Position numbers and translations under genes: made by a program. A model generated the notes under the pieces. That model made no database searches. It worked only from the letters and a program-made list of their open reading frames with translations, and had not been told where the DNA came from. From Kiritimatiellia bacterium (lineage in GTDB: Bacteria > Verrucomicrobiota > Kiritimatiellia > JAAZAB01): DNA of 46,462 nt. The first letter of the stretch is position 1. Each line of letters begins with the position of its first letter. The DNA lies in NCBI GenBank assembly GCA_028715905.1, contig JAQUQV010000013.1, forward strand, positions 1 to 46,462. Reading direction: 5' to 3'. This document shows positions 1-46,462 of this stretch, one piece after another.

Positions 1-2017
1 CGGCCGGTTTGATTTTGGGGGGCGGCGGGGTAAAGACAAAAACGTCCAGTTCTTGCGCTGGAACGAGGTGCCGCCATAAAAAAGCCTGCATCCTGTCTTC
101 CGCCGGCGCGGCGGCGCGGACGACCTCTTGCGTGCCGATAATCGCGCGGCCTTCTACGAGCAGGGGGACCGGCTCTATTGTCCCGGCCAGGCTGGTTTTC
201 AACGCAACCCGCGCCACTTCCTGGGCGCCGCTGATGCGGCCGCTTAACGCAAATCCCTCCGGCGCGTTTTTCAGGGAGAGCTTGATTTCGCCGGCAAATC
301 CGTCGCGCCGGACGGCACGGATGGTTACAGGGGAGGATCCTTTGTCGCGGATATTGACGCCGGAAGGCGTAACGCGCAAGGCGAAATCAGGCTGGGGCGC
401 GCTGATGCGCAGGCGGTAGGCGTATTCATTTCCGCCTTTCTGCTGGGCGTCGCTTAACTGGACAAAGTAGACTCCGTTGGAAGGCAAGGCGGCGCGGATA
501 TAGGAATCCGCATGGTGCGTGTTCAGTCCCGAGCAGATGTCCTCGTAGTCGTCGTTTAATTCCAGGCAGTTGCCGGCGGCGTCAATGAGTTTCAGAATGG
601 AATCCAGAGGGGAATCCAGACGGCGCGCCTTGACTTCCAGCACAATCTCGTCGCCGGCCCGGCCTTCAAAGCGGAACATGTCCCGGTTGCCGGGTGTTTC
701 AATCCGGCCGTTAATAATAACGGGCGGCGTTACTTCCTGCGCGGAGGCGGGTGTATCGTGGATCCCTTTCTCAAAACATTCCGGCAGGGTGTCCAGGGCA
801 AAAGGCAATGGATTGGAAAGCCCCCCCTTTTTTCCGCGCGCGGTGATTGCATGTGTGCCCGGTTCTTGCGCGGCAATATCGGGCGTTATGCTGTTTTCGG
901 CTAGATTCCAGCCGTTGATTTCCACTGTTGTTTGTGTCCCCGCCCGCCCGCCGAGGGGGAAAATACTTGTCAGGAACGGAAGCTCGCCGATGGCAACGCG
1001 ATAGACAAAATCCTCGCGGCCGCGGTAGACGGCGTCGTGGATGGCGAGGACATATTCGCCGTCGGCGGGCACTTCGTAAAGGATAACCGGGTCGGGCTTG
1101 AACCGGTAATCGTCATTATACGCCGCTTCCCTGCCCGCCGCATTGTAAAGCGTCAATACGGCCTGGAACCAGCCGGGGACGGCGTCGGCCAGATAAGGAA
1201 TCAGTTCCCGCGCTTGGGCGCTGATGACCAGGCGCTGGCCCTTGCGCGCCCCGAAGCGGAACCGGTCAACGGTACCGGAATAAATCTGGCCGTTGAGAAT
1301 GCAAGGCGTCTTTACGCGCGCCTCCGTGGCGTTATCTGCGTCGTCTGCATGTTTGTCCGGCGGCGACCGGTTTTCCGCCTCCGTTGCCGTCATCATCATC
1401 GTGTCCGCCATTTCCATGGCGTGTTCTTGTTTTTGAACGCGTTTTTTCATGCGGACGGTCTCCTGTTCCTTGCCGAGCACCTGTTGCGGACTGGTCGGCA
1501 GGGGCGGGGCTGCGAATTCTGGAAGCTGGCTCACATTAAAGACGAGCGGGTTTGAAATGCCGCGCGCGGTAACCAGCCTTATTTCTCGCCGGCCGGGCGC
1601 CGCATCGGATGCGATTGTTATCGCCACGATTACACGGTTGGCAATTGCCATGCTGGCCGGCCGGCGGACGTCCTCGCTGATGATTTTTTCAAGCTTTGCG
1701 ATCAGTTTTTCTGTTTTTTCATCTGGTTTTTGAGCGGGCGTCTTTTTCAGCTCCTTCAGTTGTTCCCGCAAGAGCGCGATCTGCTGGTTGCTCAACATTT
1801 TGTTATACTCCACTATGCCGGCCCGGACGCCGGGGCCGGAGACATGCGCGCCGCAGACGCCGTCCAGAAACTGTCCGCCGATTGTTGCCTGGAAAGAGGC
1901 GCCCTGTCGTCCGCCGGCGGGATAAACAAAACCGATGTACGGCCGTTGCTGGGCGCACGCCGTTAACGCCGCGAGGACGACCAGTGCCGCGGCCGCGTAT
2001 TGCCGGAATTCTTTCAT
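1..2017 (-). CDS. PPC-domain lipoprotein (3' part beyond left edge)
   Basis: The reading frame is open from an ATG at 2017 to the left edge, giving 672 visible residues without a stop. The N-terminus is a lipoprotein signal: a short basic start, a hydrophobic stretch and the lipobox LTAC with Cys21, so the protein should be anchored in the envelope. Residues about 70-115 are charged and helical. Two bacterial pre-peptidase C-terminal (PPC) beta-sandwich modules follow at about 225-345 and 428-545, recognisable by NGQIYSGTVDRFRF and NGRIETPGNRDMFRF and by the phrases YNDDY and LNDDY. Its start overlaps the stop of the DUF1501 gene (TAATG), so the two are translationally coupled. No catalytic motif is visible in the part present; a surface or adhesion role is inference. 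The C-terminal end cannot be seen. Confidence 0.85.
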   Translation of the reverse strand, partial: MKEFRQYAAAALVVLAALTACAQQRPYIGFVYPAGGRQGASFQATIGGQFLDGVCGAHVSGPGVRAGIVEYNKMLSNQQIALLREQLKELKKTPAQKPDEKTEKLIAKLEKIISEDVRRPASMAIANRVIVAITIASDAAPGRREIRLVTARGISNPLVFNVSQLPEFAAPPLPTSPQQVLGKEQETVRMKKRVQKQEHAMEMADTMMMTATEAENRSPPDKHADDADNATEARVKTPCILNGQIYSGTVDRFRFGARKGQRLVISAQARELIPYLADAVPGWFQAVLTLYNAAGREAAYNDDYRFKPDPVILYEVPADGEYVLAIHDAVYRGREDFVYRVAIGELPFLTSIFPLGGRAGTQTTVEINGWNLAENSITPDIAAQEPGTHAITARGKKGGLSNPLPFALDTLPECFEKGIHDTPASAQEVTPPVIINGRIETPGNRDMFRFEGRAGDEIVLEVKARRLDSPLDSILKLIDAAGNCLELNDDYEDICSGLNTHHADSYIRAALPSNGVYFVQLSDAQQKGGNEYAYRLRISAPQPDFALRVTPSGVNIRDKGSSPVTIRAVRRDGFAGEIKLSLKNAPEGFALSGRISGAQEVARVALKTSLAGTIEPVPLLVEGRAIIGTQEVVRAAAPAEDRMQAFLWRHLVPAQELDVFVFTPPPPKIKPA

Positions 2018-3432
2018 TATAACTCCATGATTTCTTTCAGACGGCCGGCCGACTTCGCTCCTTTTTCGTCGGGCGCCAGCACGCGGGCGTCAAGCCCGAG
2101 GGGGTGGGGCAGTTTTGTATCGGTATCTATGCCGGCCAGATCATAGATGCTGCCGAGAAGGTCAATCGGATACACGGGCCGTTCCTTGATTTCCTCGCCT
2201 TTTTCATCCGAGGCGCCGACGATCCGGCCGCCCTTGAATCCGCCCCCGGCCACGAGGACGGAAAAGACATTGCCGTAATGTCCGCGCCCGCCGTTCCAGG
2301 GCGGCTGCCAGTCAACCTTCGGGGTGCGGCCAAACTCGCCGCAGCACCAGACGATTGTATCTTTCAGCAGACCGCGGTCGGACAAATCCTGAAGAAGCAT
2401 GGCCAGCCCCTGGTCCAAATGCGGGCATTGCCGGCGCATGGTCTGGAAATGATTGGAGTGCGTATCCCATCCGCCGGGATAGTTGATGGTCACGTAAACG
2501 ACGCCGGCTTCCACCAGCCGCCGCGCCATGAGGCAGTCCTGGCCGAAAGTATTGCGGCCATATCGGTTTCGCAATTCCGGATCTTCCCGGGAGAGATCAA
2601 ACACGTCCTTGCCCTTGCCGAGAATAAGGTCATAGGCTTGCCGCTCGGCTTCCCGGGCAACCGCCAGTTCCGGATTGCCCTCCATGAGGTTGCCCATGGT
2701 GTTCATCTTCTGCAGAAATTCGCGCCGGGCTTTCTGGCGCTCGTCGCTGATGCCCCGGGCAACGACGCCTTCCACCTCAAAGCGGGACGCGTTCGGGTCG
2801 CCGCCCGTGGCAAAAGGCTTGTAACGCGAGCTTAAAAAACCCGATTCGGGAAATCTTCCCTGCGATTGCGTCAGCACCACATAGGGCGGAATCAGGCCTT
2901 TATAGCCAGCCTGGTATCCCTTAAGGAGCGCGAAAATGGCGCCGATGCACGGATAGGAAATCTGTTCGCCGGGCAGATGGCCGGTCTGCATCAGGTAGGC
3001 CGCCGTTTCATGGCCGTTGTTATGATGCGTCATGCTGCGGATGATGGAATATTTGTCGGCTTGCCTGGCCAGCGCGGGAAACAACTCGCTGATCTGTATT
3101 CCGTCCACGTTGGTCGGGAGCGTGCCCTTGAACTGACCGGTGTAGTCATAACCCGCGTTTGGTTTCGGGTCCCAGGTGTCCGTGTGCGACATTCCGCCCC
3201 ATAAAAAAATTTGGATAACCGCCTTGGCTTTTTGACGGGGCTGGGTTTTTGCAACCTGCGCGGCGCTGACGGGAGCCGCAAAAGACAGTTTATCGGCCAT
3301 GAAAAGGCCTGCCGCGAATATGAGACCGCGGCGCATGGCCTCGCGTCTGGATATTGACGCGCTGAAATCGCGAAAAATATCCGCCGGATCAAAACCGGAA
3401 AAATTGCGCTTTGTTTTGTTTTTAGCGCCCAT
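2017..3432 (-). CDS. DUF1501 family protein with Tat-like signal
   Basis: This is a 471-residue member of DUF1501, a family in the alkaline-phosphatase/sulfatase fold group whose biochemical role is not established. The N-terminus carries a twin-arginine-like motif, SRREAM, followed by a hydrophobic segment (GLIFAAGLFMA), which suggests Tat export. Typical family blocks are WGGMSHTDTWDPKP near residue 78, RSMTHHNNGHETA near 133, INYPGGWDTHSNHF near 318 and WCCGEFGRTPKV near 361. The gene lies 52 bases downstream of the DUF1549 gene and its stop overlaps the start of the PPC lipoprotein. The three products are therefore likely made together and act outside the cytoplasm. The family assignment is firm; the function is unknown. 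Confidence 0.93.
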   Translation of the reverse strand: MGAKNKTKRNFSGFDPADIFRDFSASISRREAMRRGLIFAAGLFMADKLSFAAPVSAAQVAKTQPRQKAKAVIQIFLWGGMSHTDTWDPKPNAGYDYTGQFKGTLPTNVDGIQISELFPALARQADKYSIIRSMTHHNNGHETAAYLMQTGHLPGEQISYPCIGAIFALLKGYQAGYKGLIPPYVVLTQSQGRFPESGFLSSRYKPFATGGDPNASRFEVEGVVARGISDERQKARREFLQKMNTMGNLMEGNPELAVAREAERQAYDLILGKGKDVFDLSREDPELRNRYGRNTFGQDCLMARRLVEAGVVYVTINYPGGWDTHSNHFQTMRRQCPHLDQGLAMLLQDLSDRGLLKDTIVWCCGEFGRTPKVDWQPPWNGGRGHYGNVFSVLVAGGGFKGGRIVGASDEKGEEIKERPVYPIDLLGSIYDLAGIDTDTKLPHPLGLDARVLAPDEKGAKSAGRLKEIMEL

Positions 3433-3484
3433 ATGTTTGATTCGTTCCTGTCATCCGCGTCCGGCCGGGCCGGAATTGTTTTTA

Positions 3485-5161
3485 TCAATGACGGTAAAGA
3501 AATTCATCGCTGTTGATCAAAACCCAGGCGAGATCAATCCACGCCTCGCGTCCCTTTACCGCGCCCGCGCCGGCGTAGTCTGCCGCGATTTTTCGCTCGT
3601 CGTCCGTGGGGAAACGCGAAAGGATTGTCAGGTAAATGTTTTCCATGATTTCCCGCGGCGTCCGGCCGGTTTTGATGATTTTCTTGAGCTTGGGCCCCTG
3701 TTCCAGTTTGCGCTGGATATGGCTTGAATTAAGCATATGCATCCGTTGTATGGGCGAGGCCCGGTTAACGCGCTCGTTTTCCATGCCGGTGGCGCGCGCC
3801 GGCCGTCCGAACAACTCCAGGAAAGGGCTGGTGATGCTGCCGTCGGGCAGTGTGATTGCCCGTTTGTCTTCCGGAATGAAAGAGAACGGCTCCGGTATGG
3901 GACTGGTATAGAGTTCCGACGTTCCGGTAACCTTGTTGATCGCGTCAATCAATACCTCCGCGTCCAGCCGGCGCAGGGGATAAAAGGCGAAATTGGCCTC
4001 GGCCCCGGGGACGTCGGGCTTCGGGGGGATGGATGAAAACTGGTAGGTACTGGATTTCAGTATGAGCCGGCAGATGTGTTTCATGTCGTAGTTGTGCGCG
4101 GTAAATTCACTTTGCAGGAAGGCCAGTAATTCCGGATTGGAGGGCGGATTATCCGGCCGGATATCGTCGGGTTCATGGATAATGCCGCGTCCCAACAACC
4201 AGGCCCAGATGCGGTTTACGATGTTGCCGGTGAACCAGGCGTTCTTCGGCGTGATCAGCCAGTCGGCGAATATTTCCCTGGGGTCTTTGCCGGGGGGGAT
4301 TCTTTTCAGCCTGGTCCCATCCGGGAAAACGGCTTCTTGCCGGAGCGCGCGGACTGTCTGCGTGGGCGCCGGCAAAGCCGTTTTTTCGCCGGTTTGCCGG
4401 GCGGCGTTGTTGGTTGAGATTTGGGATGCGGGTTGGCCGGTTGGCGCGGCCGGCTCTCTGTCCGGGTCCCGGAAAACAATTTCCTCCTTCCATTCGCGGG
4501 TGGGCTTGTAGGCGACCTGTGAGAAAAACGCGGCCATGCCGGCCAGGCGGTCTTTCGGCCAGCGATCCGTTCTTGCGCCCATAAATGCCAGAGCCACGCT
4601 CGCCGCTATGCCTTCCGGGGTCTTGTTCTGCATGGCGCGGTAAAAATTGACCTGGCCGACGCGGAAATTGCTTCCGCTGGACGTGAGCATTTCCCGAACG
4701 AACCGGCCGTAGGGTTTGTTGTCATGGAGCGAGACCCAGACCCAGCGGTGATACGCCTGGGCCGCGTTGGGCCAGAGGTTGACGGGGAACTCGGCCTTTA
4801 TCTTGAGAATGTCGCCCCATTTCATCGCCCAGTAATCGGCAAACTCGCTCCGCTCCAACAGGCGGTCAACCAGAGCGCCGCGTTTGTCCGGGGTCTGGTC
4901 ATGGATGAATTCGCGCGCCTCGTCCGCAGCCGGCAGGGTGCCGATCGTATCCAGGAATACGCGGCGGACAAATACGGCGTCGGAGCAGAGGGGGGGGGGC
5001 GGGATGCGCAGTTTTGACAGATTGCGGCTGACGATTCTATCAATCCGGCTTTCCGGGGTCGCGCTGGCCGGACTTTCAAAAACATCCCTGTCCGCCGCCA
5101 GGACTGCGTTGTTCGCCAGGGCTGCCAGGAGAAGAACAACCGTGAGAATTAAAGGCTTCAT
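3485..5161 (-). CDS. DUF1549/DUF1553 secreted protein
   Basis: The 558-residue product begins with a Sec signal peptide (hydrophobic LILTVVLLLAALA, likely cleavage after AVLA). A DUF1549 domain follows (RIDRIVSRNLSKLRIP to ALAFMGARTDRW, about residues 38-205), then a Pro/Ala-rich linker, then a DUF1553 domain (KDPREIFADWLITPKNAWFTGNIVNRIW onward, about 280-558, with the closing NSDEFLYRH). In planctomycetes these domains usually follow a heme-binding PSCyt1 cytochrome module. None is present: no CxxCH occurs in the protein. This short form would fit an anaerobe, which is inference. It is the first gene of the DUF1549-DUF1501-PPC set. No strong ribosome-binding site precedes the ATG. The function is not established. 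Confidence 0.92.
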   Translation of the reverse strand: MKPLILTVVLLLAALANNAVLAADRDVFESPASATPESRIDRIVSRNLSKLRIPPPPLCSDAVFVRRVFLDTIGTLPAADEAREFIHDQTPDKRGALVDRLLERSEFADYWAMKWGDILKIKAEFPVNLWPNAAQAYHRWVWVSLHDNKPYGRFVREMLTSSGSNFRVGQVNFYRAMQNKTPEGIAASVALAFMGARTDRWPKDRLAGMAAFFSQVAYKPTREWKEEIVFRDPDREPAAPTGQPASQISTNNAARQTGEKTALPAPTQTVRALRQEAVFPDGTRLKRIPPGKDPREIFADWLITPKNAWFTGNIVNRIWAWLLGRGIIHEPDDIRPDNPPSNPELLAFLQSEFTAHNYDMKHICRLILKSSTYQFSSIPPKPDVPGAEANFAFYPLRRLDAEVLIDAINKVTGTSELYTSPIPEPFSFIPEDKRAITLPDGSITSPFLELFGRPARATGMENERVNRASPIQRMHMLNSSHIQRKLEQGPKLKKIIKTGRTPREIMENIYLTILSRFPTDDERKIAADYAGAGAVKGREAWIDLAWVLINSDEFLYRH

Positions 5162-5326
5162 GCGGAGATGTTAAACACGCCGATTTTTTCAGAATGTTAG
5201 CTGAAACACGGGGCGAACACAAGGACAATCGCTTTCAGGGGAATTGCGTTTCCACTTGATTTATTTTCGCGTGCCCTTCATACTTTTACCCGTTCTGATC
5301 CCTTGGCTTTGCAATTGCTTGAGAAT

Positions 5327-5341
5327 CGCCCAATTTGGGCG
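5327..5341. promoter_or_regulatory. 15-bp palindrome upstream of uxaE, possible operator
   Basis: CGCCCAATTTGGGCG is a perfect inverted repeat of 7 bp arms around one central base. It lies 19 bases before the uxaE ATG, between the divergently transcribed DUF1549 gene and uxaE. Its size and position suit a dimeric repressor site, but no regulator gene is adjacent and a clear -35/-10 pair was not found. Confidence 0.35.
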
Positions 5342-5360
5342 TTAACGGAAAGATAACACA

Positions 5361-6527
5361 ATGAATGGAAACGCTTCGGAATTAAGGAAAAAACATCCAT
5401 TTACAAATCCCGCGGTGATTGACAAGGGGCCAATATTCGGTTTGGGGTATCGTCCGCCCTGGCGGCTTGGCAATGTTTGCCAGGCGCGTTTCGCCGCCGG
5501 ACACGGGCTCAATGTCATGCTTGCCCAGCAGTCGGCGCGGGAAATTGAACGGACCGGACGCTCGTTTCAAGATGTTATTGACAGCGCCACGGTCAGCGCT
5601 TTTGAGGCCGGGCTGCAACGGCCCTGGGGGGCGGACGGCGATCATTTGCGGAATGAACAAGAGGTAACCGCCGCCGCGGAGGCCGGTTGCACCCATTTTA
5701 CCTACGATGTCACCGCCGAGCTGGAAAAGGGGTTTGACGCCGTCGTGGAAAAAGCCGGCAAACTTTACGGATTGACGCGCGCAATAAGAGGCGCAGGATG
5801 TTTCACGGCCGAAATTTCCCTGGACGAGGGCGAGACGACCACCGACGTTGCGGAAATTGTCAGGCTGGTGTCGGCCTTGAAATCAAAGCAAATTCTGATC
5901 AACGAAATCGCCCCGCGTTTCCCCGGTTATTTTGAAAAGGCAATTGATTATTACGCGGAGATCGCGGGCGGCAAAAAAAACAAGGATACGGGCGCTTTTG
6001 AGGCTTATCTGAAGGAAATCGCCGCGGCCGCCGCGGAAAACAACTTCCGGGTATGCGTCCACTCCGGCAGCGACAAGTTTTCAATTTATCCCATTGTGGC
6101 GCGCGTCTTGAAAAATAATTTTCATTTAAAAACCGCCGGGACATATTACCTTGAAGACTTGAAAATAGTCGCCCGCCATGACAAGCAGTTTTTCATGGAT
6201 ATTTTCGGCTTTTCCCTGGCGCAATTCAACAAGGACCGCGCCACTTATGAATTGAGCTGCGCGCCCGAAAAAATCCCCGATCTGGCGAAATCAAGCGGGG
6301 ATGAAATCTCCGGCCTGCTGCAATCCGGCGCCGGCAATGACGATTTGCGCCAGGCGCTGCATGTTACCTACGGCTCGGTGCTGACCGCCCGCGGAGAGAC
6401 CGGGCGCCTTTTGTTCGCGGATAAAATTGAAAACATTTTGCGCGCAAACTCCGCCGAATACGAGTCGGAAATGCGGGCGCACCTTGAACGCCATTTTTCG
6501 GCGTTTTTGGCTGGAAACAAGAAATGA
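5361..6527 (+). CDS. uxaE: tagaturonate epimerase family protein
   Basis: This 388-residue protein resembles the UxaE family, which interconverts D-tagaturonate and D-fructuronate in hexuronate breakdown. Recognisable blocks are the start GPIFGLGYRPPWRLGN, the AGCTHFTYDVTAEL segment, FRVCVHSGSDKFSIYP near residue 230, LKTAGTYYLEDL and the C-terminal HVTYGSVL. From memory the Thermotoga enzyme is nearer 480 residues, so this is a shorter form. GGAAAG about eight bases before the ATG can serve as ribosome-binding site. It is cytoplasmic (no signal peptide). It is not next to other uronate genes here, although a large DUF4838 protein that may act on uronate-type glycans lies 21 kb away. The assignment rests on motif recall. 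Confidence 0.75.
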   Translation: MNGNASELRKKHPFTNPAVIDKGPIFGLGYRPPWRLGNVCQARFAAGHGLNVMLAQQSAREIERTGRSFQDVIDSATVSAFEAGLQRPWGADGDHLRNEQEVTAAAEAGCTHFTYDVTAELEKGFDAVVEKAGKLYGLTRAIRGAGCFTAEISLDEGETTTDVAEIVRLVSALKSKQILINEIAPRFPGYFEKAIDYYAEIAGGKKNKDTGAFEAYLKEIAAAAAENNFRVCVHSGSDKFSIYPIVARVLKNNFHLKTAGTYYLEDLKIVARHDKQFFMDIFGFSLAQFNKDRATYELSCAPEKIPDLAKSSGDEISGLLQSGAGNDDLRQALHVTYGSVLTARGETGRLLFADKIENILRANSAEYESEMRAHLERHFSAFLAGNKK

Positions 6528-6570
6528 TTTGGCATATTTATACCGGGCAAGGGTAACCCATTCCGTTACA

Positions 6571-6626
6571 GTCCGGCCGGCGGCCGGACCGGCGCGGGAA
6601 ACCCGCCCGCGCCCAAAGGGCGCTTT
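6571..6626 (+). terminator. three consecutive hairpins, terminator or leader structure
   Basis: Three inverted repeats lie between uxaE and the rubredoxin gene. They are GTCCGGCC-GGC-GGCCGGAC (6571-6589), GGCGCGGG-7 nt-CCCGCGCC (6591-6613) and GCGCCC-AAA-GGGCGC (6609-6623) followed by TTT. The second and third share bases 6609-6613, so they cannot form together. The last could stop uxaE transcription weakly; the exclusive pair could also regulate the downstream redox genes. Confidence 0.4.
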
Positions 6627-6670
6627 GCGACCGCAAACAAAATACAAAGAAAGTGGGAGGGGAGGGCGTT

Positions 6671-6832
6671 ATGAAAAGATACATCTGCAACGTGTGCGGC
6701 TACGTTTATGATCCTAAACTCGGCGATCCGGAGCACGGCGTCAATCCGGGAACCGAATTCAAGGATTTGCCGGATTCCTGGACCTGCCCGGAGTGCGGCG
6801 TCGGCAAAGACGAGTTTTCGCCGGAACAGTAA
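6671..6832 (+). CDS. rubredoxin
   Basis: A complete 53-residue rubredoxin starts at an ATG preceded by a purine-rich GGGAGGGGAGGG ribosome-binding site. The two iron-binding knuckles are CNVCGYVYD (residues 6-9 carry the Cys pair) and [11 protein letters not shown] (near residue 39), giving the canonical Fe(Cys)4 site. The spacing and the aromatic residues ([13 protein letters not shown]) match the classic anaerobic type. It carries one electron at low potential. It lies 30 bases upstream of rubrerythrin and is the likely donor to it and perhaps to the flavodiiron protein further down. Confidence 0.97.
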
Positions 6833-6862
6833 TGATAAAAATCATAAAGGAGGCAAAAAGTC

Positions 6863-7435
6863 ATGGAACTGAAGGGAAGCCAGACTGAAAAAAACATTCT
6901 GACGGCTTTTGCGGGGGAGTCGCAGGCCAGGAACCGTTACAATTATTTTGCAGGCCAGGCCAGAAAAGACGGGCTCATGCAGATCATGGACATTTTTGAG
7001 GAGACCGCCCTCCAGGAAAAGGAACACGCCCATCGCCTCTTCAAGCTCTTGAAAGGCGGCGAGGTTGAAATTTTCGCGGCGTTTCCGGCCGGCGGGCTTG
7101 GGCCCACTCTGCAGAATCTCAAGGCCGCCGCGGCCGGCGAGCACTACGAATGGACGGAAATGTATCCCGGTTTTGCGGAGGTTGCCCTCAAGGAGGGTTT
7201 TGAAGAAATTGCGAAGATATTCCAATCCATCGCCATTGCCGAAAAACAACACGAAAAGCGCTATCTTGGTCTGGCGGTCAATATAGAAAAGGGCAGGGTT
7301 TTCAAGCGGGAAACCCCCGTGGTCTGGCGCTGCCGCAATTGCGGATATCTGCATGCCGGCAAAGATACGCCGGAACTTTGCCCGGCCTGCGCCCATCCGC
7401 GCGCTTATTATGAATTGTTGGCGGAAAACTGGTAG
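6863..7435 (+). CDS. rbr: rubrerythrin
   Basis: The 190-residue protein has the two rubrerythrin modules in order. A four-helix ferritin-like diiron domain spans about residues 1-145 (GSQTEKNILTAFAGESQARNRY, EETALQEKEHAHR, AIAEKQHEKRY supply the Glu/His ligands). A C-terminal rubredoxin-like Fe(Cys)4 domain spans about 153-190 (CRNCGY and CPACAHPR). It reduces hydrogen peroxide with electrons from rubredoxin in anaerobes. A perfect AAAGGAGG ribosome-binding site precedes the ATG, and the gene follows rubredoxin by 30 bases, so the pair forms an operon. Confidence 0.97.
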   Translation: MELKGSQTEKNILTAFAGESQARNRYNYFAGQARKDGLMQIMDIFEETALQEKEHAHRLFKLLKGGEVEIFAAFPAGGLGPTLQNLKAAAAGEHYEWTEMYPGFAEVALKEGFEEIAKIFQSIAIAEKQHEKRYLGLAVNIEKGRVFKRETPVVWRCRNCGYLHAGKDTPELCPACAHPRAYYELLAENW

Positions 7436-7557
7436 TTTGTCCGCTCACGGCCTGTGCCCGCCAAGGTCGGAACGTGGCGGCGGAAGATATTGCCGGTTTG
7501 TAACACTGCGCGCAATACCGCGGCGGCTAAAGGTTTTTCCGGAATCCGGAATCCAGA

Positions 7558-9183
7558 ATGAAGAAGACCGGAACACTATTTGCCGTTTTATTTCAAGCCG
7601 TGTGGCTTGCTTTCTCTGCTATCGCGGCCGACGAATCTTTCCTGTTTGACGCCGTGTTGGTGGCGGGGGAGGCCGGCGAAACCCGGCTGGCCGTTCAGGC
7701 CGGTATTCCTGCCGGACACAAGCTTTACGCCGATCAGTTCCGCGTGGAAGCCGCCGCGCCGTATAAAATTATCCCCCTTTCCCTGCCGGCGCCGCGCAAG
7801 GAACAGGATGTTTTGTCAGGCGGGGAAAAACAGGTCTACGACCGGTCGTTTACCGCCGTTTATCTGGTTGAAAATTTCACGAACGGACCGGTTAATATTA
7901 AAATTTCATATCAGGGGTGCGATCAAGCCGTCTGTTTTCTTCCTGCCGAAAAAAAAATCAGTCTGGATCCAACCCGTTCCCCGCCGGAGCTGAAAACCGC
8001 CGTTGTTGCCATGCGAGCCGGGAATGAACATCCGGAATGGCTTTCAGCATTCAAGCGCAATTACAAAATTGCCGCGGTTCGTTCGGGGTATATGTCCGCC
8101 CGCGATTTTTTGTCGTTTCTGGATTCACCGGCAAAAAGCAAAGCGGAACCCGATTCCATTCAAAAGACCTGGCGGTCCGGGCGGGTCTGGATCAGCATGT
8201 TCCTGATGATTTTGGGCGGCCTGGCGCTTAACCTGACGCCCTGCGTGCTGCCCCTTATCCCCGTCAACCTTGCGATTATCGGCGCGGGTATCCGGACAGC
8301 GTCCGCCCGGCAGGGATTTCTGCGGGGCATGCTCTATGGCCTTGGAATTGTGCTGGCTTACGGCGGTCTTGGTCTGGCAACGGTTTTGACGGGCGCGCAG
8401 TTTGGCGCGCTCAACGCCTCTGGCTGGTTCAACCTGGCGGTCGCCGCCGTTTTTTTAATTCTGGGATTGGCGCTTTTGGATGCGTTCATGATTGACTTTT
8501 CAAGGTTTCAGAACCGTTTCCATTTGAAGAAAGGGCAGGGGATGTTTTTTATTCCGTTTTTGGGGGCCGTATCGGCCCTGCTGGCGGGCGCTTGCGTGGC
8601 GCCGGTGGTGATTGCCGTGCTCCTGCTGGCAACGGATTTATACGCGCAGGGTCAGGCGGCCGGACTTTTTATGCCGTTTTTCCTGGGGCTGGGCATGGCC
8701 TTGCCCTGGCCGTTTGCCGGGGCGGGGCTTTCTTTTCTTCCCAAACCCGGCAAGTGGATGGCACGGGTCAAGCATGTCTTTGCGGCGGTTATACTGCTGG
8801 CATCGGTTTACTATTTTTACATGGGCGCGAAATTGCTTTCTGCCGGATATAATTTTCCGGCGGACGCCGGGCGCGGCGCGGCGGCCCTTGTCCGCGATGC
8901 GGATGGCAAATGGCTGGATTTTCCGGAAGGTTTGGCGGCGGCGGACAGGGAGCAAAAGCCGGTCCTGATTTATTTCTGGGCAACCTGGTGCAAAAGCTGC
9001 CGGACAATGAGCGCAACGACGCTTAAGTATCCGCTGGTTGAGAAAAGGATGAATGATTTCATCCTGATAAAATACGATGCGGAAAATCCAGCGGACGAGG
9101 CAACAAAAACAATTCTGCGCGAATTCGGCGTGCTGGGCCTGCCGACTTTTGTGGTGCTGTCGCCGGCGGCGCAGGACGGATAG
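7558..9183 (+). CDS. dsbD: DsbD-like thiol:disulfide reductase, C-terminus short
   Basis: The 541-residue protein carries electrons from cytoplasmic thioredoxin to the periplasm. It has a signal peptide (residues 1-21), a periplasmic DsbD alpha domain with the cysteine pair Cys121/Cys126 (YQGCDQAVC), and a CcdA-like membrane domain (about 215-415) with Cys229 (NLTPCVLPLIP) and Cys346 (GACVAP). A thioredoxin-like gamma domain with WCKSC (Cys478/Cys481) follows. All six redox cysteines are therefore present. The gene stops at VVLSPAAQDG, about 25 residues before the usual end of the thioredoxin fold. The adjacent frame, which is the frame of the next gene, continues with a tail-like sequence. 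A frameshift or a natural short form are both possible. It follows rubrerythrin by 122 bases. Confidence 0.9.
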   Translation: MKKTGTLFAVLFQAVWLAFSAIAADESFLFDAVLVAGEAGETRLAVQAGIPAGHKLYADQFRVEAAAPYKIIPLSLPAPRKEQDVLSGGEKQVYDRSFTAVYLVENFTNGPVNIKISYQGCDQAVCFLPAEKKISLDPTRSPPELKTAVVAMRAGNEHPEWLSAFKRNYKIAAVRSGYMSARDFLSFLDSPAKSKAEPDSIQKTWRSGRVWISMFLMILGGLALNLTPCVLPLIPVNLAIIGAGIRTASARQGFLRGMLYGLGIVLAYGGLGLATVLTGAQFGALNASGWFNLAVAAVFLILGLALLDAFMIDFSRFQNRFHLKKGQGMFFIPFLGAVSALLAGACVAPVVIAVLLLATDLYAQGQAAGLFMPFFLGLGMALPWPFAGAGLSFLPKPGKWMARVKHVFAAVILLASVYYFYMGAKLLSAGYNFPADAGRGAAALVRDADGKWLDFPEGLAAADREQKPVLIYFWATWCKSCRTMSATTLKYPLVEKRMNDFILIKYDAENPADEATKTILREFGVLGLPTFVVLSPAAQDG

Positions 9184-9263
9184 ATTTTTTGCGTGCGCCA
9201 GTGTTTAAAGAGACCGGCTTTTCAGGCTTGTTTGCCGCATGCGGATTTGGCATACTGGGCATC

Positions 9264-9941
9264 ATGTTTGATATTGTTTTCCGCCGTTTTGAGAGTCTTT
9301 CCGCTCTGGATACCGCGGTGGCCGCACTGCTCCGGCATCATTTTGAGCGTGAATATCCCTGCCATCATGCCGTTATGCTTGCCGGCGGCAAAACCCCTTT
9401 CGGCGCGTATCGCATTGTGGCCGGTTCAAAATGCGTTGTTTCCCGCGGCCTGCGGGTTTTCGTCAGCGATGAGCGCCTGGTGCCGATAACATCGCCGGAA
9501 AGCAATTGCGGAAATATGCGTTTCATGTTTGAGGCTTTGGGCCTTGCGGAGAGCCAGATTATCGGCGTCAGCCCGGATTTGCAGCCGGAATTGGCGGCCG
9601 AGCGATACGACCGGGCTCTGCGCGCTTTTTTTAACGGCGGCGGGATCATTCCGCTCGGCCTGCTCGGCCTGGGCGCCGACGGGCATACCGCCTCGCTTTT
9701 TTCCCGGGAAGACCTGGCGCGCGGCCGCGGGCGCTACGCCATTGCGTCTGCCGGGCCCGGGGGAGTTAGGCGCGTGAGTGTCAGCGTTGACATGCTTGCC
9801 AGGATTCAACAAGTGATTTTTGTCGCGGCCGGCCAGGATAAGGAGGCGATAGCTGGCAAATTGCGCAATTGTCCCGCCAAGGTAACGGCTGGGCTGGCGG
9901 CGGCCGGGATTAAAATGAAACAATTGTGGTTTGCGGCGTAA
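9264..9941 (+). CDS. pgl: 6-phosphogluconolactonase
   Basis: This DevB-type lactonase hydrolyses 6-phosphogluconolactone in the oxidative pentose phosphate pathway. The family blocks are all visible: LAGGKTPFGAY near residue 40 (sugar phosphate loop), VSDERLVP near 70 and LGLGADGHTASLF near 138. The ATG at 9264 gives 225 residues, normal for the family. The frame is open 25 codons further up to a TTG at 9189, but that extension (FKETGFSGLFAA) does not belong to the lactonase fold and looks more like a thioredoxin tail. The partner gnd lies 16 kb away on the other strand. A strong hairpin follows the stop. Confidence 0.9.
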   Translation: MFDIVFRRFESLSALDTAVAALLRHHFEREYPCHHAVMLAGGKTPFGAYRIVAGSKCVVSRGLRVFVSDERLVPITSPESNCGNMRFMFEALGLAESQIIGVSPDLQPELAAERYDRALRAFFNGGGIIPLGLLGLGADGHTASLFSREDLARGRGRYAIASAGPGGVRRVSVSVDMLARIQQVIFVAAGQDKEAIAGKLRNCPAKVTAGLAAAGIKMKQLWFAA

Positions 9942-9945
9942 TTCT

Positions 9946-9971
9946 GCTTGCAAAAGCAGCCTTTTGCAAGC
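9946..9971 (+). terminator. hairpin after pgl
   Basis: GCTTGCAAAAG and CTTTTGCAAGC form a perfect 11-bp stem around a CAGC loop, starting five bases after the pgl stop. No T-tract follows, so it may act as a weak terminator or as an mRNA 3' end that blocks exonucleases. It separates pgl from the MTHFR-like operon. Confidence 0.55.
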
Positions 9972-10031
9972 GGCTCAATGAAATAAACAACTGCTGTGAA
10001 ACGTCAGCACTGATACAAGGAGATGATTTGC

Positions 10032-10823
10032 ATGAAATTTTTCAAGTCGTCCGATTTGATTGAAATACTGACCCCGAAACAGGATGCGCCGGATTTTGAA
10101 ACCGACTTGCGCACTTTTGGCGAACGCTATAAAAAAATCATGGATCACAACGGCGTGGCTTCCATCACCGACAACCCGCTGGGCAACCTTCACTTTGCCG
10201 CGCCGGAAGTGCTTTCCTATCTTTCCCTGGAAATTGACCCGGAACTATGCCTCATCCATCTCAACACTTTTCACGCCAAAAAAGATTTGGACGCTCTGCT
10301 GACCCAGGCGAAAGAGATGGGGGTCCGTTACCTGCTTTGCGTCAGCGGCGACGGCAGCCAGCGCCTGGCCCGGCTGGCTCCGTCCGACCTCGGCGTAAAC
10401 GTTGAGACGGTTACTTCCGTGGAACTGCTCGCTTACATTGAAAAGGCCTACGGCGGCCATTTCATCTGCGGCGCAGCCTTCAACCATTACGAGCCGGTTG
10501 AACATGAAATGCTGAAAATGAAGCGCAAGATTGCCGCCGGCGCAAAATTTATCATTACCCAGCCGGTGATCGGGCGCAACGAACTGGTCTTGAGCCTTTC
10601 GCAATTCGGCGTGCCGGTCTTTGCCGAGGCCTGGATGACCAAAAGAATTGACCTGCTCCAGCAGTGCCTCGGCTCAGAAGTTACCGGATTGCCGGTGGTA
10701 TACGACCCCCTTGCCAATCTGCAGGTTTTGCGGGAAAGTTATCCGGATTACGGAATTTACTATTCATTGCTCGGCTTTAAACGCGACTGGAACGGCATTA
10801 TCATAAAACGGGAGGCCCAATGA
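10032..10823 (+). CDS. methylenetetrahydrofolate reductase-like protein
   Basis: The 263-residue product resembles the MetF/MTHFR (beta-alpha)8 barrel that binds FAD and methylenetetrahydrofolate. The clearest block is GAAFNHYEPVEHEMLKMKRKI followed by AGAKFIITQPV, the hallmark segment of the family. The N-terminal part (DHNGVASITDNPLG) fits the family's early barrel strand. It is divergent: the usual Asp-Arg FAD motifs are not obvious and the product is shorter than typical MetF (about 290). AAGGAG at 10017-10022 lies nine bases before the ATG at 10032, which favours that start over the ATG at 10023. Its stop overlaps the start of the flavodiiron gene (ATGA). It could serve C1 metabolism or be a flavoenzyme partner of its neighbours; the latter is inference. 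Confidence 0.72.
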   Translation: MKFFKSSDLIEILTPKQDAPDFETDLRTFGERYKKIMDHNGVASITDNPLGNLHFAAPEVLSYLSLEIDPELCLIHLNTFHAKKDLDALLTQAKEMGVRYLLCVSGDGSQRLARLAPSDLGVNVETVTSVELLAYIEKAYGGHFICGAAFNHYEPVEHEMLKMKRKIAAGAKFIITQPVIGRNELVLSLSQFGVPVFAEAWMTKRIDLLQQCLGSEVTGLPVVYDPLANLQVLRESYPDYGIYYSLLGFKRDWNGIIIKREAQ

Positions 10824-11998
10824 AAAAAAAGGAAATCAGGAAAAACATTCATGTGCTGCCGTGCGTTGACTGGCACCGGAGGTTGTTTGATGCGTTGATT
10901 CCGCTTCCCGACGGCACCAGCTACAACGCTTATCTTGTCCGCGGAAATGAAAAAACGGCCCTGATTGACGCGGCCGATCCGGTTATGGCCGGCGAATTGA
11001 TGTCCCAGCTTTCCGATGTTGAAAAAATTGATTACATCATTTCCAATCACGCCGAGCAGGACCATTCCGGCCTGATCCCGGTTGTGGCGGCCAAGTATCC
11101 GCAGGCGGAAGTGATTGCATCGGTCAAGGGGCGGGGCATGCTGGCGGATCACCTTGCCATTTCTGAAAACAGGATCCGCGCCGTTCAGGACGGCGAAACG
11201 ATCGGTTTGGGCGGCCGGACGCTGAAATTTGTTTACACGCCCTGGGTCCATTGGCCCGAAACCATGACGACATATCTGGTTGAGGAGAAAATTCTTTTCA
11301 GCTGCGATTTTTTCGGATCGCACCTCGCGGCTTCCGGCGTCTTTGTCGCCGATGAAGGCGCGGTCTGCGAGGCCGCCAAGCGCTATTACGCCGAGATCAT
11401 GATGCCGTTCCGCCAAATCATCGCCGGCAACCTTGAAAAACTGAAGGCGCTTGAAATTGAAATCATCGCGCCAAGCCACGGGCCTCTGTCCCGGCGACCG
11501 GCGTTTATCATGGATGCCTACCGCGACTGGGTCTCCGGGCCGCCGCGCAACCTGGCCGTCATACCCTTCATTTCCATGCACGGAAGCACCGCCAGAATGG
11601 TGAATTTCCTGGCCGGCGAACTGGCCGGGAAAGGGGTGGCGGTCCAGCCGTTTGACCTGGCCGTAACCGACATCGGCAAACTGGCGATCGCCCTGGTGGA
11701 CGCCGCCACCATCGTGATCGGGACCCCGACCGTTCACGTCGGGCCGCACCCGGTCGTGAGTTACGCCGCCGGTTTGGCCAATGCGCTCAGGCCCAAGGCG
11801 AAATTCGCCTCGGTCATCGGGTCTTACGGCTGGAGCAGCAAGGCCGTTGAAACGATCGCCGGCCTGATCCCGAATCTGAAGGTGGAAATATTGAAGCCGG
11901 TCATGTGCAAGGGCCTGCCGCGCGAGTCTGATTTTGCCGCGCTTTCCGCCCTGGCCGAAAACATAGCCGCCAAACACGGCGAATTAAAACTGAAATAA
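10820..11998 (+). CDS. fprA: flavodiiron protein (A-type flavoprotein)
   Basis: The 392-residue protein has a metallo-beta-lactamase-like diiron domain (about 1-250) and a C-terminal flavodoxin domain (about 255-392). Diiron ligands are visible as H77-A-E79-Q-D81-H82, the His of VHWPETM, the Asp of LFSCDFFGSH and the His of IAPSHGPLS, so the site looks complete. The FMN loop is SMHGSTARM, followed by IGTPTVHVGPHP and IGSYGWSSKA. Such enzymes reduce O2 to water or NO to N2O in anaerobes, normally taking electrons from rubredoxin. GGGAGG just before the ATG is the ribosome-binding site. It overlaps the MTHFR-like gene by four bases and is followed by a flavodoxin-fold gene. Confidence 0.95.
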   Translation: MKKKEIRKNIHVLPCVDWHRRLFDALIPLPDGTSYNAYLVRGNEKTALIDAADPVMAGELMSQLSDVEKIDYIISNHAEQDHSGLIPVVAAKYPQAEVIASVKGRGMLADHLAISENRIRAVQDGETIGLGGRTLKFVYTPWVHWPETMTTYLVEEKILFSCDFFGSHLAASGVFVADEGAVCEAAKRYYAEIMMPFRQIIAGNLEKLKALEIEIIAPSHGPLSRRPAFIMDAYRDWVSGPPRNLAVIPFISMHGSTARMVNFLAGELAGKGVAVQPFDLAVTDIGKLAIALVDAATIVIGTPTVHVGPHPVVSYAAGLANALRPKAKFASVIGSYGWSSKAVETIAGLIPNLKVEILKPVMCKGLPRESDFAALSALAENIAAKHGELKLK

Positions 11999-12061
11999 GC
12001 GGTATCCCGTGATCCTGAAAGGTTGTTTGCATAATGGCCGCATTTGGAGGAGGATAAAACC

Positions 12062-12649
12062 ATGATCAAAGTCCTGATTGTCTACGCGACCGATTACCAG
12101 AACACTTTAAAAATGGCGGAGGCGGCCGCCGCCGGCGTTAATTCCGTCCCGGATTGCCAGGCGCTTCTGAAGCCGGCCGAGCAGGCCGCCGCGGATGACC
12201 TGGCCGCCTGCGATGCGCTGATCCTGGGCACGCCAGTGCACATGGGAAGCCCTGACTGGAGGGTGAAAAAATTTATTGACGGCGTTTGCAGCCAGGCCTG
12301 GATGAAAGACGCCGGCGTGGGGAAAGTCGGGGGAGTCTTTGCGACTGGCAGCGGTTATGGCGGCACCGGCGGCGGCGCCGAAGTCACCATGCTGGCCATG
12401 CTGAACAACCTGGCCGAGTTGGGCATGATCCTGATTCCTCTCCCTAAATCAACTCCCGGCTATGCCGGAGCGGGTTTGCAATGGGGGCCGTGCGCCAGGA
12501 CCGCCTCGTCCAGTTTTGAACAAACCGGCGTATCCGAAGACGCGCTCATGGTCGCAAAAAATCACGGCGCCAATATTGCCCGCGTGGCGGCCGCGCTGTC
12601 CGGCGCAAAAATTTTTACCGCTGGTCCGTTAACCATTCCGGAAAAATAA
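12062..12649 (+). CDS. flavodoxin-fold (WrbA-like) FMN protein
   Basis: The 195-residue protein has a flavodoxin-like fold. The phosphate-binding loop is YATDYQNTLKMA at the N-terminus, ILGTPVHMGSPDWRVKKFID lies near residue 58, and FATGSGYGGTGGG lies near 95. These resemble the WrbA/NAD(P)H:quinone oxidoreductase branch. A strong GGAGGAGG sits about ten bases before the ATG at 12062. The gene follows the flavodiiron protein by 63 bases on the same strand and is probably cotranscribed. It could carry electrons to or from its neighbours or reduce quinones; the substrate cannot be told. Confidence 0.8.
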   Translation: MIKVLIVYATDYQNTLKMAEAAAAGVNSVPDCQALLKPAEQAAADDLAACDALILGTPVHMGSPDWRVKKFIDGVCSQAWMKDAGVGKVGGVFATGSGYGGTGGGAEVTMLAMLNNLAELGMILIPLPKSTPGYAGAGLQWGPCARTASSSFEQTGVSEDALMVAKNHGANIARVAAALSGAKIFTAGPLTIPEK

Positions 12650-12978
12650 TTCTTTTCACCATCGGGCGTTTTTGTGTATATTGCCTCCCGGTAATCTTTT
12701 AGCCATTTACAGAAAGAATGACAGGATAACAGGATTATCCAGTAAATCACGATGTGCGCTTTTACGCGCCATCCGGTGTTGGTTTGTCCAGTCGGATCCG
12801 GACGGAATGGGATGGTCCGAGTTCAGGTTTCTTTACGCTCAGGCAGACTCAATGTTGTCCAAATAAGATCAGACAAAAAAATATCTGGATTTACAAGATA
12901 AAAAACCTATCCTGTTATCCTGTCAAAATTCTTCTACGGATAGCTAAATGGATGCGCCTCCCGCTGGAAAGTTTTTTT
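12650..12978. other. gene-free leader upstream of prfB with inverted repeat
   Basis: This 329-base stretch holds no convincing gene on either strand. Its main structure is a pair of inverted arms. GACAGGATAACAGGAT (12720-12735) is matched exactly by ATCCTGTTATCCTGTC (12909-12924). The inner flanks continue the similarity imperfectly (CCAGTAAATC against GATTTACAAG). The roughly 170 bases inside look non-coding. Outside the arms is AT-rich sequence that may include the prfB promoter. Confidence 0.6.
12720..12924. repeat. inverted-repeat unit, MITE-like
   Basis: The 16-base perfect terminal arms plus imperfect inner extensions enclose about 170 bases with no open gene. Similar ATCCTGTTATCCTG words are, from memory, common between genes in several environmental phyla, so this may be one copy of a dispersed element. 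No target duplication was identified. Confidence 0.5.
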
Positions 12979-14119
12979 ATGAATGAAGAATTGAAAGACC
13001 GAATCGCCCGGGTCGCGGCCGGCATTGAAGAAATGCGGGGTTATCTTTGACGTTTCCGGGCGTCAGAAAACACTGCGGGATCTTGAATTAAAAATGGCCG
13101 CGCCCGGATTCTGGAACGACCAGCCCGCCGCCCGGGCCGTAATTGACGAGGCCAACCGTCACCGCCTTGTTTTGAATCCGTTCAAGGAATTGGAAACACG
13201 GCTGGCGGATTGTTCCCTTTTGCTTGAGATGGCGGAAGCGGAGCATGATGAAAAACAGCGCGCGTCCGTTCTGGCGGAAATCGCGCGCGACCTGGAAGCG
13301 CTGGAGCGGGACTATGCCAAGCGCGAGTTTGAATCCCTCTTTGACGGCCGAATGGACTCCCGGAACGCCTATTTAAGCCTCCATGCCGGCGCCGGCGGCA
13401 CGGAAGCCTGCGATTGGGCGGCCATGCTGCTGCGCATGTACCGCCGCTATTGCGAAAGCCGCGGTTTTGAGGTGAGCATCATGGACATGATGCCGGGCGA
13501 CGAGGCCGGCATCAAAAGCGTTACGTTCCTGGCGTCCGGGCCGCATGCGTACGGCTATTTCTCCGCCGAGCGCGGGGTGCACCGCCTGGTGCGCATCAGC
13601 CCCTTTGACGCCAACAAGCGGCGGCACACCTCCTTCGCCTCGCTGGATGTCATTGCCGAAATTGCCGAGGATATTGAAGTGGAAATCAAGGAGGGCGATT
13701 TGCGCGTGGATACTTTCCGTTCCGGAGGGGCCGGCGGCCAGCACGTGAATAAGACCGATTCCGCCATCCGCATCACGCACCTGCCGACCGGCATCGTGGT
13801 CGCCTGCCAGTCAGAGCGTTCTCAGCATGCCAACCGCACCAAGGCGATGAAGCTGCTGCGCGCGCGGATTTATGAATTCATGCAGGACCAGAAACGCCAG
13901 GAGATGGAAAAATTTTACGGTGAAAAGGGGGAGATCGCCTGGGGCCGCCAGATCCGTTCCTATGTTCTCCAGCCGTATACGCTCGCCAAGGACCACCGCA
14001 CCGGGGTGGAATGCGGAAACGTTATGAATGTGCTTGAAGGCAACCTGGATTTGTTTATCCTTCCCTATATTAAATTCAAAAGAAGGAAAACAGGGGCAAA
14101 AAAAGAAGGCACAAAGTAG
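12979..14119 (+). CDS. prfB: peptide chain release factor 2 (programmed +1 frameshift)
   Basis: RF2 recognises UGA and UAA and triggers peptide release. The coding sequence is 23 codons from ATG 12979 to CTT 13047, then an in-frame UGA. A +1 shift past T13048 resumes at GAC 13049 and runs to TAG 14117-14119, for 379 residues in all. The junction reads RGYL then DVSGRQ, as in other RF2 proteins. The anticodon-mimic SPF motif (RISPFDANKRRHTSF) and the catalytic GGQ (SGGAGGQHVNKTDSA, near residue 252) are intact. GGAAA lies about ten bases before the ATG; an in-frame ATG at 12952 is an alternative. yicC begins one base after the stop. Expression is autoregulated by RF2 level through the frameshift. 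Confidence 0.97.
13037..13051 (+). promoter_or_regulatory. prfB: RF2 programmed frameshift site
   Basis: The site reads GGGG TTAT CTT TGA C, with an internal Shine-Dalgarno-like GGGG, the slippery CTT codon and a UGA stop followed by C. This is the classical RF2 arrangement. Low RF2 leads to a pause at UGA and +1 slippage; high RF2 terminates to a 23-residue peptide. Confidence 0.95.
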
Positions 14120-14120
14120 G

Positions 14121-14999
14121 ATGTCAATCAACAGCATGACCGGACACGGCGTCGGCGAGGTTTTTTTCAAAGGCGCCCGGGTCATAATGGAAATCAGTTC
14201 GCTGAATCACCGCCAGTTTGACCTGCGGCTTGATCTGCCGCCTTGTCTCGCAAGCCTGGAGATGGAAATGCGCCGGCAAATCCACGCCGTTCTGGCGCGG
14301 GGCTCGGTGGCGTGCCGCGGCCATGTTGTTTCGGGCGGGAAAATATCCGTTCAACGGATCGCGTTTGATCATGGCCTGGCGCGGCAGTGTTTTCAAGAGG
14401 CGCGCCGCGCCGCGCGCCAATATAAAGCGCCGGATGATTTCGGCGTCAGCTCGCTTTTTAATATTCCGGGAGTAGCCAGGATAATTCCCGCGGATGGAAG
14501 CGCCGTGGAATTGAAAAAACCGGCGTTGCGCGCCGTCCGCCGGGCCTTGCGGCAATTGCGCCGCATGCGCGTCTTTGAAGGGCGGGCACTGGAACGCGAA
14601 ATGCGCCGCCGCCTGCGCGCGCTGGAAACAATGCTGGCCGGCATTGCGCGCCGCCGCCCTGCGGCCGCGCGCCAATACAAGGGACGCATCCGGACGCTGC
14701 TAACTTCGGCGGCGGAAAACGCCGGCAACAAGAAAATATTGCGCGACATTCTCGCGCTTGCCGAGCGCGGCGATATTGCCGAAGAACTGGAACGCTCGCG
14801 GAGCCATTTTGCGCAGTTTAAAGAACTTCTGGCAGGGAAGTGTCCGGCCGGACGCACGCTGGATTTTTTGGTTCAGGAGCTGATGCGCGAAATCAACACC
14901 ATCGGCGCCAAGTCAAATGATTGCGCAATTTCAAATCTGGTGGTAAAGTACAAATCAGAGCTTGAATCCATTCGCGAACAGGTTCAGAATATAGAATGA
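14121..14999 (+). CDS. yicC: YicC/YloC family endoribonuclease
   Basis: The 292-residue product has the N-terminal YicC signature MTGHG and ISSLNHRQFDLRLDLP, and the C-terminal DUF1732-type block (FLVQELMREINTIGAKSNDCAIS). YicC proteins are RNases implicated in sRNA and mRNA turnover. The ATG at 14121 lies one base after the prfB stop and its TGA overlaps the gmk ATG by four bases. The yicC-gmk order is widely conserved, which supports both calls. The middle part is unusually Arg-rich (RRALRQLRRMRVF). Confidence 0.93.
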   Translation: MSINSMTGHGVGEVFFKGARVIMEISSLNHRQFDLRLDLPPCLASLEMEMRRQIHAVLARGSVACRGHVVSGGKISVQRIAFDHGLARQCFQEARRAARQYKAPDDFGVSSLFNIPGVARIIPADGSAVELKKPALRAVRRALRQLRRMRVFEGRALEREMRRRLRALETMLAGIARRRPAAARQYKGRIRTLLTSAAENAGNKKILRDILALAERGDIAEELERSRSHFAQFKELLAGKCPAGRTLDFLVQELMREINTIGAKSNDCAISNLVVKYKSELESIREQVQNIE

Positions 15000-15613
15000 C
15001 GATTGCAAAAGACAAGCCGCTCTTGATGGTTGTTTCCGCCCCTTCGGGCGCAGGCAAGACCACGCTCTGCGACCTGCTCCTGAAGGAGTTCCAGCACATG
15101 ACCCGTTCCATTTCTTGTACCACCCGCGAAAAACGCCCGGGCGAAACACATGGCCGCGATTATTATTTCATCACTTTGCAGGAATATGAGAAATGCCTGC
15201 AGCGCGGCAAATTCCTTGAGTCGGCCGTTGTGCACGGCCACCACTATGGGACGCCCCGCGCGCCGGTTTTGGCGGCCCTGGCATCCGGCCGGGACGTGCT
15301 GCTGGTAATTGACGTGCAAGGCGCCGGAATTATCCGCAATTGCATAAAAAAAGGCTCCCATAAAGGCCTGAAAGCGGCCTTTGCGGATGTTTTCATTGTG
15401 CCGCCCAGCGTCGGTGAATTGAAAAAGAGGCTTTTAAAACGCGGGAAGGACCACCCCGATGAAATTAGAACCAGGTTAAAGAACGCCGCGCGGGAAATGA
15501 AGGCCGGACGTTTTTTTCGGTATATGGTGGTTAACGACCGGCTGGAACAGGCTTACAAACAACTGCGCGCAATCGTCATTGCCGAACATTGCCGGAATGT
15601 AAAGTCCGCTTAA
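14996..15613 (+). CDS. gmk: guanylate kinase
   Basis: The 205-residue enzyme phosphorylates GMP to GDP with ATP. The P-loop SAPSGAGKTTL is at about residue 14 and the GMP-binding block SISCTTREKRPGETHGRDYYF follows, with VVHGHHYGT and LLVIDVQGA further on and a lid segment RLLKRGKDHPDEIRTRL. The length is normal. Its start overlaps yicC by four bases, so the two are translationally coupled. It ends convergent with hisC. Confidence 0.97.
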   Translation: MTIAKDKPLLMVVSAPSGAGKTTLCDLLLKEFQHMTRSISCTTREKRPGETHGRDYYFITLQEYEKCLQRGKFLESAVVHGHHYGTPRAPVLAALASGRDVLLVIDVQGAGIIRNCIKKGSHKGLKAAFADVFIVPPSVGELKKRLLKRGKDHPDEIRTRLKNAAREMKAGRFFRYMVVNDRLEQAYKQLRAIVIAEHCRNVKSA

Positions 15614-15672
15614 ATTTGCGGCGCGGCATGATGCGCTTCAATGACCCGCGCGCGCCGGTTTTTTACCGAAAC

Positions 15673-16788
15673 TCATGCCCGACGGATTTTTGCGCCGGAC
15701 AGCACCTGTTGCAGGGCGCGCAGGCAGCGCTTGTTTTCCGCGGGACGGCCCACGGTGATGCGGATGTATTCCGGCAGATTATAGCCGTCCATGGGACGGA
15801 CAATAACCTGCTTTTTCTGCATTTCATTGAAAATTTTGCGTCCGTTGCCGACCTTGACCAGCATGAAATTGGCGGCCGAAGGAATGTATTCAATGCCGCT
15901 CCGCCTGAATTCATCTTCAAAGAAACGAAGCCCTTCTCCGACCATTTGCCGCGTTTTGGCGACGAAAACGTCGTCTTTGAGGGCGGCCGCCGCGGCGGCC
16001 AGCGCCATGGCGTTGACGTTGAACGGCTGGCGTATTTTTGCCATCATTTCAATTCCTTCGGCCGGCGCGATTGCGTAACCGACCCGCAGGCCGGCCAGCC
16101 CGTAAGTCTTTGAAAAAGTGCGCAAAACAATTACCTTGCGCCCCGCGCGCACATAACGCAGAGTGTCGGGCTGCTGCGCCGGCGGGAGCAATTCAAGGTA
16201 AGCCTCGTCCAGAACGACAACCGCGTGCGGCGGCGCCTTTTCCATAAAGGCGTGCAGTTCATCGGGTTTGACCATGGTGCCGGTGGGATTGTTCGGATTG
16301 GCGACAAAGACGACTTTTGTGCGCGGGGTGACGGCCGCGCGCATGGCCCTGAGGTCGTGCGTGAAATCGCGCATCGGAACGATCACCGGCCGCGCCTCAA
16401 ACATTTCAACAATCAACCGGAAAATGGCGAAGGCGTGGTCGGAGATCACGGCCTCCGCTTCGCGGTCCAGAAAAACATGGCCGATGAACTCAATGATTTC
16501 GTTGCTGCCGTTGGCGATTAAAATCTGGTCCGGCTGGATGCGCAGTTTTTCCGCCAGGGCGTTGCGCAGGTAAAAGGCGCCGCTGTCGGGATAGCGGTGC
16601 ATTTGCGCGGCGGCTTTTTTCATGGCGCGCACCGCCCGCGGCGAGGGCCCCAGCGCGTTTTCGTTGGAGGCCAGTTTGATGATATTCTCCGCGTTGTCAA
16701 ATCCGAGTTCGCGGGCCGCTTCCTCAATCGGTTTGCCGGTTTCATACCGGCCGAGTTTTGTCAGCCATTTCTTGGCGATGGTTTTCAT
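15673..16788 (-). CDS. hisC: histidinol-phosphate aminotransferase
   Basis: The 371-residue fold-type I PLP enzyme converts imidazole acetol phosphate and glutamate to histidinol phosphate. Family blocks are KLASNENALGPSP, MHRYPDSGAFYLRNALA, VFVANPNNPTGT and VVLDEAYLEL. The PLP lysine lies in RTFSKTYGLAGLRVGYA (near residue 226). It is the last gene of the minus-strand run after pheA, with a 123-base gap. hisF and hisH lie 23 kb away, so the his genes are scattered. A related aromatic aminotransferase role is possible given the pheA neighbour. Confidence 0.92.
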   Translation of the reverse strand: MKTIAKKWLTKLGRYETGKPIEEAARELGFDNAENIIKLASNENALGPSPRAVRAMKKAAAQMHRYPDSGAFYLRNALAEKLRIQPDQILIANGSNEIIEFIGHVFLDREAEAVISDHAFAIFRLIVEMFEARPVIVPMRDFTHDLRAMRAAVTPRTKVVFVANPNNPTGTMVKPDELHAFMEKAPPHAVVVLDEAYLELLPPAQQPDTLRYVRAGRKVIVLRTFSKTYGLAGLRVGYAIAPAEGIEMMAKIRQPFNVNAMALAAAAAALKDDVFVAKTRQMVGEGLRFFEDEFRRSGIEYIPSAANFMLVKVGNGRKIFNEMQKKQVIVRPMDGYNLPEYIRITVGRPAENKRCLRALQQVLSGAKIRRA

Positions 16789-16911
16789 GTTAAACCGTTT
16801 TTTTCGGGTGAATTTTGCGCGCTTTGCGTGTAAAATTCAGGTAAGACATACAATCCGTTCTGGTTGTGTCGGCGTTGGACGCGTTCAATATTGAAAGTTT
16901 CTTCTGTCTTT

Positions 16912-17985
16912 TCATTCCACCGCTTTCGGATAAGCCCCCAGCACCGTCAGCAAAAGGCAGTTTTTATGCAGTTCATGCAGGGCTTTCCGGACCTTTACGT
17001 CGTCCGGATGGCCTTCAATATCAACGAAGAACAGATATTCCCATGCTTTCAGGCGGCTGGGGCGCGATTCAATCCTGGTCATATTGAGATTGTATTTTCT
17101 GAAAGCGCCGAGCGCCCGGTGGAGCGAACCGGCATGGTGTTTGACCGAGAAGAGCAGGGATGTTTTGTCGGCGCCGGTCTTCTGGGCGGGCGATTTGCCG
17201 ATGACAAAAAAACGGGTCATGTTGCCGCTGACGTCCTGGATGTCGGCGGCCAGTATTTTCAGGCGGTAGAACTCGGCGGCCAGCCGGCCAGCGATTGCCG
17301 CGGCGTGTTTGTCGCGCGCCGCAATTTCCGCCGCGCGCACGGTGCTGGCGGCGGGGATCTGTTCCGCCTGCGGCATTTCCTCGCGCAGCCACTTCCGGCA
17401 CTGGCCGAAAACATTGGGATGAGTGAAAATACGTTTGACCTTGTTGCACGTTCCGGATGCGAGCAGATAATGGGAGACGGGCTGATAAATTTCCGCGCAG
17501 ATTTTCAAAGGCGTATCCGCGAACCGGTCAAGCGTGCTGGCAACCGCGCCTTCAGTTGAGTTTTCAACGGGAACCACGCCGTAATCGGATTCTTCCCGCT
17601 GGACGCAATCAAACACGTCGTCAATGGTCTCGCAGGGGCGATAAGCGACGCTTTCCCCGAAACGCCGCAGGGCGGCCTGGTGGGAGAACGTGGCGGGGGG
17701 GCCGAGATAAGCCACCTTGATGTTTTTTTCCAGCGCCAGCGCGGCCGACATGATTTCCCTGTAAATTGACGCAAGGGAAGACGAGGAGAGCGGGCCGCGG
17801 TTGACCCGGGCGACATTATTCATGACGGCCTTTTCGCGGGACGGAACATAGGTTTCCGCGCGCGCGCGGTTTTTCGCTTTCCCGATGGCCAGGACCAGTT
17901 CGGCCCGCCGGTTCAGGAGCCGGACGATTTCCCGGTCAAGACCGTCAATTTGCTTGCGTGATTCTGATATTTTCTTAATTTTCAT
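16912..17985 (-). CDS. pheA: chorismate mutase/prephenate dehydratase (P-protein)
   Basis: The 357-residue bifunctional enzyme makes phenylpyruvate from chorismate. An AroQ-type chorismate mutase helix domain covers about residues 1-90 (RKQIDGLDREIVRLLNRRAEL, YVPSREKAV). The prephenate dehydratase domain covers about 95-270 (VAYLGPPATFSHQAA, VVPVENSTEGAV, GNMTRFFVIG). A C-terminal ACT domain with ESRPSRLKAWEYLFFVDIEGH binds phenylalanine for feedback control. The ATG at 17985 is chosen because it matches the mutase start; the frame is open further up, but that stretch is the overlapping tail of scpB and is low-complexity basic. It overlaps scpB by 11 bases. Confidence 0.95.
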   Translation of the reverse strand: MKIKKISESRKQIDGLDREIVRLLNRRAELVLAIGKAKNRARAETYVPSREKAVMNNVARVNRGPLSSSSLASIYREIMSAALALEKNIKVAYLGPPATFSHQAALRRFGESVAYRPCETIDDVFDCVQREESDYGVVPVENSTEGAVASTLDRFADTPLKICAEIYQPVSHYLLASGTCNKVKRIFTHPNVFGQCRKWLREEMPQAEQIPAASTVRAAEIAARDKHAAAIAGRLAAEFYRLKILAADIQDVSGNMTRFFVIGKSPAQKTGADKTSLLFSVKHHAGSLHRALGAFRKYNLNMTRIESRPSRLKAWEYLFFVDIEGHPDDVKVRKALHELHKNCLLLTVLGAYPKAVE

Positions 17986-18832
17986 TTGATTGTTTTGGAA
18001 TGTTTGCGCCGGTTTGGTTTTCCGTTTCCGCCTGCGTCTGTTCGGTCGGAAGCGGGGGGGGGTGACCGGGTTGTTCGCTCTCATTTCCGCTGTCTTTATC
18101 TTTTTCGTCATCCTTGTTCTCTTCTTCAAAATCTTCCCCGATTGGTTTTTCCCGGCCGGCTTTCCGGCGGTCGGCCCGTATTTTTTCATCCTCCCTGCGG
18201 CGCAGTTGTTCAATCCCCGGCAAATGGGAGATGCTCTGGAGGCCGAAGTGTTCCAGGAAAAGCTGGGTGGTGCCGTAAAGCATGGGATGGCCGGGCAGTT
18301 TACTGCGGCCGGCGATCTTTATCAACTGGCATTCCAGCAGATGGCGCACGATATTGTCAATGTTAACTCCGCGCACGCTTTCAATTTCGGCCCGGGTGAC
18401 GGGCTGGCGGTAGGCGATAATCGCCAGGGTTTCCAGGGCCGGCTTTGAGAGACGGCTGGGCCGGCCGGCGTTCAACAGCCGGCGCAGCCAGGGGCCGCAT
18501 TCCGGATCGGTTTGCAGGCGGAATCCGCCGGCCACCTCGGCCAGGTGAATGCCGCATGCGCTTTGAATCAGGTCAATTTTTATCTGTTCCAGCGCGGCGC
18601 AGATTTCGCTTTCCTTTATGCCGGCAAACTGGCGGCAGGCCTGGTCGTTCTCCTCTTCGGCGGTTTGGGTGAAAATTTTTTTCAGGTCGGCGGCGGCGGC
18701 CGGTTTTCTGGCGGCCAGAAGCATGGCGCCGATTATCTTTTTGAGCGTCAATTGTCTGTCGGGAGTCAAGGCATTCGTGTTCATTTGAGTTTCCTGTTCT
18801 GTTCCGTCTGCTGACTTCTGCTTTTTTTTCAT
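17975..18832 (-). CDS. scpB: segregation and condensation protein B
   Basis: ScpB is the winged-helix kleisin partner of the SMC condensin complex. The 285-residue protein shows the family core SRLSKPALETLAIIAYRQPVTRAEIESVRGVNIDNIVRHLLE and GRSKLPGHPMLYGTTQLFLEHFGL. The C-terminal 80 residues form a charged, Pro/Gln-rich acidic tail (EENKDDEKDKDSGNESEQ), probably disordered. A basic N-terminal extension of about 25 residues precedes the first helix; an internal Met17 is an alternative start. Its ATG overlaps the scpA stop (ATGA) and its end overlaps pheA. Confidence 0.95.
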   Translation of the reverse strand: MKKKQKSADGTEQETQMNTNALTPDRQLTLKKIIGAMLLAARKPAAAADLKKIFTQTAEEENDQACRQFAGIKESEICAALEQIKIDLIQSACGIHLAEVAGGFRLQTDPECGPWLRRLLNAGRPSRLSKPALETLAIIAYRQPVTRAEIESVRGVNIDNIVRHLLECQLIKIAGRSKLPGHPMLYGTTQLFLEHFGLQSISHLPGIEQLRRREDEKIRADRRKAGREKPIGEDFEEENKDDEKDKDSGNESEQPGHPPPLPTEQTQAETENQTGANIPKQSNEN

Positions 18833-19557
18833 TCTCCGGCGCGGAGCACCATGATTTCGCCGAAGGTTTTGTCCTGCCGGGCGTTTATCTGGTGCAGTCT
18901 GACAAGTTCCAGCACGGCCAGAAACGTGCAGATTATTTCATGCCGGGTCGCGGCCTGGTCAAAAAGTTTTACGAACGGGATGCTTGTTTTTTCCTTGATC
19001 ACGGCCAGGAGCATTTCAATCTTGTCGGCCACTGTTATCCCTTCGGCGATGATTTCGCCGATCACCTCCGGCTGAACCTTTTTCAAGGCATCGTTGAAGA
19101 CCGATATCAGGTCAAAGATGGTTACCTCATCCAGCTCAATTTCCGGCGACTGGGGTATCGCCGGTTCTTCGCTTTGGCGGAGGAACGAATTGCCCTGGAT
19201 TGCCTCCATTTCCTGCAGGGTTCCGGCGGCGTCCTTGAATTTCTTGTATTCCACCAGCTTGCGGATGAGGTCCCAGCGCGGATCCTCTTCCTCCGGCTCA
19301 AGCGCGGGACGTTCTTCCGGCGGCAGGAGCATCCGGCTCTTGATCATGAGGAGGGTGGCGGCCATGACCAGGAAGTCACCGGCGATATCCAGGTCCAGCA
19401 TGCGCATCAAGCCGAGGTATTCCATGTACTGGTTCGTGATGCGCTCAATGGGGATATCGTAAATATCCAGTTCGTCCTTTTTGATCAGATAAAGCAGGAG
19501 GTCAAGCGGTCCTTCAAAAACCTCCAGCTTGATTTTCAACTCGTCCTGAACTTGCAT
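18829..19557 (-). CDS. scpA: segregation and condensation protein A (kleisin)
   Basis: The 242-residue kleisin bridges SMC heads with ScpB in chromosome segregation. The N-terminal signature VFEGPLDLLLYLIKKDELDIYDIPIERIT is complete, followed by AGDFLVMAATLLMIKSRMLLP, and the C-terminal winged helix ends near FLAVLELVRLHQINARQDKTFGEI. It starts 13 bases after the trpS stop and overlaps scpB by four bases, which makes trpS-scpA-scpB-pheA one operon. Confidence 0.97.
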   Translation of the reverse strand: MQVQDELKIKLEVFEGPLDLLLYLIKKDELDIYDIPIERITNQYMEYLGLMRMLDLDIAGDFLVMAATLLMIKSRMLLPPEERPALEPEEEDPRWDLIRKLVEYKKFKDAAGTLQEMEAIQGNSFLRQSEEPAIPQSPEIELDEVTIFDLISVFNDALKKVQPEVIGEIIAEGITVADKIEMLLAVIKEKTSIPFVKLFDQAATRHEIICTFLAVLELVRLHQINARQDKTFGEIMVLRAGE

Positions 19558-19570
19558 ATGATTTGCCCCG

Positions 19571-20536
19571 CTATTCCAATCCCACGGCCTTTCTTGCTTT
19601 CTGCAGGGTGTTCCGGATCACCGCCCGCGCCCGTTCGGCGCCCTGGCGCAGAACACGCTCCGCTTCGGCCGGGTCCGACCGGAGTTTTTCACGCCGGGCG
19701 CGGGCTTCGGCAAAGAAAAGCCAGATAAGGCCGGCCAGTTCTTTTTTCACCTCTCCGTAACCGAGACCGCCTTTCCGGTAGCGTTCGTCCAACTGCTGGC
19801 AGCGGTCCGGCGGGGCGAACAGTTTATACAAGGCAAACAGGTTGCATTTTTCGGGGTCTTTTTTATCGGCCACGGTCTTGCTGTCGGTAACGATCCGCAT
19901 AACCGTCTTGCGCAGTTCATCCTCCGAGGTGAAAACCTTGATGGTGTTGTCATAGGATTTGGACATTTTCTGCCCGTCAATGCCCGGCACTACCGCCACT
20001 TCTTTTTTGATCAACGGCTTGGGTATTTTGAATGTTTCCCCGAACTGATGGTTGAACTTTATGGCGATATCGCGGGTTACCTCAACGTGCTGTTTCTGGT
20101 CCTGGCCCACCGGCACAATGTCCGCCTGGACCGCCAGGATATCGGCGGCCATGAGCACCGGATAGGCAAACAGGCCGTGACTGGGCGCAATGCCGCGGGC
20201 GATTTTATCTTTGTATGAATGACACCGCTCCAGCAAACCCATAGGGGTAACGACCGAAAGCAGCCAGGCGAGTTCCTGGACTTCGGGCACGTCGCTCTGC
20301 CGGTAAAAAGCCGTTCGGGAGTGGTCAAGTCCGAGCGCGAGGGCATCAAGCGCGATTTCGTTAATGGCCGCGCGCAGGGCGGACGCGTCCTGCACGGTGG
20401 TTAAGGCGTGATAGTCGGCGATAAACAGGTAAGTTTCGTCGCTTTTCGCCTGCATTTCCAAGGCCGGTTTCAGCATGCCGAAATAATTGCCGAGATGGAG
20501 TTTGCCCGATGATTGAATGCCCGATAACACCCGCAT
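19571..20536 (-). CDS. trpS: tryptophanyl-tRNA synthetase
   Basis: The 321-residue class I synthetase charges tRNA-Trp. The HIGH-type motif appears as SGKLHLGNYFG at residues 10-20 and the KMSKS loop as GIDGQKMSKSYDN near 190. The blocks YLFIADYHALTT and VPVGQDQKQHVEVTRDIA bind tryptophan and adenylate. The length is normal. It lies 82 bases downstream of glgB and heads the scpAB group, a neighbourhood seen in several PVC genomes as far as I recall. Confidence 0.97.
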   Translation of the reverse strand: MRVLSGIQSSGKLHLGNYFGMLKPALEMQAKSDETYLFIADYHALTTVQDASALRAAINEIALDALALGLDHSRTAFYRQSDVPEVQELAWLLSVVTPMGLLERCHSYKDKIARGIAPSHGLFAYPVLMAADILAVQADIVPVGQDQKQHVEVTRDIAIKFNHQFGETFKIPKPLIKKEVAVVPGIDGQKMSKSYDNTIKVFTSEDELRKTVMRIVTDSKTVADKKDPEKCNLFALYKLFAPPDRCQQLDERYRKGGLGYGEVKKELAGLIWLFFAEARARREKLRSDPAEAERVLRQGAERARAVIRNTLQKARKAVGLE

Positions 20537-20618
20537 GATTTTTTTCCTTTCCCGCCGAATATAACGGCTTCGGACGGTTAATCAAAGAAAAAAATCCGCC
20601 GGAATAACAGTTGTTCTG

Positions 20619-22709
20619 TCAGGTGTTCCTGCGCGTGTTTTTAGCGCGCAGCACGAGGGCGGAACGGGCCGGCAGGTAAGCCTTGATCGCCGCCCGCTGG
20701 GTCTGGTCAATGCCGGCAAAATAGACCTGATTGGGAGTAAGCCGGCCGTGCCCGCCGAAGCAGGCCGCATCGGTATCCAGAACCAGGCGGTATTCCTTTG
20801 CGAAAGCGGGAAGGGCGTAATCGGGGTAGGACGCGTGCGGGTGGAAGTTGAAAACAAAAAGCAAACCGGCCCTCTCAAAGGCGAGCACCTTGTCGTCAAA
20901 ATGTTCGGCGGCCAGGCGCGGGCCGGCATTTTCAAGCAGGCCGGCGAGCGCGGCCAGCTCAAGCATGGCCTTGTCAAAATCGGCAAGAAAATGATAGACG
21001 AGATTCTGATCGTCGCGCAGGTGCCACTGGCGGCGGGCGTAATGATAAGACCAGCGGTTGCCTTCGCGCGGAAAATCAATCCATTCCGGATGCCCGAATT
21101 CGTTGCCCATGAAATTCAGGTAACCATGGCCGGCCGTGGCAAGGGTGGCCAGACGGATCATTTTATGGAGGGCCAAGCCGCGGTCCACCCGCAGGTTTCT
21201 TCGGTCAACCGCCATGCAGTCATACATGTCGCGCTCAATCAGCCGGAAGATAAGCGTCTGGTCGCCGACCAGGGCCTGGTCGTGCGATTCGGGATAGGAG
21301 ATTGTTTTTTCATCGCGCCGGCGGTTGGTCAATTCATGCCATATTCCGCCGACGTGCCAATCCTCGTCGCGGGTGTCCTTGGTCAGTTTGATCCAGTAAT
21401 CCGGGATGCCCATGGCAAGGCGGTAGTCAAAGCCGATTCCGCCGGATTTGCGGGGGGCGGCCAGACCCGGCATACCGCTGACGTCCTCCGCCACAGTGAT
21501 CGCGTCCAGCCGCACCTCATGGATCGTTTTGTTGGCCAGCGTCAGATAAACGTAGGCCTGTTCGTCAACGCTGCGATCAAAATAATCGTCATAGGAGGTG
21601 AAAGCCTTTCCGAGTCCGTGATGGTGGTAAAGCATGCTGGTAATGCCGTCAAAGCGGAACCCGTCAAACTTATATTCGTCCAGCCAGAAGCGGCAGTTGG
21701 AGAGCAGGAAATGGAGGACTTGCGTCTTGCCGTAGTCAAAACAGCGTGAATCCCAGAGTTCGTGCACCCCGCGCGGTCCGTCGTGGAAATACTGGTAAAG
21801 GGTGCCGTCAAAACGGCCGAGGCCTTCCACCTCGTTGCGCGCGGCATGCGAATGGATCAGGTCCATGATCACGGCGATTCCCGCGCCATGGCAGGCATCC
21901 ACCAGTTCCTTCAGTTCTTCGGGGGTGCCGAAACGGGAGGAGGCGGCGAAAAAACTGGTGACATGATAGCCGAATGAACCGTAATAGGGATGCTCCTGAA
22001 CGGCCATCAACTGGATCGTGTTATAACCGGCCGCGATGATCCGCGGCAGGATTTTTTCGCGGAATTCGCGGTAGGTCCCGATTTTGCCCTCTTCCTGGGC
22101 CATGCCGACATGGGCCTCATAAATGAACGGCGACTTGGGAGGCCGGCGGTAATTCGCATGCTGCCAGCGGTAGGCGGTTTCCGGCCGCCAGACCTGGGCG
22201 TTGAATATCTTGGTTGTGTTGTCCTGCACTACGCGCCGGACATAGGCGGGGATGCGGTCGCCTTCGCCGCCCGGCCAATGGAGGCGGAGGCGATAAAGGA
22301 GGCCGTGAGCGAGTTTGCCGCGCGGGAGGCGCAGTTCCCAGACGCCGTCGCCGCCGGCGGGCGCAAAAGCATACTCCTCATTTTCCTTCCATCCGGAAAA
22401 ATCTCCGATCAGGGTGATTTTATCGGCGTTCGGCGCCCATTCGCGTAAAATCCATTCGTTGCCGTTGAAATGCAACCCGAAATACTCGTGGCCGGACGCG
22501 AAATCGGCCAGCGCCATCTTGCCCCCCGTCAGCCGCCATTCCGTCTCATAGCCGAGGGCCAGGCGCCGGATGATATGATCCTGATAGGGCCGGAGGTACG
22601 GATCATTGCGGAGAATTTCAGAGTGAAGGACGGGCGGGGCGCTGCGCGGCGGACGCGGTTTTTTATTCAATTTCAATCCGGCCTTCTTTCCTTTTGTCGC
22701 TTTATCCAT
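20619..22709 (-). CDS. glgB: 1,4-alpha-glucan branching enzyme
   Basis: The 696-residue GH13 enzyme makes alpha-1,6 branches in glycogen. An N-terminal CBM48/E-set domain (EWILREWAPNADKITLIGDFSGWKE, about residues 80-190) precedes the catalytic barrel. The catalytic residues lie in GFRFDGITSM (Asp near 353), ITVAEDVSG (Glu near 405) and YPESHDQALVGDQT (Asp near 474). The sequence around them (HSHAARNEVEGL, YHHHGLGKAF) resembles the eukaryotic-type GH13_8 subfamily more than the usual bacterial GH13_9. The first 25 residues are Lys/Pro-rich. A small CBM48 protein is encoded just upstream on the same strand. Confidence 0.95.
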   Translation of the reverse strand: MDKATKGKKAGLKLNKKPRPPRSAPPVLHSEILRNDPYLRPYQDHIIRRLALGYETEWRLTGGKMALADFASGHEYFGLHFNGNEWILREWAPNADKITLIGDFSGWKENEEYAFAPAGGDGVWELRLPRGKLAHGLLYRLRLHWPGGEGDRIPAYVRRVVQDNTTKIFNAQVWRPETAYRWQHANYRRPPKSPFIYEAHVGMAQEEGKIGTYREFREKILPRIIAAGYNTIQLMAVQEHPYYGSFGYHVTSFFAASSRFGTPEELKELVDACHGAGIAVIMDLIHSHAARNEVEGLGRFDGTLYQYFHDGPRGVHELWDSRCFDYGKTQVLHFLLSNCRFWLDEYKFDGFRFDGITSMLYHHHGLGKAFTSYDDYFDRSVDEQAYVYLTLANKTIHEVRLDAITVAEDVSGMPGLAAPRKSGGIGFDYRLAMGIPDYWIKLTKDTRDEDWHVGGIWHELTNRRRDEKTISYPESHDQALVGDQTLIFRLIERDMYDCMAVDRRNLRVDRGLALHKMIRLATLATAGHGYLNFMGNEFGHPEWIDFPREGNRWSYHYARRQWHLRDDQNLVYHFLADFDKAMLELAALAGLLENAGPRLAAEHFDDKVLAFERAGLLFVFNFHPHASYPDYALPAFAKEYRLVLDTDAACFGGHGRLTPNQVYFAGIDQTQRAAIKAYLPARSALVLRAKNTRRNT

Positions 22710-22826
22710 CCGCCCATGTAATCAATCCGGGGGCGAACTGAAGCCGGCGATCGTCCCGCGGAACAACGCGCGACACGAAGCCATATTGTCCGGTGGTGGG
22801 AATCTGCGGAAAGTAAATTTCAATAG

Positions 22827-22886
22827 TCAGAAGCCGGAACGAAAAACATCCCCGCTCTGCAAGAGCCCCTGACTACTGGCTTCTGA
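22827..22886. repeat. inverted repeat between CBM48 gene and glgB
   Basis: TCAGAAGCC (22827-22835) and GGCTTCTGA (22878-22886) are 9-base inverted arms 42 bases apart, in the 192-base gap between two minus-strand alpha-glucan genes. The words CAGAAGCC and GACTACTGGC look like dispersed intergenic repeats. No gene lies in the gap. Confidence 0.45.
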
Positions 22887-22901
22887 ACGCGTAAATGAAA
22901 A

Positions 22902-23201
22902 CTATTCCACTTTTCGCACGCTGTTGAGTGTGCCGAATGAATTACGGGTCCAATCCTGGCATTCCGGATCAACGACCCAGTTGCCGCTGATCACGAACTT
23001 ATATTCGTATTCGCCTTTCGGAAGCATCAGCGTGATGCTGTATTTGCCGTTTTTGCGCGTATCTTTCATCTGGTGCCGCTGGGGATCCCAGTTGTTGAAC
23101 GTACCCGCCAGGTAAACCTTGCTGCCGGGATTGGCCGACACTTCAAATGTTACGCGTTTGGACGAAGAGCCTGCTTTGCTTGTTCTTATTGCTTTTTTCA
23201 T
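22902..23201 (-). CDS. small CBM48/AMPK-type glycogen-binding protein
   Basis: The 99-residue protein is a single early-set domain of the isoamylase/AMPK-beta CBM48 type. Visible features are a basic start, VTFEVSANPGSKVYLAGTFNNWDPQRHQM, then GKYSITLMLPKGEYEYKFVISGNWVVDPECQ and the closing NSFGTLNSVRKV. The aromatic residues in FNNW and NWVVDP match the glucan-contacting positions. An AGGAGG site six bases before the ATG at 23201 decides the start over an in-frame Met 12 codons upstream. It has no catalytic domain and lies before glgB, so it may target or regulate glycogen. It has a good promoter of its own. Confidence 0.88.
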   Translation of the reverse strand: MKKAIRTSKAGSSSKRVTFEVSANPGSKVYLAGTFNNWDPQRHQMKDTRKNGKYSITLMLPKGEYEYKFVISGNWVVDPECQDWTRNSFGTLNSVRKVE

Positions 23202-23304
23202 GGTACCTCCTGATGTGGCAATGCCGCCATCCAACACCTGACAGCCGTTGATGGGCTGTTGTTTTCCGAAAACGGTCTGTGTTCTTTTCCGTTTCCGGAT
23301 TCAC

Positions 23305-23332
23305 CTTATAGCATGTCTGCTTAAAAAAGCAA
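23305..23332 (-). promoter_or_regulatory. promoter of the CBM48 gene
   Basis: On the minus strand TTGCTT (23332-23327) and TATAAG (23310-23305) are separated by 16 bp. The -10 matches the consensus at five of six positions. It leaves a leader of about 100 bases with a small CAGCC/GGCTG hairpin before the ribosome-binding site. Confidence 0.55.
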
Positions 23333-23357
23333 GTTATTATATCTTGTTTTCATTTTC

Positions 23358-23386
23358 TTGACAACCGGCAGGGAAACGGGCATCCT
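23358..23386 (+). promoter_or_regulatory. promoter of tRNA-Val
   Basis: A consensus -35 TTGACA (23358-23363) is followed after 17 bp by a weak -10 CATCCT (23381-23386), 18 bases before the tRNA starts. The stretch between is GC-rich, as is common for stable RNA promoters. Confidence 0.5.
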
Positions 23387-23404
23387 TTACGCCTTGAATG
23401 TAAC

Positions 23405-23479
23405 GGGCCGTTAACTCAGCGGAAGAGTGCTATCCTCACACGGTAGAAGCCACTGGTTCAAATCCAGTACGGCCCACCA
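23405..23479 (+). tRNA. tRNA-Val (CAC)
   Basis: The cloverleaf is complete: acceptor GGGCCGT pairs with ACGGCCC over seven base pairs, D stem ACTC/GAGT, anticodon stem CTATC/GGTAG, T stem ACTGG/CCAGT with loop TTCAAAT, and an encoded CCA end. The seven-base anticodon loop CTCACAC gives anticodon CAC, which reads GUG. A run of eleven C follows six bases after the end. Confidence 0.95.
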
Positions 23480-24002
23480 GAAGACCCCCCCCCCCGGCTA
23501 ATGCAAATTTCGCCTCCCTCCGCGGACACGGGGCAGCCATTCCGAATTAGGAATTTTTCGGGTTAAAGAAGGCGGTTTTCCCTCCTGTTTCGCTTAACTG
23601 TCCGGCCTTATCCAGCACATAATCTTTGGACCGATTCCTGTTCATCTTCCGTAAGGCGTCGCTCAATGGCCTGCCATTCGTAATATTGGTATTCGCTCAT
23701 ATTTTATTTATCGGTATTTCGACGGATAAATGAGCAAGAATTTCGCTGAATCCGTATATGAAAATTGTCCCCGTTGACTCTTTGCTATTCTGATGGCTTC
23801 ATTGATCCAGCTTTTACTCCATGTATGAGTGAAAAAGCCGTCTGCTTGGCGCAGTTAGCGTTGGCGATTTTGGGACAGACGTGTCGGACTGCACAGACTT
23901 GCAAAATCTCCTTTCCCGATTTCTGGAGCCGGGAGCGGAGTAGCCGGCAGTTTCCGCCCGTCCAAGAGCAGGTAGAGCCGGAAGACGTCGGTCGCCGGCG
24001 TC
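23480..24002. other. gene-poor intergenic region with a gene remnant
   Basis: This 523-base stretch begins with an 11-C homopolymer (23485-23495). It holds a truncated gene start on the minus strand (separate entry). The sequence TTTATC-12 nt-GATAAA (about 23707-23730) forms an imperfect dyad upstream of that start. The remaining part to the nagA end contains short open frames on both strands that match nothing I recognise and have no ribosome-binding sites. Confidence 0.5.
23608..23700 (-). pseudogene. truncated start of a MSEYQYYE-family gene
   Basis: A 30-codon frame starts MSEYQYYEWQAIERRLTEDE and stops at TAA 23610-23608. This matches, from memory, the N-terminus of a family of long uncharacterised proteins that begin MSEYQYYEFQAIDRPLT and continue for several hundred residues. 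The rest of the gene is absent from the following sequence in all frames I read. It therefore looks like a deletion remnant, possibly recent because the start is so well preserved. The family's function is unknown to me. Confidence 0.55.
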
Positions 24003-24986
24003 TCATTGTCTGACGCGAAACTTGTTGTTCTTGAATTGGATTTTCGGCTTTGGCATGTTGTTGAGGACGGCCGGATTTTTTCCCAGGAATTTCAGGGGAT
24101 TATCACGGCCCACCTGCCAAAGCTCTTTTTCTGTCAATAGTTTTAACGATGCCAGATGGTTCATACACTGGACCATGTTGGCCGAGGAGCCGGCCAGGTA
24201 GGGGGTGCCGGCGAAACTGATCCGGCCGGATGGGGCCAGGGTAACTTTCCGGCCCACGAATTCGTATGGGCCCGGCGGCAGGCCGGCCAAATCAACCGCG
24301 TCGCTGACCACGATAAATCTTTCCGCTGTTTTCGCGCGCAGGGCGACTTTGATGAAATCGGCGGGCAGGTGATGTCCGTCGGTGATGAACATTCCGTACA
24401 GATTGTCGCAGGCCAATTGCCGCCAGAGGGGGTTTTGATGGCGGTTGATCATGTTCGGCAGACCGTTGCCGAGGTGGGTGCAGGCGGCGGCGCCGGCCTG
24501 AACGGCTTTTTCCAGGGCGTCGTTTCCGGCGAAATGGTGTCCCAGGGAAACCCTGATGCCTTGGCGGGAACAATATTTGATAAGGTGGGCCGCGCCCCTG
24601 GTTTCCGGGGCGATGGTTATCAGAACGATGCGGCCTTCCGCCCATTCCTGGAAACGTTTCAGCAGTCCAACGCCCGGCCGGCGGATAAAATTCGGCGCAT
24701 GGGCGCCGCGCGCGCCTTCCAGCGGGGAGATGAATGGGCCCTCAATATGGATTCCCAGGATGCGGCCTTTCAGTTCCGTTCCGTTCATCGCCCGGGCGAA
24801 CAGGCGCAGATTGCGTTTGTAGATTTCAAGGCTGTTGGTTACAAGCGTCGGGCAATAAGCGGCGGTTCCGGCCTTGACCAGTTCGCGGGTGGCCCGATGA
24901 ATTTGCTCAAGCGTCAATCGGGGCGACGCGAAGTCAACCCCCTTGTAGCCGTTGACCTGCAAATCAATGAATCCGTTTTTTATCAT
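24003..24986 (-). CDS. nagA: NagA-like N-acetylglucosamine-6-phosphate deacetylase
   Basis: The 327-residue amidohydrolase resembles NagA, which deacetylates GlcNAc-6-phosphate. Blocks are GFIDLQVNGYKGVDF (with Gln where many amidohydrolases have HxH, as in E. coli NagA), LGIHIEGPFISP (metal Glu), VSLGHHFA and CTHLGNGLPNM (metal His residues), and the catalytic Asp in VVSDAVDLAGLPPG. The protein starts directly at the barrel, so the N-terminal beta-sandwich half of about 50 residues found in standard NagA (about 380) is missing; the upstream gene ends 45 bases before, leaving no room for it. GGGAAAAG precedes the ATG. It may prefer a related N-acetylated or other sugar phosphate. Confidence 0.82.
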   Translation of the reverse strand: MIKNGFIDLQVNGYKGVDFASPRLTLEQIHRATRELVKAGTAAYCPTLVTNSLEIYKRNLRLFARAMNGTELKGRILGIHIEGPFISPLEGARGAHAPNFIRRPGVGLLKRFQEWAEGRIVLITIAPETRGAAHLIKYCSRQGIRVSLGHHFAGNDALEKAVQAGAAACTHLGNGLPNMINRHQNPLWRQLACDNLYGMFITDGHHLPADFIKVALRAKTAERFIVVSDAVDLAGLPPGPYEFVGRKVTLAPSGRISFAGTPYLAGSSANMVQCMNHLASLKLLTEKELWQVGRDNPLKFLGKNPAVLNNMPKPKIQFKNNKFRVRQ

Positions 24987-25031
24987 TGCTTTTCCCTTTG
25001 TTTTTTTGCCTTTTACTCGCGCCTTCGGTCT

Positions 25032-25946
25032 TTATTTCCGCAAGTTTTTCGATTTCCACTTCGGCGCGGCCGGCAAAAATTTTTCAAACTGCCTGATCAG
25101 CCTGTTTTCATAGTCGCCGCCGTACGTTCCGTCAAGAAATTTGCCGAATGACTCCTTGTAAAACCTTTTCCACGATTCCTCCTCACGGCCCGGATTGACC
25201 GGATAAAAACAAGCGTGATTTTCCGCTGCCGCGCGCCGGTCGCCGGGAGCGTCGCCGATCATGAGAATTTTGTCCCGGCCGTAGCGGTTCCCGGCGGCGA
25301 GGCGGATATGCTCCGCCTTCGTCCCCAGTTCCTGGCCGGCGATGACCCGCACGAAGTCCGTCAGATTATGCTCTTTCCATTCGCGCGCGAGCGCCGTGGC
25401 CGGGGTCTGCGAAACGCAGATAACGTCGGCGTTTTTTTTGATTTTTCGCAGGCTTTTAACGGCCCACCGGAATGGCCTGACGTTTTTAACGGTTGCGGCG
25501 ACAACGGCGTTGATTTTTCGGCTCCATTGCAGGACGGAACGCAGTTCCTCATCGCCGGAATTTTTAACCGCCCTGGCCAGTTCCGCGTTGCTCAAGGGCG
25601 CGCCGGAGGCGATGAAGTTTTTCAATGATTTGAGTTCCGGCAGTTTGACTTTTGCGGCCGCAACTTCCGGCCGGCGGCGGAGCAGGTCAAAGGTCAGGAG
25701 CAGATTCACAAAGCGGTTCCGGCCGCGGTAAATTGAGTAAAGATTGACAAACTCGGCGGTTTCGCGCAGATGCTTTTCAATTTCTTGCAGTTTCCAATGG
25801 CGGATAATTACGCGGTGAAAGCATTTTTTCTGCTTGAGCTCCATGGTCGGGAAAACACAGCCGTCCGAGTCAATCCCGACAAAAAAATCATGCTCCGGCT
25901 TGAAACGGGCCAAATCGTTTCTGGTGAATCCGGGAATCTGCTTCAT
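25032..25946 (-). CDS. HAD-superfamily hydrolase
   Basis: This 304-residue protein has a HAD phosphatase core. Motif I is VGIDSDGCVFPTM near residue 24 (nucleophile Asp with the DxDG form), motif II is probably VICVSQTPATAL near 180, and motif IV is KILMIGDAPGDRRAA near 225. A helical cap of roughly 130 residues lies between. The ATG at 25946 is preferred to an upstream TTG that overlaps the gnd stop. The substrate is unknown. Its position between gnd and nagA on one strand suggests a sugar-phosphate phosphatase. Confidence 0.8.
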   Translation of the reverse strand: MKQIPGFTRNDLARFKPEHDFFVGIDSDGCVFPTMELKQKKCFHRVIIRHWKLQEIEKHLRETAEFVNLYSIYRGRNRFVNLLLTFDLLRRRPEVAAAKVKLPELKSLKNFIASGAPLSNAELARAVKNSGDEELRSVLQWSRKINAVVAATVKNVRPFRWAVKSLRKIKKNADVICVSQTPATALAREWKEHNLTDFVRVIAGQELGTKAEHIRLAAGNRYGRDKILMIGDAPGDRRAAAENHACFYPVNPGREEESWKRFYKESFGKFLDGTYGGDYENRLIRQFEKFLPAAPKWKSKNLRK

Positions 25947-25978
25947 GAGGATTTCCGCGGTCCGGCCGCTTTTTTTTA

Positions 25979-27430
<1,452 letters not shown>

Positions 27431-27533
27431 GTTTTTGTTCTCCTCGTTGAATTGTTCAGGAAACCGTTCATCTTATGGAATCGGTTCGGCCGGTCAATAT
27501 AAAAATGCTCCCGCAAAACATGTTTCTCATTGC

Positions 27534-27560
27534 TTGACATTTCCGCCGGGATTTTACAAT
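27534..27560 (+). promoter_or_regulatory. candidate promoter of the DUF4838 gene
   Basis: TTGACA (27534-27539) and TACAAT (27555-27560) match consensus at six and five of six positions, but the spacer is only 15 bp. CAATAT with 17 bp spacing is the alternative -10. Either would give a leader of roughly 75 bases before the ATG at 27642. Confidence 0.45.
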
Positions 27561-27641
27561 ATGCCAGCCATGCAAATGCGCGTTTGCGCCGATTCCAGCG
27601 GATGCATGTCCTCGTCGGTTAAAAAGCGGTTTCTTATTCCT

Positions 27642-30600
27642 ATGAAAGCAAAAACTATGAAAGCAAAGATAAACCATTGGCTGATTCCGGCCGGCTCTAT
27701 GGCGCTGGCTTTTTTCCTGCTCGGAAGCTCCCGTCTGTCCGCACGGAACGTCTATCCGGATCCAAGTTTTGAAATCTGCGGCGAATCCGGCAATTCCAGA
27801 ACAGGCGCCAAGGCTGGACATTTGAAGATAGAGCGGAAACAACGGGCAAAAGATGACCCGGCCTTGATGAAATGCGTTGAGGTGGAACCTTTTGCGACTT
27901 ACCGGTTCAGCGCATGGGTCAAAGCAAAGGCCGGCGCCGGCAACGCATATGCGCTTTATTGCCATCAAACAGATTTCAGATGGGCAAACATGCACAAGGC
28001 GTCTCTCGCGGAGAGCCCGGATTGGACGCAGGTTGAAATAATTTTATCTCCATTTGACAAGAAGCTTTATGTAAGACCGTTGTTTTTTTCCGATGCGTCA
28101 AACTGGGAGGCATGGATTGATGACGTCAGGCTGGAAAAAATCAAAAACGTGGACGAAACCATTGCCGCGTTGACGGCAAAAAATAATTTATCCGCGGACG
28201 AACGGCGGCTGCTGGCCCGGTTTTGGGTTTCCAAAGGGGAATTCCAAAAAGCAATTGATTTGACAGACGGCGCCGGTGATCTCCTGAAAGCCGACGTTGC
28301 CTGTCTTATGGCACAGAGTGCGCCGACATATGAACAGCGCCGTTCCCATGCGCTTGAAATGGCGCGTCTCGGCGGTTTGGAGTATCAGGAAGGCACCAAG
28401 CGTTTCAAGGCGATTGTCGCGGATTGCAGCGTATCTGAAAAAGCGGAAATTTTCGGGGCGGTATTGCTGCTGGCCCCTGATGTGAAAGCCGTCTGGAATT
28501 TTTATGCGGAACTTTTACAGTCGTGCGCCGCTTCAATGGATCCGGTAATGTGCGGCGAATGGATGGCGGCGCTCAATTCGGCGGACGCCTTTCTTGAGCA
28601 GATGCGCTCCGGCCGGGGGCGGTCAAAAGTCTGTCTTGATGAAGCGGAAAAATTGCGGGCAACTCTTGAAACCGCGCGCATTGACCTGGAAAAACGCAGG
28701 AAAGCGCTGGGGCATTGCGAAATTTTGCTTGGAGGAAAAGCATTGCACGCGCGGTCGCATGCCATCGTCGTTCCCGATGTTCCATCCAAACCTGAACAGT
28801 TTGCCGCCAAAGAACTGCAATATCATTTTGAGCTGCTGACAGGCCGGGCGCTTCCAATCCTCAAGGACGCGGAAACCGCCGGCGATAAACGGAGTTTTTT
28901 TGTCATAGGGAAAAGCCGCCTGCTGACAGATTGCAAAATCAATGTTGACTGGGAAAAGCTCGGCAAAGACGGAATATTGATCAAGGCGTCCGGTCCGCAT
29001 TTGTTTTTGTGCGGCGGACAGCGCGGGGTATTGTATGCCTGTTACTCCCTGCTTGAAGACTTTCTGGGATTGCGCTGGTTCTCTCCGGACTGCAGAATCT
29101 ATCCCAGGGAGGGCGTCTTTGACCTGGCTTCCGTTGAGAAGCTTTACACGCCGATCCTTGAATTTCGCGATCATGATTCCTTTGTTTTGAAAGCCGATCC
29201 TAATTTTCCGGTGCGCAACAAGCTGAACGGGCATCGTGCCGCCAAGCCCGATGAGAAGCGCGGCGGCAATGTGTCGTACGCCAAGCGGTCTGCTCATACT
29301 TTCAATGATCTGGTGCCAGTCCAGGAATATTTCGTTGAACACCCGGAATATTTTTCGGAAGTCGCCGGCAAACGATATTCCGGACGCTATCGGGGGGATT
29401 CCGTTGTCCACGCACAGCTTTGCCTTTCAAATCCTGCGGTTGAAGATCTGGTCGTGGAAGGCATCAAGCGCTGGCTCATGGAATATCCCGGCGCATCCAT
29501 CGTTTCCGTAACTCAAAATGACGGCAATGGGGCCTGTGAGTGCGCTAAATGCAAAGCTGTTGATGAAGCGGAAGAAAGCCATTCCGGTTCGTTGCTGCGG
29601 TTTGTAAACCGGGTTGCCGCGCGGGTGGAACCGGAGTTTCCAAACGCAGCCATAGATACTTTTGCATATGGCTATTCCCGGAAGCCGCCCAAACTGACAA
29701 AGCCTCGTTCTAATGTGATCGTGCGGCTCTGCAATATTGAGTGTTCGTTCTCTACGCCGTTGGAGGCGGGCATAACCGCAGAGAACCGGAAGTTTTGTGA
29801 AGATTTGCGGAACTGGGGAAAAATCGCTTCCCGGCTCTATGTCTGGACTTATGTTACTAATTTCAGGCATTATCTTCTTCCGCATCCCAACCTCAGGTCC
29901 CTGAAGCCGGATATTCAGTTTTTTATCAAAAACGGAGTCAGAGGCTTTTTCGCCGCGGGAAATAATAATTCGGCAGGCGGCGAGTTCCAGGAATTGAGAA
30001 CATGGTTGATTGCAAAGCTCCTCTGGGATCCGGATGCGGATTTTGAGAAACTGTTGACTGATTTTTTGAACGGCTACTATGGCCCCGCCGCGCCTTTCGT
30101 GCGCGAATACATTGATTTGATACACGATTCGGCGGAAGAAACAAAAGCGGAAATGACCTGCTATACGAAGGCCGATGCGGCTTTTCTTACACCGGAAGTC
30201 CTCTCCCGCGCCAGCGCGATTTTTGACCGTGCGGAGGAATTTGTTCAGGGAGATGCCGTTTTCCTTCAGCGAGTCCAGACGGCCCGGCTCCCTGTTATCT
30301 TTACGATCCTTGAACAAGAGCTTCCCCTCTACCGCTTGGAGGGGAAAACGCTGATTCCACAAGCTTCCAGCCAGGAAGTCCTCCTGGATAAATTTGAAAG
30401 GATTATGAAGGCGGCAAAAGTTACACGCCTTCTTGAACAATACAGAGATCCCGCCCTTTGGGTCGCCGCAAAACGCAGCGACGGCGTCAAGGTTGCGGTA
30501 AAGCAGATAAAAAACAAGCAGTTGGAAGTCAACGTGCTGCCTGGGTTAGGCGGACGAATTTGGTGTTTGAAAGATTTGGCATCGGGCAGGGAAATATTCC

Positions 30601-31256
30601 GGACAGTGGTTGCTCCAGGCGGGTTCCAGATCAATGAGGGGGGCTATGAGGAATACAGCACCAAGGGATATCGTTCTTCTGGCTGGCACGAGTCTTATCA
30701 GGTTAAGGAATCTACGGCGCAACGGCTGACGCTCGCCGCCAAGCTGCCCAATGATTTCACGTTGAGCCGCAGTTTTGAACTTCTTCCGGACGGGCGTTGT
30801 CTGGAAATTACCTCTACCTTGACCAACATCGGCAAGCAAATACGTAAGGCATGCTTCCGAATTCATCCCGAATTTGCGTTTGATAATCCGCAGGAAGTCA
30901 TTCTGGCATTCAAGCGGAAGGATGGTAATTGGGAGCGGAAAACAATGGCGGATTTGCCTAAAAATATAGGATCCCCGGAAATTGCGGAACTTGTGCTGAC
31001 AGGCGAGGAACGGCCGTATGGAGAATGGGGCTTTGTGGATAAAAAGGCTGAAATTGGCGTGATCAACCGCTTCCGCGCGGCGGAGGTGGGCCGGTGTTAC
31101 ATCTACTGCTCGTCGGCGGATAAACTGTTTACATGGGAGCTGTGGTCTGTTGAAAAAGAATTGCGGCCGGGGGAAAGCATCGCAATTCACCAAAGTTATG
31201 AGATCATCAATGCGTTGCCGGAAACGGCGACGGCAAACGCAGAAGCAAAACCTTAA
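27642..31256 (+). CDS. large secreted DUF4838 glycan-active-type protein
   Basis: The 1204-residue protein starts at 27642 (or five codons later) with a signal peptide (INHWLIPAGSMALAFFLLG, cleavage near SARN). A carbohydrate-binding beta-sandwich like CBM4/9 covers about residues 40-165 (YPDPSFEICGE, FRFSAWVKA-like YRFSAWVKAKAG). A helical region follows to about 360. Then comes an alpha-glucuronidase/GH20-like N-terminal fold (PSKPEQFAAKELQYHFELLTG), and the DUF4838 barrel at about 460-870 (RGVLYACYSLLEDFLGLRWF, VTQNDGNGACECAKC, FFAAGNNNSAGGEFQEL). The C-terminus resembles a mutarotase-like beta domain (LPGLGGRIWCL). No Shine-Dalgarno is seen. It is probably a polysaccharide-degrading enzyme, but activity is unproven. 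Composition is less GC-rich than its neighbours. Confidence 0.85.
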   Translation: MKAKTMKAKINHWLIPAGSMALAFFLLGSSRLSARNVYPDPSFEICGESGNSRTGAKAGHLKIERKQRAKDDPALMKCVEVEPFATYRFSAWVKAKAGAGNAYALYCHQTDFRWANMHKASLAESPDWTQVEIILSPFDKKLYVRPLFFSDASNWEAWIDDVRLEKIKNVDETIAALTAKNNLSADERRLLARFWVSKGEFQKAIDLTDGAGDLLKADVACLMAQSAPTYEQRRSHALEMARLGGLEYQEGTKRFKAIVADCSVSEKAEIFGAVLLLAPDVKAVWNFYAELLQSCAASMDPVMCGEWMAALNSADAFLEQMRSGRGRSKVCLDEAEKLRATLETARIDLEKRRKALGHCEILLGGKALHARSHAIVVPDVPSKPEQFAAKELQYHFELLTGRALPILKDAETAGDKRSFFVIGKSRLLTDCKINVDWEKLGKDGILIKASGPHLFLCGGQRGVLYACYSLLEDFLGLRWFSPDCRIYPREGVFDLASVEKLYTPILEFRDHDSFVLKADPNFPVRNKLNGHRAAKPDEKRGGNVSYAKRSAHTFNDLVPVQEYFVEHPEYFSEVAGKRYSGRYRGDSVVHAQLCLSNPAVEDLVVEGIKRWLMEYPGASIVSVTQNDGNGACECAKCKAVDEAEESHSGSLLRFVNRVAARVEPEFPNAAIDTFAYGYSRKPPKLTKPRSNVIVRLCNIECSFSTPLEAGITAENRKFCEDLRNWGKIASRLYVWTYVTNFRHYLLPHPNLRSLKPDIQFFIKNGVRGFFAAGNNNSAGGEFQELRTWLIAKLLWDPDADFEKLLTDFLNGYYGPAAPFVREYIDLIHDSAEETKAEMTCYTKADAAFLTPEVLSRASAIFDRAEEFVQGDAVFLQRVQTARLPVIFTILEQELPLYRLEGKTLIPQASSQEVLLDKFERIMKAAKVTRLLEQYRDPALWVAAKRSDGVKVAVKQIKNKQLEVNVLPGLGGRIWCLKDLASGREIFRTVVAPGGFQINEGGYEEYSTKGYRSSGWHESYQVKESTAQRLTLAAKLPNDFTLSRSFELLPDGRCLEITSTLTNIGKQIRKACFRIHPEFAFDNPQEVILAFKRKDGNWERKTMADLPKNIGSPEIAELVLTGEERPYGEWGFVDKKAEIGVINRFRAAEVGRCYIYCSSADKLFTWELWSVEKELRPGESIAIHQSYEIINALPETATANAEAKP

Positions 31257-31281
31257 ACCAAGGTATTGCCGAGAAATCCGT

Positions 31282-31516
31282 TCAATTTTTTGACGCCCCC
31301 TCTTGAATCGCCGGACGACATCCGGCCGCTTTCTCCTGTAATTCCGAAAGGCGGCGTCCGGCAAACGCGCGGTCCGTTGTTTTCAGGGAACGCTTTATTT
31401 GCTTGCCAGCGCGTTTCAGGATGGCATAGTATATTTTTGATTTTGCGGAACGATAAAGACAATGGCCGACTCTTTCCAAAGTCTGATTGGCGGCATTTTT
31501 TTTTGATTGTTTTCAT
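31282..31516 (-). pseudogene. broken tyrosine recombinase N-terminus
   Basis: The minus-strand frame from 31479 reads LYRSAKSKIYYAILKRAG and GKQIKRSLKTTD, which is the arm-binding N-terminal domain of phage-type integrases. It ends at TGA 31284-31282 after about 65 residues, with the SAM-like and catalytic domains gone. A possible original start is the ATG at 31516, whose frame (MKTIKK) joins the integrase frame only after a one-base shift in a run of nine A. The fragment lies between the DUF4838 gene and tRNA-Arg. It indicates past insertion of a mobile element and decay. Confidence 0.7.
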
Positions 31517-31611
31517 GCAATTTGCCGCCGGGTGGCCGCCTCATGTTGCAAGTCTAAAATGAAAGAAATTTCGCGTTTAATTCGTTGAAAATGAGCTGTC
31601 TGTAATGCAAT

Positions 31612-31688
31612 ACCCCCGTAGCTCAGCTGGACAGAGCATCGGATTTCTAATCCGGTGGTCGCAGGTTCAAGTCCTGCCGGGGGTGCCA
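31612..31688 (+). tRNA. tRNA-Arg (TCT)
   Basis: The acceptor stem ACCCCCG/CGGGGGT is perfect over seven pairs, the D stem is GCTC/GAGC, the anticodon stem TCGGA/TCCGG, the T stem GCAGG/CCTGC with loop TTCAAGT, and CCA is encoded. The loop TTTCTAA gives anticodon TCT for AGA codons. Integrase remnants lie on both sides, and tRNA-Arg genes are common attachment sites. No second copy of the 3' end was found in the window. Confidence 0.96.
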
Positions 31689-31976
31689 CTCAATTCTATA
31701 TCCGCCAGCATTGATTAAACTCTGTATTTACGGCATCAGAATGCTGGGATTATTTTCCGGAAGTAGAGAATAGCAGAGGACAACAGAGGACAAGAAAGGA
31801 CATCATTCCGCCCTGATTCCGCCCTGGATTTTAACGGCGAAATATTTGCGAGCATCGGATTTTGAACACAATTCCCTGTAATGATTCCACAGGACGGCCG
31901 CGGCGCCGGAGTGTCCAAGTTACTGTGGTTAGGAGTTTCATTTAAGGCGGTGGCAGGCGGTCAAAGTAGTGACAGT
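31689..31976. other. gene-free stretch with tandem 11-mer
   Basis: No supported gene lies in these 288 bases between tRNA-Arg and the toxin gene. There is a purine-rich run (GCAGAGGACAACAGAGGACA from 31771) and a perfect tandem duplication of ATTCCGCCCTG at 31805-31815 and 31816-31826. I read it as debris of the integrated element. Confidence 0.5.
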
Positions 31977-32234
31977 TTAACTGTACACTTCCCGGCGGTG
32001 GCCAATGCGAATGACAATCACAACCAAGCGGTCGTCTTGAATTGTGTAGATAATGCGGTAGTCTCCGACACGGATTCGCCAGTAATCCCGATAGCCTTTC
32101 AGCTTTTTAACTCCATGCGGGCGGGGATCATCAACCAAGGCGTGTAATGCGGAAATAATGCGGGTATAAATATCACCATGCAGAGCATCGAGGAATTTCT
32201 GGGGGCTTCGATCAAGCCGGACAGTGTATCTCAC
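31977..32234 (-). CDS. RelE/ParE family toxin
   Basis: The 85-residue protein has the RelE fold: an N-terminal DRSPQKFLDAL helix, the central block VDDPRPHGVKKLKGYRDYWRIRVGDYRIIYTI and the C-terminal RIGHRREVY. The conserved basic and aromatic residues of mRNA interferases (Lys-Lys-Leu-Lys, RIRVGDYR, the terminal Arg-Glu-Val-Tyr) are present, so it is probably active as a ribosome-dependent mRNase. Its start overlaps the antitoxin stop by four bases. The pair sits in the decayed island beside tRNA-Arg and is the only intact gene set there. Confidence 0.92.
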   Translation of the reverse strand: MRYTVRLDRSPQKFLDALHGDIYTRIISALHALVDDPRPHGVKKLKGYRDYWRIRVGDYRIIYTIQDDRLVVIVIRIGHRREVYS

Positions 32235-32488
32235 GCCTTGCCTTCGCGCTGGCGTTCGTATTCTTCCAACGTAATCGCGCCGGACTGATCGCGTTCATAC
32301 GCAGCCATTGCCTTATCTGCATGACGGATGTCTTCAAGGTCTTCAAGCGCGTCCAGCACGGCGGGCGACAACATAACGGCCACAGCCCGGCGGCCACGCT
32401 TGAGAACAACGGCTTCATGCTGGACAGTAACGCGGCGAAGCGTTCCGGCGAAGTCTTTTGCAGCTTGTGTAACGGATACTGTTGTCAT
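32231..32488 (-). CDS. Phd/YefM family antitoxin
   Basis: The 85-residue protein begins MTTVSVTQAAKDFAGTLRRV and continues EAVVLKRGRRAVAVMLSP, the Phd/YefM N-terminal dimerisation and DNA-binding fold. The acidic C-terminal half (LEDIRHADKAMAAYERDQSG, LEEYERQREG) is the toxin-binding region. It precedes and overlaps the RelE-like toxin gene in the usual antitoxin-first order. Phd proteins bind palindromes upstream of their own gene, and one is present 18 bases before the ATG. Confidence 0.92.
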   Translation of the reverse strand: MTTVSVTQAAKDFAGTLRRVTVQHEAVVLKRGRRAVAVMLSPAVLDALEDLEDIRHADKAMAAYERDQSGAITLEEYERQREGKA

Positions 32489-32505
32489 GGCTTTACTATC
32501 CTACA

Positions 32506-32523
32506 TTGACCGTAATTGGTCAA
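32506..32523. promoter_or_regulatory. palindromic operator upstream of the toxin-antitoxin pair
   Basis: TTGACC-6 nt-GGTCAA is a perfect 6-bp inverted repeat whose centre (AATTAC) is nearly symmetric too. On the minus strand its first arm is a -35 hexamer TTGACC; 17 bp later GATAGT (32500-32495) could be the -10. Binding by the antitoxin complex would then cover the promoter, the normal autoregulation of such modules. Confidence 0.5.
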
Positions 32524-32621
32524 GTCAATATTCGCAACAATTCTTTTTTCACCTTGCCCCATGTCTTGGCGTTCAGCTTTTCGGCCAAGGCCCGGACTTT
32601 ATCGGCTTCAATCATTCGCAT
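32520..32621 (-). CDS. 33-residue frame before the antitoxin, uncertain
   Basis: A short frame starts MRMIEADKVRALAEKLNAKTW and ends KVKKELLRILT at a TGA inside the palindromic operator. It has helical, charged, protein-like composition and is open further upstream (TALPAAT). It may be the tail of a deleted gene rather than a free peptide. I do not recognise it. Confidence 0.3.
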   Translation of the reverse strand: MRMIEADKVRALAEKLNAKTWGKVKKELLRILT

Positions 32622-32890
32622 TGTTGCCGCCGGCAGTGCAGTCCGGGTTTTAGGAATTGACTCTCCCATGACAGAAGGGATTTATCTTTGACAACTCGCA
32701 ATTGCGATTCAACGATTGCATGCGCGGTTGCCAGATCGGCGGCCATGAACGGGCGCATGATTTTTTCTTTTTTGCTCTGCTTCCTCGCGGTCGGGGTATC
32801 CAAACTTTGCTTGACGACGCGGCCCTCGATAGTATACTGCAACCAAAAAACATTCCCGCGTTTATAAATGCAGCCGGTTCGATGTTTCAT
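32612..32890 (-). pseudogene. truncated integrase-like gene
   Basis: The 92-residue frame begins with an arm-type DNA-binding domain typical of tyrosine recombinases: TGCIYKRGNVFWLQYTIEGR, VVKQSLDTPTARKQSKK and EKIMRPFMAADLATAHAI. The product stops where the SAM-like core-binding domain should begin, and no catalytic Arg-His-Arg-Tyr part exists downstream. The last 25 residues (SQFLKPGLHCRRQQC) no longer look like the family, so a deletion or frameshift lies near 32690. It differs in sequence from the integrase remnant at 31282, so at least two elements have decayed here. Confidence 0.65.
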
Positions 32891-32995
32891 TTATGTATGT
32901 AACGAGCCGCCTTCGTTCGTCGTCGGCGCCATTGCGGGAATTTTGAACGGTGGTTTTACCGTCTTTGACGCATGAAATTTATCCGGGGAGGGCTT

Positions 32996-34978
32996 ATGAA
33001 AAACAAATTATGTTTATTGCTTTTTGTTTTTGCCGCGGGTTGTCTGGCGGCCGCGAACGGCGCCGAGCCGCCGGAGGTGGCAAACGAGGCCGTGCTTTCA
33101 AAACAACTGGCCGAATCGTTGTCTCAAGCCATTGAACTGCAAGCAAAAATTGAGCAGGTCCGCGCCGCATTATCCGAAATCAACGATACGCTTGAACATG
33201 AGAAAAAAACAGCGGCAATCCTAAAGACGGAAAGAAAGCGCAGGGCGGAAGCATTAAAGCGCGCTGAAAAAGCGCGGGTTGCGGCCGGACAAGCCGAAAA
33301 AGAGCGTTTAGTGTTGGCCAGCCGTTTGGCGGAGCTTGAGCAGAACCTTTCCGGCTTTCGGCAAAATGCTCCGACGGGCAGGCTACAAAGCGAAATCACG
33401 AAAGAAAGACAGGCGTTGGCAGAGATTGAGGACAAAATCAAGAAATATGAAAAAGAGCAGCGCGCAGCCGGGAACGCCGTTGTTGAATTGAAAAAACAAT
33501 TAAACACGCTCCGGAAAAATTCGCGCCTGACCTCGCAAAATGAAAACGAAAAAAAACGCCTGCAGTCCCGTCTTGAAAGCCTGCGCCGCCAGCGGGCCGG
33601 GGCGGACGCCCAAATGAATGCGATGGAAGGAAAACTTAAGGAAAGCGAACAGTCCGCCGCGGAATTGAGGAATATGATCGCCGTGGCCGAGAATCAGTCG
33701 GAAAAGGACAGGGAAACGGCTGAATCCATTGCCGCATTGGAGCAGGAGCTTGCGAAAGAAACCGCGCGGGCGCAGGAAGCCGCGGAGCGGCTTGAACAGC
33801 AGAACGGCAAACTCGCGGCGGTTGAGGATGAAAAAGGCCGGCTTGGCAAGAATCTGATTCTTGCCAGGGAAAAGCTGGGACGGGATGAGAAGAATATAAA
33901 TCAACTGTCCGCCGTCAAGCTTCAGCTTGCCGAGCAGGGGAAAAAACGCGCTGATGCTGAGTCTGAATTGCAGCAACTGGAGCAAAAAGCAGGCGTTCTG
34001 GAGAAGGAAAACGAGAAGCTGGAACGGCAGTTGATTGAAGTCGGAAAACTGATCCTGCGGAATGAAGAGGAACTGCAAAAGAGCGCGCGCGTGGCTGAAG
34101 AATTAAGCAAGGAAACGGAACTTGCTCAGGAGGCAGCCGGGCGTTTCCGGGAAAGGGAAGAAATTCTGAAACAGCTTGCCGCGGAAAAGCTCGCGCTTCA
34201 GGCTGAGCTGGGGAAAGCCGAACAGAAACTGGCGCAAGGCAAAAACGAGATGAGAGAGTCCGAAGAAAAACGCCGCGCGCTGATTGCGGCAAAAGAAGCA
34301 AATGCTGTTTTTAGGAAGAAAGAGCGCGAACTGGCCGGACTTGAAAAGGAAAGCAGAGCCCGGATAAACGAGCTGGAGGATAAAACGCGCGCCATTGCCA
34401 TGAGAAGCGCATCATTGTCTTTGCCGGCGGAACAACCCGCGGCCGTTGACCGGGCCGGAATGGTATCCCCGACTGATGCCTTTTCCAGTCCGGAAAAAGC
34501 GCCGGATGAAACCGGCCGCTCATCCAACGATATTTTGGCGGCGGAGCAGGCTGTTTTAAGCAGGGCGCGCATGGATGGTTCGGAGGTTTTCGGCCAGGAT
34601 GATGGAACCGTCCGGCGCCAGGATGAACAAACCGGCAGCCGCACCAGGCGGAAACAGCTTGAGAAGGCGGAAAAGCATTATGCCCTTGGAATACAAAAAT
34701 GGGACGACGACAATCTGGATGGCGCCATTGTTGAATTCAAGCAGGCCATTCGTCTCAATCCCGACGCCGCCGGCGCGTATTACAACATAAGCCTTGCGTA
34801 TCTGCGCCAGGGACAGAAAAAGGCGGCATGTGAGTACGCCTATCAGGCCGGCGATTGTTATATCAGGAATAAGAATCCTGTTCAGGCCACAAGAATGACG
34901 GTGCTCCTGACAAAAATTGACCCAAATTCCCCATTCCTTCCCAAGCTAAGGAACAAAATTGCCGCGTTTGCCAGATAA
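32996..34978 (+). CDS. coiled-coil and TPR envelope protein
   Basis: The 660-residue protein starts at 32996, six bases after GGGGAGGG, which is better placed than for the in-frame ATG at 32972. It has a signal sequence (LCLLLFVFAAGC) with a possible lipobox AAGC at Cys18, or a signal peptidase I site after NGA. Residues about 35-480 are almost continuous heptad coiled coil rich in Glu, Lys and Ala. A Ser/Pro-rich linker follows. The last 110 residues hold TPR-like repeats (HYALGIQKWDDDNLDGAIVEFKQAIRLNPD, AYYNISLAYLRQGQKKAACEYA). It may be a periplasmic scaffold. I do not recognise an orthologue with known function. Confidence 0.85.
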   Translation: MKNKLCLLLFVFAAGCLAAANGAEPPEVANEAVLSKQLAESLSQAIELQAKIEQVRAALSEINDTLEHEKKTAAILKTERKRRAEALKRAEKARVAAGQAEKERLVLASRLAELEQNLSGFRQNAPTGRLQSEITKERQALAEIEDKIKKYEKEQRAAGNAVVELKKQLNTLRKNSRLTSQNENEKKRLQSRLESLRRQRAGADAQMNAMEGKLKESEQSAAELRNMIAVAENQSEKDRETAESIAALEQELAKETARAQEAAERLEQQNGKLAAVEDEKGRLGKNLILAREKLGRDEKNINQLSAVKLQLAEQGKKRADAESELQQLEQKAGVLEKENEKLERQLIEVGKLILRNEEELQKSARVAEELSKETELAQEAAGRFREREEILKQLAAEKLALQAELGKAEQKLAQGKNEMRESEEKRRALIAAKEANAVFRKKERELAGLEKESRARINELEDKTRAIAMRSASLSLPAEQPAAVDRAGMVSPTDAFSSPEKAPDETGRSSNDILAAEQAVLSRARMDGSEVFGQDDGTVRRQDEQTGSRTRRKQLEKAEKHYALGIQKWDDDNLDGAIVEFKQAIRLNPDAAGAYYNISLAYLRQGQKKAACEYAYQAGDCYIRNKNPVQATRMTVLLTKIDPNSPFLPKLRNKIAAFAR

Positions 34979-34994
34979 GGATAAATCGCGGCAA

Positions 34995-35511
34995 TTATAT
35001 AGAAAGTCCTTGCCGAAAGGCATTCAGGTTGATTTTTATTATCGTCTGGGGGAATCCCGCAAAACTGTTCCTTATCGTTTTTTCCATTTTGGTCAGCGAC
35101 ACTATTGATTTCCTTGCCAGCATGGAACCCAGCATGACCAGGTTGGCGGCCTTGATGTTGCCGAGCTGGTCGGCAATTTTTGTGGCTTGTACTCTGATAA
35201 AGTGCCAGTCCAGGCTGTTGACCCGGCAGAGCGTGCTGTTGGCAATCGCCAGTCCCTTTCGTTCAATATATGCGACAAAGCGTTCCGCCGCCTGCTGGTT
35301 CATGGCGATCACCGTGTCAAATTTTTCGGCCAGCGGCGATGCGATTTCCTCGGTTGATAAAATCACCTGGCAGGATGACACACCCCCTCTGACTTCCGCG
35401 CCGTAAGAAGGAAAGAAAGTTACGAAAGGGTAGGAATCCATGGCTGTCCGGGCCAGCATTTTTCCAAGCGTTACAATCCCCTGTCCACCCGTGCCCGCGA
35501 TAATAATTCGT

Positions 35512-35519
<8 letters not shown>
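34995..35519 (-). CDS. 2-oxoacid:ferredoxin oxidoreductase, gamma subunit
   Basis: The 174-residue subunit belongs to the pyruvate/2-oxoacid ferredoxin oxidoreductase gamma family. The start RIIIAGTGGQGIVTLGKMLA, then FPSYGAEVRGGVSSCQVILS, is the family signature. The ATG at 35519 overlaps the beta-subunit stop by eight bases. Together with the alpha, beta and ferredoxin subunits it would decarboxylate a 2-oxoacid to an acyl-CoA and pass electrons to ferredoxin. Relatives are annotated as Kor (2-oxoglutarate) or Vor (branched-chain); the substrate cannot be decided here. Confidence 0.92.
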
Positions 35520-36273
<754 letters not shown>

Positions 36274-36286
36274 AACGCGTTTCTCA

Positions 36287-37462
36287 TTATTCCGGACGGC
36301 GTGTCCGGATTTTGGAAAGACGGCGGGTGTTTTTGTAAATTGTTTTTAAAATTTCGGATTCGCTCGGCACCTTTCCGCCGGGATAGCCGCTGAAAAAGAT
36401 TTGAGCCTCTCCGCCGGCGGCAAGGCGGACGTCTTCCAGCATCTGGCCGCAGTTCATTTCCACCGTTAAGATTCCCTTGACCTGCCGGGCGAGCGTTGCA
36501 AGCCGTTTCGCGGGAAACGGCCAGAGGGTGATTGGGCGGTAAAACCCGACTTTCCAGCCGCGGGCGCGGGCGGCCAGGACGGCGCCTTTTGCAATCCGCG
36601 CGCAGGTACCCCACGCGGCAACCAGCAAATCGCAACTGGCCGCGTGCATTTCCTCGCAACGGGTTTCCCGGCGCGCTATTTCATGGTAACATTTCTGGAG
36701 TTTATAATTATGTTTTTCCAGTTCGCCTTCATTCACCAGCAAAGAGCGTATCCAGTTCGGCCGGCGATTTCTGGCCCCGGTCAGCGTCCAGGGTTTTGGC
36801 GGCGGAGGAGGCGGCGGGCCGCGGTGCAAATAAACCGGTTCCATCATCTGTCCCAGGCGGCCGTCGGCCAGGATGGTTACCGGAATCCTGTGCTTGTCAG
36901 CGAGGCGGAAGGCATTGATGGTGAAATCGTGCATTTCCTGTACCGACATCGGCGCCAGGACGATCGTATGATAGTCGCCGTGTCCCCCGCCTTTTGTGGC
37001 CTGGAAATAGTCGCCCTGGGCCGGGTCTATGCTTCCCAGTCCCGGCCCGCCGCGCTGGACGTTTGCAATCACCGCCGGCAATTGGCAGCCGGCCAGGTAT
37101 GAAATGCCCTCCTGCTTCAAGCTTATTCCGGGCGATGAGGAACTGGTCATGGCCCGCGCCCCGGCGGCCGCGGCGCCCAAAACCATGTTGATGGCCGCCA
37201 GTTCGCTTTCAGCCTGAATAAATGTTCCGCCGCATTCAGACATCCTTTTGGCCATGTAGGCCGGGACCTCGTTTTGCGGGGTGATGGGATAGCCGGAATA
37301 AAAACGACATCCGGCGCGCACTGCGCCTTCGGCCAGCGCCTCGTTGCCCGTCATGAATGTCCGTTTCCCGCCGGTTTTCGGCGGAGACTGCGGCGCAATA
37401 CCGCAGGGCTCTTCCGTGTCAGCGGGGCGGCGCGGCTCATGCCTTTTTTTGTTTTTTTTCAT
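36287..37462 (-). CDS. 2-oxoacid:ferredoxin oxidoreductase, alpha subunit
   Basis: The 391-residue alpha subunit shows FMTGNEALAEGAVRAGCRFYSGYPITPQNE, ESELAAINMVLGAAAAGARAMTSSSSPG and GDYHTIVLAPMSVQEMHDF. These fit the VorB/KorA family. The only plausible starts in frame are ATG 37462, used here, which overlaps the ferredoxin gene by 26 bases, and Met 37354. With 37462 the protein has an extra basic, Pro-rich stretch of 36 residues before the conserved core. Residues in the middle contain a run of seven prolines (GPPPPPPPKP), likely to need EF-P. The C-terminal EMNCGQMLEDVRLA block is normal. Confidence 0.92.
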   Translation of the reverse strand: MKKNKKRHEPRRPADTEEPCGIAPQSPPKTGGKRTFMTGNEALAEGAVRAGCRFYSGYPITPQNEVPAYMAKRMSECGGTFIQAESELAAINMVLGAAAAGARAMTSSSSPGISLKQEGISYLAGCQLPAVIANVQRGGPGLGSIDPAQGDYFQATKGGGHGDYHTIVLAPMSVQEMHDFTINAFRLADKHRIPVTILADGRLGQMMEPVYLHRGPPPPPPPKPWTLTGARNRRPNWIRSLLVNEGELEKHNYKLQKCYHEIARRETRCEEMHAASCDLLVAAWGTCARIAKGAVLAARARGWKVGFYRPITLWPFPAKRLATLARQVKGILTVEMNCGQMLEDVRLAAGGEAQIFFSGYPGGKVPSESEILKTIYKNTRRLSKIRTRRPE

Positions 37463-37682
37463 CAATTCTGAAAATTTCAATGGCCGCTTCCGGACAGATC
37501 AGCGCGCATTGTTTGCAGCCGGCGCACGACTTGCCTGATTTTTTGTCCTGTTCCGGGAAATGAAATCCGCCTTTATTCACATTTTGCGAAATGACCAATA
37601 ATTTCTGCGGACAGACATTGACGCACAGGCCGCAGCCTTTGCAGAATATTTTAAGAACTTTTACTTGATAGCGAACGCTCAT
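37437..37682 (-). CDS. 2 x [4Fe-4S] ferredoxin, delta subunit
   Basis: The 81-residue protein has two tetranuclear cluster motifs: CKGCGLCVNVCP near residue 14 and CAGCKQCALICP near 53. It is the electron-carrying subunit of the 2-oxoacid:ferredoxin oxidoreductase and heads the four-gene operon, an order (delta, alpha, beta, gamma) usual in anaerobes. Its ribosome-binding site is weak. An AAGGAG lies about 35 bases further upstream and is too distant to serve it. Confidence 0.95.
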   Translation of the reverse strand: MSVRYQVKVLKIFCKGCGLCVNVCPQKLLVISQNVNKGGFHFPEQDKKSGKSCAGCKQCALICPEAAIEIFRIDEKKQKKA

Positions 37683-37915
37683 GTCCGGCCCGGTCGGAAA
37701 ATATTATGCGCAAATCTCCTTAAAATCCATGAATAACAACAATCTCACCATAATTAATTTTTTTGTCCAGAAATAAAAAGCGGGCAGGTCTTTTGCCGGT
37801 CGCCCATGCGGCATGTGTTCAATTATGTTTAGCATGAAGCGGCGCGCGGCAAAGTCCGGGTCAGTATTTTTTTTCAGTCCAGCTGTTTTTTTCGTTCATG
37901 GCTGTCCGTCCGCTC

Positions 37916-38944
37916 TTATTTCATTTCAAAAACCACCTTGATGCCCTCGCCTTTTTCAAAGAGGTCAAAAGCTTTCTGCCACTCGGCGAGAGGGAAAACG
38001 TGCGTGATAAGCGGCTTAACTTTGATCAGCCCGGCGGCGCAGAATTCCAGCGCCTTTTCCCAGCCGGAGTATTTCTGGCTGAATGAGCCGGCAACCCGCA
38101 GTTCTTTGTAAAGTATCCGGTCCAGATCAAATTGTACGGGGCGGCCGCCTATTCCAACCAGCGTAAAAATGCCCTCGCGCCGGAGGGTTTTCAGACAGAG
38201 GCTTGCGGCCGCTTCCGCGCCTGAGCATTCAATGGCGGCATCCACGCCGTTGCCGTTGGAGCTTTTCATGATTTCCGCCTCGGCTTGATCGGCGGCGCAG
38301 ACAAAATCCGCGCCCAGCCGGCGGCCGAGTTCCAGCCGGCGCGCGTCGTTCGCCCTTCCGGTCAGGATCACTTTCGCGCCGTTGGCCTTCGCGTATTGCA
38401 GGCAGAAAAGCCCCATCGGGCCGGGGCCGGTCACGAGAACAAAATCGCCGGCATTGATGCGGGTCAGTTCCTGGACGGCGTGATAGGCGCAGGCGGAGGG
38501 GTCGGTCAACGCCCCGGAGGCAAAGTCAACTTCGGGCGGCAGACGGTGGATGCGGGCGATGGGGATAATTACGTATCTGGTGAAGGCGCCGTCAAAAGCA
38601 TATCCGGTGGCAAGGCGTTCCTTGCAGAGATTATAGCTGCCGGCGGCGCAGCAGCGGCATTTTCCGCAGGCAAAACGGGTGTTTTCGCCGGTTACGCGCG
38701 CGCCGATCAAGTCCCGCTCAACGCCCTGGCCGGTTTCCGTGACAATGCCGCTGAATTCATGGCCTGGCACGACCGGATATTTCATGGGTATGCCGATATC
38801 TCCCCGGCGGATATGCAGATCGGAGCCGCAGATTGAGGCGGCCTTGACTTCAATTTTTACCTCGCCCGCGGCGGGTGAAGGCTCAGGAATATCGCGCAGC
38901 TCCATGTTGCCGGAGCCGGCGGCATATTTCACAAGGGCAAGCAT
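37916..38944 (-). CDS. zinc-dependent alcohol dehydrogenase family protein
   Basis: The 342-residue medium-chain dehydrogenase resembles sorbitol, threonine and galactitol-1-phosphate dehydrogenases. Catalytic zinc residues are in SICGSDLH (Cys near 39) and VVPGHEFSG (His-Glu near 62). A complete structural zinc lobe CGKCRCCAAGSYNLC is present. The NAD fold is VLVTGPGPMGLFCLQYAKANGAKV, followed by acidic-free LTGRA, which could tolerate NADP. No neighbour tells the substrate. The gene is divergent from the DUF212 gene, with AT-rich promoter DNA between. Confidence 0.9.
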   Translation of the reverse strand: MLALVKYAAGSGNMELRDIPEPSPAAGEVKIEVKAASICGSDLHIRRGDIGIPMKYPVVPGHEFSGIVTETGQGVERDLIGARVTGENTRFACGKCRCCAAGSYNLCKERLATGYAFDGAFTRYVIIPIARIHRLPPEVDFASGALTDPSACAYHAVQELTRINAGDFVLVTGPGPMGLFCLQYAKANGAKVILTGRANDARRLELGRRLGADFVCAADQAEAEIMKSSNGNGVDAAIECSGAEAAASLCLKTLRREGIFTLVGIGGRPVQFDLDRILYKELRVAGSFSQKYSGWEKALEFCAAGLIKVKPLITHVFPLAEWQKAFDLFEKGEGIKVVFEMK

Positions 38945-39023
38945 TTTTTTTGTTTTTCGTGTTGTTATTTGCCTTGATTTATATCATTTTAAAAGAATGC
39001 CTGCAATGAAACAGTGTTGAAAT

Positions 39024-39476
39024 ATGAATTCAAATCTGCCGGGATTTTTAATCAATCCGACCATCTGGTCCGCGGTTTCAGCCTGGTTTCTGGCCCAGAC
39101 GATAAAAATGGCCTTTTTTTTCGCGCGCGCGCGGAAAATTAATTTTGCCTATCTGGTCAGCACCGGCGGCATGCCGAGCGCCCATTCGGCTTTTGTCTCC
39201 GCTCTGGCGACTTCCGTCGGCCTGCGGGCGGGGACAGGCGGCCCGCTTTTTGCAGTGGCGTGCGCATTAGCGTTGGTGGTCATGTTTGACGCGCAGAGCG
39301 TGCGCCGGGCGGCCGGCATACAGGCGCGGGTGCTGAATGAAATAATTGACGAGCTTTTCAAAACCCGGCGCGTGACGGAAGGCCGGCTGGTGGAGCTGCT
39401 TGGGCATACCCGGCTGGAGGTGTTTTTCGGAATGTTGCTCGGCGTCTTTGTGGCCCTGCTGCTTCATTCCCTGTAA
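39024..39476 (+). CDS. divergent PAP2 family membrane protein (DUF212)
   Basis: The 150-residue protein matches the YuiD/DUF212 branch of phosphatidic-acid-phosphatase-like proteins. Key blocks are STGGMPSAHSAFVSALATSVGL near residue 46 and VVMFDAQSVRRAAGIQARVLNEI near 90, and the C-terminal LGHTRLEVFFGMLLGVFVALLL. It has about four membrane segments. The natural substrate is unknown. It ends three bases from the convergent hisF stop. Confidence 0.93.
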   Translation: MNSNLPGFLINPTIWSAVSAWFLAQTIKMAFFFARARKINFAYLVSTGGMPSAHSAFVSALATSVGLRAGTGGPLFAVACALALVVMFDAQSVRRAAGIQARVLNEIIDELFKTRRVTEGRLVELLGHTRLEVFFGMLLGVFVALLLHSL

Positions 39477-39479
39477 GCT

Positions 39480-40256
39480 TTACCACTTCCGGCGCACGGG
39501 AATATTTTCCGCGGCCAGCGCTTCCTTGATCTGGCGGATGGTGTATTTGCCGGAATGGATCATGCTGGCGATAATGGCCGCTTCGGCGCAGCCCTCGGTG
39601 AAAATTTTTGCCAGATGTTCGGGTTTGCCCGCGCCGCCGGAAGCCACCACCGGCACGGGAACACTCCGTGCAATCAGCCTGGTAAGGTTAATCTCATAAC
39701 CCTCCTGCGTGCCGTCGGCGTCAACCGAATTGACCACGATTTCTCCCGCGCCCAGATCAACGGCCTTTTTTGCCCAGGAGAGCGCGTCCAGGCCGGTTCT
39801 TTCCCGGAAACCGCGGATCGTGATTTCATATCCGCATGCGCATTTTTCTTTTGCCACCCGCACCGGGTCCATGCCCAGGACGATGCATTGCGATCCGAAA
39901 GCCCGGGCCCCCTCCCTGATGATAAGCGGATTTTTCACCGCCAGCGAGTTGATGGATATTTTTTCGGCGCCGGCCAGCAGGACGCGTTCCATGTCGGGCA
40001 GGGCTGAAATGCCGCCGCCGACCGCGAAGGGAATGTGCACGGCGCGCGCCACTTCCCGCACCATTTCCAGGTCAATCGGACGGTTTTCGGCCGAGGCGGT
40101 GATGTCGTAAACAACGATCTCGTCGCATCCGTCCGCGCTGTAGGCGGCGGCCATTTCCACGGGGTCGCCCACGTCAACATTGCCCTGGAAGCGGACGCCC
40201 TTCGTCACTTTCTTGTCCCTGATATCAAGGCAGGGAATTATTCTTTTTGTCAGCAT
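39480..40256 (-). CDS. hisF: imidazole glycerol phosphate synthase, cyclase subunit
   Basis: The 258-residue (beta-alpha)8 barrel closes the imidazole ring using ammonia from HisH. The start TKRIIPCLDIRDKKVTKGVRF carries the catalytic Asp11, the second Asp lies in IVLGMDPVRV, and the phosphate loops are VVASGGAGKPEH and IIASMIHSGKY. Only seven bases separate its ATG from a repeat arm, and no Shine-Dalgarno is seen there, so the insertion of the four-helix-bundle cassette may have altered its translation. Confidence 0.95.
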   Translation of the reverse strand: MLTKRIIPCLDIRDKKVTKGVRFQGNVDVGDPVEMAAAYSADGCDEIVVYDITASAENRPIDLEMVREVARAVHIPFAVGGGISALPDMERVLLAGAEKISINSLAVKNPLIIREGARAFGSQCIVLGMDPVRVAKEKCACGYEITIRGFRERTGLDALSWAKKAVDLGAGEIVVNSVDADGTQEGYEINLTRLIARSVPVPVVASGGAGKPEHLAKIFTEGCAEAAIIASMIHSGKYTIRQIKEALAAENIPVRRKW

Positions 40257-40263
40257 CGCTATA

Positions 40264-40723
40264 TTTTGGATTTTGGATTGCCGATTTTGGATTACAGACT
40301 ATGAATATCAATTCAATCGTTTACGCAAAGTCTTGATTGATGCCACGATAATGGCAGTAATTTCATTGCATTCGGTCATAATGGCGGTAAGTTTATCTGC
40401 ACCGCATTTTCCGCTGTCATTAAGAATTTCCATCCAATACAAGGATTCATCAGCTTCTTCCTCGGCCGTCGAAAGCTTGGATATCATATCGGCCGTTGAC
40501 TTCGCGCGGCATGCCGCGCGATAGTTGGCGCCGACAGAGCATGCCGACCGTAGCAACTGTTTGCTAATGATAAGGCCGGATGTTGTTTTCGGCAATTGAT
40601 CAACGAACGTAATGATCTTCAATGCAAATGATTTGGTTCGGTCTTTAAATTCCTGTTCGTTCATGACTCTATTTTTAAGAATGATTTTTCAATCCAAAAT
40701 CCAAATTCTAAAATCCAAAATCT
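40264..40723. mobile_element. inverted-repeat cassette carrying a four-helix-bundle gene
   Basis: Left arm 40264-40293 is built of TTTTGGATT units (three copies with a CCGA break). The right arm 40690-40723 is its inverse, built of AATCCAAAA units, and overlaps the hisH stop. Between them lies only the four-helix-bundle gene. The arms and single gene separate hisH from hisF, which are usually adjacent. No transposase is present, so mobilisation in trans or by recombination between dispersed repeats is inferred. Confidence 0.55.
40308..40664 (-). CDS. four-helix bundle protein (S23/IVP-like)
   Basis: The 118-residue all-helical protein belongs to the 23S rRNA intervening-sequence protein family: KDRTKSFALKIITFVDQLPK, then SKQLLRSACSVGANYRAACRAKS and a third helix KLSTAEEEADESLYWMEIL. 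This fold is shared with the Avd accessory protein of diversity-generating retroelements, but no reverse transcriptase or template repeat is near. Such genes occur both inside 23S rRNA and as free units; the role of the free ones is unknown. It is on the his strand, flanked by inverted repeats. Confidence 0.9.
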   Translation of the reverse strand: MNEQEFKDRTKSFALKIITFVDQLPKTTSGLIISKQLLRSACSVGANYRAACRAKSTADMISKLSTAEEEADESLYWMEILNDSGKCGADKLTAIMTECNEITAIIVASIKTLRKRLN

Positions 40724-41339
40724 AAGGGCTCCATCTGCTGAAATTTTCCAGCAGTTTCAGTCCGATCCTCCCCGATTTTTCCGGATGAAACTGGGTGGCT
40801 ACCAGGTTGTTTCTGCCCACGATGGAAGCGAAGGTTATTCCGGCGTAATCGGTTGCGCCGATAATTTCCGCCTTATTCCGCGGCTCGGGGTAATAACTGT
40901 GGACGAAATAAAATTCGCTCTGGTCTTCAATTCCTTCCAGGACCGGATGTTTTTTAATGATTGTGACGGAATTCCAGCCGATTTGCGGCACCTTGTCGGC
41001 GCGGTCGGCCGGCATAAAACGCCGGACCTTTCCGGAAAGCAGGGCGAGACCTTCGGTTCCGCCGTCTTCTTCCGATGAATCAAAAATTATCTGGGTGCCC
41101 AGGCAGATTCCGAGGAAGGGCGTGCCGCGCGCGGCGATTTCTTTCAACACGTTTTCCAGCCGCAGGGCCATGATACTGCGCCGCGCCGCGCCGGCCGAGC
41201 CGACGCCCGGGAAAACGACGCGGCCGGCGGCCAGGATTTTTTCGGGTTGGTCTGTAATTTCCGCTTTCACGCCCAGATACGCGAAGGCAAGCTGGACGCT
41301 TGTCAGATTTCCGGCTTTATAATCAATAATGGCAATCAT
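40722..41339 (-). CDS. hisH: imidazole glycerol phosphate synthase, glutaminase subunit
   Basis: The 205-residue class I glutamine amidotransferase supplies ammonia to HisF. The nucleophile lies in FLGICLGTQIIF, the oxyanion strand in VVFPGVGSAG, and the His-Glu pair in ATQFHPEKSGR. The length is normal. It is downstream of purQ across a 196-base repeat-bearing gap and upstream of hisF with the inserted cassette between. Confidence 0.95.
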   Translation of the reverse strand: MIAIIDYKAGNLTSVQLAFAYLGVKAEITDQPEKILAAGRVVFPGVGSAGAARRSIMALRLENVLKEIAARGTPFLGICLGTQIIFDSSEEDGGTEGLALLSGKVRRFMPADRADKVPQIGWNSVTIIKKHPVLEGIEDQSEFYFVHSYYPEPRNKAEIIGATDYAGITFASIVGRNNLVATQFHPEKSGRIGLKLLENFSRWSP

Positions 41340-41366
41340 TTGTATCCCGATTTTCAGAAGATTCTT

Positions 41367-41490
41367 TCATAAAAAAATGTTCACCGCTCGCTTCGCTAGG
41401 CGCTGAGAACGCAGAGATAGGAAAGATTTCTTTTTTTTAAAATTTGATCTTACCTCTGCGACCTCTGCGTCTCTGTGGTAAAAATATTCT
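41367..41490. repeat. dispersed intergenic repeat between purQ and hisH
   Basis: The stretch contains GCGCTGAGAACGCAGAGATAGG near 41400 and CTCTGCGACCTCTGCGTCTCTG near 41455, imperfect inverted arms around an AT-rich centre (TTTCTTTTTTTTAAAATTTG). Phrases such as CTCTGCGTCTCTGTGGT recur, from memory, between genes in many PVC and environmental genomes. The gap of 196 bases holds no gene. Confidence 0.5.
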
Positions 41491-41535
41491 TCGGGCTTGA
41501 CGAGCGACGGTTTCAAAATTAACTCAACTCTATTG

Positions 41536-42342
41536 TCACGACTTGTTAAGATATTCCACCGCATTTTTGAATATCTGCAATCCCAGACCGTATTTCGGCA
41601 GTGTGCCGGCCAGATTCTGCCTCTGCCACTGGGGATGATTTTCAGGGAAAAGATAGGCCTCGGGGTGGGGCATGAGACCGAAGACCCGGCCGGTCGGATC
41701 GCACAGGCCGGCGATGCTGTTCATTGAACCGTTGGGGTTATCCGGGAAACGCCGGGCCGGTTTACCCGTTTGCGCGTCAAGATAACGGCAGACAACGCAG
41801 TGATCCTTTTCAATCCGGTTTAAAATTTTTTTATCCAATGCCATTATTTTGCCTTCGCCGTGCCGGATTGGGAGGGGCATTTCCTTCAGTCCGCGCGTGA
41901 AGACGCATTTGCACTCCGGCTCAAAGCCGAGCCGGACCCAGAAATTCTGGAACACGCCGCAGTCGTTATGGGTCAGAGTGATTTGGCGCTTGAGATAGTT
42001 GCCGTCAAATCCCGGCAGAAGACCCATTTTGACCATGACCTGGAAACCGTTGCAGACGCCCATGATCAGGCTGTTCCGGCTGATAAATTTCATGATTTCA
42101 TATTTGGCGCGCGAACGCAGGCGCAGGGCCAGCACCTGTCCCGAGCCCATGTGATCGCCGAACGAGAATCCGCCGATAAACATCAGGGCCTTGAACTGAT
42201 TCATGAGCGCCGGCCGTTCCAGCAGGTCATGCAGGTGGATCATACGCGGCTTTGCGCCGGCCATTTTCCAGGCCTGCGCGGATTCGGCCTCGCAGTTCAC
42301 ACCGTATCCGGTAATAATCAGAATTGGAGGTTTAAGCGCCAT
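41536..42342 (-). CDS. purQ: phosphoribosylformylglycinamidine synthase, glutaminase subunit
   Basis: The 268-residue glutamine amidotransferase feeds ammonia to PurL in purine synthesis. Motifs are ILIITGYGVNCE, GGFSFGDHMGSG, the nucleophile in MGVCNGFQVMVKMGLLPG and the His-Glu in GLMPHPEAYLFPENHP. It is longer than the Bacillus PurQ (about 227). Its ATG overlaps purL by 11 bases. Confidence 0.95.
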   Translation of the reverse strand: MALKPPILIITGYGVNCEAESAQAWKMAGAKPRMIHLHDLLERPALMNQFKALMFIGGFSFGDHMGSGQVLALRLRSRAKYEIMKFISRNSLIMGVCNGFQVMVKMGLLPGFDGNYLKRQITLTHNDCGVFQNFWVRLGFEPECKCVFTRGLKEMPLPIRHGEGKIMALDKKILNRIEKDHCVVCRYLDAQTGKPARRFPDNPNGSMNSIAGLCDPTGRVFGLMPHPEAYLFPENHPQWQRQNLAGTLPKYGLGLQIFKNAVEYLNKS

Positions 42343-45316
42343 AGAGCGTCTTTTTGAAAGCTTTTCTTAACTTGTCCAGCCCGATAAACACAATCCTGCG
42401 CCCATCCGCGCCCCGGATGGCGAGTTTTTTTGCGCCGGTTACTTTGCCGATGCAGGCATGCGGAATATCCTTGAAAATGTTTTCCAGTTTTTTCCGGTTT
42501 TCCGGCGCCGCGCTGAAAATGAAACGGCTGTTGGATTCGGAAAAGAGCAGTTCGTCATTAGACAAGTTTCCATCGCGCGGGGCGCCGGCCAGATCAATTT
42601 CCGCCCCGAGGTTTGCTCCCAGGGCGCACAAGGCAAACCCGGCGGCCAGGCCGCCGCGGGCGGGGGCGTGCGCCGAACGGATCAGACCGCGCCCGATCGC
42701 CGCTGCCATTTGCCGGCAGACCCGCTTGCCGAACATTGCGTTGAGTTCGGGCACTTTGCCGGAACAAGTGTTTTCTGATGTTAGGCGGCAAAAGGCAGAA
42801 GCGCCGAGTTCGTTTTTCGTGAGGCCGGCGACATATATCATGTCTCCAGAGCGCTTGAAGTCAACCGTTACCGCCTTGCGCACGTCGTCAATTCTGGTGA
42901 TTGTGGAAAAGAGCAGGGTGGGGGGGATGGAAATTTTTTTACCGCCGCGCGTGGAGTCGTTTTTACAGCTGTCTTTTCCGGAAATACAGGGAACGCCGTA
43001 GGCGGTGGTGACGTTGTAAAGCGCCCGGCAGGCGCGGACCAACTGGGCCAGTTTGTGCAGACCGTCCGGGGTTTTTTCCGAAAGCACCGGGTCCGGCCAG
43101 CAGAAATTATCCAGACCGGCGATCCGGTCAAACCGGCCCCCGGCGCTTACCGCGCGCCGGACGGCCTCGTCTATTACGGCAGATGCCATGTGATAAGCGT
43201 CCAGGTCGGAATAGAACGGGTTGATTCCTTCGGCAAGGACGATGCCCTCATTGCGGTTGTATTCAACCCGCATGACCGCGGCGTCGGCCGGCACATCGCA
43301 GAAGACGCCGACAAAGGGCTTGATGACGCTCAGGCCCTTGACTTCGCCGTCGTACTGCCGGCTCTTGAATTCCCTGGAACAGATGTTCAGGTCGGCCAGC
43401 AGTTCGCACAGGAGTTTGTTATAGTCGGCGCGGTTTTTGCGCGGCGGGCGCGGTTTTTGCGCGGCGGGCGGAGACCACCGGGCTTTTAATTGCAGAACCG
43501 GACAGCCGTTGTATAGAAAATCCATGTCCAGCCGTCCGACTATCCGGCTGCCGTAACGCACCACGAGCTCGGGCGAGCCGGTAAATGTCCCCAGGACGGC
43601 GGCTTCAACGTCGCGTTTTTTTGCCAGGTCCATAAAGGGCTTTATTTTGCCGGGCGCAACGGCGAGCGTCATGCGCTCCTGGGCCTCGGAGAGGAAAATT
43701 TCCCACGGCTTCAAACCCTCGTATTTCAACGGCGCTTTTGCCAGGTCCAGGTCGGCGCCGCCGCTCAATTTCCCCATTTCGCCGGCCGCACAGCTCAATC
43801 CCCCGGCGCCGTTATCGGTGATACAGCGGTAAAGTCCCCGGTCGCGGGCTTCCATGAGAAATTCATACATTTTACGCTGGGTGATCGGGTCGCCGATCTG
43901 GACGGCCTGGACGGGCGATTTTTCGCGCAGTTCCTCGGAGGAAAAAGTCGCGCCGTGAATGCCGTCCTTGCCGATCCGGCCGCCCAGCATGACAATGGCG
44001 TCGCCCGGAAAAACCTCCTTGCGCTCCGATGGTCTTCCCCCGGTTTTGACGGGAAGAGTGCCGACCGTGCCGCAAAAAACAAGCGGCTTGCCGGTGTAGC
44101 GGTCGTCAAATATTTCAAAACCGCGCATCCATGGAATACCGCTCTGATTGCCGCCCTCAATCACGCCCTGGTGGACGCCGTCGCGGATGCGGCGCGGGTG
44201 CATCAGGCCGGCCGGCAGGTTTCCCCTGTAAAATGGGGAACCGAGGCAATACCCCCAGACGTTGCAAAGCAGGTTGGCGCCCATGCCGGTCCCCATCGGA
44301 TCGCGGTTGACGCCGACAATGCCGGTCATGGCACCGCCGTAAGGGTCAAGCGCGGAGGGGGAATTGTGCGTTTCAATTTTATAAACCAGGTTCAGCCGTT
44401 TGTTGAAACGGATAATGCCGGCGTTATCCTTGAACACTGAAACGAGCCATTTTTTCGTTTTGCCGATTTTCTCGGTTGCGCCGCGGATATATGTTTTGAA
44501 AAGCGAATCAATGTTTTCAACCCGTCCGTGTTCGTCCGTGTATTTGATTTTTGCGGAAAAGATTTTATGACTGCAATGTTCGGACCAGGTCTGGGCGATG
44601 CATTCCAGCTCAAGATCGGTCGGTTGGTCCGGCAGGCCCATTTTTTTACGGCCGGTTTTGACGGCCGGGCGCTGGAAATAATCGCGGATGGCATGCATCT
44701 CTTCCAGGGAAAGAGAAAGGATGTTGTCCCGGCTGATTTTCGCCAAGTCCGCATCACTGCCGCGCAGGTCGTAAGTCCCGACCGTCGGCTCGTTTTTTTC
44801 GCGGATCGCCGGCACGGCGGAGTCAATATGCGTTTTTTTCCATTCGGCGGCGGAATAAACCGTGATGGTCTGGATCAAAGGATTGGCCAGCAGGTCGCCG
44901 GCCAGTTTTTGCGCGGCGGAACGCGTCATTCCTTTTGCCTTGATAAAATACTGGGCCGCGGTATAGACCTGCGCGTTTTCGCCGGGATCGCGGTTAATGA
45001 TGTCTTGCAGGGCGATAAGCGCGGTGCGGCCGACATTATCGGTAACGCCCGGTTTGTAGCCGATCTCAATCAGCCAGTCAAATCCGGCCGGCGGGCTCAG
45101 GCGGCCGAGCGCGGCGGCTTCAATGACCGGGTCGCAAAAATGGCGGCAAACGGACGCAATTTCATTCCGGGTGAGTTCCGCGTCAATTTTATAGACAGTC
45201 CTGGTCCGCGCGGCCTTGAGTTCCATGCCGAAATACCGGCGGGCCCCGGCGACAACGTTTTCGCCGCGCGCGTCGCGGATTCCTTCTTTCAGGCCGATTT
45301 CAATGCGGTGTGCCAT
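42332..45316 (-). CDS. purL: phosphoribosylformylglycinamidine synthase, large subunit with PurS-like N-terminus
   Basis: The 994-residue synthetase converts FGAR to FGAM. The N-terminal 170 residues resemble two PurS-like units in tandem (RIEIGLKEGIRDARGENVVAGARRYFGM and WLIEIGYKPGVTDNVGRTALIAL). The catalytic core follows with LECIAQTWSEHCSHKIF, ETHNSPSALDPYGGAMTGIVGVNRD, ITDNGAGGLSCAAGEMG and a second half with SGKDSCKN. No glutaminase domain is fused; PurQ is separate. The ATG at 45316 is preferred over upstream codons because RIEIGLKEG is the conserved start and GGAAAG precedes it. A 20-base tandem duplication lies in the interdomain linker. Confidence 0.94.
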   Translation of the reverse strand: MAHRIEIGLKEGIRDARGENVVAGARRYFGMELKAARTRTVYKIDAELTRNEIASVCRHFCDPVIEAAALGRLSPPAGFDWLIEIGYKPGVTDNVGRTALIALQDIINRDPGENAQVYTAAQYFIKAKGMTRSAAQKLAGDLLANPLIQTITVYSAAEWKKTHIDSAVPAIREKNEPTVGTYDLRGSDADLAKISRDNILSLSLEEMHAIRDYFQRPAVKTGRKKMGLPDQPTDLELECIAQTWSEHCSHKIFSAKIKYTDEHGRVENIDSLFKTYIRGATEKIGKTKKWLVSVFKDNAGIIRFNKRLNLVYKIETHNSPSALDPYGGAMTGIVGVNRDPMGTGMGANLLCNVWGYCLGSPFYRGNLPAGLMHPRRIRDGVHQGVIEGGNQSGIPWMRGFEIFDDRYTGKPLVFCGTVGTLPVKTGGRPSERKEVFPGDAIVMLGGRIGKDGIHGATFSSEELREKSPVQAVQIGDPITQRKMYEFLMEARDRGLYRCITDNGAGGLSCAAGEMGKLSGGADLDLAKAPLKYEGLKPWEIFLSEAQERMTLAVAPGKIKPFMDLAKKRDVEAAVLGTFTGSPELVVRYGSRIVGRLDMDFLYNGCPVLQLKARWSPPAAQKPRPPRKNRADYNKLLCELLADLNICSREFKSRQYDGEVKGLSVIKPFVGVFCDVPADAAVMRVEYNRNEGIVLAEGINPFYSDLDAYHMASAVIDEAVRRAVSAGGRFDRIAGLDNFCWPDPVLSEKTPDGLHKLAQLVRACRALYNVTTAYGVPCISGKDSCKNDSTRGGKKISIPPTLLFSTITRIDDVRKAVTVDFKRSGDMIYVAGLTKNELGASAFCRLTSENTCSGKVPELNAMFGKRVCRQMAAAIGRGLIRSAHAPARGGLAAGFALCALGANLGAEIDLAGAPRDGNLSNDELLFSESNSRFIFSAAPENRKKLENIFKDIPHACIGKVTGAKKLAIRGADGRRIVFIGLDKLRKAFKKTLYGA
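43431..43470. repeat. 20-base tandem duplication inside purL
   Basis: CGGTTTTTGCGCGGCGGGCG occurs twice in direct succession. Because 20 is not a multiple of three, the two copies are read in different frames (PAAQKPR and PPRKNRA) within a Pro/Arg-rich linker. The reading frame stays open through it. Confidence 0.85.
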
Positions 45317-45431
45317 CGTTTTTTTTCTTTCCGGAAAATTGCCTCGCATTCTAACTTTCCGGATGTTGTAATGCAAGCGATTAACGCGGCAATGCAGGGG
45401 GTGGCGCTGTCGGCGTTGGAGAGAAGAAAAC

Positions 45432-45464
45432 ATTCAGGCCGGATTTTGAAAATCCGGCCTGAAT
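45432..45464 (-). terminator. rho-independent terminator of the DYDGDG-repeat gene
   Basis: ATTCAGGCCGGATTTT and AAAATCCGGCCTGAAT form a 13- to 16-bp perfect stem around a small loop, 27 bases after the stop of the minus-strand gene. On that strand it is followed by TGTTTTCTTCTCT, a T-rich tail. Confidence 0.8.
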
Positions 45465-45490
45465 TCAGCGGGGTAGCCGGAAATAATCGC

Positions 45491-46462
45491 TTATTCAATA
45501 ATCGGCAGATAATCCGGGCCGCCGAAGCCGCCCGAAATCAGGCAATAGCCATATGCCGAAAGCAGGCCCTCCCAGACGCCGGTTGCCTGATGATACACCG
45601 CCAAGTCGGAAAGACCGTCGCCGTCGTAATCGGCCGGCACCGGTAGGCCGCCGATGTTTCCGGCAGTCCCGGCCCAGAGGGTGTGATGTCCCTGGCTTTC
45701 CAGCGAGCCGGAAAGCAGTATCTGCCATTCGGCCGTTTCCGGATTGTAAATGGCCGGGTCGGTTATGCCGTCGCCATCGTAATCGGCCGGGGCCGCCGTC
45801 AGTCCGGAGCACCCAAATGATCCGGTTATACATTCATAACCGATGCAGGAAAGACTGAATATCCAGAGACCTGTCCTCTGGTTATAAACCGCCGGGTCGG
45901 CCAGGCTGTCGCCGTCGTAATCCGCCGGCAGAGGTAAATAGCCCGCTCCACCCAGATAAATTTCATAAAGCGCGTATTGGCATGACGAAAATCCACCGAG
46001 CCAATAGCCGTCCGTTGCGCGGTAGACGGCTGGGTCGGTGAGGGAATCCCCGTCAAAATCGCCTTGCGCGGCCATGAAGTCCGGTCCGCCCAGGTAACCG
46101 TATTCTCCGTGTCCGCGGGAAGTGAGCCAGACATACCAGAGGCTGTAAGAGGGCACGTAAATCCCAACCCCGGTCCGCCCGTCGCCTTCGTAGTCGCCCG
46201 GCACGTCTATCCAGCCGCTCCGGCCCGGGTCCACTTCCACGATGTTCGTGTATTTATCGCCGGAAAGCATGGTTTTCCAGATTGACCCGTCGGCGGCGCA
46301 AATGGTCGGATCGGCCTTGCCGTCGCCATCGTAATCGTTCAAGCCCCGGCCGATTGAATTTGGTCCGAGGTCTTTGACCCTGACCGTCCCGGCGGCAGTC
46401 GTTGTATTGTTTGCCAGGTTTGGATCGTTTAATGCGCTTAAATGCCGCACGGTAACTTTTAC
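45491..46462 (-). CDS. DYDGDG (VCBS/FG-GAP-like) repeat protein, 5' part beyond right edge
   Basis: The frame is open from the right edge to a TAA at 45491, giving 323 residues of the C-terminal part. Six repeats of about 48-53 residues share the pattern DYDGDGxxDPAVYxxxxGxW followed by a short LSxxG stretch and GGPxYLP. The DxDxDG loops are calcium-binding type and the repeats probably form a beta-propeller. The first visible residues (ALNDPNLANNTTTAAGTVRV) look like the end of a CARDB-like sandwich. It is likely a large secreted or surface protein. The start lies outside the window. Confidence 0.85.
   Translation of the reverse strand, partial: VKVTVRHLSALNDPNLANNTTTAAGTVRVKDLGPNSIGRGLNDYDGDGKADPTICAADGSIWKTMLSGDKYTNIVEVDPGRSGWIDVPGDYEGDGRTGVGIYVPSYSLWYVWLTSRGHGEYGYLGGPDFMAAQGDFDGDSLTDPAVYRATDGYWLGGFSSCQYALYEIYLGGAGYLPLPADYDGDSLADPAVYNQRTGLWIFSLSCIGYECITGSFGCSGLTAAPADYDGDGITDPAIYNPETAEWQILLSGSLESQGHHTLWAGTAGNIGGLPVPADYDGDGLSDLAVYHQATGVWEGLLSAYGYCLISGGFGGPDYLPIIE

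Follow-up and report, generated by a model that had tools for sequence, protein, structure and literature searches.

An S23/IVP four-helix-bundle gene framed by inverted five-heptamer arrays: a probable compact mobile element at bacterial operon junctions

Heptanucleotide repeats of cyanobacteria have been described as short tandemly repeated repetitive (STRR) sequences, and bacterial heptanucleotide repeats in general, familiar as they are, have to our knowledge no agreed origin. REPIN/RAYT systems, which are IS200/IS605-derived, pair a single gene with short inverted units that are also dispersed without the gene, occupy intergenic positions, and leave no target duplication. In the intervening sequences (IVS) of 23S rRNA genes, an S23p/IVP open reading frame sits between inverted repeats in an insert of approximately 430–470 nt; these sequences, whose discovery was more than 25 years old by 2016, have been called selfish, and their mobility has been proposed but unexplained (PMC4990558). 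The IVP/S23 proteins themselves have remained a puzzling family ever since that discovery. Carriage by a mobile element has been considered for the TAACTGA heptamer repeats of Beggiatoaceae, with no carrier named (PMC4679880). The homology of the protein Avd to the PF05635 family has likewise been noted (PMC10053308), and the TRAP protein provides an instance of a ring of identical subunits that engages transcripts carrying short repeats two nucleotides apart (PMC3913778).

The locus described here lies in a contig of a Kiritimatiellia bacterium (JAQUQV010000013.1, assembly GCA_028715905.1), the whole 46,462-nt stretch of which is referred to below as the window. A gene of 118 codons for an S23/IVP four-helix-bundle protein (40308..40664, minus strand) separates hisH (40722..41339, minus strand), its upstream neighbour, from hisF (39480..40256, minus strand), its downstream neighbour. 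A first-pass annotation of the window had placed a gene of the 23S-intervening-sequence family at this position, and both coordinates and assignment were confirmed by profile searches with the 118-aa protein, which scored above the curated cut-offs of PF05635 (64.6 bits, E=1e-17, cut-off 33.8) and TIGR02436 (91.6 bits, E=3e-26, cut-off 24). The AlphaFold2 model consists of four helices (pLDDT 95.7); its best solved structural match is 2RLD (TM 0.83-0.87 by query length), and its matches also include the Avd structures 4DWL and 8UB7.

Flanking this gene are two arms built from the heptamer GATTTNN, five units in each. The hisF-side arm (40262..40296, plus strand) reads TATTTTG GATTTTG GATTGCC GATTTTG GATTaca, with five ATT cores at 7-nt spacing, and the hisH-side arm (40691..40722, minus strand), inverted relative to the first, reads GATTTTG GATTTTA GAATTTG GATTTTG GATT (the counting script gave six for the hisF-side arm, a chance GACT being next in register; the true count is five). 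The annotation was thus right that inverted arms enclose the gene, the two forming an imperfect inverted repeat of 82% over 34 nt, but its 9-mer unit, TTTTGGATT, gives way to the 7-mer. A scan of the 46-kb window at up to two mismatches returned these two arms as its only GATTTNN arrays, and shuffling of the local 1.5 kb produced any array in 19 of 2000 shuffles (~1%). The apparent loss of the hisF ribosome-binding site, also remarked upon in that annotation, was borne out, as the arm comes within 6 nt of the hisF ATG and the interval holds no Shine-Dalgarno-like sequence; at the other end, the TAG stop of hisH has one base in common with the arm. The element measures ~0.46 kb, the IVP gene is the only gene between the arms, and a transposase gene is absent from it. 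Upstream of hisH, the window additionally contains a gene-less hairpin (41398-41472) of 9-nt ACCTCTGCG repeats, the arms of which are 76% complementary.

The presence of the gene at this site in all relatives, which the annotation had named as evidence against a mobile unit, is not what was found: most relatives with adjacent hisH and hisF have an empty junction, the two genes overlapping or abutting in eleven relatives where hisH is adjacent (gap of -10 to +1 nt). The genome G002, from the same family, carries an intact IVP at the hisH/hisF junction, and G003 retains there the beginning of an array and a degraded stretch of the IVP start as a pseudogene remnant, so that the insert is shared by one genus and decayed in another. 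Empty junctions, insert, and remnant together therefore indicate an insertion that, as read from sequence, is a derived state, albeit an old one in this family. The annotation had further advised searching the same genome (G000) for other four-helix-bundle genes, and this revealed a second arm-bearing IVP, located between leuC and leuD, with heptamer arms; it belongs to a different lineage of the IVP protein tree than the hisH/hisF IVP, and its insertion appears to be shared by G005, judged by the preceding leuC-like sequence. The hisH/hisF and leuC/leuD copies are accordingly interpreted as two separate acquisitions with the same layout. The leuC-side arm (L005 1186-1480, G000 C32) contains at least three tandem copies of a heptamer-containing 51-nt unit, followed by a run of N. 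Farther afield, a search centred on the Nostoc family yielded 30 loci at the tldD/pmbA junction, ranging from intact and internally deleted elements through traces of pseudogenes and relics of the right arm to near-empty gaps of 13-24 nt. Among the loci compared there was no near-identical strain whose clean empty site would mark an insertion as very recent, and the Pseudanabaena DISARM drmD/methyltransferase junction from which IVP is absent is, at ~67% identity, too diverged to fix the insertion ends.

Recurrence of this arrangement was assessed by scanning GTDB genomes with an alignment of the arm-bearing clade, the best matches to which comprised 80 related loci in 15 phyla. With arms defined as a forward GATTTNN array no more than 200 nt upstream together with a reverse one downstream, inverted arms were present at 57 of the 80 IVP loci, compared with 2 of 694 other open reading frames in the same loci. 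A sequence-free test, wherein the best-repeating lag from 4 to 13 is determined in each 160-nt flank, gave lag 7 as the best in 151/156 IVP flanks versus 249/1404 control flanks, and most loci lacking GATTT arms have other heptamers instead (e.g., GTGCGGA and GATTGCG). Terminal inverted repeats reached a median of 81% over 32 nt (49 loci) and were perfect in two; the arms of some IVP copies (L095, L300, and L305) are weak or missing. Within the window's own class, more distant IVP clades bear inverted arms of other 7- or 8-mers, with inverted similarity exceeding direct similarity in 21 loci versus 5 (p=5e-5) and lags of 7 or 8 nt in 68% as opposed to 24% in controls. Fifteen loci on plasmids of Cyanobacteriota, Chloroflexota, Bacteroidota, Spirochaetota, and Bacillota, which form an independent set, displayed lag 7 in all 30 flanks. 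Two loci from the related genomes G014 and G041 (L309 and L311) belong to another IVP clade and have ACCTGAA-type heptamer arms, both apparently following the same upstream gene.

Gene and arms also appear to be inherited together. Heptamer types are far more alike in the two arms of one locus than in arms of different loci (cosine 0.55 versus 0.11; p<2e-4), and loci whose proteins are more distant tend to differ more in arm type (Mantel r=0.31, p=5e-4, kinship uncorrected). The IVP protein tree intermixes phyla, with 29 label changes where the minimum is 14 and shuffled labels average 49.8; the data fit a unit that would move horizontally with its ends, label changes alone being no proof of transfer. 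In this regard, the minimal mobile unit proposed in the first-pass annotation has gained support from the second IVP locus, the empty sites, and the recurrence in 15 phyla, from which we infer the movement itself. The locus is thus probably best regarded as a compact mobile element in which IVP would be the sole gene and the ends would be five-heptamer arrays, each likely bound by a pentamer.

The genomic surroundings of the element bear on what the arms may do. Its neighbours vary widely (his, leu, tldD/pmbA, DISARM, and type I restriction genes), and in 31 of the 37 loci with clear neighbours both flanking genes are co-directional with it. The median distance from the upstream stop to the beginning of the arm is 2 nt, and that from the end of the arm to the next start is 3 nt; 73% of the arms begin within 3 nt of the stop, where placement at random within ordinary gaps would give 18%, a pattern attributable either to target choice or to survival of harmless insertions. 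Plasmid IVP elements (L264, L265, L266, L267, and L327) often split defence operons, namely DISARM drmD/methyltransferase, DUF1156/Swt1, and type I hsdS/hsdR. In five Acidobacteriota (L111, L112, L127, L159, and L167) the 3' end of a selenocysteine tRNA gene directly precedes the element, and these copies probably represent a shared old insertion. The proximity to stop and start codons, the co-directional neighbours, the tracking of the protein by arm type, and the location of gene-less arrays just upstream of start codons would all suit a gene with its operator, that is, IVP as a host regulator that controls the operon through binding to the arrays, whether in mRNA or in DNA, the pair spreading jointly by ordinary horizontal transfer or recombination in the absence of transposition. 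A regulator of this kind is nevertheless difficult to reconcile with neighbour genes that differ so widely, with copies that decay freely at one site (tldD/pmbA), and with gene-less hairpins that are multicopy, and we regard this explanation as rather unlikely.

When GATT-like cores spaced 7 nt apart were counted in the array closest to the gene, five units were found in 71 of 114 arms (four in 11 and six in 15), and arrays far from any IVP gene also peak at five (24/39); shuffled flanks gave no arrays by unit count, and a cruder, sequence-free length estimate had a median of 4.6 units. The G of the outermost unit is often missing, and no constraint is seen on the bases that follow the last GATT. 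Among solved relatives, 2RLD has five chains and 2GSC is described as five four-helix bundles; a pentameric state for the present IVP is predicted from the relatives 2RLD, 2GSC, and 4DWL only. One pentamer would then probably bind one five-heptamer array, and the match between five units and five subunits may be coincidence.

Pairing between the arms is a further conceivable role for these sequences. In the predicted RNA fold both arms are paired and the hisH stop comes to lie beside the hisF start, with a z of -1.76 that is only modestly better than shuffled sequence; pairing of the variable bases between arms in matched register was not significant (p=0.19), and no conserved hairpin was established by this comparison. 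Because the arm register is not conserved beyond composition, putative protein-binding arrays are favoured over a strict hairpin. The same results weigh on an RNA-borne route resembling that of the 23S IVS, in which the arms would pair in the transcript, the hairpin would loop out the open reading frame and perhaps be cut by RNase III, and the RNA would be spread by a reverse transcriptase in trans, with IVP in the role of Avd. In its favour, the IVP fold is that of Avd and DGR ribonucleoprotein subunits, the arms pair in the predicted RNA with the hisH stop beside the hisF start, and the IVS of Coxiella is laid out in the same way, with an S23p open reading frame between inverted repeats and cleavage by RNase III (PMC4990558). 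Given the modest fold score and the unconserved pairing register, together with the absence of a reverse transcriptase match, we consider such a route unlikely: RVT_1 (PF00078) is absent from the window's genome (G000, 96% complete) and from the array-bearing genomes G014, G024, and G047, and dependence on a reverse transcriptase was rejected on this ground.

Arms without the gene, which the first-pass annotation had treated as potential evidence against a mobile unit if common, are indeed common. The window's genome has ~18 array sites, of which four are the arms of the two arm-bearing IVP genes and the others (~14, IVP-free) are single arms or hairpins, compared with 0-1 hits for a control pattern. 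These sites nevertheless have the same ~five-unit structure and several form hairpins, as would be expected of non-autonomous derivatives. The arrays of this genome have the attributes of STRR-like sequences, being tandem degenerate heptamers that are intergenic and dispersed. Across 58 related genomes, possession of five or more arrays tends to go with the arm-bearing IVP clade (Fisher p=9e-4, and p=0.007 outside the window's family, kinship uncorrected in both). In Nostoc linckia, nearly identical hairpins of ~80 nt that lack the gene occur at seven different sites; these (L249-L253, L259, and L260) are often enclosed by outer GGGGACT/TGCCCCA heptamer arrays, which gives the impression of one type of hairpin inserted into another. 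In the window's genome, four copies of one repeated gene family (L011, L012, L013, and L028, on G000 C51, C103, C127, and C126) have a ~five-unit array in their apparent N-terminal coding region, where an arm seems to have been turned into coding sequence, and a Y1_Tnp match lies ~1.1 kb from the C51 copy.

Searches for the agent of movement concerned both the element and its surroundings. No excess of direct repeats over permutation, such as a target-site duplication would leave, was detected in 59 loci, no conserved target sequence was found outside the arms, and no recombinase or enzyme of known type was found in the element. Carriage by phage was rejected, only 5 related loci occurring in 2.9 million viral contigs, as was dependence on a Y1/RAYT enzyme, since Y1_Tnp counts are uncorrelated with array counts and the element has no Y1 gene. 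An ordinary transposase acting in trans (e.g., Y1/RAYT) on a non-autonomous element, with IVP as a passenger or accessory, would agree with the resemblance of the gene-less inverted hairpins to MITEs and REPINs in behaviour and with the absence of target duplication, which fits Y1 enzymes; the failure of Y1_Tnp counts to track arrays (G009, a genome only 70% complete, has 36 arrays and no Y1_Tnp) and the lack of a conserved target beside the arms make it highly improbable. Lastly, chance or a hotspot, with arrays as slippage products on which IVP genes happened to land, can be granted almost no credence, for although heptamer arrays also exist without the gene, the inverted orientation, the five units, the matched arm types, the array-free empty sites, and the control comparison (57/80 versus 2/694) all contradict it.

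For the compact mobile element favoured here, a sequence of events may be envisaged. Gene and arms would move together as one unit, and the IVP pentamer would engage an arm multivalently, each subunit taking one heptamer, with the conserved heptamer core contacted and the two free bases serving as a spacer, following the logic of the TRAP ring. Two pentamer-arm complexes could then pair the ends of the element, and insertion would proceed without target duplication via host functions or a factor supplied in trans. Copies would persist mostly in the narrow stop-to-start gaps of operons, where they would do little harm, and arms that stayed in place after the gene was gone, or were copied on their own, would give rise to dispersed heptamer repeats.

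If IVP and heptamer repeats are indeed one element, both puzzles gain a mechanism, that of a pentamer reading five spaced repeats, and a widespread mobile element will have been annotated until now as an ordinary small gene beside meaningless repeats. Furthermore, because the element repeatedly occupies operon junctions and the usual ribosome-binding region, it may affect the expression of core biosynthetic and defence operons. A broader proposition can be put forward more tentatively, and we would not yet wager on it: the whole S23/IVP family might constitute the gene of a pan-bacterial class of minimal elements that are defined by two inverted five-unit heptamer arrays, with one pentamer reading each array at a heptamer per subunit, that move with no recombinase of their own, whose abandoned arms are the source of the heptanucleotide repeats dispersed in cyanobacterial and other genomes, and whose rRNA-landed copies are the 23S IVS.

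Comparison with known systems places the element close to several of them. The 23S IVS of Leptospira and Coxiella are alike in protein family, single open reading frame, inverted repeats, and size, but the present element lies between protein-coding genes rather than in 23S rRNA, ends in five-heptamer arrays, and has gene-less arms dispersed in the genome. A gene flanked by inverted units that are also dispersed without it is common to REPIN/RAYT systems and the element; unlike the former, the latter has a four-helix-bundle gene with no HUH/Y1 nuclease and units that are tandem heptamers. Insertion sequences and MITEs share the terminal inverted repeats, whereas their transposase gene and target-site duplication are absent here. 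STRR and TAACTGA repeats are, like the arrays of the element, intergenic heptamer arrays often found near start codons, but those of the element are degenerate, tied to a gene, arranged in inverted pairs, and usually composed of five units; STRRs may derive from IVP-type elements. The DGR accessory protein Avd, which is pentameric, has the same fold as IVP (4DWL, 8UB7), yet no reverse transcriptase, template repeat, or variable repeat adjoins the IVP gene. TRAP offers an analogy only, as an unrelated protein with 11 subunits and GAG/UAG repeats in place of 5 subunits and GATTTNN. Among open-access papers, no description of IVP/S23 with heptamer repeats as a mobile element was found. The element lacks a defining feature of every known mobile-element class with which it was compared; a stricter reader could call it an IVS variant.
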